Assembly (NCBI GenBank): GCA_026645935.1
Contig: JAPKMP010000024.1
Location: forward strand, 1-49,707
DNA length: 49,707 nt
Direction of reading: 5' to 3'
Source: Candidatus Villigracilaceae bacterium
Lineage (GTDB): Bacteria > Chloroflexota > Anaerolineae > Anaerolineales > Villigracilaceae
Made by a program: the position numbers and the translations under genes. Positions 1-49,707 of this stretch are shown here, in pieces. The notes under the pieces were generated by a model. That model did not search any database and was not told the DNA's origin. It saw only the letters and a program-made list of their open reading frames with translations. Positions within the stretch are counted from its first letter, which is position 1, and each line of letters opens with the position of its first letter.

Positions 1-3
1 CAT
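1..3 (-). CDS. start codon of a gene leaving the window at the left edge
   Basis: On the minus strand the first three bases read ATG, and an AAAGGAG Shine-Dalgarno sequence lies 7 bases upstream (positions 11-17). It sits 22 bases after the stop of the SGNH-like lipoprotein gene on the same strand, so it is probably the next gene of that operon. Nothing of the product is visible. Confidence 0.45.
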
Positions 4-25
4 GGGAATTCTCCTTTCAACTCAT

Positions 26-781
26 TCATGGTTTTAACGGCGCGTAACCTGCCGCCCGCAACAAGTCTGCTACGATCTGCACCGCCCGGTCTGTGGCTCC
101 AAGCCGCCCCCAGATGTCCGCGCCAGGGGGCTTGCCGAGTCCGTCTGGCTGGTAGTAGGGCGCAACATCAATAACAGTCAGCCCATATTCCGTCGCGGTT
201 TCCCGGACCGCCTCGTTCAATAGACCGGCATGTTTTATAAATACCTGCGCTTCGACATCTGACAATTTCCGGTCAAACGAAGCAGCCAGCCATGCATCCA
301 TCGTTCCCCACACAAAAGTCCGCACGATGGTATCGGACGGGTTTGCAAGACCCGCCAGTTCATCCAGATAGGCTCTTAATTCTCGAATGGCTCGCTCATG
401 AGCATCGCGGAAACATTGCTCATCATCATCTCCCCCGCACATATCGCTCTGGTACCTGCCTTGAGCGCCTCCCAGGTAAGACTCAGTTGGAACATCGAAC
501 GTGATCACCTCCGCATTCTCCACCAGGGAGCGGAACTCACGATCGGTCTGCAATATTCCCAGCATCTCCGCGAGTGTTTTGCGCGAATGGAAGGAGACGT
601 CTGTCAGCGCGACCTCGACGCCAAGATCCTCCTCGATGTACGCAGCATACGCCTCGTTCCAGCGCATGGCATAGGTGAAGTCTCCCCCGATGGACACGTA
701 TTCCCATTTCTCTTTTGCGCAGGCGTCGAGCAGCATCGCCCCCGCAAGCAACAGCAATGCAACCCTCGAAACGACCCTCAT
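26..781 (-). CDS. SGNH-hydrolase-like lipoprotein with altered nucleophile motif
   Basis: The 251-residue product starts with a short signal peptide ending in a lipobox-like LLDAC (Cys about 21), so it is probably a lipoprotein anchored outside the cytoplasmic membrane. Residues 29-37 read VSIGGDFTY, which fits the Gly-Asp-Ser block I of SGNH/GDSL hydrolases but has Asp where the nucleophilic Ser belongs. The C-terminal part (LTVIDVAPYY, then PPGADIWGRLGATDRAVQ) sits where block V is normally found but lacks an obvious Asp-x-x-His. The start is well supported: AAAGGAGG lies 6 bases upstream. It is transcribed divergently from the GntR/LacI regulator and shares the 808-831 operator with it. 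It may be a non-catalytic relative or use other chemistry. The family call is tentative because the fold is inferred from one motif and length. Confidence 0.5.
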   Translation of the reverse strand: MRVVSRVALLLLAGAMLLDACAKEKWEYVSIGGDFTYAMRWNEAYAAYIEEDLGVEVALTDVSFHSRKTLAEMLGILQTDREFRSLVENAEVITFDVPTESYLGGAQGRYQSDMCGGDDDEQCFRDAHERAIRELRAYLDELAGLANPSDTIVRTFVWGTMDAWLAASFDRKLSDVEAQVFIKHAGLLNEAVRETATEYGLTVIDVAPYYQPDGLGKPPGADIWGRLGATDRAVQIVADLLRAAGYAPLKP

Positions 782-807
782 GTCTGCCTCCTTTGGCGGG
801 AAGATAT

Positions 808-831
808 TTTGTTATAGTATAATATAACAAA
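808..831. promoter_or_regulatory. palindromic operator and promoter between divergent genes
   Basis: Arms TTTGTTATA (808-816) and TATAACAAA (823-831) are perfect inverted repeats around a 6-base centre. A plus-strand -10 TATAAT lies inside it at 818-823, and AT-rich -10-like hexamers are also present on the minus strand. A 24-bp palindrome over the -10 of a GntR-type regulator gene is the usual place for an autoregulatory operator. It probably controls both the regulator and the divergent lipoprotein gene. Confidence 0.65.
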
Positions 832-866
832 TAAAGCGGTCTGCGCCTTAAAATATTCGAGCCTTC

Positions 867-1982
867 ATGACCATGCCACTCCCCCTGCACATTGACCCAA
901 TCTCGAACCTGCCGGTCTATGCCCAAATCCGTCAGCAGATCACCTGGCTGATTGCCAGCGGCGATATCAAGAAAGGCGACCACCTGCCCCCCATCCGCGA
1001 ACTCGCCACACAGTTGGGGATTCACATGCATACCGTCCGCCAGGCTTATCACGCCCTCGAAGCGGATAAACTGGTGGAAACCCGCCCGAAGCGCGGCACG
1101 ATCGTGATCTCCACCGACATTTATCGCCTCACCTACCGGACCTCGAACCTGCCCAGCCACACAATCGGGATCCTCGTCCCGAGCCGGAATCCGTTCTATT
1201 CCCCCTACCTGCAGGGTATCGAAGACGAAGCGCGCAAAACGAATGATCTTCTCTTTACCTGCTACACCTTATACGATAAAACCTCGCCGGATCGTTTCAC
1301 CCGCCAGTTGATCGCCAAAGGCGTGGACGGCATCATCGCCACCTCGCTCGAGTCTGCCATCATACAAACGCAAGGCGGACCGTTGCCGAAGAGCCTGCCT
1401 CCCGTCGTCTATGTGGACGACCCGGCGCAGAAGGTCAATTCGATTGTGATAGACAACGAAGGCGCGGGGTATCAAATCACCGCGCACCTCGTCAAAAAAC
1501 ATCGCTATCGCCGCATTGGGTTGATCACGCCGCCAATCGCCTGGCAAAACGTCCGCGATTGTTATGATGGGTATCGCCGCGCGCTCGCAGAAGCGGGAAT
1601 CGAATTCGATGAAAGGCTGGTTGCGGAAGTGCCGTTCTTTACGCCCGAAAACGGCTATCAAGGGGTGAAACAATTGCTCGCGTTGAAATCCCCGCCCCGC
1701 GCCATTTTCGCTGTTGCAGATATTCTCGCCGTCGGCGCGGTGCAGGCGATCAAGGAAGCGGGGTTGCGAATCCCCGAAGACATAGCCATCGCAGGCTATA
1801 ACAACATCGAAGTGACCGCCCTGATGGAGCCGCCTCTCACCACCGCCTCTGTGCCGACCTACGAGATGGGAGTCGCGGCGATGACCATGCTCAACAATTT
1901 GAGGACCAACCGTCCCGTAGAGAAGAGGCGGGTCGTCATGTCCACAGAACTTATCGTGCGTCGAAGTTGCGGATGCGCTTGA
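867..1982 (+). CDS. GntR/LacI hybrid transcriptional regulator
   Basis: The 371-residue protein has an N-terminal GntR winged helix (about residues 8-80, with VYAQIRQQI, PPIRELATQLGI and the recognition-helix segment MHTVRQAYHALE). It is joined to a LacI-type periplasmic-binding-like sensor domain (about 95-370, beginning TIGILVPSRNPFY and containing the IAIAGYNN segment typical of LacI C-terminal halves). Such proteins bind DNA as dimers and release or bind it on meeting a small ligand, often a sugar; the ligand cannot be read here. The protein ends in Cys-Gly-Cys-Ala. An ATG two codons downstream (873) is an alternative start, and no strong Shine-Dalgarno is visible for either. The TATAAT at 818-823 would give a leader of about 35 bases. 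It most likely binds the palindrome at 808-831. The target could include the divergent lipoprotein operon. Confidence 0.85.
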   Translation: MTMPLPLHIDPISNLPVYAQIRQQITWLIASGDIKKGDHLPPIRELATQLGIHMHTVRQAYHALEADKLVETRPKRGTIVISTDIYRLTYRTSNLPSHTIGILVPSRNPFYSPYLQGIEDEARKTNDLLFTCYTLYDKTSPDRFTRQLIAKGVDGIIATSLESAIIQTQGGPLPKSLPPVVYVDDPAQKVNSIVIDNEGAGYQITAHLVKKHRYRRIGLITPPIAWQNVRDCYDGYRRALAEAGIEFDERLVAEVPFFTPENGYQGVKQLLALKSPPRAIFAVADILAVGAVQAIKEAGLRIPEDIAIAGYNNIEVTALMEPPLTTASVPTYEMGVAAMTMLNNLRTNRPVEKRRVVMSTELIVRRSCGCA

Positions 1983-1990
1983 CATTTTCC

Positions 1991-2020
1991 TTGACACGAA
2001 TCCTGCGGCGGGTGTAAACT
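1991..2020 (+). promoter_or_regulatory. sigma-70-type promoter for leader ORF and ABC exporter
   Basis: A perfect -35 TTGACA (1991-1996) is separated by 18 bases from TAAACT (2015-2020). It lies just after the regulator stop codon and 41 bases before the leader ATG. The predicted start of transcription is near 2027. Confidence 0.7.
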
Positions 2021-2049
2021 CGGTTCGTAAGCAAATCCAAAAGAAAGGA

Positions 2050-2121
2050 GCGCACTCTTGATGCTCAGCAAGTCCCTCTTCGTCCCCGTTGCAGATGGCA
2101 AATTGCCTTCTCGGAGTGCGC
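2050..2121 (+). promoter_or_regulatory. inverted repeat linking leader ribosome binding site to leader 3' end
   Basis: GCGCACTC (2050-2057), which starts on the last base of the GAAAGGAG Shine-Dalgarno, is perfectly complementary to GAGTGCGC (2114-2121), which spans the Ser-Ala-Pro codons near the end of the leader ORF. When paired, the arms would close off the leader start region. A translating ribosome would open them. Confidence 0.5.
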
Positions 2122-2138
2122 CTGTTGACCGTACCTAG
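2061..2138 (+). CDS. 25-residue leader peptide upstream of the ABC exporter
   Basis: A short ORF of 25 codons plus TAG starts at an ATG 10 bases after a good Shine-Dalgarno (GAAAGGAG, 2043-2050). It begins M-L-S-K-S-L-F and ends S-A-P-V-D-R-T. Its own promoter lies 41 bases upstream and an intrinsic terminator begins 29 bases after its stop, before the exporter genes. This arrangement resembles ribosome-mediated attenuators such as BmrB, which controls the heterodimeric BmrCD exporter of Bacillus subtilis. A second leader with the same Lys-Ser-Leu at codons 4-6 and a Ser-Ala-Pro run lies at 26354-26416. The peptide itself may have no function apart from its translation. Coding status is inferred from the signals, not from homology. 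Confidence 0.55.
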   Translation: MLSKSLFVPVADGKLPSRSAPVDRT

Positions 2139-2166
2139 GTCTCTATTCTGTCCCCTGTATGTTTTG

Positions 2167-2200
2167 GGCTGTGGCGCACGCGCCGCAGCCTTTTTATTTT
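2167..2200 (+). terminator. intrinsic terminator between leader ORF and exporter
   Basis: A 10-bp stem, GGCTGTGGCG (2167-2176) with CGCCGCAGCC (2181-2190), one G-T pair and loop CACG, is followed by TTTTTATTTT. It would end transcripts before the ABC genes unless read through, so it is the likely attenuator. Confidence 0.8.
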
Positions 2201-2210
2201 AATCCCCGCA

Positions 2211-2246
2211 GACCTGACAGGTTTGTGGAAACCTGTCAGGTCTTTT
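2211..2246 (+). repeat. perfect 14-bp hairpin just before the exporter start
   Basis: Arms GACCTGACAGGTTT (2211-2224) and AAACCTGTCAGGTC (2229-2242) flank a GTGG loop and are followed by TTTT. It looks like one of the palindromic repeats that sit between genes in this window. It could also work as a second terminator ahead of the start codon at 2263. Confidence 0.7.
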
Positions 2247-2262
2247 CGATGGAGAAACCAAG

Positions 2263-4098
2263 ATGAACTCATCAACCACATCACAAACCTTCGACTTCCG
2301 GGACGCCATTCACCCCAACCGTCTCGCCGGCATCTGGCGCATGATGACGGACTTCCGCGTCCCGTACGTCGCGGCGACGGTCTCGCTCGCCATCTCTGCG
2401 CTGGCGAAGACCTCGGTTTATCTTTTACTGCGCTTCTTCGCCGACGACGTGCTGCATCAAGGGAAGATGATCGGCTCGACGATGACCCAGACCTTTCTTT
2501 TCATCGGGCTGGGATTCATCGGTCTCGCCTTGATCGAAGGCGGCGGCTCGTTCCTTTCGGGACGGCTGGCGGCTTACACTGCGGAGGGAATCACACGCCG
2601 GTTGCGCGACTTCTTATTCGACCACATCCAGCGCCTGAGTTTCTCATATCACAGCGCAACACCCACCGGCGATTTGATCGAACGCGTCACCTCGGACGTG
2701 GACTCGCTGAGGCGTTTCTTCTCGGAGCAAGCCATCGGCGTCGGCAGGATCGTTTTGCTCTTCTTCATCAACTGGGGCGCGATCCTGTACATCAACGTCA
2801 AACTCGGATGGATTTCGGTCATCACCATGCCGCTCATCTTGTGGGTTTCGCTCTGGTTCTTCAAGCGCGTGACCAAAGCTTACGAAGATTATCAGGCGCA
2901 GGAAGCCGTGCTTTCGACGACCTTGCAGGAAAACCTGACCGGCGTGCGCGTGGTGAAAGCCTTTGCCCGGCAGGATTACGAGATGCAAAAGTTCGAGAAG
3001 GACAACTGGCTGAAATACGTCAAAGGCAAGTTCCTTCTGCTGATGCACTCTTTATTCTGGCCCCTTTCGGACATCGTCCTCGGCGGGCAGATGTTATTCG
3101 GCTTCATCTACGCCGCGTTCATGGCGATCAACGGCGAAATCTCGGTCGGCGATTATGTTGCTTATATTGGCTTGCTGATTTGGCTGATCTTCCCGATCCG
3201 CAATCTAGGACGTGTGATCGTGCAGGCTTCGACCGGTATGGTTTCATACGGACGCTTGATGGACATCGTCAAACAGGAGCGGGAGGATCTGCTCGGGGGG
3301 AGGGTCCAGCCGACGGGTCCGGTGAGAGGCGAGATCGAGTTCAAAGATGTCTCGTTCATCTACTCGGACGGAACGCATCATGTCATCAAGGATATTACCT
3401 TCCACATCAAACCGGGAGAGTCGATCGCGCTGCTCGGGTCAACCGGTTCCGGGAAGACCTCAATGATGAATTTACTGCCGAGATTCCACGATTACACCGA
3501 TGGGCAGATTTTGCTCGACGGCGTGGACTTGAAGGATTACCCGCGCAAGTACCTGCGCGAGCAGATCGGCATCGTTCAGCAGGAGCCGTTCCTGTTCAGC
3601 CGCTTGATCCGGGAGAATATTCTTTACGGCGTGGGCCGCAGCGTAACGCAGGAAGAGATCGAAGCCGCCGCGAAAGCCGCCGCCGTGCATGATGTGATCG
3701 TCGGATTTCCGGACGGCTACAACACCATCGTCGGCGAAAAAGGCGTGACGCTTTCCGGCGGGCAGAAGCAGCGCGTGACCATCGCGCGGACGATCCTCAA
3801 GAACCCGAAGATCCTCATCCTCGACGACTCAACTTCAGCAGTGGACACCGAGACCGAAGCGTCCATCCGCCAGGCATTGGACGACCTGATGGAGAACCGC
3901 ACGACCTTCATCATCGCGCATCGTATTCAATCCGTGATGAAAGCGGACCAGATCCTGGTGCTGGATAAGGGGCAAGTCGTGCAGCATGGAACGCACGAGG
4001 AACTGGTTACACAAATCGGAAGCATGTACCGAAGAGTGTATGACATTCAGACAAGGATCGATGAGGAATTGGAGAACGAAATCGCAAGAGCGAATTAA
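2263..4098 (+). CDS. ABC exporter half-transporter, subunit 1 (degenerate Walker B)
   Basis: The 611-residue protein has an N-terminal transmembrane exporter domain (about 35-320, six hydrophobic segments) and a nucleotide-binding domain. That domain carries Walker A GSTGSGKTS (about 393), the signature LSGGQKQR and Walker B ILILDDSTSAVD. The catalytic Glu after Walker B is replaced by Asp, while the signature is canonical. The partner gene at 4148 shows the opposite pattern, so the two should form a heterodimer with one consensus and one degenerate ATP site, as in BmrCD or TM287/288. The substrate is unknown; drugs, lipids or peptides are possible. The start is supported by GGAGA seven bases upstream. 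Expression is probably set by the leader ORF and terminator at 2061-2200. Confidence 0.9.
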   Translation: MNSSTTSQTFDFRDAIHPNRLAGIWRMMTDFRVPYVAATVSLAISALAKTSVYLLLRFFADDVLHQGKMIGSTMTQTFLFIGLGFIGLALIEGGGSFLSGRLAAYTAEGITRRLRDFLFDHIQRLSFSYHSATPTGDLIERVTSDVDSLRRFFSEQAIGVGRIVLLFFINWGAILYINVKLGWISVITMPLILWVSLWFFKRVTKAYEDYQAQEAVLSTTLQENLTGVRVVKAFARQDYEMQKFEKDNWLKYVKGKFLLLMHSLFWPLSDIVLGGQMLFGFIYAAFMAINGEISVGDYVAYIGLLIWLIFPIRNLGRVIVQASTGMVSYGRLMDIVKQEREDLLGGRVQPTGPVRGEIEFKDVSFIYSDGTHHVIKDITFHIKPGESIALLGSTGSGKTSMMNLLPRFHDYTDGQILLDGVDLKDYPRKYLREQIGIVQQEPFLFSRLIRENILYGVGRSVTQEEIEAAAKAAAVHDVIVGFPDGYNTIVGEKGVTLSGGQKQRVTIARTILKNPKILILDDSTSAVDTETEASIRQALDDLMENRTTFIIAHRIQSVMKADQILVLDKGQVVQHGTHEELVTQIGSMYRRVYDIQTRIDEELENEIARAN

Positions 4099-4111
4099 TT
4101 GATACGTGCAG

Positions 4112-4130
4112 GGGCGAGGTCACCTCGCTC
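4112..4130. repeat. short palindromic repeat between the two exporter genes
   Basis: GCGAGGT (4114-4120) and ACCTCGC (4122-4128) are inverted around one base, with partial pairing beyond. It lies in the 49-base gap between the two ABC genes. It resembles the dispersed palindromes at 10281 and 26284 in being near-perfect, short and intercistronic. Confidence 0.5.
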
Positions 4131-4147
4131 CTACGGAGAACAATATC

Positions 4148-6025
4148 ATGCCAGACGAATTATTGGAACTCGAAGAAGAAGAACATACATCACAAATGAC
4201 CTTCCCGGTCTTCAAACGGATCATGGGAATCATCAAGCCGCATTGGAAGTGGGTGATGGGTTTTCTCATTACGATCGGACTGGTCTCTGGACTGGATGCT
4301 TATTTCACCTACCTGAACAAGGAGATCGTGGACCACGGCATCGTGCTTTCAGATAGGGCGTTCATCACCCGCATCGCATGGATATACGGATCGTTCCTGC
4401 TCATGCAGTCTGTCTTCGTGTTCACGTTCATCTATCTCGCCGGGGTGCTGGGCGAGCGCGTGCAATATGATTTGCGCAAACTGCTCTTCAATCACCTGCA
4501 GGATCTGTCGCTTTCGTACTATGCCCAAAACGCGGTGGGACGCCTGATCGCGCGCGTCACTTCGGACACGGGGCGGGTCTCTGAACTTGTGACCTGGGGC
4601 ATCGTGGACAGCGTCTGGGCGTTGATGAACATCATCACCTCGCTGACTTTCATGGCGATCATCAACTGGAGGCTGGCGCTGATCGTTTCGGTCATCATCC
4701 CGATCATGATTCTTGTGGCAACCAAGTTCCAGAAGTACATTTTGGTGGAGTTCCGCACCACACGGCGCACGAACTCGAAGATCACAGGCGCATACAACGA
4801 GAACATTCAAGGCGTGCGTGTTGTCAAAGCCCTGGGACGTGAAGACGCCAATCTGGTCGAATTCCAGAACCTGACCTCGACCATGTACCGCTCATCGTAC
4901 CGCGCAGCGTGGCTTTCGGCGCTCTTCCTCCCCACTGTCCAGATCATCGCGGCGTTCGCCCTGGGCGCGATCGTCTGGTATGGCGGCGTGGAAATCTCGA
5001 CCGGCTTCATCACCATCGGCGGAATCCAAGCCTTCGTCTCGTATCTCACGTTCATGATGTGGCCCGTGCAGGATTTGGCGCGCGTCTATGCGGAGATGCA
5101 ACACTCCATCGCGTCGGCGGAGAGAATCTTCAAATTGGTGGATACCCAGCCCGAGGTCCATAACCGAGCCGATGCCGTCGAGGCGAAGACCCTGCTCGGC
5201 GAGATCGAATTCGACCACGTGGACTTCTTCTACGAAGACCGCAAACCCGTGCTGACCGATTTCACGTTGAAGGTCAAGCCAGGGGAGATGATCGCGCTGG
5301 TCGGTCCGACCGGAGGCGGGAAGTCCACCATCGTGAACCTGCTGTGCCGCTTCTACGAGCCGCAGAACGGCTTGATCCGCATCAACGGCAGGAACTACAC
5401 CGGGTACACGCTCGAGTCGATCCACAAACGAATCGGCATCGTACTGCAAACACCGCACCTTTTTTCGGGAACGGTGCGCGAGAACATCCGCTACGGCAAA
5501 TTGGACGCGAGCGATACCGAAGTGGAAGAAGCCGCGAAAATTGCCGGGGCGCATGATTTCATCCTGACTCTCGAAAAGGGGTACGACCAGAACGTGGGCG
5601 AAGGCGGTAACCTACTCTCGGTGGGACAAAAGCAGCTGATCTCACTGGCACGCGCGGTGCTTGCCAAACCGGAGCTGTTCATCATGGACGAGGCGACCTC
5701 CTCAGTGGACACGCTGACCGAAGCGCTGATCCAAAAAGGCATGGAAGCGCTCATGCAGGGACGCACGTCCTTCGTGATCGCGCACCGACTCAGCACCATT
5801 CGCCGCGCGAACCGAATTTTGGTGATCGAAGAAGGGCGCATCGCGGAACAAGGCACGCATGCTGAACTTTTACGCGCACGCGGACATTACTACCGCCTGT
5901 ACACCCAGCAGTTCCGCCATGAGTTGGAGGTGCAGTATGGCGTGGCGGATGAAAATGGGAATGACCGCGAGAATGTGACCGCGGATTCGATCGTGATGAA
6001 GAGGGATGCTGTGGCTGCGGATTGA
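4148..6025 (+). CDS. ABC exporter half-transporter, subunit 2 (degenerate signature)
   Basis: The 625-residue protein has an acidic N-terminus (ELLELEEEEH), an exporter transmembrane domain (about 25-330) and a nucleotide-binding domain. That domain has Walker A GPTGGGKST, the altered signature LSVGQKQL (canonical LSGGQ) and an intact Walker B with catalytic Glu (LFIMDEATSSVD). This complements subunit 1: its Glu pairs with the good signature of subunit 1, and its poor signature pairs with the Asp of subunit 1. I chose the ATG at 4148 because GGAGA lies 9 bases upstream; an in-frame upstream start at 4106 would translate a palindromic repeat. It follows subunit 1 with a 49-base gap and is probably co-transcribed. 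The role is export of an unknown substrate across the cytoplasmic membrane. Confidence 0.9.
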   Translation: MPDELLELEEEEHTSQMTFPVFKRIMGIIKPHWKWVMGFLITIGLVSGLDAYFTYLNKEIVDHGIVLSDRAFITRIAWIYGSFLLMQSVFVFTFIYLAGVLGERVQYDLRKLLFNHLQDLSLSYYAQNAVGRLIARVTSDTGRVSELVTWGIVDSVWALMNIITSLTFMAIINWRLALIVSVIIPIMILVATKFQKYILVEFRTTRRTNSKITGAYNENIQGVRVVKALGREDANLVEFQNLTSTMYRSSYRAAWLSALFLPTVQIIAAFALGAIVWYGGVEISTGFITIGGIQAFVSYLTFMMWPVQDLARVYAEMQHSIASAERIFKLVDTQPEVHNRADAVEAKTLLGEIEFDHVDFFYEDRKPVLTDFTLKVKPGEMIALVGPTGGGKSTIVNLLCRFYEPQNGLIRINGRNYTGYTLESIHKRIGIVLQTPHLFSGTVRENIRYGKLDASDTEVEEAAKIAGAHDFILTLEKGYDQNVGEGGNLLSVGQKQLISLARAVLAKPELFIMDEATSSVDTLTEALIQKGMEALMQGRTSFVIAHRLSTIRRANRILVIEEGRIAEQGTHAELLRARGHYYRLYTQQFRHELEVQYGVADENGNDRENVTADSIVMKRDAVAAD

Positions 6026-6051
6026 TTGTGAATAGTCAGTAGTGAAACGTG

Positions 6052-6083
6052 AAGTCCTCCAAGACAAATATATTGGAGGACTT
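6052..6083 (+). terminator. terminator after the ABC exporter operon
   Basis: An 11-bp perfect stem, AAGTCCTCCAA (6052-6062) with TTGGAGGACTT (6073-6083), is followed by TGCGTTTTG. It lies 26 bases after the exporter stop and between convergent operons, so it probably also shields kdpE. Confidence 0.75.
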
Positions 6084-6181
6084 TGCGTTTTGATCTTTCA
6101 TTTATTTATTCTGTTTTCACATGAGTCTATTCAGCTGGCAGAAGGAATGGTGGTACAAAGAAATGGTCAAGATATTTTGAT

Positions 6182-6865
6182 TCATACTTTTAGCCTGTAT
6201 CCGACCCCCGGCTCGGTATGGATATAGGTTGGTCTCGATGGGTCTGGTTCTATTTTTCCCCGTAAATTGCTGATATTGACCCGCAAAATATGCATATCAT
6301 CATAGCCACCCCCCCAAACCTGCCGCAACAATTGATGATGGGTAATAACCTTGCCCGCATGGGTCACCAACACCTTGAGCAGATCGTATTCGGTTGGTGT
6401 GAGTTGGATTTCTTTATCCTCGACGATGACCAAGCGGCGGGTAAAATCCACGCTCAAGCCTTTGGAATCAAAAACCGGTTCATTCGCCGCCGCCACCTGT
6501 TTGCGCAGCGCGACTCGCATCCTCGCCAGAAGCTCTCCGGTGCCGAACGGCTTGGTGAGGTAATCGTCCGCACCGGCGTCGAGCGCGGCGATCTTGTCCT
6601 GCTCCGCCTCGCGGACAGACAAGATAATGATAGGCGTCTGACTCCACTCGCGTAAACGGCGCGTGATTTCGATACCGTCAATATCGGGCAAACCCAGGTC
6701 CAGGATGATCATATCGGGACGGTGACTGAGCACGGCTTGAAGCGCTTCTTCCCCCGAGGCTGATTCATACACGGTGAGTCCCTGCGCACTCAATGCCGCG
6801 CGCAAATAACGCCGAATGGGCGCTTCATCATCCACGACCAGTACACGCTGATTGCCGAGTGTCAT
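6182..6865 (-). CDS. kdpE: KdpE response regulator
   Basis: The 227-residue OmpR-type regulator has a receiver domain with acidic pocket D12/D13, phosphoacceptor D56 (IILDLGLPD) and the conserved Lys in LTKPF, followed by a winged-helix DNA-binding domain (about 130-227, TPTEYDLLKVLV). It is the output partner of KdpD, whose gene overlaps it by 4 bases (ATGA), so translation is coupled. When phosphorylated at low potassium or turgor it should activate the kdp promoter. The phased GGGTCAA repeats at 14399-14437 are the likely binding site. It is the last gene of the operon. No strong terminator was seen just after it apart from the shared hairpin at 6052-6083. Confidence 0.95.
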   Translation of the reverse strand: MTLGNQRVLVVDDEAPIRRYLRAALSAQGLTVYESASGEEALQAVLSHRPDMIILDLGLPDIDGIEITRRLREWSQTPIIILSVREAEQDKIAALDAGADDYLTKPFGTGELLARMRVALRKQVAAANEPVFDSKGLSVDFTRRLVIVEDKEIQLTPTEYDLLKVLVTHAGKVITHHQLLRQVWGGGYDDMHILRVNISNLRGKIEPDPSRPTYIHTEPGVGYRLKV

Positions 6866-9522
6866 CTTCCCAATGGTAATTCAACTTCCAAAATTGCGCC
6901 GCCGCCTTCGCGGTTCAACGCGCGGACCTCGCCGCCATGCGCTTCGACGATGCCTTTACTGATGGAAAGTCCCAGCCCGGTGCCACTGACACTCTCCGGG
7001 CGTTGGACCCGGTAGAACTTATCGAAGACTCGGGAAAGATCCTCGGACGGAATCCCAGCCCCCCGGTCCATAATTTGGAGGCGGGCTTTCGAGCCGTCCA
7101 ACGAAGCGGTCACTTCGATCAACGAATCCTGCGGTGAGTATTTGATGGCGTTTTCCAAGAGATTGACGATAACCTGTGCCATCAGCGTAAAGTCCATGGG
7201 CACAAGCGGAAAATTCGCGGGCATGTTCACCTTTATTTGATTTTTTTCAGACCGTTTGCCGAGCTGCTCGAGGGCTGTACCGACCAGATCCTGCACATCG
7301 CAGGGTTCGAGCCGAAGTTTGATCGCACCGCTTTCGATGCGGGTCATGTTCAACAGATTCCCAACCAGACGATTTAGGCGATCCGCCTCGCCGCGGGCGT
7401 TTTCGATCAGCGCGGTGCGCGACGACTCATTGATCTCCACATCCTTTTCATCGAGCGCAGAGAGCGCGCCCGTGATGGCAACCAGCGGTGTGCGCAGGTC
7501 ATGCGAGATGGAATTGAGCAGGGTGTTCTGCAATTTCTCCGCCGATTGCAATAACGCGATCTGACGGTTCTGTTCTTCGAGTTGCGCGCGTTCGATGGCT
7601 TGCGCACCCTGATTGGCAAACGCTTCCATCAACCTGCGCTGGGCGGGGGAAAGGTCTGAGTCTGATGTGTTTGCCTTGCCAACGCCAAGAACCCCGACCA
7701 CGCCCTTTGATGTTCTTAGCGGCAGGTATCGCAATTGCGCGGCGGGCAATGTATTGGTGTGGCGACCGGCAGGTTCGGCATGACGATAGACCCAATCTGC
7801 AACGGCAAGTTCTTCTTCATTTAAGCTCATCCCCTTGCTCAAAGTGCGGGTGACGAGTCGATTCGAGTCGGGAAGAAGAACGGCGATCGTGCGGCTGAAG
7901 GTCTGCTCCAAATGCTTTTGCAGGACAGATAAAATGGACTCGATATCCGAAGCGGCGGCAAGATCACGGCTGAGGTCATACAATTCAGCTGTCTCCGCCT
8001 CCCGCTGACGCGCCGCCTCCGCCTGTTCGCTCGCCCGGGCCGTCAGCTGGCTGATGACCAAGCCCACCAGAAACAACCCGATGAACGTAATGATGTATTC
8101 AGTATCGGCTACGACAAACGTATAAAAAGGGTGTACAAAAAGAAAATCAAACGTCAACACGCCCAGGAAGGATGCAAAGATGGCGGGACCACGACCCAGG
8201 TAAATGGCGGCGATCACGACTGCCAGCAAATACACCATGACTAGATTTGTCGCTTCGATGCGCCCGCCGATCAAAGCGCCGATGCCCGTTGCCACACCAA
8301 CCAAAACCAGGCTCCACAGATAACGGCTGATCGAGCTGTGCAGCCGCAGGGGACTTTCTTCTGGCGGCGCAGAGGGTTTATCGGAACTGGTAACCACATA
8401 GACATCAATATCCCCGCTTTGGTGGATGAGTTTATCCACCAGCGAACCGCGCAAAAATTCCTGCCAGCGCGGGCGGAGAGGTTTGCCAGCCACGATCTTG
8501 GTGATGTTGTTCTTGTGAGCAAAATCAATGACCGTTTTTGAAACTGAAACCGTCGAACTGCTGGAAGACAAAGTGTATGATTTCGCACCCAGGTCTTCAG
8601 CCAATTGCAAAATTCCCGCCACACGGTCACGCTTATCCTGTGACATGGAGGCGAATTGAGGCGTCTCCACATAGAGTGCGATCCACTCGGCATTGAGTTC
8701 ATCGGCAAGCCGCCGCGTGGTGCGGACGAGCCTCTCGCTCAATGGGCTGGGACTAATACAAACCAATAACCTTTCACCTGCTGCCCAAATGCCTTGAATA
8801 GCACGAGTCTGCATGTAGGCGCGCATCTGGTCATCCACGCGTTCGGCAGCTCGGCGCAGGGACATCTCGCGCAATGCCGTCAAATTCCCCTTGCGGAAGA
8901 ATTTCTGAATTGCCCACGCCGCCTGGTCGGGTACGTAAACCTTCCCCTCCTGCAAACGCACCAGCAATTCATCGGGCGGCAGGTCAATCACTTCGATTTC
9001 AGACGCCTCATCAATTACACGGTCAGGGATCGTCTCGCGGACAGTGACTCCCGTCACCTGCGCCACGATGTCATTCAAACTTTCAAGGTGTTGGATGTTC
9101 AACGTAGTGTAAACATCGATCCCTGCTGTGAGAATCTCCTGCACGTCCTGATACCGTTTGGCATGGCGCGAGCCTGGCGCATTCGTGTGCGCAAACTCAT
9201 CCACCAACACAAGTTTTGGACGGCGAGCAATCACGCCGTCAACGTCCATTTCTGGCAAATTTACATTGTGATATTCCACCTGCTTGCGCGGTAAAACCTC
9301 CAAGCCTTGTACCAATTCTTCAGTTTCAGCACGTTTATGGGTTTCGATATACCCCACGACCACATCCACGCCTTGCGATCTACGTTGGTGCGCAGCCTCA
9401 AGCATAGCGTAGGTCTTCCCCACTCCAGCCACATACCCAAGGAATATTTTCAACCGCCCACGCTTGGTCTCTTCGGCTTGAATGTTTTTTAGAAGCTCAT
9501 CAGGGTCTGGGCGTTTATCCAT
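6862..9522 (-). CDS. kdpD: KdpD potassium/turgor sensor histidine kinase
   Basis: The 886-residue membrane sensor kinase has the domain order expected of KdpD. An N-terminal KdpD ATP-binding domain carries Walker A GYVAGVGKT at about 29-37. A UspA-like domain follows (about 245-370), then four transmembrane segments of the DUF4118 type (about 395-505), a GAF-like region, a dimerisation domain with the phospho-His in SISHDLRTPL (about 670) and a catalytic domain with N box NLLENAIKYSP, DRGAGIP and GTGLGLSI. It phosphorylates KdpE. The ATG at 9522 is preferred; an in-frame TTG one codon upstream is also possible. The gene begins 5 bases after kdpC and overlaps kdpE by 4 bases. Confidence 0.95.
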   Translation of the reverse strand: MDKRPDPDELLKNIQAEETKRGRLKIFLGYVAGVGKTYAMLEAAHQRRSQGVDVVVGYIETHKRAETEELVQGLEVLPRKQVEYHNVNLPEMDVDGVIARRPKLVLVDEFAHTNAPGSRHAKRYQDVQEILTAGIDVYTTLNIQHLESLNDIVAQVTGVTVRETIPDRVIDEASEIEVIDLPPDELLVRLQEGKVYVPDQAAWAIQKFFRKGNLTALREMSLRRAAERVDDQMRAYMQTRAIQGIWAAGERLLVCISPSPLSERLVRTTRRLADELNAEWIALYVETPQFASMSQDKRDRVAGILQLAEDLGAKSYTLSSSSSTVSVSKTVIDFAHKNNITKIVAGKPLRPRWQEFLRGSLVDKLIHQSGDIDVYVVTSSDKPSAPPEESPLRLHSSISRYLWSLVLVGVATGIGALIGGRIEATNLVMVYLLAVVIAAIYLGRGPAIFASFLGVLTFDFLFVHPFYTFVVADTEYIITFIGLFLVGLVISQLTARASEQAEAARQREAETAELYDLSRDLAAASDIESILSVLQKHLEQTFSRTIAVLLPDSNRLVTRTLSKGMSLNEEELAVADWVYRHAEPAGRHTNTLPAAQLRYLPLRTSKGVVGVLGVGKANTSDSDLSPAQRRLMEAFANQGAQAIERAQLEEQNRQIALLQSAEKLQNTLLNSISHDLRTPLVAITGALSALDEKDVEINESSRTALIENARGEADRLNRLVGNLLNMTRIESGAIKLRLEPCDVQDLVGTALEQLGKRSEKNQIKVNMPANFPLVPMDFTLMAQVIVNLLENAIKYSPQDSLIEVTASLDGSKARLQIMDRGAGIPSEDLSRVFDKFYRVQRPESVSGTGLGLSISKGIVEAHGGEVRALNREGGGAILEVELPLGR

Positions 9523-9527
9523 CAAAA

Positions 9528-10091
9528 TTATTGTATCCCATCCAATGCCAGATTTAGCAACAGGACATTGACACGTGGCTCGCCAAAAATTCCGAGTTGA
9601 CGTCCTTCGGTGTATTGCTCCACCAAGGAAGTAACTTCCGCCTCACCCAAGCCGCTAGCGGTTGCCACACGAGAGACCTGATACAACGCTGCAGCCACGC
9701 TGATGTGCGGGTCGAGTCCGCTGGCAGAGGCAGTGACCAAATCAACAGGAATCGAAAGTGGGTTATTCGGGTCCGCGGCCTGAAGTGCTTCGATCCGCGC
9801 TTGGACGACCTCTTCGAGCGTTGGATTCATCGGTCCATAATTTGACCCAGATGAAGCGGTGGCATTGTACCCAGCCGCAGAGGGACGACCCCAGAAATAT
9901 TTCGGGTCATCGAATTGTTGACCGATGAGTTCCGAGCCGTAGGCTTTGCCGTCAATGACGATGAGGCTGCCATTGGCTTGCTGCGGGAAGAGTAGTTGGG
10001 CAAGCCCCGTCACGGTGAGTGGATAGACAGCACCAGTGATGATGGTGAGCAATGCCAACAAAGTGATGGCAGGGCGAAGTTGTGCTTTCAT
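9528..10091 (-). CDS. kdpC: KdpC subunit of the potassium-transporting ATPase
   Basis: The 187-residue protein has one N-terminal transmembrane helix (about 5-30, PAITLLALLTIITGAVYPLTVTG) and a periplasmic domain with the family segments FDDPKYFWGRPSA, GSNYGPMNP and the C-terminal DPHISVAAALYQVSRVA. KdpC stabilises the KdpFABC complex and helps ATP binding to KdpB. The start at 10091 is chosen because the protein then begins MKAQLRPAI, as family members do. It overlaps the stop of the preceding small ORF by 4 bases (ATGA). It is 5 bases from kdpD. Confidence 0.94.
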   Translation of the reverse strand: MKAQLRPAITLLALLTIITGAVYPLTVTGLAQLLFPQQANGSLIVIDGKAYGSELIGQQFDDPKYFWGRPSAAGYNATASSGSNYGPMNPTLEEVVQARIEALQAADPNNPLSIPVDLVTASASGLDPHISVAAALYQVSRVATASGLGEAEVTSLVEQYTEGRQLGIFGEPRVNVLLLNLALDGIQ

Positions 10092-10258
10092 GAAAAGACT
10101 CCTGAAGCGATCAGCAACGTCCACGCAATGGTGAACATGAAGAGCCACGGGCGCATGGGGATGGGAATGTTAAACGTATTGGGCGCGACGCTGGCAGCAG
10201 TAAGCCCAGCCGTGGAAAGAATGCCAACTAGTTTTGAAAGTGAGAATTTTGTTTTCAA
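10088..10258 (-). CDS. small membrane protein between kdpB and kdpC
   Basis: A 56-residue ORF begins at a TTG with GGAG seven bases upstream and ends in a 4-base ATGA overlap with kdpC. The product is K/S-rich at the N-terminus (KTKFSLSKLVG). A first hydrophobic stretch (about 8-24) and a second, stronger one (PWLFMFTIAWTLLIASGVF) suggest two membrane helices. Tight coupling to kdpC argues that it is translated. It is not a standard Kdp subunit, and I do not recognise its family. It may be an accessory peptide of the KdpFABC complex, which is inference from position only. An in-frame upstream TTG at 10309 would translate the palindrome at 10281-10303 and is less likely. Confidence 0.6.
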   Translation of the reverse strand: MKTKFSLSKLVGILSTAGLTAASVAPNTFNIPIPMRPWLFMFTIAWTLLIASGVFS

Positions 10259-10280
10259 TTTGTACTCCAGTGTCCATCGG

Positions 10281-10303
10281 AGGTCACGCTTCAAGCGTGA
10301 CCT
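10281..10303. repeat. palindromic repeat over the kdpB stop codon
   Basis: AGGTCACGCTT (10281-10291) and AAGCGTGACCT (10293-10303) form a perfect 11-bp inverted repeat around one base. It includes two bases of the kdpB stop codon and lies just before the ribosome binding site of the small ORF. It has no T-tract, so it may stabilise mRNA or set expression rather than end it. Confidence 0.6.
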
Positions 10304-12377
10304 ACACAAGGTTCAACGCCACCAACAACATATCAATGACCTTAATCCCAATGAACGGCACAAGCAGACCGCCGAGACCGTAAATCAATAGATTGTCGCG
10401 TAAGAGTTGCGCCGCTCCGACAGCACGATACGGCACACCGCGCAATGCCAGCGGAATCAACACGATGATGATGAGCGCATTGAAGATCACGGCTGACATA
10501 ATGGCACTTTCAGGGGTGGCAAGGTGCATGATGTTGAGCGCGTTCAATTGTGGGTACGTACTGGCGAATGCGGCAGGGATGATGGCGAAGTATTTGCTGA
10601 CGTCATTGGCGAGACTAAAAGTGGTCAGCGCGCCGCGGGTCATCAGTAATTGTTTGCCGATCTCCACGATCTCGATTAACTTGGTCGGGTTGCTGTCCAG
10701 GTCCACCATGTTGGCGGCTTCACGCGCAGGCTGTGTGCCTGTGTTCATCGCCACGGCAACATCGGCTTGAGCAAGGGCGGGAGCGTCGTTGGTGCCGTCA
10801 CCTGTCATCGCAACCAATCGTCCACCCGTTTGATATTCGCGGATGAGTTTGAGTTTGGCTTCGGGCGTGGCTTGCGCGAGAAAATCGTCCACGCCTGCTT
10901 CGGCGGCGATGGCGGCAGCTGTCAGCGGATTGTCGCCAGTGATCATCACGGTCTTGATGCCCATCTTGCGTAGTTGAGCGAAGCGTTCCTTCATACCACC
11001 TTTGACGATGTCCTTCAAGTGGATGACTCCCAATGCTTTGTTGTCGCGAGTCACTACCAGCGGAGTCCCTCCTGCTCGAGCAATGGAATCAACTGTCGGC
11101 TTGAGATTTGAGGCGACGCCATTTCCGTTCGATTGAATCAATCCGATCATCGTATCCGGCGCGCCTTTGCGGATTTGAGTCCCGTTGAAATTCACACCAC
11201 TCATGCGTGTTTGCGCGGTGAAAGGAATGAAGTGCATACCGTCCACGGTGTGACCGCGCAGACCAAATTTTTCTTTGGCAAGCACCACGATGGAACGACC
11301 TTCGGGAGTCTCATCGGCAAGTGAAGCGAGTTGCGCAGCTTCGGCAAGTTCCTGCGCTGCAACGCCGTTGATGGGAATGAACTCCACCGCCTGACGATTG
11401 CCGAGCGTGATGGTTCCCGTTTTATCGAGCAGCAGCACATCCACATCACCCGCCGCTTCCACCGCGCGACCTGACATGGCGATAACATTGCGTTGAATCA
11501 TCCTGTCCATGCCTGCGATGCCAATGGCAGAAAGCAAACCGCCAATCGTAGTGGGAATGAGACAGACGAGCAGTGCGATGAGTACGGTAAGCGTGATAGG
11601 TGTACCCTGCCCGCTCGCGTCCACGCTGTAAATTGAATACGGTAGCAACGTGGCGCAGACAACGAGAAAAATGATGGTGAAACCCGCCAGCAAAATATTG
11701 AGCGCGATCTCGTTCGGGGTCTTCTGACGCTTCGCCCCTTCGACCATGCTGATCATGCGGTCGAGAAATCCCTGCCCAGGGTCGGCGCTGACGCGGATGA
11801 TGAGCCAGTCGGAAAGGAGGCGCGTGCCGCCCGTGACAGCGGAACGGTCACCGCCCGCCTCGCGCACGACTGGGGCTGATTCGCCCGTCACGGCGCTTTC
11901 ATCCACTGAAGCGATTCCAACCACGATCTCACCGTCGGCGGGGAGAATATCGCCCGCTTCAACGAGATATAAATCATCTTTGCGGAGGGATGTTGATGAA
12001 ACTATTTCGGTTTCAAAGTTTTCACGTTCAAACGTTTTAACGTTCGAACTGACCTTCTTCGCAGGTGTATCTTGTCTTGCTTTACGCAAGGACTCGGCTT
12101 GGGCTTTTCCGCGCCCTTCCGCCACGGCTTCGGAAAAATTGGCAAACAAGACCGTGAACCACAGCCACAAAGTAATTGCACCGATGAATCCAGCAGGCGC
12201 TTCACCTTTGCCGATCAGGGATTGAATCCACAACAGGGTGGTAAGCACGCTGCCAACTTCCACGACGAACATGACGGGGTTGCGCACCATCCAGCGCGGG
12301 TTAAGTTTGATAAAGGATTCCAACACAGCGCGTTGGTACATTTCGCGGCGGGCTTGGATTTTGTTTTTGATAGTCAT
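10302..12377 (-). CDS. kdpB: KdpB catalytic subunit (P-type ATPase)
   Basis: The 691-residue P-type ATPase carries the actuator motif [10 protein letters not shown] (about 165), the phosphorylation motif [13 protein letters not shown] with the acceptor Asp at about 317, the nucleotide-domain segments, and the hinge motif [14 protein letters not shown]. The membrane helix motif [13 protein letters not shown] is the Pro-Thr-Thr form typical of KdpB. It hydrolyses ATP to drive potassium movement through KdpA. Length and motif spacing are normal for the family. The ATG at 12377 begins MTIKNKIQ. A dispersed inverted repeat fills the 89-base gap to kdpA. Confidence 0.97.
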
Positions 12378-12400
12378 AAAATTCTCTTTTCACCACAGAG

Positions 12401-12459
12401 ATCACGGAGAACACAGAGATTCTTTTTGTTTTCTCAGTGTCCTCTGTGTGCTCCGTGAT
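12401..12459. repeat. dispersed inverted repeat between kdpA and kdpB
   Basis: An 18-base arm at 12401-12418 (ATCACGGAG then ACACAGAG) pairs with 12442-12459 (CTCTGTGT then CTCCGTGAT) with one mismatch and a 23-base centre. The Thr-free, near-repetitive composition (CACAGAG, CACGGAG) is that of a mobile intergenic repeat. It sits inside an operon, so kdpB expression relative to kdpA may be affected. Confidence 0.65.
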
Positions 12460-12466
12460 AGATTCT

Positions 12467-14179
12467 TTATCCAAAGATCATCAAATGTTCCACAATCGGT
12501 CCGAGCGCCAGAGCGGGCAGGAAACTCAACGCGCCAACAATGATGATGACGCCGATGACCCAGACAATGAAGAGCGGAGTGTGCGTGGGCAAGGTCCCAG
12601 CACTGGCGGGAATTTTCTTTTTATTCGCCAGTGAGCCAGCAATTGCCAGAACGGGAATCGCCAGCCAGTACCGTGCAATGAGCATGGCAATGCCGAGCGC
12701 GATGTTATAGAAAGGCGTGTTCGCACCCAGACCTGCAAATGCCGAGCCGTTATTATTCCCAGCAGACGAGAACGCATACAACACTTCACTGAACCCATGC
12801 GCGGATGGATTGAAAATCGTGGTGCGTCCTGCTTCGCTCATCAACGCCACGGCGGTTCCGATCAACACCACCATAACAGGGATAAGAATGATGATGGACG
12901 CCATCTTCATTTCGTAGGCTTCGATCTTCTTGCCGAGATATTCGGGCGTGCGCCCCACCATCAAGCCAGAGACGAAGACCGCAATTATGACGAACGCCAA
13001 CATGCCATACAAGCCCGATCCGACGCCGCCGTAGATGATCTCGCCGAGTTGGATCATCCACATCGGCACAAGTCCACCCAGCGGCATGAATGAATCATGC
13101 ATCGAGTTCACCGAGCCGTTCGATGCGGCGGTCGTCACCGTTGCCCACAGGGACGAGTTGACAATACCGAAGCGCACTTCCTTGCCTTCCATGTTTCCGC
13201 CTGGGTTCGTCGCGGACTGCACTTGGTCAATGCCCATTTCGTTGAACATCGGGTTGCCATTTTGCTCCGACCAAATCGCCACTCCCAGAAGCGCAACCAG
13301 CACAATCGTCATCACTGCCAGCAACGCCCAACCCTGGCGCGTATCCCCGACCATCTTCCCATAGGTGTAACAAAGCGCGGCAGGAATCAGCAGGATGGAC
13401 AACATCTGAAAGAAGTTCGAGAATGGAGTTGGGTTTTCCAGCGGATGCGACGAGTTGACGTTGAAGAAGCCGCCGCCGTTGGTACCAAGTTGCTTGATGG
13501 CAACCTGCGAAGCGGCAGGTCCTACCGCGATGAGTTGCGTCTCACCAGATTGAAGCGAAGTAGCGGTTTGGTATTCACTAAAGGTTTGCACAACACCTTG
13601 CGAAACCAAAGCCATTGCCAACACCAGTGAGAGCGGTAGGAGGATATAAAGAACAGAGCGCGTCATATCCACCCAGAAATTTCCGATCTTTTTAGTAGTG
13701 TGGCGTGTAATACCACGAATGAGCGCCAGCATCACAGCCATACCCGTTGCCGCCGAGACAAAGTTCTGCACGGTCATACCGAGCATTTGGGTGAGGTAAC
13801 TCATCGTCATCTCGCCGCCATAGCCCTGCCAGTTAGTGTTCGTTGCAAAACTCACCGCCGTATTCCACGCTGAATCAGGTGAGACTGCGCCGAGTCCCTG
13901 CGGGTTGAGGGGCAGAAACCCTTGCAGGCGTTGAAGCAGATAGACCGCGATCAAGCCAATGATGTTGAAAAGTAACATGGCAACGGCGTATGTTTTCCAC
14001 GTCATTTCGGAGCGGGGGTCAATGCCGGAAAGGCGGTAAAGGAATCGCTCAACTGGACCCAGCACCAGGTCCAAAATGAGACGCTCCCCTTGATAGACTT
14101 TCGCCATGTACGTGCCGAGGGGTCTCGTCAAGATGAGCAAAGTCCCGAAGTAAAAAATCATTTGAATCCAGGTGTTCAT
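12467..14179 (-). CDS. kdpA: KdpA potassium-channel-like subunit
   Basis: The 570-residue polytopic membrane protein carries the KdpA selectivity-filter regions (TNTNWQGYGGE, TNGGGFFNVNSSHP, NNNGSAFAGL) and family motifs such as LGPVERFLYRL near the N-terminus. It forms the potassium path of KdpFABC. The start at 14179 gives the usual N-terminus MNTWIQMIFYFG and overlaps kdpF by 4 bases (ATGA). Upstream in-frame starts would read through kdpF and can be dismissed. The length matches the family. Confidence 0.96.
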   Translation of the reverse strand: MNTWIQMIFYFGTLLILTRPLGTYMAKVYQGERLILDLVLGPVERFLYRLSGIDPRSEMTWKTYAVAMLLFNIIGLIAVYLLQRLQGFLPLNPQGLGAVSPDSAWNTAVSFATNTNWQGYGGEMTMSYLTQMLGMTVQNFVSAATGMAVMLALIRGITRHTTKKIGNFWVDMTRSVLYILLPLSLVLAMALVSQGVVQTFSEYQTATSLQSGETQLIAVGPAASQVAIKQLGTNGGGFFNVNSSHPLENPTPFSNFFQMLSILLIPAALCYTYGKMVGDTRQGWALLAVMTIVLVALLGVAIWSEQNGNPMFNEMGIDQVQSATNPGGNMEGKEVRFGIVNSSLWATVTTAASNGSVNSMHDSFMPLGGLVPMWMIQLGEIIYGGVGSGLYGMLAFVIIAVFVSGLMVGRTPEYLGKKIEAYEMKMASIIILIPVMVVLIGTAVALMSEAGRTTIFNPSAHGFSEVLYAFSSAGNNNGSAFAGLGANTPFYNIALGIAMLIARYWLAIPVLAIAGSLANKKKIPASAGTLPTHTPLFIVWVIGVIIIVGALSFLPALALGPIVEHLMIFG

Positions 14180-14268
14180 CCGAACCACTCCGGTTTCACT
14201 AAAGCCAATACAAGATAGAGCATCAGCCCCAACGCGACAATGCCTGTAATCAGATATAGCGGATTCAT
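14176..14268 (-). CDS. kdpF: KdpF small subunit of the potassium ATPase
   Basis: A 30-residue ORF begins MNPLYLITGIVALGLMLYLV and ends VKPEWFG, which is the one-helix KdpF pattern (a hydrophobic helix followed by a Lys-Pro-Glu tail). KdpF sits between KdpA and KdpB helices and stabilises the complex. It overlaps kdpA and the preceding small ORF by 4 bases each, so the three are translationally coupled. It is too short for many gene callers. Confidence 0.92.
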   Translation of the reverse strand: MNPLYLITGIVALGLMLYLVLALVKPEWFG

Positions 14269-14363
14269 GATTTATCGTCCCGTAATCCATCGAGTGCATG
14301 AACCAGCCCAATGGAAAGCAAAAAGAATAGAACGGACAATCCAAGAAATAAAAAGTCGCTCAT
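14265..14363 (-). CDS. small membrane protein at the head of the kdp operon
   Basis: A 32-residue ORF starts at an ATG five bases after a perfect GGAGG. It begins MSDFLFLGLSVLFFLLSIG and has one hydrophobic helix, followed by a charged tail (HALDGLRDDKS). It ends in an ATGA overlap with kdpF. Small one-helix proteins upstream of kdpF occur in other bacteria, from memory, but I cannot name a function. The strong ribosome binding site and the coupling make it a likely real first gene of the operon. Confidence 0.75.
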   Translation of the reverse strand: MSDFLFLGLSVLFFLLSIGLVHALDGLRDDKS

Positions 14364-14382
14364 GCGTGCCTCCAATGGAAGC

Positions 14383-14437
14383 AGTATATTCAGTTGCAGG
14401 TCAATTTTGGGTCAAGAGGAGAATTAAAACGGGTCAA
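14383..14437 (-). promoter_or_regulatory. kdp promoter with phased direct repeats, likely KdpE sites
   Basis: On the plus strand the repeats GGTCAA (14399-14404), GGGTCAA (14409-14415) and GGGTCAA (14431-14437) end exactly 11 and 22 bases apart, that is one and two helical turns. On the minus strand they read TTGACC(C). A -10 TATACT lies at 14388-14383, and the expected -35 position reads CCCAAA, so the promoter is weak without an activator. Direct repeats in 11-base phase next to the -35 region fit OmpR/PhoB-class binding; KdpE is the obvious candidate. Confidence 0.6.
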
Positions 14438-14456
14438 GAAAATATCAAGAAGCTCT

Positions 14457-16022
14457 TCAATCCCGCCTCCATACCCGTACCTGGTTCCGCCCTGAATGTT
14501 TCGAGGCATACATGGCTTTGTCAGCGCGGTCGATCAGCGCGTCGAGCGTTTTGCAGGAAGACGTGTACTCCGCCACGCCAACGCTGACGGTGATCCCATG
14601 CAGATCGGATTGCAGGTCGGTAATTTCAGGCAGGACGGCATCCTGGATCGAGATGCGCAGGCGGTCCGCGATCTCCAACGCGTCTGTCAGGCGGGTATTG
14701 GGCAGGGCAACTGCGAACTCCTCGCCGCCCATACGTCCAAGGATGTCACCAGACCGCAGGGAGCCCATACAGGATTCGGCAACGCGGATCAATACGCCGT
14801 CCCCCACCTTGTGACCGTGCCGGTCATTGAACTGTTTGAAGTCGTCCACGTCCAGCATGATGACGGAGAAGGGCGTGTCGGTCATTTCGGCTTTGGCGAA
14901 TTCCCGTTCGGCGAGCTCGAAGAAGCGGCGGCGGTTGAGGATGCCCGTCAACGGGTCGGTGATCGCAAGTTTTTGAATCGAATCGAACAACCTGGCATTT
15001 TCGATGGCGATGGCGGCATGGGAAGACAGCACTTCCAAAAGGTAAAGGTCGTCATGGTCATAGGCGTCCTCCCGGTAGGACTGCGCAGACACCATGCCGT
15101 AGATCGCTTTGTGAAGAATCATGGGTACGGCAATGATGGATTGGGTGGGGTCCTCCTGCACCGCCGAGCCGTATAGTTCGAATTTGATTCCGCTTCCATC
15201 CATCTCCCGGGTGTTATTGAAGAGCAACGGCTTTAATGTGCGCACGATCTCGCCAGCCATTCCATGATCCGCTACATAACGGTTGGTGAACACGCGCCGG
15301 TTGGGATATTCCACCGCATAGATCGGAACGATCTCGTTCCTTTGAGGGTCGTAACCGTCGATGACGAAATCATCGCACGGCATCACCTGGGTGACGGTTT
15401 CATAGACCACCTGACAGACGCGTTCCAGATCCAAACTGGCGTTGATCTCGCTCAGCGCGGAGTGGAGGACACTCAACCTGCCGCTGAATTCGCTCAGGGC
15501 ATCCTGCGCCCAAATGCGCTCCAACGCCCCGGCGCAGTGACTGGAAAGATCCCTCAATAATTCAAGCTGTTCCTTTGTATAGTAATTGCGCTGATAACTT
15601 TGGATGGACAGCACACCAATCGTCCGAAATCCGCTCACCACCGGCACAAACAGTTGTGAGAGGGTGCGCTTGCTGTGGTCCCCGAATGATAGGGAGGGTT
15701 CGATCTCGAAATATCGATCATACTGCGAGAGGAAACCGCCCTCACGGATCGCCTTCAGCATATTATCGCTCGGCCGCGTGGGAGCGGCATCAGGCTGAAT
15801 CACCCGTTCTCCCCCGATCGTATCGATGGTCAACAAAGGGCGGGGTTCTTCGTCCAGTTCCGGGTCATACAGGATGAGATAACAGGCATCCCACCCCATC
15901 AGTTTGTCCGCGGCATCCAAGATAATACGCGCCGCCGTCCGGGCATCGGACGTGCCCGCCAGGTCCCTGCCGAGGCGCGCCAGGATGTTCAGGTCCGTGT
16001 GCAAACCTGATCTAGCGGTCAT
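14457..16022 (-). CDS. GAF-GAF-GGDEF diguanylate cyclase
   Basis: The 521-residue soluble protein has two GAF sensor domains (about 5-165 and 185-345) and a GGDEF domain (about 350-515). The active-site motif is GGEEF (about 433), with the RSGD inhibitory I-site five residues ahead. It should therefore make cyclic di-GMP from two GTP and be product-inhibited. The GAF ligand is unknown. No membrane segment is visible, so it acts in the cytoplasm. Its start overlaps the end of the rRNA methyltransferase gene by 4 bases, making it the last gene of the peptide-transport operon. The kdp promoter follows directly. Confidence 0.9.
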   Translation of the reverse strand: MTARSGLHTDLNILARLGRDLAGTSDARTAARIILDAADKLMGWDACYLILYDPELDEEPRPLLTIDTIGGERVIQPDAAPTRPSDNMLKAIREGGFLSQYDRYFEIEPSLSFGDHSKRTLSQLFVPVVSGFRTIGVLSIQSYQRNYYTKEQLELLRDLSSHCAGALERIWAQDALSEFSGRLSVLHSALSEINASLDLERVCQVVYETVTQVMPCDDFVIDGYDPQRNEIVPIYAVEYPNRRVFTNRYVADHGMAGEIVRTLKPLLFNNTREMDGSGIKFELYGSAVQEDPTQSIIAVPMILHKAIYGMVSAQSYREDAYDHDDLYLLEVLSSHAAIAIENARLFDSIQKLAITDPLTGILNRRRFFELAEREFAKAEMTDTPFSVIMLDVDDFKQFNDRHGHKVGDGVLIRVAESCMGSLRSGDILGRMGGEEFAVALPNTRLTDALEIADRLRISIQDAVLPEITDLQSDLHGITVSVGVAEYTSSCKTLDALIDRADKAMYASKHSGRNQVRVWRRD

Positions 16023-16828
16023 AAGGATCTCTGCCGCCTGGCTTCATATGCCATCAATGCGGCGGAAATGGACACGTTCAATGAATTGACCTTTCCGCCC
16101 ATCGGGATTTTTACGCGCGCGTCCGCATTCTCCAGCCAAAAATCGGTGAGACCTTCATCCTCCGTCCCGACGGCGATGGCAATCGGTTCTTTCATGTCGA
16201 CGTTCGTATAAATTTCGCGTGCAGAAGGGGTCGCCGCGATCACACGCATCCCCCCCGACCTGAGCCAGACCAATGCCTGACGCGAATCCACTTCGACGAC
16301 AGTGACGGCAAAGACCGCGCCGCGGCTGGCACGGATCACGTTGGGATTCCAGACATCCACCCGCGGGTCGCAGACAAGGATAGCGTCCACATTTGCAGCG
16401 TCGGCGGTGCGAAGGATGGCTCCCAAATTCCCGGGTTTCTCCACCGATTCTGCAAGCAGAACCAACGGTATCCCTGAGAGAGTGATGTCCTCCAACTTTT
16501 GCGAAGGCATGGGGAGAATCCCCAACCAGCCGTCTGGATTTTCACGATAGGATATCTTTTCGAAAACGGCGCGGCTGACGGTGATTTGTTCGGCGCGAGG
16601 AAAGATCAAAGTCCGGCTGGCAAGCTCGGGGGAGGAAAGAAGCGTGAGAGGTTCATGTCCACATTCGATGGCGAGGGTCAATTCATCGAATCCTTCGACA
16701 AGAATCAACCCGTCCATTTGTCTTTGTTTCTTTTCTTCGCGGAGCCTGACAATATGCTTGACGCGCGGATTTTGCAAACTGGTGATGTCCATTTTCTTTC
16801 CAGGGAAATGAATTGCCCCTTGATTCAT
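16019..16828 (-). CDS. SpoU/TrmH-family RNA 2'-O-methyltransferase
   Basis: The 269-residue protein has an N-terminal substrate-binding region (ITSLQNPRVKHIVRL) and a SpoU methyltransferase domain with the family segments KPGNLGAILRTADAANVDAI, IAVGTEDEGLTDFW and VKIPMGGKVNSLNVSISAALM. It should methylate a ribose 2'-OH in rRNA or tRNA using S-adenosylmethionine. I give the ATG at 16828 because it overlaps the upstream stop by 4 bases (ATGA). The ATG at 16792 (MDITSLQNP) matches the usual family N-terminus and has GGAAAG before it, so it is a real alternative. It sits between the transporter ATPase gene and the diguanylate cyclase gene. Confidence 0.88.
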   Translation of the reverse strand: MNQGAIHFPGKKMDITSLQNPRVKHIVRLREEKKQRQMDGLILVEGFDELTLAIECGHEPLTLLSSPELASRTLIFPRAEQITVSRAVFEKISYRENPDGWLGILPMPSQKLEDITLSGIPLVLLAESVEKPGNLGAILRTADAANVDAILVCDPRVDVWNPNVIRASRGAVFAVTVVEVDSRQALVWLRSGGMRVIAATPSAREIYTNVDMKEPIAIAVGTEDEGLTDFWLENADARVKIPMGGKVNSLNVSISAALMAYEARRQRSL

Positions 16829-17820
16829 TTTGGCATCAGCAGGCAGGCAGCCTGGTGTGTTTTCGAGACAGTCGTCATCGGCGGGTCACTGAGCCTGCAT
16901 GCATCGAACGCAACCGGACAGCGCGGGTGAAAGCGGCATCCCGGCGGAATTTCGACAGGGTTTGGCGTTTCGCCCTTGAGGATAATCCGCTCGTGCCGCA
17001 ATCTCGGATTTGGAACGGGGATGACGGACAGCAGCGCTTTTGTGTATGGATGTTGGGGGCGTTCGAGTACATCGAGCATTGTCCCGATCTCCACGATGCG
17101 CCCCAGATACATGACGGCGACTCTGTCTGCAAAGAATCCCACCGACCCCAGGTCGTGTGTGATGAAGATGACCGCGATCTGGCGGGAAATGCGCAACTCG
17201 GCGAGGAGGTTGATCACTTCTGCGCGGATGGAAACATCGAGCATGGAAACAGGTTCATCGGCAACGATGATCTCCGGCTCGAGCACGAGCGCAGCGGCGA
17301 TGACCACGCGCTGCCGCTGACCGCCGGAGAGTTCATGCGGGAAACGGGTCAGGTACGTATCGGCGGGCTTCAAGCCTGCATCTTCAAGAGCCTTGATGAC
17401 ACGCTCGTCGCGCTCCTGCTGGGATTCCCCAATGTTATGCACATGGAGAGGTTCGCTGATGATCTCCTTGACGGTTTGAGTCGGATTGAGCGATTCATAT
17501 GGATCCTGGAAGACCATTTGAATCTTCCGGCGCAAGTCCTTCCGTTCATGATCGGCGAGGTGTGTGATGTCGCGACCTTCGAAGAAAATGGTTCCATCGG
17601 TGGGTTCCTCCAATCCCATTAACATCAGACCGAGCGTCGTTTTTCCACAGCCGCTTTCACCCACCAATGCCAGCACCTCGCTCCGGCGCAGGGTCAGGCT
17701 GACCCCATCCACCGCATGGACTTTCTTTATGTTGGGGGAAAAAATCCAGCGCTTTCCGGCATCGAAGTATTTTTTCAACCCGCGTGTTTCGAGGAATTTT
17801 GCATTTGCCGGTTTCTTCAT
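16825..17820 (-). CDS. peptide ABC transporter ATP-binding protein (DppF/OppF type)
   Basis: The 331-residue ATPase has Walker [11 protein letters not shown]-loop MVFQDPYESLNP, signature LSGGQRQR, Walker B IIVADEPVSMLD and a C-terminal oligopeptide-type extension with the CRFHPRCPVAFDAC cysteine motif. It powers uptake with the permease fusion at 17817. The start at 17820 ([15 protein letters not shown]) overlaps the fusion gene stop by 4 bases; upstream in-frame starts would read through that gene in another frame. It pairs with the second ATPase domain, which is fused to permease C. The substrate is probably a peptide, but nickel or other solutes cannot be excluded. Confidence 0.92.
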   Translation of the reverse strand: MKKPANAKFLETRGLKKYFDAGKRWIFSPNIKKVHAVDGVSLTLRRSEVLALVGESGCGKTTLGLMLMGLEEPTDGTIFFEGRDITHLADHERKDLRRKIQMVFQDPYESLNPTQTVKEIISEPLHVHNIGESQQERDERVIKALEDAGLKPADTYLTRFPHELSGGQRQRVVIAAALVLEPEIIVADEPVSMLDVSIRAEVINLLAELRISRQIAVIFITHDLGSVGFFADRVAVMYLGRIVEIGTMLDVLERPQHPYTKALLSVIPVPNPRLRHERIILKGETPNPVEIPPGCRFHPRCPVAFDACRLSDPPMTTVSKTHQAACLLMPK

Positions 17821-19742
17821 TTCGATCCCTCGGCGAGATGACATCCCACATGGTGATCGTTCTTTAATACATGTAAACCGGGTTCCTCCATCTGACAGCG
17901 GTCGAATACCGCAGGGCAACGAGGAGCAAATCGACATCCGGCTGGAAGGTCGTCGAGCCGGGGAGGATAACCGGGAATGGAGGAAAGTTTCTTCTTCGGT
18001 TTGGTCAGATCGGGAAACGCCTTGAGCAATTCCTGGGTGTAGGGATGTTTCGGTTCGTTGTAGATCGTATCCACCCCGGCGTACTCGGCGGTCACGCCGC
18101 CGTACATCACCAGCACACGGTCGCACAATTCCGCCACCACGCCAAGATCATGGGTGACGAAAATGACGGACAGCCCAAGTTTCTTTCTCAATTCATCGAG
18201 CAGTTCGAGGATCTGCGCCTGGATCATCACATCCAACGCGGTCGTCGGTTCATCGGCTATCACCACATCCGGATTGCACGCCAACGCCATGGCGATCATG
18301 GCGCGCTGACGCATACCGCCGGAATATTGATGGGGAAAGTGATCGCTGTGAGCAGACGCGATACCCACCAGGTCGAGCAGTTCGGCTACGCGTTCCGGAA
18401 CCTTATTTTTCGGAAAAGCCGGATTGTGTTTGAGGATGGCTTCCGCGATCTGGTCGCCGACCGTCCGAACGGGGTTGAGCGCGTTCATTGCGCCCTGAAA
18501 GATGATCGAGATTCGGCTCCAACGAATATTGTTGATCTCATCCTCGTTCATCGCGGTAAGGTCCCTGCCTTTATAGTACACGTTCCCATTTACGACCTGC
18601 CCCGCGGCGGGCAGGAGATTCAAGAGAGAAAGCATCAATGTGGTCTTGCCGCATCCGCTCTCACCCACCAACCCAAGCAGATCCCCTTCGCGAAGCGATA
18701 GACTGACGTTCTCCACTGCGCGGGCGGGTGGTTTCCCCTCGTTGATATAGTGGATGGAGATATTTCGCACATCGAGGATGATATCCCTTGCGGGATGGGC
18801 AGCCTGCGCCTCGGTTCCGACCTTTGGCCTGCCCGGCATTAAATGGTGCGTATCCAGCCGCGGGTTTAATACCTGTTCCAATCCCTGCCCAAGCAGGGTC
18901 AACGACAAAACCACCCAAACGATTCCAAATCCCGGAACGACCAGCGCCCACCAAGCCCCCACAGACATGGCTCCGCGCCCGAATGCAAAGTTGAGCATCT
19001 GCCCCCACGAAGGCGCGGTCGGGTCGCCCAACCCGATAAATGACAGCGTGCTTTCGTTCAAGATCGCCAGTGAAATGGCGAGAACGGCTTGTACCACCAG
19101 AATGGGCATGACCAACGGCAGGACGTGCCTGGTAAGGATGTGCAACCTGCCCGCGCCAATGGCGCGCGCGCGCAGGACGAACTTGCGCGATTTTACCGCC
19201 AGAGTCTGCGAACGGACCACGCGCGCAGTGGTGGTCCAGCCAAGAATTCCGATGACGAAAATAATATTCATTAGTGAAGGCTTTGTCAGCGCGACGATGA
19301 CAACGGTGAGTGGCAGGTCCGGGATGACCAGCATCACATCGGTCAGGCGCATGAGGAAGGTTTCCCATCTCCCTCCGAAGAACCCGGCCACCAAACCGAA
19401 TATCCCGCCAATGAAGATGGAGATGAACGCGGCGAAAAATCCCACGGTCAGAGATACGCGCGCACCGAAAATGAAATTTGTGAAAACGTCCTGCCCGGCA
19501 TCATCTGTCCCCAAGATATGAGCCGCGCTGGGCGGTTGATAAATATCCGCAATGCCCACTGAAGTGGCGGCAGCGTTTTCGTATGGCGCAATCGCAGGCG
19601 CAAACAGGGCGACGAAGATGGCGATGGCGAGCATGATCAAACCGACAAGTCCCGTGCGGCTCTTACGAAACGCGCGCCAGAAAACAGTAAAACCCGATTC
19701 CGGCCGGGAGAATGTCGTCGAACTTTGCAGGGTGGTTTGCAT
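17817..19742 (-). CDS. fused peptide ABC transporter permease (DppC) and ATPase (DppD)
   Basis: The 641-residue protein joins two normally separate subunits. Residues about 1-300 are a DppC/OppC permease with six membrane segments, the [11 protein letters not shown] motif and the EAA-like [18 protein letters not shown]. Residues about 325-641 are a DppD/OppD ATPase with Walker [10 protein letters not shown], signature YSGGMRQR, Walker [13 protein letters not shown] and a C-terminal [14 protein letters not shown] motif. No frameshift or stop separates the halves; a linker ([12 protein letters not shown]) joins them. It starts 3 bases after permease B. The fusion fixes a 1:1 ratio of this permease to its ATPase and leaves the DppF gene as the separate second ATPase. 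Confidence 0.92.
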
Positions 19743-19745
19743 GAG

Positions 19746-20774
19746 TTAATCTACTGTTACACGCGGATCGAGATAAGTATAGGTCAAGTCAGCCAGCAAA
19801 TTTGCCAGGATGACCGTGATTGCGATCAGAAGGAATGCGCCCTGCAGGACGGGGAAATCCCTCCGAATCACCGCCTCGTAAATTGCGCTTCCCAGGCCGG
19901 GCCATGAAAACACCGACTCGATCTGGATAACACCCGCCACCGTAAAGCCCAGGTTGATTGCAATGACGGTAACCAACGGGAGCATGGCATTCTTTAGCGC
20001 ATGGTCGCGCAGGATCTGGACGGTGTTCAAACCCTTTGCCCTTGCGCTAAGGATATAGTCTTCTGAAAGCACGTCCAGCAGGCTCGAGCGCATGATCAAT
20101 GTGTACTCGCCCATGTAGATGATGGTATACGTCAGCGTCGGCAGGAGCATATGTTTTGCAATATCGCCCCATTGTTGTAACAAGGGAAGGGAACTCATCC
20201 CCGGTGTCGCCTTCCCGGCGACCGGGAGTCCCATCGTGCTTCCCCAAAACAGAAGCAGGATCGCAAGCCAGAAGGTTGGGAGACTCCATGCGACGAGGCT
20301 GATTCCCACCGCAGTGTACTCTAGCGAGGTGCGCGCCTTCCACGCGGCAAAAACGCCGAACGCCGCGCCGAGGATGATCGAAAGGATCTGCCCCACTCCG
20401 ATCAACAGGATGGTATTCCATAAGCGCTCGCCAAGTATGTCCACCACTGGGCGGTTGGCATGATAGCTGATCCCCAACTCTCCTTGAATCAGATTCTTTG
20501 CATAGATGAAGAACTGGGTTTCCAGCGGATTGACGGCGCAATTCCCCACTTTGACAGGGTTCAGAGAATCGAAGCAGTTAATGATCGGTTTGTCCAACCC
20601 AAAACGGACCCGTATCACCTCAATCGCATCCTTATTAAGACGCGGGTCGCGTATGCCCGCCCGGGCCGGGTCACCCGGCAGGACGCGGAACAGAAAAAAA
20701 TTCAGGACAACAACAAAGACAATGGTAAAAAATGACCAGGCGGTCTTGCGAAGAACGGCGCGCGTTCGGTTCAC
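19746..20774 (-). CDS. peptide ABC transporter permease (DppB type)
   Basis: The 342-residue permease has an N-terminal helix (TIVFVVVLNFFLFRVLPGDPAR, a family hallmark) and five further membrane segments. The EAA loop (ARAKGLNTVQILRDHALKN) is the contact point for the ATPases. It starts at GTG (20774), which aligns with family N-termini; no better start is seen. A 12-bp hairpin separates it from the binding-protein gene upstream. It works with the fused permease-ATPase downstream. Confidence 0.92.
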   Translation of the reverse strand: MNRTRAVLRKTAWSFFTIVFVVVLNFFLFRVLPGDPARAGIRDPRLNKDAIEVIRVRFGLDKPIINCFDSLNPVKVGNCAVNPLETQFFIYAKNLIQGELGISYHANRPVVDILGERLWNTILLIGVGQILSIILGAAFGVFAAWKARTSLEYTAVGISLVAWSLPTFWLAILLLFWGSTMGLPVAGKATPGMSSLPLLQQWGDIAKHMLLPTLTYTIIYMGEYTLIMRSSLLDVLSEDYILSARAKGLNTVQILRDHALKNAMLPLVTVIAINLGFTVAGVIQIESVFSWPGLGSAIYEAVIRRDFPVLQGAFLLIAITVILANLLADLTYTYLDPRVTVD

Positions 20775-20794
20775 ATTACACTCTTTTGTTATTC

Positions 20795-20829
20795 AGCCCG
20801 CCGGTTCGTTTCAATTAAACCGGCGGGCT
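20795..20829. terminator. strong hairpin between binding-protein and permease genes
   Basis: AGCCCGCCGGTT (20795-20806) and AACCGGCGGGCT (20818-20829) form a perfect 12-bp stem with an 11-base loop. On the minus (coding) strand no T-tract follows, so it may stabilise or partly stop the message. Such hairpins after binding-protein genes often allow more binding protein than permease to be made. Confidence 0.6.
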
Positions 20830-20852
20830 TATTTTGATTGGCTGTTTCGATC

Positions 20853-22487
20853 TTATTTAACCGGTTCGATCAACACAAGGGATGTGATGTCCGATAGTTC
20901 GACCTTTGCCTGATCGGTGATCCATCCGGTGAACCGGTCGGTGCGGTATGCCTGCACATTTGCATCGTAGAATGGGATGATATACACCACATCGTCGAAC
21001 ACGATCTTTTGCATTTGCCAGACGATATCGCGGCGGGCTTCGAAGTCCAATTCCACCTGCTGGTTTGTGTACAACTCATCGTATTCCGGGTTGGAATAGC
21101 CAGTCTCGCTGGAACCGGTTGGAATAGCTTCGGTCGTATACACATACAACAATGCGCTGGGATCCGGGTCGGAAGCCCAACCCCAGATCATGATGTCGAA
21201 ATCGAAGGCCGGACAACATTGCGCTGTAAGCGCATCCGGATCGACCGCCTGTGGTTCGAGGCTGATTCCGATCGCTCCCCACATTTCGGCGAGCAGTTCC
21301 GACATTCTTGGAGCGTTGATGCTGTCACTCGGCCAGTTCAAGCGGAAGGTCAGCGGCGCAGAGCCATCAGGCATCTCACGGATTCCATCTCCGTCCGTAT
21401 CCGCATATCCGGCATCGTCCAGAATTTGATTGGCTTTCTTCAGATCGAATTCGTAATCGGTAAGCGAGGAGTTGTACCAGACGCCCAATCCGTCCGGGAT
21501 GAGCGTCAAACCGGGGTTACCCAAACCGAGGAGAATTACATCAATGAGTTGTTGTTTGTCGGTGGCGTGCGCCATCGCGAGGCGAATGTTGCGGTCGCGC
21601 AGGGCTGGATGGCCTGAGCAGATACCGCCTTCGGGGCAATTCTCCGGATCGAGTTGATTGAAAATGATATCAGTCACGCCGGGAGCGAGAGGCGCCCCGA
21701 CAACAAGTTCGATATTTTCATCCGCTTTCAAGGACTCTGCCGCGGTGTTCGGCATCTCCGTAACCATATCAACCTGCCCAGTGCGGATCGCCTGCACAAG
21801 CGCGTCCTGATTCTCGAAGGTTTGGAAGATGACCTCGTCCACCTTCGGCGGCATCGAGAAATGGTCCTTGTTGGCGGTCAGACGCACGAACTCATTCTGA
21901 ACATACTCCGCCATCTTGAACGGACCCGAGCCGACCATTTCCACGTTTTCATATTCAGTCTTGTTGACGCTCTCCCAAACATGTTTCGGGAGAATATAAA
22001 GGAAAACAAGCTGGCTTTCGATGTTCGGGATCGCCTCTGTGAGAGTCAAAACCACCTCGTTGTCCGGGGTCGCCTCGATTGTGTCGAAGTAAGGCGTGTA
22101 ATATCCATTCAGGTAGGGATATTCCGGCGTGTCTTTATACAGGTTATAGGTCCAGGCAACGTCTTCCGCTGTAAACGGTTGACCGTCGTGCCACTTCAGT
22201 CCATCACGAATCTTGAAGGTCCAGACCGTGCCGTCATCTGACACATTGGCACTTTCCGCGAGAGACAACGTGAACGAGCCGTCCAGATTGAGTTCATACA
22301 TCGAATCGTAGACAAGTTCGAAGATCGTATAAGCCTCGGTCAGAATTGCCATGCCAGGATTGAGCGTATCCGGACTTCCCGCCCATCCGACACGAACGAT
22401 CGCAGGCTGTGCCTGCCCTCCCCCGCCACTACAGGCAGATAGGGCTAATGCGGCGATTAAGATCGTGAAAAGCATTTTCTTTTTCAT
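20853..22487 (-). CDS. peptide-binding lipoprotein of the ABC transporter (SBP family 5)
   Basis: The 544-residue protein begins with a signal peptide and the lipobox LALSAC (Cys about 19), then a Gly-rich spacer. The body has the family-5 solute-binding segments DGLKWHDGQPFTAEDVAWTYNL and GSGPFKMAEY. It captures substrate outside the membrane for the permeases downstream. The start at 22487 is chosen for the Lys-rich signal peptide (MKKKMLFTIL) and the AGAGGA six bases upstream. It is the first gene of the operon, with its own promoter at 22524-22529. The ligand is not evident. Peptides are most likely. Confidence 0.93.
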   Translation of the reverse strand: MKKKMLFTILIAALALSACSGGGGQAQPAIVRVGWAGSPDTLNPGMAILTEAYTIFELVYDSMYELNLDGSFTLSLAESANVSDDGTVWTFKIRDGLKWHDGQPFTAEDVAWTYNLYKDTPEYPYLNGYYTPYFDTIEATPDNEVVLTLTEAIPNIESQLVFLYILPKHVWESVNKTEYENVEMVGSGPFKMAEYVQNEFVRLTANKDHFSMPPKVDEVIFQTFENQDALVQAIRTGQVDMVTEMPNTAAESLKADENIELVVGAPLAPGVTDIIFNQLDPENCPEGGICSGHPALRDRNIRLAMAHATDKQQLIDVILLGLGNPGLTLIPDGLGVWYNSSLTDYEFDLKKANQILDDAGYADTDGDGIREMPDGSAPLTFRLNWPSDSINAPRMSELLAEMWGAIGISLEPQAVDPDALTAQCCPAFDFDIMIWGWASDPDPSALLYVYTTEAIPTGSSETGYSNPEYDELYTNQQVELDFEARRDIVWQMQKIVFDDVVYIIPFYDANVQAYRTDRFTGWITDQAKVELSDITSLVLIEPVK

Positions 22488-22510
22488 GGCATCCTCTTTA
22501 TGAAATTTTG

Positions 22511-22545
22511 ATACGTATCTGGAATTATATGCTAGCGCTATGCAT
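22511..22545 (-). promoter_or_regulatory. promoter and palindromic operator of the peptide transporter operon
   Basis: On the minus strand a -10 TATAAT lies at 22529-22524, without a clear -35. Directly upstream is the palindrome TAGCGCTA (22533-22540) with outer ATGC/GCAT arms (22529-22545), in the style of LacI-family operators. ATACGTAT (22511-22518) is a second perfect palindrome near the predicted start of transcription. The absence of a -35 and the overlap suggest regulation by a dimeric protein. Confidence 0.5.
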
Positions 22546-22560
22546 GACATATCATAGCAC

Positions 22561-22903
22561 TTATGTTGCCTGCATGCGGGAAATTTTGGAAATGCATTTT
22601 CTCTGAGTATGTGTCGATTTTACTTTATTATTGGATTGATAATTGGTTTGTAAATATATTGTTGGTTATGTGGCTACACGCAAACATCAATGGAAGATCG
22701 CGTCACTCCCTTTGCGGGTTATGAATCCTTTGATTCCTTGATCTTTGATCTCTTTTATTCCTCTGGCTGGGTTATCCAGTTTTCGAGGAGGACTTCCCTA
22801 GCTATGTTAATAAAAACCCACCTCCCCGTTCCTCATCCATTGATAAGAAGAAATTATGACATATTTGGCTACGCGAAAGCCCATCGGCAATCAGGCATTT
22901 CAT
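22561..22903. other. AT-rich noncoding stretch
   Basis: This stretch lies between the peptide-binding protein promoter and the end of the NBR1-Ig lipoprotein gene. It is visibly richer in A and T than its surroundings. I see no convincing ORF, no RNA gene and no hairpin with a T-tract. Confidence 0.5.
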
Positions 22904-23620
22904 CTACTCGATCACTTTGAATATGAAATACATTCCACAGAAATCTCTTTTCCCCACTGTCAGATGAAAGAAACTTTGGTAATCGCCGGCTTTTTTAGGC
23001 GCAACAAAGGTTGCGGTCAGTTTTACTTCTCCGCCCGATGGGATTGATGCAGGAAAATCCTGGATCTTGGTCTCCTCATGGCGGAAACCGCTCTTCCAAA
23101 CGAAATCAAGGTCGTTATAACCCCAGGATTCAGTCCCGGCATTGAAAACCGTCCACTGCACCACGAAACGCACACCGGCTTTTATCACCGAATCGCGCGG
23201 GGGATACGTCCCAACCACGACGCATGACCATTGCTTCCCCGTAAATTTGCGCGGATCCTCGTCTTTATTCTTTTTCCCCGCATCCTCCCCGTCCGATTCC
23301 TCTCCCCCGTTATCGGCCTGTGTTTCCGTGACAGGAAGTGTCATCGTATAAATCGGAGTAAAGGTAGGCAACCTCCAAAGGAAGGTCGGAGTAAATGTCG
23401 GCGTGGCAGATGGAGTCTTCGTGGGATTGGGAGTGCTTGTGGCTGTTGGCAGTTTCAACGCCGTCTGTGTTTGCGCTGCACCTGCGGTTTGAGCAATGAC
23501 AGTTCCTGGCGCATTCTCATTGAATGTAGGCAATGGAGTTAACTCCGCGACAGGGATGCCTGGAACCGCGCATGCCAGAGCAGCCATCAACGATACAGAA
23601 AGGAAAATGATTTTACGCAC
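22904..23620 (-). CDS. lipoprotein with Thr/Pro linker and NBR1-Ig-like domain
   Basis: The 238-residue protein starts at GTG, with AGGAG seven bases upstream. It has a signal peptide with lipobox AALAC (Cys about 17), a Thr/Pro-rich linker (PTATSTPNPTKTP and similar, about 55-95) and a charged stretch (DGEDAGKKNKDED). The C-terminal Ig-like domain (about 130-238) has WTVFNAGTESWGYNDLDFVW, the pattern of the NBR1-Ig family (WxxxNxGxxxW). It probably displays this domain outside the membrane for binding. It follows the MttB-family gene by 14 bases, so the two are likely co-transcribed, though a functional link is not obvious. Confidence 0.82.
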   Translation of the reverse strand: MRKIIFLSVSLMAALACAVPGIPVAELTPLPTFNENAPGTVIAQTAGAAQTQTALKLPTATSTPNPTKTPSATPTFTPTFLWRLPTFTPIYTMTLPVTETQADNGGEESDGEDAGKKNKDEDPRKFTGKQWSCVVVGTYPPRDSVIKAGVRFVVQWTVFNAGTESWGYNDLDFVWKSGFRHEETKIQDFPASIPSGGEVKLTATFVAPKKAGDYQSFFHLTVGKRDFCGMYFIFKVIE

Positions 23621-23634
23621 TGAAACTCCTGCCT

Positions 23635-25062
23635 TTAAAGTATATCGTGAAATTTCCTTCGGATAAACTCCTCCCCTTTTTCAATGAACTCGCCATATTC
23701 ATCCGGCACAGGCGCGGAAGCCATCATATCCTGCGTTTTCCGGCGCAAGACCTGACGTGCTGGCGGCGAACCTGCCTCCAACCATTTCTCCATGCTGTAC
23801 CGAGGATAAACGCCACTGACATAATAACCGTTCTTGTAATTCTTCAACGTCGAAGGCTGGTTGAGAAAGCTCTTGCCGGGTCCGACCTTGAATATTTCAT
23901 CCACCGCCGAATTTACATCATCCAACTGAAAGCCGTTGTGGAGGCGCAAAGCCTGGTCGATGATCTCGTGGCAATGGACAAAGGTTGTTGGTGAGATCGA
24001 CTTGGAGCCAAGCGAATCTCCAATGAACGGAGCCAGGTGCCCGTTGGAGAGAAGAAGCGCAAGCGTATTCATCCAGTAGGTATCTGCGGCGATCAGATCC
24101 ATGCCCCAGCCAGTGCCGCTTCCGGATGTTGAACAATGCGGAATTCCGTAATATTTCATCATCTCAGAACAGGCTACGCTGATCAAAATACTTTGCGGAT
24201 CGTAGAAATTCAGCATCGTACGCATGTCAAAATAAACAGGCAGCATGCCGAGCAAAATCGGTGCGCCCTTCTTGATAGTCTGGCTGATAACCAGACCGGC
24301 AAGCAATTCCGCCATGAGCAATGTAAGCGTGCCCGCAGGGGTTAACGGCGTGGACGCCCCCGCCATGCTGTAATTCGAAAAGATGATCGGAAGTCCGCGT
24401 TCGATGGCGACCTTCATCTTGTCCACCGTCCCGGCATTCATTACGAGCGGACTGACCGGATTGAAGTAGGGAATCACGAAAGGCCTATCCCCGACCTCCC
24501 TGCCATGCAGGTACTCGAACATGTCCAGCACGTCTGGAAAACGGTCTTCGTCGGATACCAGCAGGACCAGCGGTTTTGTCGTATTGGCAATGTGTTCCAA
24601 CGAGCCGTACATATCGCCCACTTCCTCCTTTACGTCACGAACGATGCCCACCGTCGAAATCACATCATAATGCTCGAGCATCGAGCCGAGCCGCACGAGG
24701 TCGCGGAAATTTTCACGTTTGAAAATATCGAGTTTCTCATCAAAGGGATTTTGATAAAACAGCGCCGTCACCCCCACCCCAAAGCGCAGGCGATCTTCGC
24801 CCAACTTCAAATTATTATCTCCGCGACGGTCATAAACATCAATGGATTTCGGCGCAGACTTGATCGCCTCTTGAACGACTTCGGACGGGAATCTGATAAC
24901 GCGATCTTGAGACTTCAACCCAAGTTTCCATTCAAGCATTCGTAAAATTACAGGCGAGTCCACGCGCACGCCGGTTTCGGTCAACACCTTTAAAACATTC
25001 CTATGCGCTTCCTGAATCTGTTCTTCATTCATCAAGGTCAATCGCGGGCGGACGTTATTCAT
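23635..25062 (-). CDS. trimethylamine methyltransferase family (MttB-like, non-pyrrolysine)
   Basis: The 475-residue protein belongs to the MttB superfamily (VRPRLTLMNEEQIQEAHRNVLKVL at the N-terminus; STSGSGTGWGMDLIAADTYW and PFIGDSLGSKS later). Members move a methyl group from a quaternary or tertiary amine to a corrinoid protein. No in-frame TAG is present, so this is not the pyrrolysine-containing trimethylamine enzyme; relatives without it use glycine betaine, proline betaine or carnitine. The start at 25062 is preferred because AAGGAG lies 9 bases upstream and the protein then has the family length. No corrinoid protein gene is adjacent. The MetV-MetF fusion at 35575 could belong to the same C1 pathway, which is inference. 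Confidence 0.85.
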   Translation of the reverse strand: MNNVRPRLTLMNEEQIQEAHRNVLKVLTETGVRVDSPVILRMLEWKLGLKSQDRVIRFPSEVVQEAIKSAPKSIDVYDRRGDNNLKLGEDRLRFGVGVTALFYQNPFDEKLDIFKRENFRDLVRLGSMLEHYDVISTVGIVRDVKEEVGDMYGSLEHIANTTKPLVLLVSDEDRFPDVLDMFEYLHGREVGDRPFVIPYFNPVSPLVMNAGTVDKMKVAIERGLPIIFSNYSMAGASTPLTPAGTLTLLMAELLAGLVISQTIKKGAPILLGMLPVYFDMRTMLNFYDPQSILISVACSEMMKYYGIPHCSTSGSGTGWGMDLIAADTYWMNTLALLLSNGHLAPFIGDSLGSKSISPTTFVHCHEIIDQALRLHNGFQLDDVNSAVDEIFKVGPGKSFLNQPSTLKNYKNGYYVSGVYPRYSMEKWLEAGSPPARQVLRRKTQDMMASAPVPDEYGEFIEKGEEFIRRKFHDIL

Positions 25063-25209
25063 AAATTCGATCTCCTTGCCCGCAATTCTATCCCACCTCG
25101 TGAACAGCATAATGGCTTCGGAAGCTTGGATACCGAACAGGCGGCGCAACCTCTCCACTTTTCCACGAGATCACGCCGCCATTTATCCAGCGCCCCACAT
25201 CAACCGATA

Positions 25210-26226
25210 CTACTTTTCCTTCTCCCAGCGTTTTCGGTCGTCGGGTTTATCGGCGTCTAAAAATTTCGGATGGACCTTCTCAAAAACCCGATGACCATGA
25301 GAGGTCCACAGATCGGCGGCGAGGCTGACCGCATCAGCGCGGACACCCTGCGCGGAAAAATACTGGCAGACGCGCTGGACATCCCGCTGGAAGATGCGCC
25401 AGGAGGCAGGGTTGGATTCGGGAATCACAACCTGCGGGAAGTCGATGATCCTTATCCCGCCATCCCAATATAAAATGTTGTAAGCGGAGAGGTCGCCGTG
25501 GATGCGGTCTTTCGAAAGCATGATGTCAATATTGTGGATGACGCGATCGAAGAGAGGCTTCGCCTCATCCCGCTCCAGCAAGATATGGTTGAGCGGAGGC
25601 GCGGAGGTCCCCCGATCGCCGATAAATTCCATCAGGATGGTATTCTTTTCCCTGGCGAACGGTTTTGGCACATCCGCGCCCGCTTCGTACAACATTTCCA
25701 TCGTGACGAACTCATACGCAATCCACGATTGATGCCGCACCTCCTCGCCGTAACTGGTGCGCTTGATGATCGCGTTTACATCCGCCTCCTTCCAAAGCGC
25801 GTGTCCATCTTCATCCAGGTCAGCCCGCCCGACACGGTATAGCTGGTCGTTCTTTAAATTCCGCAGCGAACGCGGACGATAGATCTTCGCCGCAAGGAGC
25901 GGCACATCCACCGCGGGACCCGGCTTGCAAAGATAGACCGAGGCTTCCTTACCAACCTTTACCTTGCGAATCACGTCAGTGATCCATTGATGTTCGGCGA
26001 TCTCCGAAAGCGAATCCAGCAACCAGGCTTCCTCGAAGCGGGCTGCCTTGTATGTAAACCTGAACTCGCGCGAAATTTCCTGGGCCCGGATAAAGAGCCG
26101 CGCCTCCTGCTCCTTTCGTCTGGATTCGCGTTTCTGGGAGATCCGCTTCCGGGTCGAGTCTGAGCCGATTTCCTCGATGGAGCCGTCGAGTTCGTCGAAA
26201 TAATCCAAAAGTTTATTCTTACTCAT
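25210..26226 (-). CDS. RIO-type atypical serine protein kinase
   Basis: The 338-residue protein has the RIO kinase core. This includes a glycine-poor nucleotide loop (KVGKEASVYLCK), the catalytic Lys in LLAAKIYRP, the catalytic loop HGDLSAYNILYW and the metal-binding Asp in IRIIDFPQVV. An N-terminal helical, Lys/Arg/Glu-rich region (TRKRISQKRESRRKEQEARLF shortened) precedes it. RIO kinases act in ribosome maturation in archaea and eukaryotes; the bacterial role is little known. The ATG at 26226 (MSKNKLLDYFDELDG) is chosen, with AGAAGG 11 bases upstream. Two intrinsic terminators and a leader ORF lie in front, so it is probably controlled by attenuation. Confidence 0.88.
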   Translation of the reverse strand: MSKNKLLDYFDELDGSIEEIGSDSTRKRISQKRESRRKEQEARLFIRAQEISREFRFTYKAARFEEAWLLDSLSEIAEHQWITDVIRKVKVGKEASVYLCKPGPAVDVPLLAAKIYRPRSLRNLKNDQLYRVGRADLDEDGHALWKEADVNAIIKRTSYGEEVRHQSWIAYEFVTMEMLYEAGADVPKPFAREKNTILMEFIGDRGTSAPPLNHILLERDEAKPLFDRVIHNIDIMLSKDRIHGDLSAYNILYWDGGIRIIDFPQVVIPESNPASWRIFQRDVQRVCQYFSAQGVRADAVSLAADLWTSHGHRVFEKVHPKFLDADKPDDRKRWEKEK

Positions 26227-26251
26227 TGTGTTATAAACCTTCTCATTAAAC

Positions 26252-26279
26252 AAAAACCACAGGATGCGATATCCTGCGG
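26252..26279 (-). terminator. second terminator ahead of the RIO kinase gene
   Basis: On the minus strand CCGCAGGAT (26279-26271) pairs with ATCCTGTGG (26265-26257) through a 5-base loop with one G-T pair, followed by TTTTT. It lies 25 bases before the kinase start codon, in the 5' leader, and would have to be read through. Confidence 0.7.
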
Positions 26280-26283
26280 CTGA

Positions 26284-26302
26284 GATGGGATGGCGTCCCA
26301 TC
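26284..26302. repeat. palindromic repeat between the two terminators
   Basis: GATGGGA (26284-26290) and TCCCATC (26296-26302) are inverted around 5 bases. It resembles the other short intercistronic palindromes of this window. Confidence 0.5.
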
Positions 26303-26306
26303 CTAC

Positions 26307-26336
26307 AAAAAACCGCAGGCGGGGCGCGCCTGCGGT
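26307..26336 (-). terminator. first terminator, directly after the second leader ORF
   Basis: On the minus strand ACCGCAGGCG (26336-26327) pairs perfectly with CGCCTGCGGT (26321-26312) through a 5-base loop and is followed by a run of six T. It starts 17 bases after the leader stop codon, the spacing expected for an attenuator. Confidence 0.8.
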
Positions 26337-26353
26337 CGTCGGTTTGAAAGCGA

Positions 26354-26416
26354 TTACGACACGCACAAAGGAGGCGCGCTGAACAGAATGGCAGTGAGTA
26401 ACGATTTGCCTTGCAT
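26354..26416 (-). CDS. 20-residue leader peptide upstream of the RIO kinase
   Basis: A 20-codon ORF starts at an ATG 8 bases after a full-strength Shine-Dalgarno (AAAGGAGG). It begins M-Q-G-K-S-L-L, contains F-S-A-P-P and ends L-C-V-S. It has its own promoter (26456-26484), and the -10 to ATG distance is 40 bases, nearly the same as in the leader at 2061. The 3' part contains CCTCCTTT, a copy of the anti-Shine-Dalgarno end of 16S rRNA, which can pair with the leader's own ribosome binding site. Two terminators follow before the kinase gene. The coding call rests on these signals, not on homology. Confidence 0.6.
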   Translation of the reverse strand: MQGKSLLTAILFSAPPLCVS

Positions 26417-26433
26417 GTTTTCGAGCCTCCTTT
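26367..26433 (-). promoter_or_regulatory. inverted repeat covering the leader Shine-Dalgarno
   Basis: Plus-strand AAAGGAGGC (26367-26375) and GCCTCCTTT (26425-26433) are perfectly complementary over 9 bp, with CAC/GTG pairing beyond after a one-base bulge. In the RNA the second leader's Shine-Dalgarno would be paired with the Pro-Pro-Leu codons near its end. Ribosome position would decide which fold forms. Confidence 0.6.
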
Positions 26434-26455
26434 CGTGGAATGAGATTGTGATCGA

Positions 26456-26484
26456 ATTTTATGCCAGTGGCGATGACGCGTCAA
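26456..26484 (-). promoter_or_regulatory. promoter for second leader ORF and RIO kinase
   Basis: On the minus strand TTGACG (26484-26479) is followed by an exactly 17-base spacer and TAAAAT (26461-26456). The -35 overlaps the stop codon of the EamA gene upstream. The predicted start of transcription is near 26449. Confidence 0.7.
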
Positions 26485-27383
26485 GCCCCAGTTTTGCGGT
26501 AGAACGCAGCCAGCCAAACCCCGGCAATAACGATCAGACCGCCGATGGCAAAGGGCAAAGTGACCTTTTCATTTGCCAGCAACGCCGCCAGGACGGTAGC
26601 GGTCAGCGGGAAAAATAGAATGGAATAGGATGCTGCGGAAGCCGTCCATCGAGTAAGGACGTAGACGAACATATAAAACATCATCACTGAGCCAAATAGA
26701 ATAAGGTAGACAAGGGCAGTCCAACCGGTCGAGGTGGAAGGTAAATCCCACGTTTCCTGCGCAACGACCGAGGCAATGCCAAGGAATAATGCCCCGGCAA
26801 ACAAGGACAAGGCATTGATTATGATTGGGTTGCTTTTCACAGTATATATCTTGAAAATAATATTCCCTTCCGCGCCGATCAACGCTCCAAATAGCAAGGC
26901 GATGATGCCGGGAATTAATTCACGTCCACCCGGCTGGGCATTGACGGCAATTGCCAGCCCGGCGAATGCCACCAGTCCGCCGATGAGAGATCGAAGACGG
27001 AAACCTTCAAGGCGATGCAAAACCGCCAACACCAGGGTGAATAGCGGTCCGGTCGAGATGACGATGGTGGCAAGACTCACAGGAACGGTTTGCAAGCCCC
27101 AATACAGCAAGGCGAAGCCCACACCTGTGGAGACGAATCCGTTGACGGCAATCACAGCGGCATCTTTGATCGTTGGCATGGACATTTTCCGCCAGAACAG
27201 TATCACCCAGTAGATCAATGCCGCAGGCATGAGGCGAAGGAAAGCTCCCCAGAACGGAGCCAATTCCAGATTACTAAAACGAATGGCGACCGAATTCGAA
27301 CCTCCGAGCAAAACGACAAGGAGGAAAGCGATGAGGGATTTATTATCGGGACGGTGCAGGGAAATTTCAGTCATATCTCTCAT
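26481..27383 (-). CDS. EamA/DMT-family transporter
   Basis: The 300-residue protein has ten hydrophobic segments in two repeated halves, as in EamA (drug/metabolite) transporters. The first half is LIAFLLVVLLGGSNSVAIRF and onward; the second starts near LIPGIIALLFGALIGAEGNI. These proteins export amino acids, metabolites or drugs; the substrate here is unknown. The start is either ATG at 27383 (MRDMTEISL) or the ATG three codons later (27374). Neither has a strong Shine-Dalgarno. It follows the hydrolase gene by 18 bases and may be co-transcribed. Its 3' end carries the -35 of the next promoter. Confidence 0.85.
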   Translation of the reverse strand: MRDMTEISLHRPDNKSLIAFLLVVLLGGSNSVAIRFSNLELAPFWGAFLRLMPAALIYWVILFWRKMSMPTIKDAAVIAVNGFVSTGVGFALLYWGLQTVPVSLATIVISTGPLFTLVLAVLHRLEGFRLRSLIGGLVAFAGLAIAVNAQPGGRELIPGIIALLFGALIGAEGNIIFKIYTVKSNPIIINALSLFAGALFLGIASVVAQETWDLPSTSTGWTALVYLILFGSVMMFYMFVYVLTRWTASAASYSILFFPLTATVLAALLANEKVTLPFAIGGLIVIAGVWLAAFYRKTGA

Positions 27384-27401
27384 TTCATTAAATTAAAGCG
27401 C

Positions 27402-28490
27402 TCATTTCACATACTTATCAAAAAACAACTGGGTCTTTGCCATGAAAACGAACCATGGATCGCCAATAAAGGAGTGCTCTTCGCCTTGATAGCCGAATAT
27501 CTGCGCCTCCACACCGGCTTCGATAAAGGCATCGTACATTTTCTTCGACCACTCGGGCGGCGTGCCTGCAGAGGTTTTCCCGTCTTCAGTGCCATACACA
27601 ATCTGGACAGGGGCTTTGACCTTGTCAAAATGATAGAGCGGAGAAACAGCCTCCAGCATAACCGGGTCCGTCGTCGCGTCGAAGTATGAGGCGGTGAGGT
27701 TGGGAGGCAAATCCAGCGGGAGGATATCCGAGGAGTTGCATCCGAATGCCGCTTCGCCTTCGTAAACATCCCCCACACAGCCGGGACCCCAGCGGGCGAT
27801 GACATCGGCAAAATCGGCACTGACAGATGAATACAGAACGGCGGCTTTGATGCGATCCTCAACGATGGTGAGGACTTTGGCGGTGATGCCGCCGCCCATG
27901 CTGTGACCCCACATGCCGATGCGGGTTGTATCCGCTTCGGGTATGGATGGGAGCGCATACATCAAATTGACGACATCGATGACCTGCCCGGAGTAGAACA
28001 AACTCTCGCCGGTATCCGAGCCGCCCCAACTGCGATAATCTGATGAAACGGTCAGATAGCCTTTGCGGTTGAGAAAATCGGCGGCGCGATCAGTACCGTC
28101 GCCGGAATTGTAGATGTAGCGAGAAAAGAACCCATGATTCATCACAATGACAGGATAGGGCGGCTCGCCCGCCTTTGGAATTTGCAGAACACCGGTGATG
28201 GTCAAGCCATCGCTGGGATATTGAATCAGGTAACGCGTGAAATGGTCGGTATCGAGGAGGGTTTCGCGGATCGTGATCCTCCCGTTTTCAAATTCGCGCC
28301 TGCGCAAACCCGCGATGGTGTACGGCTCGATGGATTCTTCCCTCGTAAGTGTTGCGGTGGGAACAGGGGTCTTCGTCGGCTCGAGAGTCGGGGGGACAAT
28401 TGTGACGATCAATTGCGCCGGGGTAGGCGCGGCGACTTGCGCCGCGGAACAAGCCGATACAAAAAGCCCCAAAACCAGCAGTCGTTTCAT
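27402..28490 (-). CDS. alpha/beta-hydrolase lipoprotein (copy 1)
   Basis: The 362-residue protein begins with a signal peptide and lipobox LFVSAC (Cys about 14), a Thr/Pro linker (PPTLEPTKTPVPTATLT) and an alpha/beta-hydrolase domain of the prolyl-oligopeptidase/dienelactone type. The nucleophile motif is GHSMGGG (Ser about 195), the oxyanion region is VIVMNHGF, the likely acid Asp is in VYGTEDG and the likely catalytic His is in GEEHSF. It is probably an esterase or peptidase held at the outer face of the membrane. The gene at 29537-30631 is a close paralogue with the same layout, including the conserved Cys in WGPGCVGDVYEGEAAFGCNS. Confidence 0.87.
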   Translation of the reverse strand: MKRLLVLGLFVSACSAAQVAAPTPAQLIVTIVPPTLEPTKTPVPTATLTREESIEPYTIAGLRRREFENGRITIRETLLDTDHFTRYLIQYPSDGLTITGVLQIPKAGEPPYPVIVMNHGFFSRYIYNSGDGTDRAADFLNRKGYLTVSSDYRSWGGSDTGESLFYSGQVIDVVNLMYALPSIPEADTTRIGMWGHSMGGGITAKVLTIVEDRIKAAVLYSSVSADFADVIARWGPGCVGDVYEGEAAFGCNSSDILPLDLPPNLTASYFDATTDPVMLEAVSPLYHFDKVKAPVQIVYGTEDGKTSAGTPPEWSKKMYDAFIEAGVEAQIFGYQGEEHSFIGDPWFVFMAKTQLFFDKYVK

Positions 28491-28534
28491 GCCCGGTATT
28501 TTACTTTATGACACTTTTTTGGTGAATTTTTTAC

Positions 28535-28563
28535 TTGTTTGCTGGGCAGGCGGGCTGTATAAT
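28535..28563 (+). promoter_or_regulatory. promoter for the small membrane protein gene
   Basis: TTGTTT (28535-28540), a 17-base spacer and a perfect TATAAT (28558-28563). Transcription would begin near 28570, leaving about 140 bases of untranslated leader before the ATG at 28710; I see no recognisable riboswitch there. Confidence 0.6.
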
Positions 28564-28709
28564 TCAATATATAAGGTCTTTTATATCGAAATTAAAACAC
28601 ACATCTGACGCCTGGGACTGCCTGTCAGGAGATAGTTTACGATTTACCTCTCTCCCCGTCGAAAGACGACCCCGTTTGTAATTAAATAAACAACAGGAAG
28701 GAGATCGCA

Positions 28710-29294
28710 ATGAAAACCACATCCTTATTTCAGCTCGGAGGGATCGCCGTTCTCCTCTCGGCGTCCCTGACGGGCCTTGGTCGCCTGATCTATTACCTGT
28801 CCGAGCAGCCGGTCCTGCCGACCATGCTGGACACATGGCGCGGAATTATGGCAGGCGCCCTATTCATTCTGGGATTTGGCGCTGTCTATGCACGCCAGTC
28901 TAAAGCGGGCGGCATCCTTGGATTGATCGGCTATATCCTCATCATGCTCGCTCAACTGTATTTTGTTGCGAGCGATGCTGTCAGCCTGGAAGTGGTTGCA
29001 GGATTGGCTACTGAAGAACAAATAGCGCAAGTACCCGCGTATGCTGTGTCCAGTTCCTTACTGCAGTGGGTTTGGGTGGCAGGTCTGCTTGTTTTCGGCA
29101 TATCGATTTACCGTACACAGGTGTTTCCGAAGCAGGCCGGTCTGCTTCTTGTGCTGCTGGGTCTGATCCAACCGCTTACGGTGTCGCTGGTATGGGCACG
29201 GGTCATCTATATACTCCTTTATGTCATTGGCTGGGGTTGGCTCGGCTGGGACTTGTATTCCAAAGCCGGCATCCAAATAGATGAAAATCCATAA
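28710..29294 (+). CDS. six-helix membrane protein of unknown function
   Basis: The 194-residue protein has about six hydrophobic segments (starting GGIAVLLSASLTGLGRLIYYL and ending YILLYVIGWGWLGWDLYSK) and short loops. It has no signal peptide and no recognised motif. AAGGAG lies 7 bases before the ATG, and a good promoter lies upstream at 28535-28563, so expression is credible. It stands alone on the plus strand between the two paralogous lipoprotein hydrolases. I do not recognise the family. The following 240 bases hold no clear gene. Confidence 0.75.
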   Translation: MKTTSLFQLGGIAVLLSASLTGLGRLIYYLSEQPVLPTMLDTWRGIMAGALFILGFGAVYARQSKAGGILGLIGYILIMLAQLYFVASDAVSLEVVAGLATEEQIAQVPAYAVSSSLLQWVWVAGLLVFGISIYRTQVFPKQAGLLLVLLGLIQPLTVSLVWARVIYILLYVIGWGWLGWDLYSKAGIQIDENP

Positions 29295-29536
29295 TAACAA
29301 AATCGCGCCTGACACAGCGTACACCCCCTCTCCGCCAGGTTAGCGGGGCAAACGCCGAGCGCAGGTTTGCGCCCTACTGGCGAGGTTTATCCTGCTCTCG
29401 TCGAAGGACTAGAGGACGAGACAAAATACCGCCAGGGACATAAATCCAATAGGCAGTTTATATTTTTGGGTACGATCGGTTTTAGGCTAAAAGGGCATCA
29501 TATCTGAAGACACTTCCCCTGGCTAAACGAATTTGC

Positions 29537-30631
29537 TCATTTCAAAGTCTCATCGAAAAAGCGGGCAACGCGATCCATGAACACCAGCCACGCGTCGCCT
29601 GTGAAGGAATGCCGCTGATCGTGATATATAAAAAGTTCAACATCCACGCCGGCATCGAGCAATCCTTGATTCAATTTGTACGACCACTCAGGCGGAGTCG
29701 AGCCGATGTAGTCGCCATCCGCTGAGCCGATGTGGATCTGAACGGGGACATCCACCGAATCGAGATGATAAAACGGGGCGATCTCGCGCATCCTTTCTGG
29801 ACTTTGAGCTGATTCGACATAAGCGGCGATGACCTCCGCCGAAAGCGATTCGGGAATCACATCCGCTGAATTGCAGGTCTCAAGCAATTCCCCCGCGGCA
29901 ATATCACCGATGCAGCCATATCCCCAGCGCGCTATGAGATCGGCATCGTCTGCGGAGTTGGGCGCGTACAAGACCGCCGCCCTGACAGGCGTCTCAAGCG
30001 TGAGTATCTTCGTCGCGATCCCGCCGCCCATGGAATGCCCCCACATGCCAATTCGGGACACATCCGCCTGCGGGATCGAATCAAGCGAAGCCAGCAAATT
30101 CATCACATCCGCCACCAGACCCGTATGGAAAAAAGAAATGCCGAAATCGGAGCCGCCCCATGTTCGATAATCGGATGAAATGGTGATATACCCCCTCTGT
30201 GCCAGATATTCCGCCGCGCGCTGGGAACCATCCCCCGATGAATATTCACTACGCGGATAAAAGCCATGATTCATGACCACAACGGGAAACATCCCCTCCC
30301 CGGCCGGGATGTTGAGCACACCGGTGATCTTCAACCCGTCCGAAGGATGGGAAAACAGATAACTGCTGAATTGGTCATTGAAGGCAATCCGCGCGCCGAT
30401 TTCGATCTGACCGCCGGGAAAATCCCTTTCGCGCAAGCCGGCAATCGTATAAGGGTACATCAAATGCGGTAAGGCAGTTACCGTCGGCGTGATTGCCGGG
30501 AGAAATGCTGGTTCCGGGGTCTGTGTCGATGTAATGATACTTACAACGGGAGGAGGTAAAGTGGCTGAAGGCGTCACCGGGACCGTGGAGCAGCCGGATA
30601 GAAAAAGCATTAAAGCCAGCAGGCGTTTCAT
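29537..30631 (-). CDS. alpha/beta-hydrolase lipoprotein (copy 2)
   Basis: The 364-residue protein is a paralogue of the gene at 27402-28490. It has the lipobox LFLSGC (Cys about 14), a Thr/Pro linker (TQTPEPAFLPAITPTVTALP) and a hydrolase domain with GHSMGGG, VVVMNHGFYPRSEY, HIGSADG (probable acid Asp) and DQRHSF (probable His). The segment before the lid, WGYGCIGDIAAGELLETCNS, keeps the paired cysteines of copy 1. Both are secreted, membrane-anchored enzymes of likely esterase or peptidase type. The two copies flank one plus-strand gene, which suggests local duplication. Confidence 0.86.
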   Translation of the reverse strand: MKRLLALMLFLSGCSTVPVTPSATLPPPVVSIITSTQTPEPAFLPAITPTVTALPHLMYPYTIAGLRERDFPGGQIEIGARIAFNDQFSSYLFSHPSDGLKITGVLNIPAGEGMFPVVVMNHGFYPRSEYSSGDGSQRAAEYLAQRGYITISSDYRTWGGSDFGISFFHTGLVADVMNLLASLDSIPQADVSRIGMWGHSMGGGIATKILTLETPVRAAVLYAPNSADDADLIARWGYGCIGDIAAGELLETCNSADVIPESLSAEVIAAYVESAQSPERMREIAPFYHLDSVDVPVQIHIGSADGDYIGSTPPEWSYKLNQGLLDAGVDVELFIYHDQRHSFTGDAWLVFMDRVARFFDETLK

Positions 30632-30785
30632 TGGTGGATTATTTTACTTTACCCATATCAAACCGAAAGACGATCAACCATTTCCTGAAAAAATTGCAAA
30701 CGCAGCAGCAAGTCAAAAAACAATTTTCATAACCCCTTCGGGTCGATCAATATTACAGGAAGAAACCAACAGCCGTTATTAATAC

Positions 30786-31475
30786 CTAGATCGGCACAGT
30801 AAAGAAGAAAGAACTCCCCTGCCCCGTTTTGCTCTCGAACCAGGTCTCGCCATCATGCAGTTCGATGATATGCTCGACGATCTTCAATCCAAGCCCAAAG
30901 CCGAGGCGCGGGTCTCTTTTATCTTCCAGGATGGTCTCGAACGGCTCAAAGACTTTTTCCTGGTCTTCTTCGGCGATGCCAATCCCTGTATCTTGTACCT
31001 CGAACAGGATGCGATCCGCCTCCTTCTCCACACGGACGGTGACCGTGCCCTTGTCCGTAAATTTGACGGCATTATGAATGTAATGCATCAACGCCTGTGA
31101 AAGACGTACCGGATCGCCTTCGATGGTCGGAAGATTTTCGGGGATATCCTCTTCTATCTCAATACCGCCCTTGTGCCCGGCGAGTTGATCTGCCATCATT
31201 AGCACGCCTTCCATCATGGCATGGATATCCACTTCCTGGAGGTCCAGTTCCATGCGGTCTGTGACGGTTTCAGCGTAATCCTGAAAATCGCCCACCTGCA
31301 CCACCAAAGGCATGAGCACCGCTTTGATATGTTCTATGGGCGAATCGGGTATATCGATATAATCCTCCAGTTCCTCGATGCGGTACAGCTCATTTACCTT
31401 TTCCTGAACGTCGGCAAGTCCCTGGCGCAGGTGGGTGGACATTTTGTAGAGAAACTCGTTTTGAATTTCGTCCAT
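30786..31475 (-). CDS. small histidine kinase with displaced phosphoacceptor His
   Basis: The 229-residue protein lacks any membrane segment or sensor domain. It starts with a dimerisation helix and ends in an ATPase domain with N box HYIHNAVKFTDKG, G1 DTGIGIAEED and G2 GFGLGLKIVEH, which look functional. The phosphoacceptor region reads MSTHLRQGL (M12 to L20), where the family pattern is MSHELRTPL. His is found one position late (H15) and Thr stands at the normal place (T14); Pro is missing too. It may not autophosphorylate in the usual way and could be a phosphatase or scaffold. No response regulator gene is adjacent. Confidence 0.8.
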   Translation of the reverse strand: MDEIQNEFLYKMSTHLRQGLADVQEKVNELYRIEELEDYIDIPDSPIEHIKAVLMPLVVQVGDFQDYAETVTDRMELDLQEVDIHAMMEGVLMMADQLAGHKGGIEIEEDIPENLPTIEGDPVRLSQALMHYIHNAVKFTDKGTVTVRVEKEADRILFEVQDTGIGIAEEDQEKVFEPFETILEDKRDPRLGFGLGLKIVEHIIELHDGETWFESKTGQGSSFFFTVPI

Positions 31476-31529
31476 GTATCACTCCTGAAGTCCCGTCTTC
31501 GATGTTTCGCGGTCATGAAAAATAAATAA

Positions 31530-31560
31530 GCTTCACGGACATCTTCATTGTCCGTGAAGC
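31530..31560 (-). terminator. terminator after the acyltransferase gene
   Basis: A perfect 11-bp stem (GCTTCACGGAC, 31530-31540, with GTCCGTGAAGC, 31550-31560) is followed on the minus strand by TTATTTATTTTTC. It lies directly after the acyltransferase stop. Confidence 0.85.
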
Positions 31561-31561
31561 C

Positions 31562-33052
31562 TCAAGCAATCACAGGGCTTGGCAGCTCTCTTTTCATCGT
31601 CGAGATAATGTACCGAATCGCAATTGAAGCAATTAATACGATCAGCCACACATATAGAAAGATGCTTCGAGGAAAGTTCTCAAAGACACCATACCGATAG
31701 ACAACATAAACGATTCCCGCAACAAGCGCGTTCCCGACCGTGACACTTATCAACAAAGTCCGCGCCCAATGGAAAGCTGATTTTTCAAGTAAAGTACGGC
31801 GGCAGGCGCCGATGATGAGGGAAACACCAGGAAGAATAATGAAAGTCAGCCAGATCACCAACCGTTCCATTTCACGATACCCCTGGTAATCGCGCCATAA
31901 GGGAAACCGGACTTTGAAAATGAAAAACGCCGTGAGCAGGACGACCGCAAGATCGAACAGGAATACGCGAATGGTAATGGTTTGGAGGAATCGATTCAAC
32001 CATTTCCGCAGCCTGAGATCGACGACAAAATGGGCGAGCAAACCGATCAGGAGAATCAACGGCAGGAAGGTCAGGTCAAAGATATGTTGCGGATTCGAAA
32101 CGCCCAAATTCCACAACGCTCTCTCATATAGCCAGGATAACGGCACATGCAATATGTAAACCGCATAGGCGGTCTCACCCAGATTAACGGGAATCGGATG
32201 ACGAAATACCCGGGAGATGATGGAATTATCGAGCGAAAGGGCGACAATAAAAAGGGTCATGATCGGCGCAAGCAAGCCTGTGATGGCCTCCATATCATGG
32301 GGAAGGGCGGGGTAAATATCCGTACTGACCACCGTATACCCTGCAATTAATAAGAGCGAGATCACAAGCAACCCAATTACCGTCTTCGGATTGAAGCTCC
32401 CTTGCCGCCCGTGACGCAAGTACCAGATCGCACCGGCCGAGCCTAGTATGAAAGAATTCAGATGGAAAAGCGGAAAATAAAGGATGAAGTCCCTATATTC
32501 AAGGTGGTATCCCTTCCAAAGGACGAAATGGATTGCCTGTGTGACCGCCCATAAAGCCATTGAAGCCCATGCAAGTTTACGGGAGGATTGCCGCGCCGCC
32601 CAAAGCAGGAAGAATGGAAAGACGGCATAGAAGAAAAATTCGACGGTCATGGACCAGGCAGCGTAATTGAAGGACTGCGCGTATGCGGGAATCCATGCCT
32701 GCACGACGAATATATTTGCAAGAAACTTCTGGGGCTTGATACCGAACAAACCATCGTAGTAATACAGACAGGTCAGGATGAACGCAATGATGTACAGCGG
32801 ATAGATGCGCACAAAACGCGCCCGGTAAAACGCGGCAATATCGAGACGTTCGCCCGGCTTGAAATACACAAGCGCCATGACGAACCCGGAAAGCACGTAA
32901 AGGAAAGAGACCGCGGTCGGCGCGGAACTAAGAATGGCGGAGAAGGGGAAAAAATCCAAAAAAGACGTGTAATATGTGGCACCGCCATGATACACAACCA
33001 CCAGGAGGACCATGGCTATCCGAGTGACTGTCAACTGGTCAATTCTTTTCAT
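31562..33052 (-). CDS. acyltransferase 3 family membrane protein
   Basis: The 496-residue protein has an acyltransferase-3 core (about 1-350). The family opens IDQLTVTRIAMVLLVVVYHGG, with the expected conserved His in VVYHGG, and continues with FLYVLSGFVMALVYF. About ten membrane segments follow, plus an extra C-terminal hydrophobic part (about 380-485). Such enzymes transfer acetyl or succinyl groups to cell-surface sugars or lipids. The substrate is unknown. Terminators flank it on both sides (31530-31560 and 33090-33124), so it is its own transcription unit. Confidence 0.88.
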   Translation of the reverse strand: MKRIDQLTVTRIAMVLLVVVYHGGATYYTSFLDFFPFSAILSSAPTAVSFLYVLSGFVMALVYFKPGERLDIAAFYRARFVRIYPLYIIAFILTCLYYYDGLFGIKPQKFLANIFVVQAWIPAYAQSFNYAAWSMTVEFFFYAVFPFFLLWAARQSSRKLAWASMALWAVTQAIHFVLWKGYHLEYRDFILYFPLFHLNSFILGSAGAIWYLRHGRQGSFNPKTVIGLLVISLLLIAGYTVVSTDIYPALPHDMEAITGLLAPIMTLFIVALSLDNSIISRVFRHPIPVNLGETAYAVYILHVPLSWLYERALWNLGVSNPQHIFDLTFLPLILLIGLLAHFVVDLRLRKWLNRFLQTITIRVFLFDLAVVLLTAFFIFKVRFPLWRDYQGYREMERLVIWLTFIILPGVSLIIGACRRTLLEKSAFHWARTLLISVTVGNALVAGIVYVVYRYGVFENFPRSIFLYVWLIVLIASIAIRYIISTMKRELPSPVIA

Positions 33053-33089
33053 CGAACCTCAAAAGCATAGTCCATGTATTCTACTAGAA

Positions 33090-33124
33090 AAAGTTCGGGC
33101 GGGTTCACGGCCAGCCCGAACTTT
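33090..33124 (-). terminator. terminator after the Lrp-domain gene
   Basis: A perfect 11-bp stem (AAAGTTCGGGC, 33090-33100, with GCCCGAACTTT, 33114-33124) continues into TTTTTCT on the minus strand. It ends the channel/Lrp-domain operon ahead of the acyltransferase gene. Confidence 0.82.
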
Positions 33125-33234
33125 AATCTATGTCTCTGGAATCAGCAATTCGACAGAAACGACTTCAGACCCTGATCGGCTTTACCAATGCCTCCCTACC
33201 AGCGCCTCAAGCCCAATCAAGCAATCTGAGCGAA

Positions 33235-33465
33235 TCAAACGTCCACGGCAAGACAGGTGAGGGTTTGTTCCACTCCGGGAATGGGTTGAATCTGAGACGC
33301 TGTAACCTTGCCAAGCGTCGCCACATCCTCGGTCTCGACGACAGCCACCGCATCGTACGGACCGAAGGTCATGTGCGCCTCTTTGACGCTTTTGATGCGG
33401 CGAAGATGGCTGACGACATCCTTGACCTCGCCGGCACGGATTTTGATCATGACATAAGCTTTCAT
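33235..33465 (-). CDS. stand-alone Lrp/AsnC ligand-binding domain protein
   Basis: The 76-residue protein (KAYVMIKIRAGEVKDVVSHL...GPYDAVAVVET) is the RAM/AsnC effector-binding domain without a DNA-binding domain. It starts at 33465, where AGGAGC lies 7 bases upstream; the longer ORF reads back into the channel gene. Such solo domains form oligomers that bind amino acids or other small ligands. It follows the formate/nitrite channel gene by 17 bases and a terminator comes after it, so the two form an operon and it may sense or regulate the transported solute or its pathway. Confidence 0.85.
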   Translation of the reverse strand: MKAYVMIKIRAGEVKDVVSHLRRIKSVKEAHMTFGPYDAVAVVETEDVATLGKVTASQIQPIPGVEQTLTCLAVDV

Positions 33466-33482
33466 GGTTCTGCTCCTTTTTT

Positions 33483-34373
33483 CTAGAGATCCCGTTTGGA
33501 CCGCAGGAAAACGACCCAATATATGGCGGCAACCAAGACCGCCCCGCCGATGATGTTTCCAATCGTAACAGGAATCAGGTTATTCACAAAGAACGCCTGC
33601 CAGGTGAGGGCATCCAACCCGGGTACTTTATCAGCGACCCGCTCGATGTAAGCCGGGTCGAACATCTTTACCATCAATGCGTACGGGATAAAGTACATGT
33701 TGGCAACGCTGTGTTCAAATCCCGCCGCCACGAATGCAGTGATGGGGAAAATTATGGAAATGATCTTGTCCAAGGTGGTACGGGCACTGAACGTGAGCCA
33801 GACCGCGAGGCAAACCAATCCATTGCAGAGAATTCCGAGCGCAATGGCTTGAAGGAAATCGAGCTGGCATTTGGCAACGCCGATCCTCAAGGCGGCGATC
33901 CCGACGGAGTCCGAACCGAATGTATATTGTTTGGTGAAAAACATCAGGATGACAGTGCTGATCGAACCGATGAAATTTCCCAAATAAACAACCCCCCAGT
34001 TCCAGAGAAGCCCCCAGGTCGTTACCTTGCCGCTCGCCCAAGCCATGACGATAAGGTTATTGCCGGTGAAAAGTTCTGCGCCACCCACCACCACAAGAAT
34101 CAGGCCCAGGCAAAAGACCAGGCCAGCCAGCAGGCGGGTCACACCGTAGGGCAACCCGGTGGAAAAAGCCTGGCTTCCATCTGCGGCATTGACGGACATC
34201 CCCCCCGCCGATACAGTCGTTGCAAAGATCGCTCCAAGCGCGATAAACGCTCCGGCCAGAATAGCCAACATCAACATGGTGAAGGTTGGCATTTCCGCCT
34301 TTCGGACTCCCAGATACTCAGCCCGAGTAGCCATTTCTGATGGCAACAGCGAATCGATACGGAATTCAGTCAT
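33483..34373 (-). CDS. formate/nitrite transporter family channel
   Basis: The 296-residue protein has the FNT-family signatures GGAELFTGNNLI and AAGFEHSVANMYFIP and six membrane helices. The channel passes formate, nitrite or hydrosulfide; the sequence alone does not decide which, though the FocA-like GAELFTGN and length fit formate. It is the first gene of an operon with the solo Lrp domain at 33235. A CRP/FNR-type palindrome and an extended -10 lie upstream. AAGGAA precedes the ATG by 9 bases. Nearby C1 genes (MttB-like, MetV-MetF) would make formate a sensible substrate. Confidence 0.9.
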   Translation of the reverse strand: MTEFRIDSLLPSEMATRAEYLGVRKAEMPTFTMLMLAILAGAFIALGAIFATTVSAGGMSVNAADGSQAFSTGLPYGVTRLLAGLVFCLGLILVVVGGAELFTGNNLIVMAWASGKVTTWGLLWNWGVVYLGNFIGSISTVILMFFTKQYTFGSDSVGIAALRIGVAKCQLDFLQAIALGILCNGLVCLAVWLTFSARTTLDKIISIIFPITAFVAAGFEHSVANMYFIPYALMVKMFDPAYIERVADKVPGLDALTWQAFFVNNLIPVTIGNIIGGAVLVAAIYWVVFLRSKRDL

Positions 34374-34394
34374 AACACCATTCCTTTCATTTTT

Positions 34395-34423
34395 ATTGTG
34401 ATTTTATTCACAATGCTAGTATA
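34395..34423 (-). promoter_or_regulatory. CRP/FNR-type operator and extended -10 promoter
   Basis: ATTGTGA (34395-34401) and TCACAAT (34408-34414) are perfect inverted repeats with 6 bases between, matching the TGTGA-N6-TCACA pattern of CRP-family regulators. On the minus strand an extended -10 (TGTTATACT) ends at 34418, so transcription would begin inside the palindrome. Overlap with the start site suggests repression rather than activation, unless another promoter exists. Confidence 0.6.
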
Positions 34424-34476
34424 ACAGAGTGGGTTTAATTTGGAGCAGTTTAGTATGTAATGGAAAGCGAGTGATA

Positions 34477-35463
34477 TTACTCCATTGACTTTTTGTTTCC
34501 GGCTCTGCGGCTGAACAGGAAGGATGCCAAACCAGCGGTAACAAGCGCAGCCAGCGTAATGCCGCCAACCACTTTACCCCCAGCCTGCAGGGAGGTCGGG
34601 GCGCTGGGGAGAGGAGTCGATGTTTGAGTTGCGGTTGGCGTCACCGGCCGGGTCGCTGTCGAAGTCGGTATCCCGAGAGTCACTGTAACGGGAATCCAGG
34701 TCGGGGTCGGGGTTTCAGTGGATGCGCGGCGAACGAGGAGTTTTTGCCCTTCAAAAATCTCATCACTCGACAGGCTGTTCAACAGTTTGAGTTCTGCAAT
34801 GGTAGTGTTATAGGCGATCGCAATACTCCACAGAGCTTCATCTTTTTGCACGATGTGATAGATCTCGCCACCTGGAAGAGGGGTGTTCGGTATGACCGTA
34901 CCGGGCATCACCGTAAGGGATTCCACCTCCGGTGAAACGGTAGTGACAGCAACCTGATCACCAGACCCGGCGACCAGAACAAAATATGTCACCCCATTGG
35001 CGGCGGCAATGCCAGCGCCCGCATCTTTATATTCCTGAGAAAGCAAAACGCGAGAATTATTGGCATCTGCCTGCCAAAATGCGATCACATCGTCCTCTGA
35101 AAGTCCGGTACCGGAATGAATCGCTTCGGCGAACAATCCGCCCGCCATCAGGTCTCCCCCCACCGGGTACCCCGAAGCGATCGCCCGCTCGAACGGACGG
35201 AGTCCGTTTTGATCGAAATGAGTCAACACACCGGTTCTGGCAACATACCCCGCATGTTCCTGTGAAATTTTCATCAGGATGGAATTCGGTGTGTATCCTG
35301 GCAACCCCTTGGATTCGCGCAAGGTGTTCACCTTATCGATCAAATCGACAGCGCTTTGTTGGGGAGAAAAATCCTGCGGCGTGACATCCACCCGTTCGGA
35401 CGGGATCAAGGCAAAGGTTAAAACCAGAAGCGGGGTTATCATCCAGAAGGAAAAATGTTTCAT
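34477..35463 (-). CDS. secreted CAP/SCP-domain protein with LysM and membrane anchor
   Basis: The 328-residue protein has a signal peptide (MKHFSFWMITPLLVLTFALI) and a CAP/SCP-like domain (about 38-165, with VNTLRESKGLPGYTPN and LLSQEYKDAGAGI). A LysM domain (about 200-245, YHIVQKDEALWSIAIAYNTT), a Thr/Pro linker (SATRPVTPTATQTSTPLP shortened) and a C-terminal transmembrane helix with a basic tail (LFSRRAGNKKSME) follow. It is probably held at the cell surface and contacts peptidoglycan. The ATG at 35463 has no Shine-Dalgarno. A -10 TATAAT ends seven bases before it, which fits a leaderless message. The longer ORF upstream is not credible. Confidence 0.8.
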   Translation of the reverse strand: MKHFSFWMITPLLVLTFALIPSERVDVTPQDFSPQQSAVDLIDKVNTLRESKGLPGYTPNSILMKISQEHAGYVARTGVLTHFDQNGLRPFERAIASGYPVGGDLMAGGLFAEAIHSGTGLSEDDVIAFWQADANNSRVLLSQEYKDAGAGIAAANGVTYFVLVAGSGDQVAVTTVSPEVESLTVMPGTVIPNTPLPGGEIYHIVQKDEALWSIAIAYNTTIAELKLLNSLSSDEIFEGQKLLVRRASTETPTPTWIPVTVTLGIPTSTATRPVTPTATQTSTPLPSAPTSLQAGGKVVGGITLAALVTAGLASFLFSRRAGNKKSME

Positions 35464-35574
35464 GAAAAAATTATAACGGGCGGGCAAATTGCCCAGGCTG
35501 GGTAATTTGTACCTTTTCAAAATGTTCAAGCTGGAGGTAAAATTATATATAATGTATAATCTGTAGGAGTAGTC

Positions 35575-37101
35575 ATGCCAGGCCTTACGCCGGGACGCCG
35601 GTATCAACCCCCCTTCATGCCTTTCAAGCGCCAGCCGTTCAAAAAACGCGCGCTGGCCGCATTCGAACTTGCGGTCAAAGGTCCATTATTTGGATGCCGC
35701 ATGTGTGGAAACTGCCTCCTGCAGGAGACGGCGTTAATCTGCCCGATGGAGTGCCCGAAAGGGTTACGCAATGGTCCCTGTGGCGGCTCGACCCCCGAGA
35801 AATGTTATGTCGATGAGTCTCGCCCGTGCATCTGGTACAAGATCTACGAAAGGTCGTTCAAGTTGGGGCGTGAGGCGCTGCTGCTCGAAGTGCTGCCGCC
35901 GCTGGATTGGAGCAAAACCGGGACAGATGCCTGGAGCGATGTTTTCGAACAGGCTGGCAAGGTGGGAATAAAGAACATCGTCACGGGTCTGACTTCGGGG
36001 GAAGGTGGTGCCGTGACCCGGACACTTGATTCCGTCTTCAAACCTGTGCGCCAACCCGATTGGTGGCAGGGCGATGCAGAATACCATGCGCCGAAATACA
36101 CCGCGCCCGTTTCAGAGCTCGAACGCAGACTCAAAGCAGGTGAATTCGTAGTCGCTGCAGAAGTCACCCCTCCCCTTTCGATCAATACGGACAAACTCAA
36201 ACAAAACATAAAATTGCTCAAACCGCATGTCGCGGCGCTCAATTTCACAGACGGATCATCGGCCGTTCCACGCCTTTCATCGTGGGCGTGCAGCCAGATC
36301 GCCCTCGAACTCGGCGCAGACCCGATCATGCAGATCACCGGGCGCGACCATACCCGGGTCAGTTTGCAATCGAGCGTGATGGGCGCCTCCGCATTGGGAG
36401 TGCGGAACGTGCTGTGTCTCACCGGCGACAGCATGGTGCTGGGACCCGGTCCGCAAGGGCGCATGGACATCGTGGATATAGACAGCATCCAAATGCTGTG
36501 GATCTTGCGTCGAATGAGGGATGAAGGAAAATATCTGGACGGGCGCGAGATCAAAAATCCACCGCAATACTTCCTCGGCGCGGCGGCATCACCCTTTGCG
36601 TCCAACATGAAATTCCAGGCGCTGCGGGAGCAGAAAAAGGTCAATGCCGGTGCGCAGTTCTTCCAAACAAACGTGGTCTTCGATGCGAATGCATTGGATG
36701 GATGGCTGAATGAAATTGCCAAGCGCGATATTCTCGACAAGGTCTACATCATGATCGGGGTCACGCCGTTAAAAAGTTACAAGACAGCAGCTTATATGGA
36801 CAGGAAAATCCCCGGAGTCTTTGTGCCAAAGCACATTCTTAATAGAATGGAAACGGCTAAAGAAAAAGGCAATGAACAGGAAGAAGGCTTACAGATCGCG
36901 CTGGAGTTGGTGGAAAAGATCAAGACCAAACAGGGCGTGAGCGGAATTCACATCATGGCGGTGGGCTGGGAAGAGATCGTGCCGAGGATCGTGAAAGAAG
37001 CGGGCTTGTGCAATAGATTGGGGTCAAACGCCGATAATCGAAAATCAGGTCAATTGGATGAGCTCGTCCCCGGTCAGGTCACGCCAATGACCAGCTTCTA
37101 A
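35575..37101 (+). CDS. metF: MetV-type zinc-finger domain fused to methylenetetrahydrofolate reductase (MetF)
   Basis: The 508-residue protein starts with a Cys-rich region (about 40-85: CRMCGNC, CPMECPKGLRNGPCGG, CIWYKIYE) that matches the MTHFR C-terminal-domain family (MetV). A linker follows, then a MetF flavin barrel (about 185-490: EVTPPLSINTDKL, MQITGRDHTR, LCLTGDSMVLGPG, IMIGVTPLKS). MetF reduces methylene-THF to methyl-THF; MetV is normally a separate partner in Wood-Ljungdahl organisms. Here both are one chain. A -10 (TATAAT) and GTAGGAG lie upstream of the ATG. The 3' 57 bases overlap the convergent pseudouridine synthase gene. The methyl-THF made could feed methionine synthesis or the C1 pathway. 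Confidence 0.87.
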   Translation: MPGLTPGRRYQPPFMPFKRQPFKKRALAAFELAVKGPLFGCRMCGNCLLQETALICPMECPKGLRNGPCGGSTPEKCYVDESRPCIWYKIYERSFKLGREALLLEVLPPLDWSKTGTDAWSDVFEQAGKVGIKNIVTGLTSGEGGAVTRTLDSVFKPVRQPDWWQGDAEYHAPKYTAPVSELERRLKAGEFVVAAEVTPPLSINTDKLKQNIKLLKPHVAALNFTDGSSAVPRLSSWACSQIALELGADPIMQITGRDHTRVSLQSSVMGASALGVRNVLCLTGDSMVLGPGPQGRMDIVDIDSIQMLWILRRMRDEGKYLDGREIKNPPQYFLGAAASPFASNMKFQALREQKKVNAGAQFFQTNVVFDANALDGWLNEIAKRDILDKVYIMIGVTPLKSYKTAAYMDRKIPGVFVPKHILNRMETAKEKGNEQEEGLQIALELVEKIKTKQGVSGIHIMAVGWEEIVPRIVKEAGLCNRLGSNADNRKSGQLDELVPGQVTPMTSF

Positions 37102-37599
37102 ATTCCCCAACCGAACATTACCGATCGCAACACGAATTATCCGCAACGTGAACAATCCGACCGCCGCAGTCATGTGGCGGATTTGGCGTTTTTTGCCCTC
37201 GCGCAATCTGACCTCGAGCCAGTGAGTTGATCCGTGCGGGGTGACAGGCCTGGGTCTGGCCGGCAGGTTTGGGTCAGCGATGAGGCGAAAGGAGGCGGGA
37301 CGCGTGAAATGCCCCTTGATCTGGATTCCGCTGGAGAGCTGGTTCAACTTTCCGGAAGTCGGCTCCCCCTCCACCATCACCAGATACGTCTTCTCCAGGT
37401 GATGTTTCGGGTCAGTCAGGCGTTTTATCAAAGCGCCGTCATCGGTAAGCAGCAACAATCCCTCGCTGTCGCGATCCAACCGCCCAGCCGCGTAAATGCC
37501 CGGAATGTTTATAAAATCCTTCAGGGTGGGATGCCCCGTCCCTTCATCGGTGAACTGCGAGAGCACGCCGTAAGGTTTGTTGAAGATAATATAACGCAT
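37045..37599 (-). CDS. RluE/RsuA-family pseudouridine synthase without S4 domain
   Basis: The 184-residue protein begins MRYIIFNKPYGVLSQFTDEG and has the catalytic segment AAGRLDRDSEGLLLLTDDG (Asp about 42), followed by KTYLVMVEG and the KKRQIRHMTAAVG motif. It lacks an N-terminal S4 domain, as in the RluE/RluF short branch. It changes uridine to pseudouridine in 23S or 16S rRNA or tRNA. No Shine-Dalgarno is visible, and the start codon lies in one arm of a hairpin (37596-37632). The last 57 bases overlap the end of the MetV-MetF gene in a convergent orientation. Confidence 0.88.
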   Translation of the reverse strand: MRYIIFNKPYGVLSQFTDEGTGHPTLKDFINIPGIYAAGRLDRDSEGLLLLTDDGALIKRLTDPKHHLEKTYLVMVEGEPTSGKLNQLSSGIQIKGHFTRPASFRLIADPNLPARPRPVTPHGSTHWLEVRLREGKKRQIRHMTAAVGLFTLRIIRVAIGNVRLGNLEAGHWRDLTGDELIQLT

Positions 37600-37632
37600 G
37601 GCAGGCGCAATGATACATCATGCCTGCCATGC
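37596..37632 (-). promoter_or_regulatory. inverted repeat that contains the pseudouridine synthase start codon
   Basis: GCATGGCAGGC (37596-37606) and GCCTGCCATGC (37622-37632) form an 11-bp perfect stem with a 15-base loop. The start codon (37597-37599, minus strand) is inside the first arm. Folding would block initiation, and there is no Shine-Dalgarno to help. The function is inference. Confidence 0.45.
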
Positions 37633-37645
37633 CATGGATTAAAAC

Positions 37646-38440
37646 TCAAGACCTATCTTCGATATCCTGGCTCGTGAGTTGACCGAATATCACTTTGATG
37701 ATCTGATCCAGTTTTTTGGTGACCTGATAACTCCCAAACCCAGCCAGAAATCCCAGCCCAAATACATAGTAACCCGACGCCCGTGAGAACGGAGATTTAT
37801 CCTTATCGTCTCCATCCTTGTTTGCGCCGTTCGTTTCATTTTCATTGGAATTGGATTCCGGCGTTTCGGTGGGAGCGACTGCACTGCCGCCATCATCGGT
37901 GCTTTCTTCCGGTACCACGGTCCCCGTCGGCGCGGCTTCAGTAATCACGGAACCGGCTTTCTGCTCCGATGACTGGTCTTCAATCGCGGGGACTCCCACG
38001 GTCATCAGGCCGGAGGCGACCAGGGCGAAAACAATCGCCCCCAACGCCGCAGAACCGATCTGGCGAAAAATATAATCGCCCGCAAACCGAATATCGAACT
38101 TTCCCTTGATCGAGTATTTATAAAGTTTGTTCATCCCAAACAGAATGCCGCCGATCGCCCCGCCAATAAGGGCAAGCATGATCAGAATCAGCGGGTCGGT
38201 CTCCTCCACCTTATCGATTTTCAATAACCACTTTATGAAACCGAACTTCAGGGTCGCGACGTCGAAGACCAGCACTCCCCATAAAATCAAGGTAATATTC
38301 AGATAGATGGTCAGAATCGCCTGAACGATCACTGTCAGAGGAGGTTTGTTGATCGATTCCCAGTATCTGCTTTGTTCGTTTTCCGGTTCCACCTCTGCGG
38401 TCATATCCGTACCTTTTTTTAAGACATTCGGCTTGGTCAT
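37646..38440 (-). CDS. membrane protein with acidic Thr/Ser-rich loop, unknown function
   Basis: The 264-residue protein has about four membrane segments (VIVQAILTIYLNITLILWGVLVF, LILIMLALIGGAIGGILFG, a third near GSAALGAIVFALVASGLMTVGV and a last near YYVFGLGFLAGFGSY). A long acidic, low-complexity loop (about 170-225) separates the third and fourth, and the C-terminus is amphipathic. The ATG at 38440 has GGAAGGAGG upstream, a very strong ribosome binding site; the upstream ORF extension is dismissed. The gene is divergent from the SpoU gene with 58 bases between. I do not recognise the family. Confidence 0.7.
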   Translation of the reverse strand: MTKPNVLKKGTDMTAEVEPENEQSRYWESINKPPLTVIVQAILTIYLNITLILWGVLVFDVATLKFGFIKWLLKIDKVEETDPLILIMLALIGGAIGGILFGMNKLYKYSIKGKFDIRFAGDYIFRQIGSAALGAIVFALVASGLMTVGVPAIEDQSSEQKAGSVITEAAPTGTVVPEESTDDGGSAVAPTETPESNSNENETNGANKDGDDKDKSPFSRASGYYVFGLGFLAGFGSYQVTKKLDQIIKVIFGQLTSQDIEDRS

Positions 38441-38498
38441 GGCTGCCTCCTTCCAATGTAAATTATAGGAAATTAGCACTCAAACTTCAATCACCAAT

Positions 38499-39143
38499 AT
38501 GAGAAAAAATACGACCAACCCCATCTTCGAAATACGCGTTTGTGAAAATTGCGGCCTGCGATACCCCTTGCAAGTTACGCCCTCTGCGGGCAGGCGCTGC
38601 CCAGCCTGCCTGGGAGAGACCCGCTCCGTCCTGCAAAAACCCATTCCGGACAGAGAACGCGAATTCGATGGAAGGGGAAAGCGAATCGCAGCGCAACGCG
38701 CGGTTTTGCTAGACAACATCCGCTCGGCATGGAACGTGGGCTCGATCTTTCGCAGCGCAGACGGTTTCGGCTTCGACCATATCCATCTATGCGGAATCAC
38801 GCCCACGCCGGATAACGAGGCAGTGGCTAAAACCTCACTCAGCGCCGAAGAAAATATTCAATGGACGTATCACAAAGACGCCATGGAACTCGTTATGGAA
38901 CTAAAAAAAGAGGGTTGGCGGGTGATCGCCTTGGAAGATGAACAATCCGCAAATGAAATAGGGGAAACGCCGCTTGCAGCGGGTGAAAGATCAGTCCTCA
39001 TTTTAGGCAATGAAGTGACGGGAGTTGACCCGGGGCTGATCGCCCTGTCTGACGAAATTCTTTTCATCCCCATGCGTGGAAAGAAGCGCTCTTTGAACGT
39101 GGCAATCGCTTTCAGCGTAGCGGCATACGCACTAAGCAAATAA
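38499..39143 (+). CDS. zinc-ribbon plus SpoU-family RNA 2'-O-methyltransferase
   Basis: The 214-residue protein has an N-terminal zinc ribbon (VCENCGLRYP...CPACLGE, residues about 14-40) and a SpoU domain (VLLDNIRSAWNVGSIFRSADGFG, LILGNEVTGVDPGLI, IPMRGKKRSLNVAIAFSVAAY). It should methylate a ribose in tRNA or rRNA. The start ATG has no Shine-Dalgarno. The zinc ribbon on the N-terminus is an addition compared with TrmL/TrmH proteins and may bind RNA. Confidence 0.88.
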   Translation: MRKNTTNPIFEIRVCENCGLRYPLQVTPSAGRRCPACLGETRSVLQKPIPDREREFDGRGKRIAAQRAVLLDNIRSAWNVGSIFRSADGFGFDHIHLCGITPTPDNEAVAKTSLSAEENIQWTYHKDAMELVMELKKEGWRVIALEDEQSANEIGETPLAAGERSVLILGNEVTGVDPGLIALSDEILFIPMRGKKRSLNVAIAFSVAAYALSK

Positions 39144-39181
39144 ACATGGAAACGGTTCGATCGCAGCCGAACAACGTAAAC

Positions 39182-40117
39182 TCAGGGCAATATGGGAATG
39201 AGCGCCTTGTACCACAGCAAGGCGATCGCCTCGTAACCCGAGCCGTCGGGATGAAAACCATCCGGTGAAAGCGTTTCGTCGCTGGTGAATATCTCGCTGC
39301 CATAAAAATCGACTGTCAGGACGCCGTATTTCCCCGACATGATTGAAATTTCACGGTTATAACGATCGACCTGCAATGACATCCGCTCGAGTTCCTCTGC
39401 GGTGATGGAGGGATAGATTTCACTGCGGGTCTGCGCCGGACGTTTCGACTGGTCGTCCAACTTTGCGACGATCACCTCCGCTCCGGCTTTGCGCAAGTCG
39501 GACAGTATCCGGGCGATGTTCCGAGAAAACTGTTCCAGGTCAGCCGCTTCGTTCTCAGATGTCACCAGCGCTCCGCCTGCATATAGCTCCCAAAGGTCAT
39601 TACCGCCAACCCAGACCAGAACCACGGACGGCCTTCCCTGCGATGCGGCAGATACCACTTCGGAAACCGCGCGCTCCAACTGACCTGAAAAATTCTCATC
39701 CCCGCGAATTAAGTCATCGGACGTCCAGCCGGTTTGCCCAAAATTGATCACCGTGGAACCGGGACGAATTTGGCTTACCCACTCCAATAGCCGTCCCGGA
39801 TAACCGCGTCCGATCTCGTCACCGTCGCCCCTGGTGAGGTCGTCGCCGATGGTAATGATGTTGATGGGTCCGGCGGGCAGATCCCGGGGGGACGAAAAGT
39901 CAAAGGTAGGTGTGGCAGGCACAGGGGTGGGCTGAGGCGTACTTTCGGGAGTCGAAGATGCCCTCAAAACAGAAGTCACGATGGGGACCGATCCATCTGC
40001 ATTAATCTCCTGCCGGCAAGCCGTCATCAAAAACAAAAAGATCGAAAGGAGAACATTCATCGACCGGCGAAAGCCCCCCGCCCGAAAATCATGAGCGCCG
40101 AATGAAGAGAATTTCAT
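39182..40117 (-). CDS. SGNH-hydrolase-family lipoprotein with Asp in place of the nucleophile Ser
   Basis: The 311-residue protein has an Arg-containing n-region, a hydrophobic stretch and a lipobox-like MTAC (Cys about 34), then a Thr/Pro linker (PESTPQPTPVPATPTF). SGNH blocks are visible: block I reads ITIGDDLTRG, where GDSL is usual, so the nucleophile Ser is Asp; the block III-like VGGNDLWEL and block V DGFHPDGSGY (Asp-x-x-His) look normal. It may be inactive or use other chemistry. The gene at 26-781 shows the same Ser-to-Asp change. The start at 40117 is kept for the basic residues; ATG 40060 is an alternative. Neither has a clear ribosome binding site. Confidence 0.75.
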   Translation of the reverse strand: MKFSSFGAHDFRAGGFRRSMNVLLSIFLFLMTACRQEINADGSVPIVTSVLRASSTPESTPQPTPVPATPTFDFSSPRDLPAGPINIITIGDDLTRGDGDEIGRGYPGRLLEWVSQIRPGSTVINFGQTGWTSDDLIRGDENFSGQLERAVSEVVSAASQGRPSVVLVWVGGNDLWELYAGGALVTSENEAADLEQFSRNIARILSDLRKAGAEVIVAKLDDQSKRPAQTRSEIYPSITAEELERMSLQVDRYNREISIMSGKYGVLTVDFYGSEIFTSDETLSPDGFHPDGSGYEAIALLWYKALIPILP

Positions 40118-40332
40118 AATTAATTAGGTCACACCAGCAAACAAAGAGCGGGCATTTCCGATCGCTCCGGTAATCGTGAGATATTTCATCGCAGCCGCAA
40201 GACGGGCATTATACACCGAACATGACGGCGGTCTTTCCCACGGCGATGCCTCTACCCGGCGCGGACCGATGGATTCTCTGCGGGCATGCGACCTTTCCAG
40301 CCGACCTGCGTATGCAACATCAAGGAGAAAAA

Positions 40333-40527
40333 ATGAACGCTCAACGAACAGCTTTACGACGGTCGAAACACGACCGAATCATCGCCGGGGTGTGCGGCGG
40401 GCTTGGCGAGTTCTTCGGAATCAGCCCATTCTGGTTCCGCCTTGCCATGTTCATCGCTTTCATTCCGGGAGGCGTGCCGGGAATTTTGATCTACCTCATC
40501 GCGATGATCGTCATCCCGTCGGAGTAA
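40333..40527 (+). CDS. PspC-domain membrane protein
   Basis: The 64-residue protein matches the PspC domain (HDRIIAGVCGGLGEFFGISPFWFRLAMFI, then PGILIYLIAMIVIPSE) with one or two membrane helices. PspC-type proteins take part in envelope-stress responses by binding PspA/PspB-like partners. AAGGAG lies 5 bases before the ATG at 40333. It precedes a small protein gene by 32 bases and the two share a terminator at 40810. Confidence 0.88.
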   Translation: MNAQRTALRRSKHDRIIAGVCGGLGEFFGISPFWFRLAMFIAFIPGGVPGILIYLIAMIVIPSE

Positions 40528-40559
40528 TAATCATCTTCAAGACATGGAAGGAGAATGAC

Positions 40560-40781
40560 ATGTCCACTGATGCCAATTCAAGCAGCGAGAAAAAAGAAAA
40601 ACCGAAATACCTTTATCGAGGCGGCGGGTCGGATGCGGTGTATGGATTTGGCCTGCTCGGCGCGTGGTATTACTACCTCTCGACAGCAACCTCCCTTGGG
40701 ATGGGCCTGGTGGGCATCCTGAAAGGGATCATATGGCCGGCGATGCTGGTATTTGAAGCCCTGAAATTCCTGGGGATGTAA
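40560..40781 (+). CDS. small membrane protein next to PspC
   Basis: The 73-residue protein has a charged, Ser/Lys/Glu-rich start (SSSEKKEKPKYLYRGGGS), then two hydrophobic segments (DAVYGFGLLGAWYYYL and LGMGLVGILKGIIWPAMLVFEALKFLG). AAGGAG precedes its ATG. It follows PspC by 32 bases and a strong terminator comes after. I do not recognise a named family. Position suggests a role in envelope stress with PspC, which is inference. Confidence 0.75.
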   Translation: MSTDANSSSEKKEKPKYLYRGGGSDAVYGFGLLGAWYYYLSTATSLGMGLVGILKGIIWPAMLVFEALKFLGM

Positions 40782-40809
40782 AAAAGCGGTTCGCGCCGCG
40801 GATGAAATG

Positions 40810-40850
40810 AAGATGCGCCTGCGAGTCCGGCTTCGCAGGCGCATCTTGTT
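40810..40850. terminator. strong bidirectional terminator between convergent genes
   Basis: A perfect 15-bp stem (AAGATGCGCCTGCGA, 40810-40824, with TCGCAGGCGCATCTT, 40833-40847) and an 8-base loop are followed by GTTTCTT. It separates the PspC operon from the LysM gene, which ends at 40871. Confidence 0.8.
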
Positions 40851-40870
40851 TCTTATTTCAACATGCAGAA

Positions 40871-41446
40871 TCAACGAACCCGAATCACCTGACCCGGGTA
40901 GATAAGATTGACATCCCAAATCTGCGGATTGAGCTGCTGCAGGGCGTACACGGTCGTTCCGTACCAGGCCGCGATGCTCCGCATGGTCTGACCGTAGGTG
41001 ACGGTGTGATAGGAGGGCGCGGCGGGCACATAGATCACCTGACCGGCATAGATCAGGCTGGCGCTCCAGATATTCGGGTTGGCGGCAAGCAAGTCATTGA
41101 CGGTGACCCCATGCGCGGCTGCGATCTTCGCAAGTGTATCGCCCCACTGGACCACATAGGTCCCGGAATAGGAATATGAATAGGTCACCGGCGTATAGGA
41201 GTACGACGACCCGGTCGGGATGTAAAGGACCTGCCCGGCATACACCCACCAGCCCAAGCCCGGGTTCGCGGCGCGGATGGCTTCGACGGTGGTGCCGCAA
41301 TAAGCGGCGATCCCGCTCAGCGTGTCGCCCCATTGGACGGTCACATGGGAACTACAATACCAGGCGGAGGCGCGCCGGGTAAAACCAAAAGCAGCAACAA
41401 GGACGGCAAGCAGAAGGAATATTTGAATTCTTCGTTTGTGGGTCAT
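40871..41446 (-). CDS. secreted protein with three LysM repeats
   Basis: The 191-residue protein has a signal peptide with basic n-region (MTHKRRIQIFLLLAVL) ending near RASA. Three LysM domains follow (starts near HVTVQWGDTLSGIAAYCG, YVVQWGDTLAKIAAAHG and HTVTYGQTMRSIAAWYG), each ending in a YAGQV-type or YPGQV motif. LysM domains bind the glycan of peptidoglycan. It contains no catalytic domain, so it is probably a cell-wall-binding protein. The ATG at 41446 has GAAAGGAG upstream. It ends just before the bidirectional terminator. Confidence 0.88.
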   Translation of the reverse strand: MTHKRRIQIFLLLAVLVAAFGFTRRASAWYCSSHVTVQWGDTLSGIAAYCGTTVEAIRAANPGLGWWVYAGQVLYIPTGSSYSYTPVTYSYSYSGTYVVQWGDTLAKIAAAHGVTVNDLLAANPNIWSASLIYAGQVIYVPAAPSYHTVTYGQTMRSIAAWYGTTVYALQQLNPQIWDVNLIYPGQVIRVR

Positions 41447-41576
41447 GCTTTCTCTCCTTTCAGGGATTCGGCAATTCCGGATCACCCATAAGAACCCGGT
41501 TCAGCCGCAATGGATTCGCAATTTCCATTATAGGGATTTTCCGCCGATGTTCAAGCACCGGGTCAGCGAAATATTA

Positions 41577-41867
41577 TTATCCGCCGACCAACAGCACGGT
41601 CCCATCCTCCCACTTGAGCGTGGACGAAGGCGCTTCTTTCCTGCGGACCTGCTCAGCCATATCCCGGACAATCTGCATGCGACGCCCCGCCGCCCACGGA
41701 TAGGCTATGTCCCATTCGGCATCGGTCTTAGGGAACCAAATGATGGCGAAGGTGCCCTCGCCGCCGAATTCCCAATAGAATTCGGCGGTGTTCTTTTTGA
41801 ATAACGAGACTTCGATGTATTGAATCGTGCCGGAGCGCCCCTTGGTGATAACTTTGATCTTTGCCAT
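41577..41867 (-). CDS. small conserved-type hypothetical protein, beta-rich
   Basis: The 96-residue protein (KIKVITKGRSGTIQYIEV at the start; FPKTDAEWDIAYPWA and EDGTVLLVGG later) is rich in aromatic and charged residues, with no membrane segment or signal. AAGGAG lies 9 bases before the ATG, so it is a credible gene. I do not recognise the family. Nothing in the neighbours gives a function. Confidence 0.65.
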   Translation of the reverse strand: MAKIKVITKGRSGTIQYIEVSLFKKNTAEFYWEFGGEGTFAIIWFPKTDAEWDIAYPWAAGRRMQIVRDMAEQVRRKEAPSSTLKWEDGTVLLVGG

Positions 41868-42127
41868 TTGAAATGCTCCTTGATTATGAAATTTTTACAC
41901 CTGATAGGTTCGGCGTGACGTCCGCGCCGCCCGAAAAGAAGACCGTGGACGATAGACCGTTGACCGTGGCTTTTCCGTCTTCCATCGTCTACCGACCGCT
42001 GCCAAGAGATTGCGCCAGTCCTTCGACAAGCTTCAGGACAAGAAGACTCTCAAACAACCCCTCGATGGTTCGACACGCCCTTCAGGAAGTCATCAATGCA
42101 TCTGACTCCTCCGCCAAATATCATAAG
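41868..42127. other. noncoding stretch with small repeat and hsdS-like remnants
   Basis: No ORF is convincing. A CCTTCGACAAGCTTCAGGACA-type short repeat (near 42019-42041) and the 17-base word CTCAAACAACCCCTCGA (42049-42065) occur. The latter also appears in the copied hsdS tail (43202-43218) and, nearly, in hsdS itself (44347 onward). This suggests fragments left by recombination. Confidence 0.5.
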
Positions 42128-42598
42128 TCACCTTCTCAGACTTGCCGTTATTCGCATTGGCTTTTCAAGCAATTCCAGAGCTGAAAGGATCGTCGGCGCG
42201 ACCAGGTCGGAGGCAAGCAAGGTCTCCCGGGCAACGCCTTCCACGGACATCACGCAGATACCGATCCGCGCGGAAGCAAGCATCGCGGCATCGTTTGCGC
42301 CCTGCCCAATGGCTGCCACCGTTTCACCGCCCAACATGCGAACGTAGTCCGCCTTCTGCATTGCCTCATCACCAGGCGTGATACGTACCGCGGTCAAGCC
42401 AAGCTGTTGATCTATGACAGACTGCCTGCCATGTGTATCCGCTGTGAGCAAATGGATGGATAACCGATCTCGCAAGGATGCGATTTTCTCCGCCACACCG
42501 TCAGAGAGTTGACCATCCACCGCCAGCGTGCCGTTCACGTCCATGACAAGATGCTCAATAGCATAATCGCCAACTCCAGGGATCGTAAATTTAATCAT
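42128..42598 (-). CDS. HAD-like protein resembling a soluble P-type ATPase phosphorylation domain
   Basis: The 156-residue protein has a HAD-fold signature: LVMDVNGTLAVDG (the nucleophile Asp in DVNGT), HLLTADTHG (motif II Thr) and VAAIGQGANDAAML (the acidic motif IV, as in P-type ATPases). It lacks any membrane part and is short. Such soluble P-domain-like phosphatases hydrolyse phosphate esters; the substrate is unknown. It starts 6 bases after the stop of the DUF559 gene and is probably co-transcribed with it. Confidence 0.85.
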   Translation of the reverse strand: MIKFTIPGVGDYAIEHLVMDVNGTLAVDGQLSDGVAEKIASLRDRLSIHLLTADTHGRQSVIDQQLGLTAVRITPGDEAMQKADYVRMLGGETVAAIGQGANDAAMLASARIGICVMSVEGVARETLLASDLVAPTILSALELLEKPMRITASLRR

Positions 42599-42604
42599 AA
42601 TGCT

Positions 42605-42973
42605 TCACTCTTTATTGGTTCCATCTTCCAGCGCATGAAGTATGGCGAGTACAACACCTTCAATGTTTTTCATCACATCATTATTCCAAAAGCGGATAAC
42701 TTTGCAGCCAAGCGAGTTTAAGTATTTTGTTCTTTCTTCGTCATATACTTCCTGCTCCAGATGTTGACTCCCATCCAGTTCGATGACGAGCTTCTTTTCG
42801 ATACAGACAAAATCGGGGATGTATTTTCCAATGGCATGTTGCCTACGAAAATTGACTCCCAACTGGTCATTGCGGATGACTGCCCAGAGTTTGCGCTCGG
42901 CGGGAGTGGGTTCTTTTCGTAGTTCAATGGCGCGGGTTCTGGTTTTTGGATTGCTTCTGGGTGGGCGCGGCAT
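42605..42973 (-). CDS. DUF559 (Vsr-like endonuclease fold) protein
   Basis: The 122-residue protein has the DUF559 pattern (LRKEPTPAERKLWAVIRN, FRRQHAIGKYIPDFVCIEKKLVIELDGSQH). It has the acidic PD...(D/E)xD/E-type metal site expected of a Vsr-like or restriction-type nuclease fold (Asp in PDFVC, Glu in VIELDG). It is probably a DNA nuclease-like protein or a remnant of mismatch repair. It is the first gene of a pair with the HAD protein at 42128. Hairpin repeats lie directly upstream. Its presence beside the type I restriction genes is suggestive only. Confidence 0.82.
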   Translation of the reverse strand: MPRPPRSNPKTRTRAIELRKEPTPAERKLWAVIRNDQLGVNFRRQHAIGKYIPDFVCIEKKLVIELDGSQHLEQEVYDEERTKYLNSLGCKVIRFWNNDVMKNIEGVVLAILHALEDGTNKE

Positions 42974-42989
42974 TTTGCCCCCCTCCTAG

Positions 42990-43151
42990 CCTCCCCCGAT
43001 TGCGACCCGCGAAGTGCGGCGGCTCGAAATCGGGGGAGGGACGGTTGCGTTTGAAATCAAAATTTTAGAAATACTCTCAGTGTTCATAAACAATCTCAAT
43101 TTCCAAATTCTCCCCCAAATTCGACAGCACTATCGTCGCATTTGGGGGAGA
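42990..43151. repeat. two related C-rich/G-rich hairpin repeats
   Basis: Unit 1 pairs CCTCCCCCGATT (42990-43001) with AATCGGGGGAGG (43028-43039). Unit 2 pairs TCTCCCCCAAAT (43109-43120) with ATTTGGGGGAGA (43140-43151), with inner arms CGAC/GTCG. Both are perfect 12-bp stems with C5/G5 cores and no T-tract. They lie in the noncoding stretch 42974-43171 upstream of DUF559 and look like two copies of one palindromic element. The 69 bases between them are otherwise unremarkable. Confidence 0.6.
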
Positions 43152-43171
43152 TGTCCAACGGACAGAGGGGG

Positions 43172-43321
43172 CTAAGACCCAAAACTTTCACTCAACAACG
43201 CCTCAAACAACCCCTCGACCCTTCGACAGGCTCAGGGCAGCGCCTGCCTCCCCGCCTCGGACATCCTCCCACGCAGGGACTTGACCCGCGCCACCACGCC
43301 CGCAAACTCTTCTTGCATCAT
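43172..43321 (-). pseudogene. hsdS: copied fragment of the hsdS 3' end
   Basis: The minus-strand frame reads MQEEFAGVVARVKSLRGRMSEAG..., nearly the same as the last 40 residues of HsdS at 44317-44440 (QEEFAGVVARVESLRGRMSEAG, LFESLLSESFGN), and is highly similar at the DNA level over about 135 bases. A 24-base insertion of a short repeat (43219-43242, core CCTTCGACAGGCTCAGG) brings in an in-frame TGA, so only 29 residues could be made. Its ATG overlaps the Nudix stop by 4 bases. It is probably a non-functional remnant of a former second hsdS or a recombination product. Confidence 0.8.
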
Positions 43322-43845
43322 CCCCTTTCCAAATAAGCAAGTGCTTCACGTAAGCCAATAATCGTTTTTGAGTCCTCAAATTCCTGAATTTCTAGTTTTT
43401 CCCTGATCTGTTCAAGCGGTATCACAATTTCTCGTATTCGCTCATCCGATTCCAATCGCCGTTCTGTTTTTTCAAGGTCAAGCGCTAGAAATAAATACAT
43501 TCTCTCGTTTGAATTACCAACAGATGCAAAATAAGAAGCAAGAGGAATTAACTTTCCTGCTCGATAACCTATTTCTTCTTCCAATTCACGATCTGCGCAT
43601 TCCATTGGGTCTTCGTTTGGCTCAAGCCTTCCGGCGGGCAATTCGATCAGTTCACGCTCAATGGAAATACGGAATTGTCGAATCAAAATGACATTACCAC
43701 CCACCACAGGGACAATTCCAACGCCGCCAGAATGCCTGATGTATTCTCGCACGGCAACTTCGCCATTATCCAAAGCGACTTGTCCACCCCAAAGGGAGAA
43801 AATCTTGCCTTTGTGTATTTCTTCTTGCTTAATCCACTTTTCCAT
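43318..43845 (-). CDS. Nudix hydrolase, ADP-ribose pyrophosphatase type
   Basis: The 175-residue protein has a canonical Nudix box at about 72-94 (GRLEPNEDPMECADRELEEEIGY) and the N- and C-terminal regions of the ADP-ribose diphosphatase branch (PVVGGNVILIRQFRI, ERELIELPAG). It hydrolyses a nucleoside diphosphate linked to another group, most likely ADP-ribose. AGAGGA lies close before the ATG at 43845. It sits between a hypothetical membrane protein and the hsdS remnant, so it may be linked to the defence region, which is inference. Confidence 0.9.
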   Translation of the reverse strand: MEKWIKQEEIHKGKIFSLWGGQVALDNGEVAVREYIRHSGGVGIVPVVGGNVILIRQFRISIERELIELPAGRLEPNEDPMECADRELEEEIGYRAGKLIPLASYFASVGNSNERMYLFLALDLEKTERRLESDERIREIVIPLEQIREKLEIQEFEDSKTIIGLREALAYLERG

Positions 43846-43857
43846 TTTTCCTCTCGA

Positions 43858-44307
43858 TTATTTCAAAGCCTGAAAAGCAATGGAAATCCAAGATGCAATT
43901 GCGACAATCCAAATAATACCAATATAAGTGCCTTGCCCACGCCATGTGATTTTTTGGTTTAGACGATCTTTCGGCAATAGACTCCTTCCCTTGATATAGG
44001 CATCATCTTTAAAAAACAACAAAGCTTCCTCAACTTGAACAAAAAGTTTTATGCGATCTTGATAGCTTTTGTAATTCTTCAGCAAATAGATTGTCCCACC
44101 TATCGAGAGGGCTAACAATATCAAGGCTGCAAACAATAAGCCCTTGTCTGTATAAACTGAGGCACCAGCAATAACAAGAAAGGCTGAAACCAACCAGGTC
44201 GTAAATCTCCAGCTATCCTCACGCCAGTGTATAGCTTCATTCCAAAACTGCGGAAGAATTTGACGCAAGATTTCGACCTTTTCATCTTCTTTCAATTTGA
44301 TAGGCAT
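43858..44307 (-). CDS. small membrane protein directly after hsdS
   Basis: The 149-residue protein has two adjacent membrane helices (TTWLVSAFLVIAGASVYT and GLLFAALILLALSIGGTIYLL, about 36-80), a cytoplasmic helical stretch with many Lys and Glu, and a C-terminal helix (GIIWIVAIASWISIAF). It starts 9 bases after the hsdS stop, with GAGGAG upstream, and is followed 12 bases later by the Nudix gene. The layout recalls small membrane proteins of some defence loci, but I recognise no named family. It could be an accessory gene of the restriction locus. Confidence 0.7.
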   Translation of the reverse strand: MPIKLKEDEKVEILRQILPQFWNEAIHWREDSWRFTTWLVSAFLVIAGASVYTDKGLLFAALILLALSIGGTIYLLKNYKSYQDRIKLFVQVEEALLFFKDDAYIKGRSLLPKDRLNQKITWRGQGTYIGIIWIVAIASWISIAFQALK

Positions 44308-44316
44308 GGTTACTCC

Positions 44317-45468
44317 TCAATTACCAAAACTCTCACTCAACAATGACTCAAACAACCCCTCCACCTGTCTCCCCGCCTCGGACATCCTCCCCCGCAGAGA
44401 CTCGACCCGCGCCACCACGCCCGCAAACTCTTCTTGCAGGTTCAGCGGTGGAAGCGGCACAGGAATTTGCCCTAATCCTTCAATGCCAATATTTGATTGA
44501 CCAGCAGTTGTACGAATATAAGGAGACATTGCTTCTCGTCCTTTCGCCGTTTGAAGAAAGGACAACAAAAAGACAGGATTGATTTTCGATAAATCTACTC
44601 TGGCTCGAATCAAGTAAGAAGCAAACAGAAAGTTTTTTTCGAGATTGAAAACTGCACAACGTCCAACGTAATCGGGGTTTCCATTTGTTCGCACGAAGAT
44701 AATATCGCCATGTTTTAGAAGGATGTTCTTGGCTTCTTTTTCTGGAACTTCAGCATATTTCAAATCATCCAAATCGATTTTGCTGTGCAAGACATTTGGG
44801 ATACGCAAAACAGGATAACCTTTTGGTTCAGAGAAACACTTCTGTGAAGTGCCATAAATAAAATCCGTTTCCAAATCTTCCAAAGTGGAAATATCCCATC
44901 CTTTTGGGTTTGCTGATAAATCCCCAAACATCTCCAAAAACACGGACTGGAGCAGGGACTCGCCGAGATCGTGCGCTGTCCGCCGCAGGGTGCGGAGACG
45001 GTCAGCCCGCGCCAGCAGGGACGCAATCCGCTTTTGCTCGGTCAGCGGGGGCAGGGGAATTTTTATGGTTTCAAGGTCTTCGCGTGCAATGGCGGCAAAT
45101 GTTGAGCCTGTGCCTGCTTTGGCTAATTCAGGTTCGTAGAATCGCAAAAAGTAAAGTAGAAAATCGCGGTCAATATTTTTACCAGCACGAATCGCAGAAA
45201 TACCACGACCAATGCAAGAACGCTCACTGCTTACATTAGTTGGTCCAACTGGCGCACGAACAGAAATCAAAATATCGCCAGTCTCTGCAATTCGACTTGG
45301 TTCTGTGCAATACACTCTTGGCGTTGGGTACATATCGCCAAAATCAGTTTTACCTTGATAAAACGGCAGACCTTCTCCAACCGTGTTGTATGTTGAAGAA
45401 GGTGGGCTTTGCCCCATGATGATTTGGGCAACATCGGCAAGAAGTTCGTAATTCAATTCATCCTTCAT
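44317..45468 (-). CDS. hsdS: type I restriction-modification specificity subunit HsdS
   Basis: The 383-residue protein has two target-recognition domains (about 1-145 and 195-345) and conserved helical spacers ending PLPPLTEQKRIASLLARADRLRTL (first) and PLPPLNLQEEFAGVVARVESLRGRMSEAGRQ (second). The first domain opens LADVAQIIMGQSPPSSTYN. It should set the DNA sequence recognised by the HsdM/HsdR complex. The reading frame is intact. It begins 10 bases after the stop of hsdM, which is broken. No hsdR is in the window. The last 40 residues are duplicated as a remnant at 43172-43321. Confidence 0.9.
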   Translation of the reverse strand: MKDELNYELLADVAQIIMGQSPPSSTYNTVGEGLPFYQGKTDFGDMYPTPRVYCTEPSRIAETGDILISVRAPVGPTNVSSERSCIGRGISAIRAGKNIDRDFLLYFLRFYEPELAKAGTGSTFAAIAREDLETIKIPLPPLTEQKRIASLLARADRLRTLRRTAHDLGESLLQSVFLEMFGDLSANPKGWDISTLEDLETDFIYGTSQKCFSEPKGYPVLRIPNVLHSKIDLDDLKYAEVPEKEAKNILLKHGDIIFVRTNGNPDYVGRCAVFNLEKNFLFASYLIRARVDLSKINPVFLLSFLQTAKGREAMSPYIRTTAGQSNIGIEGLGQIPVPLPPLNLQEEFAGVVARVESLRGRMSEAGRQVEGLFESLLSESFGN

Positions 45469-45478
45469 CCTTCTGCCT

Positions 45479-47153
45479 TCATCCTTTTACCAACTTCTTC
45501 AACTCTTCAATTTCACTTGCCATCACACTCTCCAGCCGCGCCAAGCGTTCCAGCGTCACAGACGGCTGTTCGTGATACGCCGCGTCCGCTTCCACCTGGC
45601 GGTAACGGCTGGCAGAGAGGTCGTACTTGTTCGCCTTGACTTGCTCCTTCGTCACCCAGAATTGGCGGGTGAGGCGGTCGAGTTCCCCTTGCGGGGGAGA
45701 GATTAGAGATTGGAGAGTAGAGAGTAGTTCTTGCGCCGAAGATAATTCAGCGGCGGCTTTGCCATTCGAAACAGAATCAATTGCCAGTTCGAAAGTGAGG
45801 CGGTTGACATCCGCTTGCAGTTTCAGGCGTTTCTCCTTTAACGGAGTCAACTCCTTCCGCAACTCCACTATTCTCTGTTCTCTACTCTCTATGAACTTCT
45901 TATCTGCCCGCTTCTTCCAATAATCCAAAATATCGGGGATGTCGTTTTCATCGACCTTCGTGCGCTTATCGTCCAGCGAAAAACCGTCGTGCGCCATGTC
46001 GTAGAACCAGATGTTTTTCGTCTGTGCGCCGCGCGTGAAGAACAGCACCGCCGTGCTGACGCCCGCGTAGGGCTTGAAGACGCCCGAAGGCATCGAGACC
46101 ACGCCGTCCAGCCGATTCTCTTCGATGATGCGTTTGCGCAGTTCCACATGGGCGCGGCTCGACCTCCCTTCGGCAGTACGCCATCGGGGACGATCACCGC
46201 CGCGCGTCCGCCCATATCGAGCGCGCGCAAAATCAAATGCAAAAAGAGCAACTCGCTCTTGGTCGTGTCGCTGGGCAGGTCGGGATGCACGTCGCCTTTG
46301 TCCACCGCGCCTTTGAAGGGCGGGTTCATCAAAATGACATCGTACTCGCCCGCACCCTCATAGCCCTTGGAGAGCGTATCCATGTAAAAGAACTGCGGCT
46401 CCTGAATGCCGTGCAGCATCAGGTTCATCGAGCCGATGCGCAGCATGGTCATGCCTGAGTCGTTGCATCGTCCCCTTGCGGGGTCGAAGCCGCGCAGGTA
46501 TTTTTTGCCCTGCATGAACTTGCGCTCGTCATCCTTCAGCAGGTCGCCGACACCTGCACTTGCGCCAGGTGCAAGTGTCAGATGATGCGCGATGCCGTCC
46601 TCATCAAATTCAAGGATGTTCTGCGCTGTGGCTTTTTCCAGAATGTGCTGGTGCGCGTTGATCAAAAATCCGCCCGTGCCCGCGGCAAGGTCGCCGATGC
46701 GTTCCTTCGGTTTCGGGTCCAGCATTTGCACCATCATGCGGATGATGTGCCGCGGCGTGCGGAACTGTCCATTGCGCCCCGCGATGCTCAAATGCCCCAG
46801 CAGGTACTCGTACAGGCTTGCACTGAGCAACGCCGAAGTGTCGCCCTGCACATCTTGATTTTGCTGGCTGATCTCCATCTGGTCGATCAGGTTCACCGCC
46901 TCCACCAACCCTTCGACAGGCTCAGGACAGGCAGGCTCGGCTTATTGATCTTGCACTCCGCCCCGCGCATATACTCCCCAAACGACGACTCATCTTTAGC
47001 GAGACTCGCCAACTGCGGGAAGACGACCGACTTAAGATGCTTGAGCATCTCTTCCGCCTTCATCTGCTTCCAGACGCTCCAACGCATCTCTTTCTTGACC
47101 TGAGGCTGGTACGCCGTCCCCTTGCGTTTTGCCTGTCTTTCCGCCGCGTTCAT
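45479..47153 (-). pseudogene. hsdM: broken type I DNA methyltransferase gene hsdM
   Basis: Three frames together spell an N6-adenine methylase subunit. Piece 1 (46932-47153) starts MNAAERQAKRKG and runs to KINKPSL, and lacks the first part of the usual HsdM N-terminal domain. Piece 2 (from 46908 down to about 46174) runs LVEAVNLIDQMEISQQ, then the SAM site DLAAGTGGFLI and the catalytic NPPF motif (VILMNPPFKG) to PDGVL. Piece 3 (about 46162-45479) runs SSRAHVELRKR to the end. A 23-base repeat insertion (46909-46931) and an 11-base segment that replaces about 6 (46163-46173) shift the frame. The gene is unlikely to give an active enzyme, although hsdS downstream is intact. Confidence 0.85.
46909..46931 (-). 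repeat. 23-base dispersed repeat inserted in hsdM
   Basis: The minus strand reads CCTGTCCTGAGCCTGTCGA and four more bases, between the codons for KINKPSL and LVEAVNL, which are contiguous in related HsdM proteins. A closely matching repeat lies in the hsdS remnant (43219-43242) and a looser one near 42019-42041. Its core (CCTGAGCCTGTCGAAGG) resembles a short repeat widespread in environmental bacteria, by memory. The insertion is not a multiple of three. Confidence 0.7.
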
Positions 47154-47184
47154 TCTGCATCCAACTATTCATGATGTTTTGGAC

Positions 47185-47221
47185 TTGACTAAATTCTGGG
47201 AAAATATATAATTCTCCCAGA
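47185..47221 (+). promoter_or_regulatory. promoter with inverted repeat over the -10, for the methyltransferase gene
   Basis: TTGACT (47185-47190), a 16-base spacer and TATAAT (47207-47212) form a good promoter 28 bases before the ATG. TCTGGGA (47195-47201) and TCCCAGA (47215-47221) are perfect inverted repeats flanking the -10. A dimeric repressor there would block RNA polymerase, as often seen for restriction-modification genes. Confidence 0.55.
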
Positions 47222-47239
47222 ACGAAACAGGAGATGTCA

Positions 47240-49707
47240 ATGGATAAAAAATCAAAATATATGAGAGTGTCTGAAATCCGTCAATCATCTTTTTTTGATA
47301 CCCTTTTCGTTTACAACGACGAAGTATCGCTTGAACAGGAATTTGATTTTAATGCACCTATCCATTCTCTGCGAGAGTTGTCTGATAGCGAAAGTGTGCT
47401 ATATCGGCTCAGCGCAATAGATTGGGCTTTTAGTGACAGCAAAACAAACTATTTGTCTCACGACATTCATCCGTATCCAGCCAAGTTCATTCCCCAAATT
47501 CCCAGACACTTAATTGAAGCCTTATCTCTGCGAGGGGAACTGGTGTGGGATCCATTTGGAGGAAGTGGTACCACGGCATTGGAATCCATCTTAGCTGGCA
47601 GAAGAGCTATTAGCTCTGATATTAATCCTTTATCTGAAATTATCGGAAAGGCAAAAACACTCACTCTCACCAAAGAAGAAGAAGATTTTATCGAAAACCT
47701 TGTTGAAGAGTTGATTATTTTTTCCTCTAGCTCAGAGGGAGTAAATGAAGCTATTGGAAGGCAAAGAGAAAATTTCCAACATTACATTCCCGATATACCA
47801 AACATAGGAGAATGGTTTCACACTAACGCTATTGACGAGTTAGGCTATTTACGATGGAGAATCGAACAGTTAGATAATGAAAAAGCCAAAACATTGGCTA
47901 AAGTCTCTTTTTCAAAATCAGTTTTAAGAGCATCTTTCCAAGACGAAGAAACAAGATATGCCCGCAAGCCCAGAGATGTAGGAAGGGGTGAAGTAATTAG
48001 GCTATTTGCAGAAAACCTGACTCTTGCATTGAAGAAGATAAGAGAATTATCTATGAGTCTACAGTTTAGGCGGGCAGAATTTTTTACGCTAGATTTACGC
48101 GAAAAAATAGTCGGAAATTCACTAAATAATCCAGTAAATCAAAACTCTGTTGATTTGGTTGTTACATCTCCTCCTTATCCAAACAGTACTGACTATCATC
48201 TCTATCACAGGTTTCGATTGTTCTGGCTAGGTTATGATCCGCGAGAATTTGGTAAAAGGGAAATTGGCTCCCACTTGCGACATCAACGTGAATCAACAGC
48301 CTTTGATTCCTATCAGGACGAAATGGAAAAAGCCCTTGAGAATATGTTTGCTGCTTTACGTCCTGGGCGTTTTGCGATAATGGTGTTGGGTGACGCAATC
48401 TTTCAAGGGCAATCTTTTAAGACATCAGACTATTTATCTTCTTTGGCGCAACATATCGGCTTTGAATATGTCGGCAAAATTGAACGTCCCCTGCATAAAA
48501 CAAAACGGGCATTTATTGCTCCAGCGCGCAGAGCTGAACATGAAGATTTATTGATATTGCGGAAACCGAAACAAGACATCAAGATTATTTTGCATAAACC
48601 ACCTTATACACTTTGGACATATGAGGATGAGATTAGAAAAAGGGAGGTTGAATCTTTGATTGGTTTTCAACCCGTCAAAAGTGATAATGGAAATCTAGAA
48701 ATTACAATTAATTCACTGGATGTTGATAAAACTCGTAAATTAACATTTACACATTCTGTTAGCGGAGAGAATCTTTGGCGAGAGCCTACTTGGCAGGCGG
48801 TACTCGAAAATGGAGATGTCTTGGAAGCTAAATCTCGGAGAAAAGACCCAAGGTATGTTACTCATGGCTTGCATGAGTACAAGGGAAAATTCTATCCACA
48901 ATTGGCAAAAAGCTTGTTTAATTTGGCATCCATAAATCCAGGCGATATCGTTTTAGATCCATTTTGTGGTTCTGGAACAGTATTACTTGAAAGTCATTTG
49001 AACGGATTTCAATCCGTTGGATTCGATATGAATCCCTTGGCGATAAAAATCAGCCATGCAAAACTAAATATCTTAGAAGTTGATCCATATCTAAGAGATA
49101 GAATGCTTGCCAAGTTTCAGGAGAGGCTTAGAAATATTGAGAGCAGTGATAAATGGATAAATGTATTTAATCCATCTCTGCACCAAGAAATTTCTTCTTG
49201 GTTTCCAAAACCAGTAATCGGAAAGCTAGGTTGGCTACTTCACGAAATATCCTTAGTTCCTGATGTGCGCGTGCGGGAACTTCTCGAAACAATCGTTAGT
49301 AGCATTATCAGACAAGTATCACAACAAGAACCAAGAGACCTAAGAATTCGCAGACGAAACGAACCAATTGAGGATGCCCCAGTACGTGAATTGTTTGACG
49401 AACGATTAAATGACCAGCGAAAAAGGTTGCAGCATTTTGCCGAAAGATGTAACCGTTCTCCATACGAATTTAGAAAAGGATTTGCATTTTTAGGTGATAG
49501 TAGAAGTAGCGAGACTTTTTCTCAAAACGGTGTTCATCCGAGTAGCATTGATGCCGTTTTAACCAGTCCCCCATATGCAACTGCATTACCTTATATTGAC
49601 ACTGACCGTCTAAGTATCATGCTAATTTTGGGCGTAGATTCTAAAACCCGAACGGTTTTAGAGGAGAGTATTACGGGAAGTCGCGAGATTCGAAAACGTA
49701 TTAAGGA
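47240..49707 (+). CDS. tandem-domain DNA methyltransferase (partial, leaves the window)
   Basis: An uninterrupted frame of at least 822 codons runs off the right edge. It has two related methyltransferase domains. Domain 1 has HPYPAKFIPQ, motif I DPFGGSGTT (D104), DINPLS and the catalytic TSPPY (309-313), then PNSTDYHLYHRFRLFWLGY. Domain 2 has HEYKGKFYPQ, DPFCGSGTV (D573), DMNPLA and TSPPY (775-779). Both show the N4/N6-type amino-methyltransferase pattern, motif I ahead of motif IV, with a long insert between them. AGGAG lies 6 bases before the ATG, and a promoter lies at 47185. The stretch is AT-rich compared with its left neighbours, a sign of transfer. It probably modifies DNA (adenine or cytosine N4), perhaps as part of a defence system. 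Confidence 0.85.
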   Translation, partial: MDKKSKYMRVSEIRQSSFFDTLFVYNDEVSLEQEFDFNAPIHSLRELSDSESVLYRLSAIDWAFSDSKTNYLSHDIHPYPAKFIPQIPRHLIEALSLRGELVWDPFGGSGTTALESILAGRRAISSDINPLSEIIGKAKTLTLTKEEEDFIENLVEELIIFSSSSEGVNEAIGRQRENFQHYIPDIPNIGEWFHTNAIDELGYLRWRIEQLDNEKAKTLAKVSFSKSVLRASFQDEETRYARKPRDVGRGEVIRLFAENLTLALKKIRELSMSLQFRRAEFFTLDLREKIVGNSLNNPVNQNSVDLVVTSPPYPNSTDYHLYHRFRLFWLGYDPREFGKREIGSHLRHQRESTAFDSYQDEMEKALENMFAALRPGRFAIMVLGDAIFQGQSFKTSDYLSSLAQHIGFEYVGKIERPLHKTKRAFIAPARRAEHEDLLILRKPKQDIKIILHKPPYTLWTYEDEIRKREVESLIGFQPVKSDNGNLEITINSLDVDKTRKLTFTHSVSGENLWREPTWQAVLENGDVLEAKSRRKDPRYVTHGLHEYKGKFYPQLAKSLFNLASINPGDIVLDPFCGSGTVLLESHLNGFQSVGFDMNPLAIKISHAKLNILEVDPYLRDRMLAKFQERLRNIESSDKWINVFNPSLHQEISSWFPKPVIGKLGWLLHEISLVPDVRVRELLETIVSSIIRQVSQQEPRDLRIRRRNEPIEDAPVRELFDERLNDQRKRLQHFAERCNRSPYEFRKGFAFLGDSRSSETFSQNGVHPSSIDAVLTSPPYATALPYIDTDRLSIMLILGVDSKTRTVLEESITGSREIRKRIK

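Follow-up and report, generated by a model that had tools for sequence, protein, structure and literature searches.

Transcription attenuators of the trp type are built on the pairings 1:2, 2:3, and 3:4 between regions of a leader RNA. Another set of leaders carries short upstream ORFs (uORFs), those of vmlR, bmrBCD, toiL, and DUF1127, which have been shown or proposed to sense stalled ribosomes or ribosome availability (PMC9226507; PMC4191407; PMC12121999; PMC12218461). In Bacillus subtilis, the vmlR leader combines a short uORF with an anti-antiterminator, an antiterminator, and an intrinsic terminator; the inducing drugs stall initiating ribosomes, and sequence variants of the uORF occur in other Bacilli (PMC9226507). 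The bmrBCD genes of the same species specify an ABC multidrug transporter, and translation of their leader ORF is required (PMC4191407). In the toiL-topAI system of Escherichia coli, stalling at the uORF start codon by tetracycline or retapamulin switches the RNA structure (PMC12121999). As far as the accessible parts of these reports go, the uORFs that respond to stalled initiation are single-gene cases from Bacillus, Clostridioides, Staphylococcus, and E. coli (PMC12121999; PMC9226507). A literature search outside most subscription journals found no published leader of this type in Chloroflexota or before RIO genes, and the main text of a survey of 104 motifs contains no "RIO" and names Chloroflexi only in the entries Chloroflexi-1 and pan (PMC2864571).

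Here we describe a leader ahead of a RIO-domain kinase gene in a 49,707-nucleotide stretch of DNA from a Candidatus Villigracilaceae bacterium (hereafter the window, meaning the whole of this stretch). Judging from its sequence, we think it likely that this leader is a ribosome-mediated attenuator of the anti-antiterminator/antiterminator/terminator kind that would induce RIO when initiation or early elongation is impaired.

Leader Anatomy

The earlier note on this DNA had described a promoter, a 20-codon ORF, a terminator, a palindrome, and a second terminator, and all of these are present where it had placed them (table 1). Together with the Shine-Dalgarno (SD) motif AAAGGAGG and an anti-SD-like segment they make up one leader. 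The promoter scores 10 of 12, the top sigma-70-like site within positions 24000–29000, and starts one base before the stop codon of the upstream EamA gene, overlapping that stop. The SD AAAGGAGGC (26433–26425) is complementary over 9 bp to GCCTCCTTT (26375–26367), which lies within the ORF. Overlapping this segment, GCGCGCCT (26379–26372) is also complementary to AGGCGCGC (26331–26324) in the arm and loop of the first terminator, an alternative pairing that is absent from the earlier account. A detector for this arrangement (an SD, a short ORF, and a segment able to pair with both the SD and a terminator arm or loop) finds a single site on both strands of the window.

Table 1. Positions of the leader elements and of the RIO gene in the window.
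Feature	Position	Strand	Remark
Sigma-70-like promoter, TTGACG-17-TAAAAT	26456..26484	-	TTGACG 26484-26479, 17 bases, TAAAAT 26461-26456
Region 1, leader ORF Shine-Dalgarno, AAAGGAGGC	26425..26433	-	Pairs with region 2; covariation
Leader ORF, ATG to TAA, 20 codons + TAA, MQGKSLLTAILFSAPPLCVS	26354..26416	-	Sequence reading
Region 2, GCGCGCCTCCTTT	26367..26379	-	Partner: region 1 (via 26375-26367) or region 3 (via 26379-26372)
First intrinsic terminator, ACCGCAGGC...GCCTGCGGT + T run	26307..26336	-	Arm + loop 26336-26324 (region 3), arm 26320-26312 (region 4)
Region 3 core, AGGCGCGC, antiterminator strand (terminator 5' arm plus loop)	26324..26331	-	Complementarity, covariation
Palindrome GATGGGA-CGCCA-TCCCATC, between the terminators	26284..26302	-	Sequence reading
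Second intrinsic terminator (regions 5 and 6), CCGCAGGAT...ATCCTGTGG + T run	26252..26279	-	5' arm can pair with region 4
RIO-domain kinase gene, 338 aa, ATG at 26226	25210..26226	-	Pfam RIO1 match; gene behind the leader

The anti-SD segment had been described as the anti-SD sequence of 16S rRNA, pairing with the leader's own ribosome binding site (RBS). The 9-bp pairing stands; the likeness to 16S rRNA fares less well, and since the base after CCTCC pairs in only 22 of 45 leaders, region 2 is best read, on its sequence, as a match to the SD of the same leader, to which it is complementary.

Several candidate signals were set aside. Terminator-like sites near the leader are no more frequent than chance (6 found vs. 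5.7 expected), and their number was dropped as evidence because shuffled sequence gives as many. The palindrome was rejected as a conserved part, as it recurs only in L034, the closest relative compared. Pairing of a 5' box, ATCTCATT, with the RIO RBS seemed by eye to be a matter of chance. Other leaders, also judged by eye, have other spacers. No Rfam family reaches its gathering score in the window, and none appears up to an E value of 5 in positions 1300–1700 of L024.

Conservation across Relatives

A search of the bacterium's own genome and 40 relatives with its own RIO protein found 23 RIO genes in 22 of the 41 genomes. Two loci (L005 and L007), whose upstream regions are cut by contig ends, were excluded. 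All 21 assessable RIO genes, the window's own included, are preceded by an SD, AAAGGAGG[CT], and, 40–130 bases on, by G[CT]GCCT. The full pairing scheme (SD, ORF, overlapping 1:2 and 2:3, and terminator) scores at least 40 in 20 of them and 32.8 in L022. Conservation upstream of the RIO genes of relatives, which had been named beforehand as a refutation test, was thus looked for and found. One genome holds a second, divergent RIO gene (L023, G022:C36; 35% identical to the query) with its own copy of the leader, and the RIO match of G023 (L017) contains one internal TAA.

We built one covariance model (R1) from 18 leaders, aligned with MAFFT (alignment A1), and a second (R2) from 45 (alignment A3). 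A3 omits L019, L021, and L022, in whose leaders R1 had no match at E 0.5. The start of L020 in A1 and part of L063 in A3 are misaligned, and both leaders were counted; alignment A2 (68 matches, chance ones among them) was left out of the analysis. A promoter-like hexamer pair stands upstream of the SD in 37 of the 45 leaders, with a spacer of 17 in 34 and of 18 in 3.

R1 matched 33 of 61 genomes at E 0.01. R2 matched 37 of the 396 genomes sampled from the class, 141 of these 396 having RIO, and 17 of 400 in the phylum sample, all 17 in the bacterium's own order. Of the 25 genomes of its own family in the class sample, 14 have RIO, each with a leader match, and none of the 11 without RIO has one. 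We rejected as a general rule that leader and RIO occur together or not at all, since it is limited to these 25 genomes and is broken in the genus sample by G008, G015, and G020, which have leader matches without a RIO match.

Outside the family, we scored 60 upstream regions of RIO genes (L101–L160), hand-picked from the class list of RIO genomes. With the threshold of 40, set after seeing the score table, 16 of the 60 pass and 44 fall below, compared with none of 180 dinucleotide shuffles and none of 60 reverse complements; the corresponding counts are 20 of 60, 4 of 180, and 0 at a threshold of 35, and 9, 0, and 0 at 45. Scores of 35–39 (L140, L132, L137, and L138) were left uncounted, as were L111, L122, and L132, which look similar by eye. 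An earlier, stricter detector accepted 14 of the 60, and R2 at E values up to 1 marks 13. Among 25 new loci from the class search, 18 reach 40 and 7 do not; in L082 the best 2:3 pairing uses another hairpin. L096, a model match, has no SD and ORF by the detector and no known gene behind it, and L099 ends at a contig end. Before the RIO genes of one genus (g153; L101, L102, L106, and L123), the uORF begins ATGAG, and GCTCCATATG, which spans its RBS and start, has a possible pairing partner further on in CATATGGAGC or CATGTGGAGC; by eye there is no clear terminator nearby, and perhaps another mode of switch operates there.

Pairing and Covariation

The antiterminator pairing 2:3, which was absent from the search model, is supported by covariation in A3. 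Of its cells 89.5% are paired, and 23 show double changes, compared with 7.2 ± 2.2 in shuffled alignments; the covariation score is 0.252 versus 0.181, and neither value is reached in any of 500 shuffles. These raised measures count sequences rather than events and ignore relatedness, for which slid registers are the only control; there the double-change cells number 0 to 5. Four of the pairs that join columns 84–88 with 179–183 show changes on both sides, and letters of the terminator loop, which lie outside its stem, covary with region 2. The number of pairs with a double change is not raised (5 vs. 4.0, reached in 152 of 500 shuffles), nor is that of further pair types (11 vs. 11.5, 390 of 500). 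On the 18 leaders of A1, five cells compare with 1.6 (2 of 500), and the same two measures are again not raised (41 and 408 of 500).

For 1:2, A3 gives 11 double-change cells versus 2.3 shuffled (0 of 500), a count that leans towards the model because A3 was fitted to one with 1:2 and 3:4 (the 2:3 count leans less); pairs (2 vs. 1.0, 34 of 500) and types (5 vs. 5.0, 471 of 500) are not raised. On A1, 1:2 taken with 3:4 gives one cell versus 0.1 (26 of 500). In L068 and L069 both helices change together (GAGATA:TATCTC; GTGTATCT with AGGTACAT/AGGTACAC). In L092, 1:2 reads GGAGGTGTATT:AATACACCTCC and 2:3 reads AATACACCT:AGGTGTATT; region 3 there repeats the RBS sequence. Such recurrence of the scheme in other letters is the best independent support for it. 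Complementarity and covariation together give two marks of an attenuator: an antiterminator and an intrinsic terminator that are mutually exclusive, and an upstream strand that sequesters the antiterminator, that is, an anti-antiterminator.

The Leader ORF

An ORF of 16–22 codons, with an ATG after the SD, is open in all 45 aligned leaders when counted from the earliest ATG with 14 codons or more behind it (the plain first ATG gives 7 codons in L068). The distance from the ATG to the CCT of region 2 varies from 30 to 45 nt in steps of 3, with phase 0 in 45 of 45. The stop codon follows region 2 after 14 nt in 24 leaders, 17 nt in 18, and 20 nt in 3. Identities at codon positions 1, 2, and 3 over codons 2–11 are 0.335, 0.387, and 0.404, and on this basis peptide conservation was rejected as a signal. 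None of the 45 leader peptides has a run of regulatory codons for one amino acid as in trp-, his-, or leu-type leaders. Because the ORF stays open and region 2 is locked in phase while the peptide is not conserved, the pattern fits a ribosome that would need to traverse region 2 rather than a specific arrest peptide.

The in-frame CCT of region 2 in all 45 leaders, with Pro-Pro in 38, could also be taken to mean that ribosomes stall at an (A/V)PP motif in the leader peptide, as in a sensor of Pro-Pro synthesis or EF-P. We regard this as very improbable. Pro-Pro is lost in 7 of the 45 (L032, L035, L046, L048, L065, L068, and L069) while the 1:2 core is still paired, in L068 and L069 through compensating changes; distant leaders such as L099, L100, and L119 use other frames; and a ribosome stalled at Pro-Pro would mask region 2 and so lead to termination. 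We give hardly any credence to the view that the hairpins are constitutive terminators of the EamA gene and the small ORF incidental. As the leader promoter overlaps the EamA stop codon, the hairpins do also lie downstream of EamA, but the upstream sequence varies by eye among relatives while the leader stays, the helices covary, the ORF is locked in phase, and the leader also stands before other operons.

Genes behind the Leader

We read the genes behind 70 model matches (the 45 of A3 and 25 from the class search) by tblastn with 12 reference proteins; the unread matches, none of them with an assigned locus, are eight weak ones of the class sample and five of the genus sample (G047:C120, G046:C11, G019:C227, G045:C6, and G008:C92). 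RIO is the first recognized gene behind 39 of the 70, and behind 5 more SnoaL comes first with RIO next. An ABC ATPase leads in 15, and in 12 of these an ABC-2 permease stands after it. Other ABC transporters, Xaa-Pro aminopeptidases (M24), and GNAT acetyltransferases take first place in 3 cases each, and in 2 no gene was recognized. L081 has GNAT and then RIO, and in L095 a RIO match lies further along the same contig; the product at L092 has no Pfam match and is GNAT-like by eye only. In G015 (L068) and G020 (L053), two of the genomes without a RIO match, the leader precedes the ABC operon. The bacterium's own genome has a second copy of the leader (G000:C69:101843-101990; E 7e-11 with R1) before an ABC ATPase and an ABC-2-type permease, families assigned through the homologs of a relative.

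The window kinase carries a RIO1 domain (Pfam PF01163; 114.1 bits, cut-off 22; E 7.7e-33). Its nearest relative of solved structure is Rio1 (1zp9; E 5.6e-21), the nearest ones including both Rio1 and Rio2 kinases, and the NCBIfam models for halobacterial Rio1 and PA4780 match it below their cut-offs. About 50 bp after the RIO gene lies an MttB trimethylamine methyltransferase gene (PF06253; 23635–25158, minus strand); by eye, a gene similar to MttB follows RIO in L071, L072, L074, and L075.

RsgA is a GTPase of 30S maturation. At L021 (G027:C71) the leader, RsgA, and RIO form one apparent operon, which possibly keeps a link to ribosome biogenesis. RsgA was rejected as a usual neighbor, as it was found beside the leader at this single locus among 176 at E 1e-8. 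This operon bears on the possibility of feedback through ribosome maturation: RIO would aid maturation of 30S subunits, and immature 30S subunits would bind the SD without elongating, freeing region 2 so that RIO is made. The same RNA anatomy would serve, and the nearest solved relatives of the kinase point in the same direction. We nevertheless consider it unlikely, given the ABC, M24, and GNAT genes that come first behind other leaders and the rarity of RsgA; the action of bacterial RIO on ribosomes would here be hypothetical. Of the earlier reading, in which control of the kinase by translation of the leader makes a feedback loop, the SD-sequestering segment and the terminator before RIO hold. 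Because the leader precedes ABC, M24, and GNAT genes and occurs in G008, G015, and G020 without a RIO match, a general switch for translation stress would fit better than RIO autoregulation.

Proposed Mechanism

The sequences show the parts of the leader and how far they are conserved, that 1:2 and 2:3 covary, and that the ORF is open and phase-locked. We infer that the ORF is translated, and likewise the direction of the response and its signal. In the attenuator that we propose, 1:2 (the anti-antiterminator) and 3:4 (the terminator) are compatible and would together give the OFF state, whereas 2:3 (the antiterminator) excludes both and would give the ON state. Region 2 falls in the last third of the ORF, and a freely translating ribosome would cover it while regions 3 and 4 are made, so that transcription would end. 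A ribosome or 30S subunit held on the start or first codons would instead hide region 1, and the freed region 2 would catch region 3, allowing RIO to be transcribed. Inhibitors that stall ribosomes at start codons, cold, and defective subunits may be such inducing states.

We folded transcripts of the 45 leaders ended before region 4, with the bases under the ribosome kept unpaired. With a ribosome on the start codon, the mean predicted probability of 2:3 is 0.90 (at least 0.5 in 41 of 45; in the other 4, 2:3 is not predicted even then), and with a ribosome over codons 10–17 it is about 0. The prediction for the window leader is 1.00 with the ribosome at the start and 0.00 for naked RNA. Naked RNA gives a predicted mean of 0.53, and 25 of the 45 leaders reach at least 0.5. 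Among them is L034 with 0.73, although its sequence is nearly that of the window leader. When the ribosome is on the last one or two codons, region 2 is predicted to be partly open in many leaders, the window's included.

Second Terminator

With 2:3 formed, region 4 is left free and may take up the second terminator's 5' arm (4:5), which would disarm that terminator as well. The 4.33-Mb genome holds three copies of the motif CCGCAGG..CCTGYGGTTTT: both terminators here and that of the ABC leader. In the own family and near it (57 of the 70 matches, threshold 14; L085 and L087 without a recognized first terminator), a second hairpin follows 27 of the 57 leaders, and in 23 of these 27 a pairing of 7–10 bp is possible between its 5' arm and the 3' arm of the first hairpin. 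The letters of 4:5 differ in step in L051 and, in another family, in L021 (CGTGGCCG:CGGCCACG). Duplication of a terminator would also give 4:5 complementarity. Among 34 leaders of distant families (threshold 16), 9 of 12 second hairpins pass for 4:5, compared with 58 of 132 permuted pairs. Equilibrium folding of 19 leaders favors 4:5 over 5:6 in 9 when 2:3 is forced and in 1 when it is not; the 9 do not include the window leader, which is predicted to prefer 5:6 (0.83) with 2:3 forced. We infer a relay through the second terminator as a possible but weakly supported feature; if real, it would be a simple design for a tighter switch.

A Possible Regulon

More tentatively, Anaerolineae may possess a translation-stress regulon under one homologous RNA switch that has the SD as its sensor strand. 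RIO kinases might then serve as stress effectors, in defense against drugs or stalled ribosomes, rather than as housekeeping proteins, and in many leaders the two terminators might be coupled like dominoes (1:2, 3:4, and 5:6 off; 2:3 and 4:5 on). Across a class of Chloroflexota, one homologous leader without an Rfam match is found ahead of genes from several families. This would place RIO kinases with transporters and acetyltransferases under one signal and would provide a concrete candidate for the condition that induces bacterial RIO kinases.

Comparison with Known Systems

The leader shares the 1:2, 2:3, and 3:4 logic of trp-type attenuators and differs from them in having no run of regulatory codons and in using the SD as region 1. 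Like bmrBCD it would represent ribosome-mediated transcription attenuation; the bmrBCD leader has 53 codons, and its terminator is within its coding region (PMC4191407). Start-codon stalling switches the structure in toiL-topAI, as we propose here, but there, as the available text describes it, the switch acts on topAI translation and Rho-dependent termination, whereas the RIO leader holds an intrinsic terminator (PMC12121999).

The DUF1127 uORF of Sinorhizobium meliloti raises the possibility of a sensor of ribosome availability, in which any ribosome on the RBS, and not stalling, would be read out. The two leaders share a pairing between the RBS and C-rich codons in the uORF. In the accessible description, however, the C-rich codons of DUF1127 lie at the start of the ORF, and masking them relieves attenuation (PMC12218461); here the C-rich segment lies near the ORF end, its alternative partner is a terminator arm, and its masking should favor termination. 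We thus find this reading distinctly improbable.

The proposed attenuator resembles vmlR in its short uORF and its order of anti-antiterminator, antiterminator, and terminator (PMC9226507). From what the accessible text reports, the vmlR uORF encodes a tripeptide and its SD is single-stranded before SL-1, whereas in the RIO leader the SD is itself the anti-antiterminator strand, with its partner inside a 20-codon ORF. The RIO leader also belongs to a different phylum and to different genes, has tandem terminators, and is known here from sequence, vmlR from its response to drugs. We conclude that the leader is real, that it is conserved and has the anatomy of a translation-coupled attenuator, and that it would be new in sequence, phylum, and gene set and known in kind.
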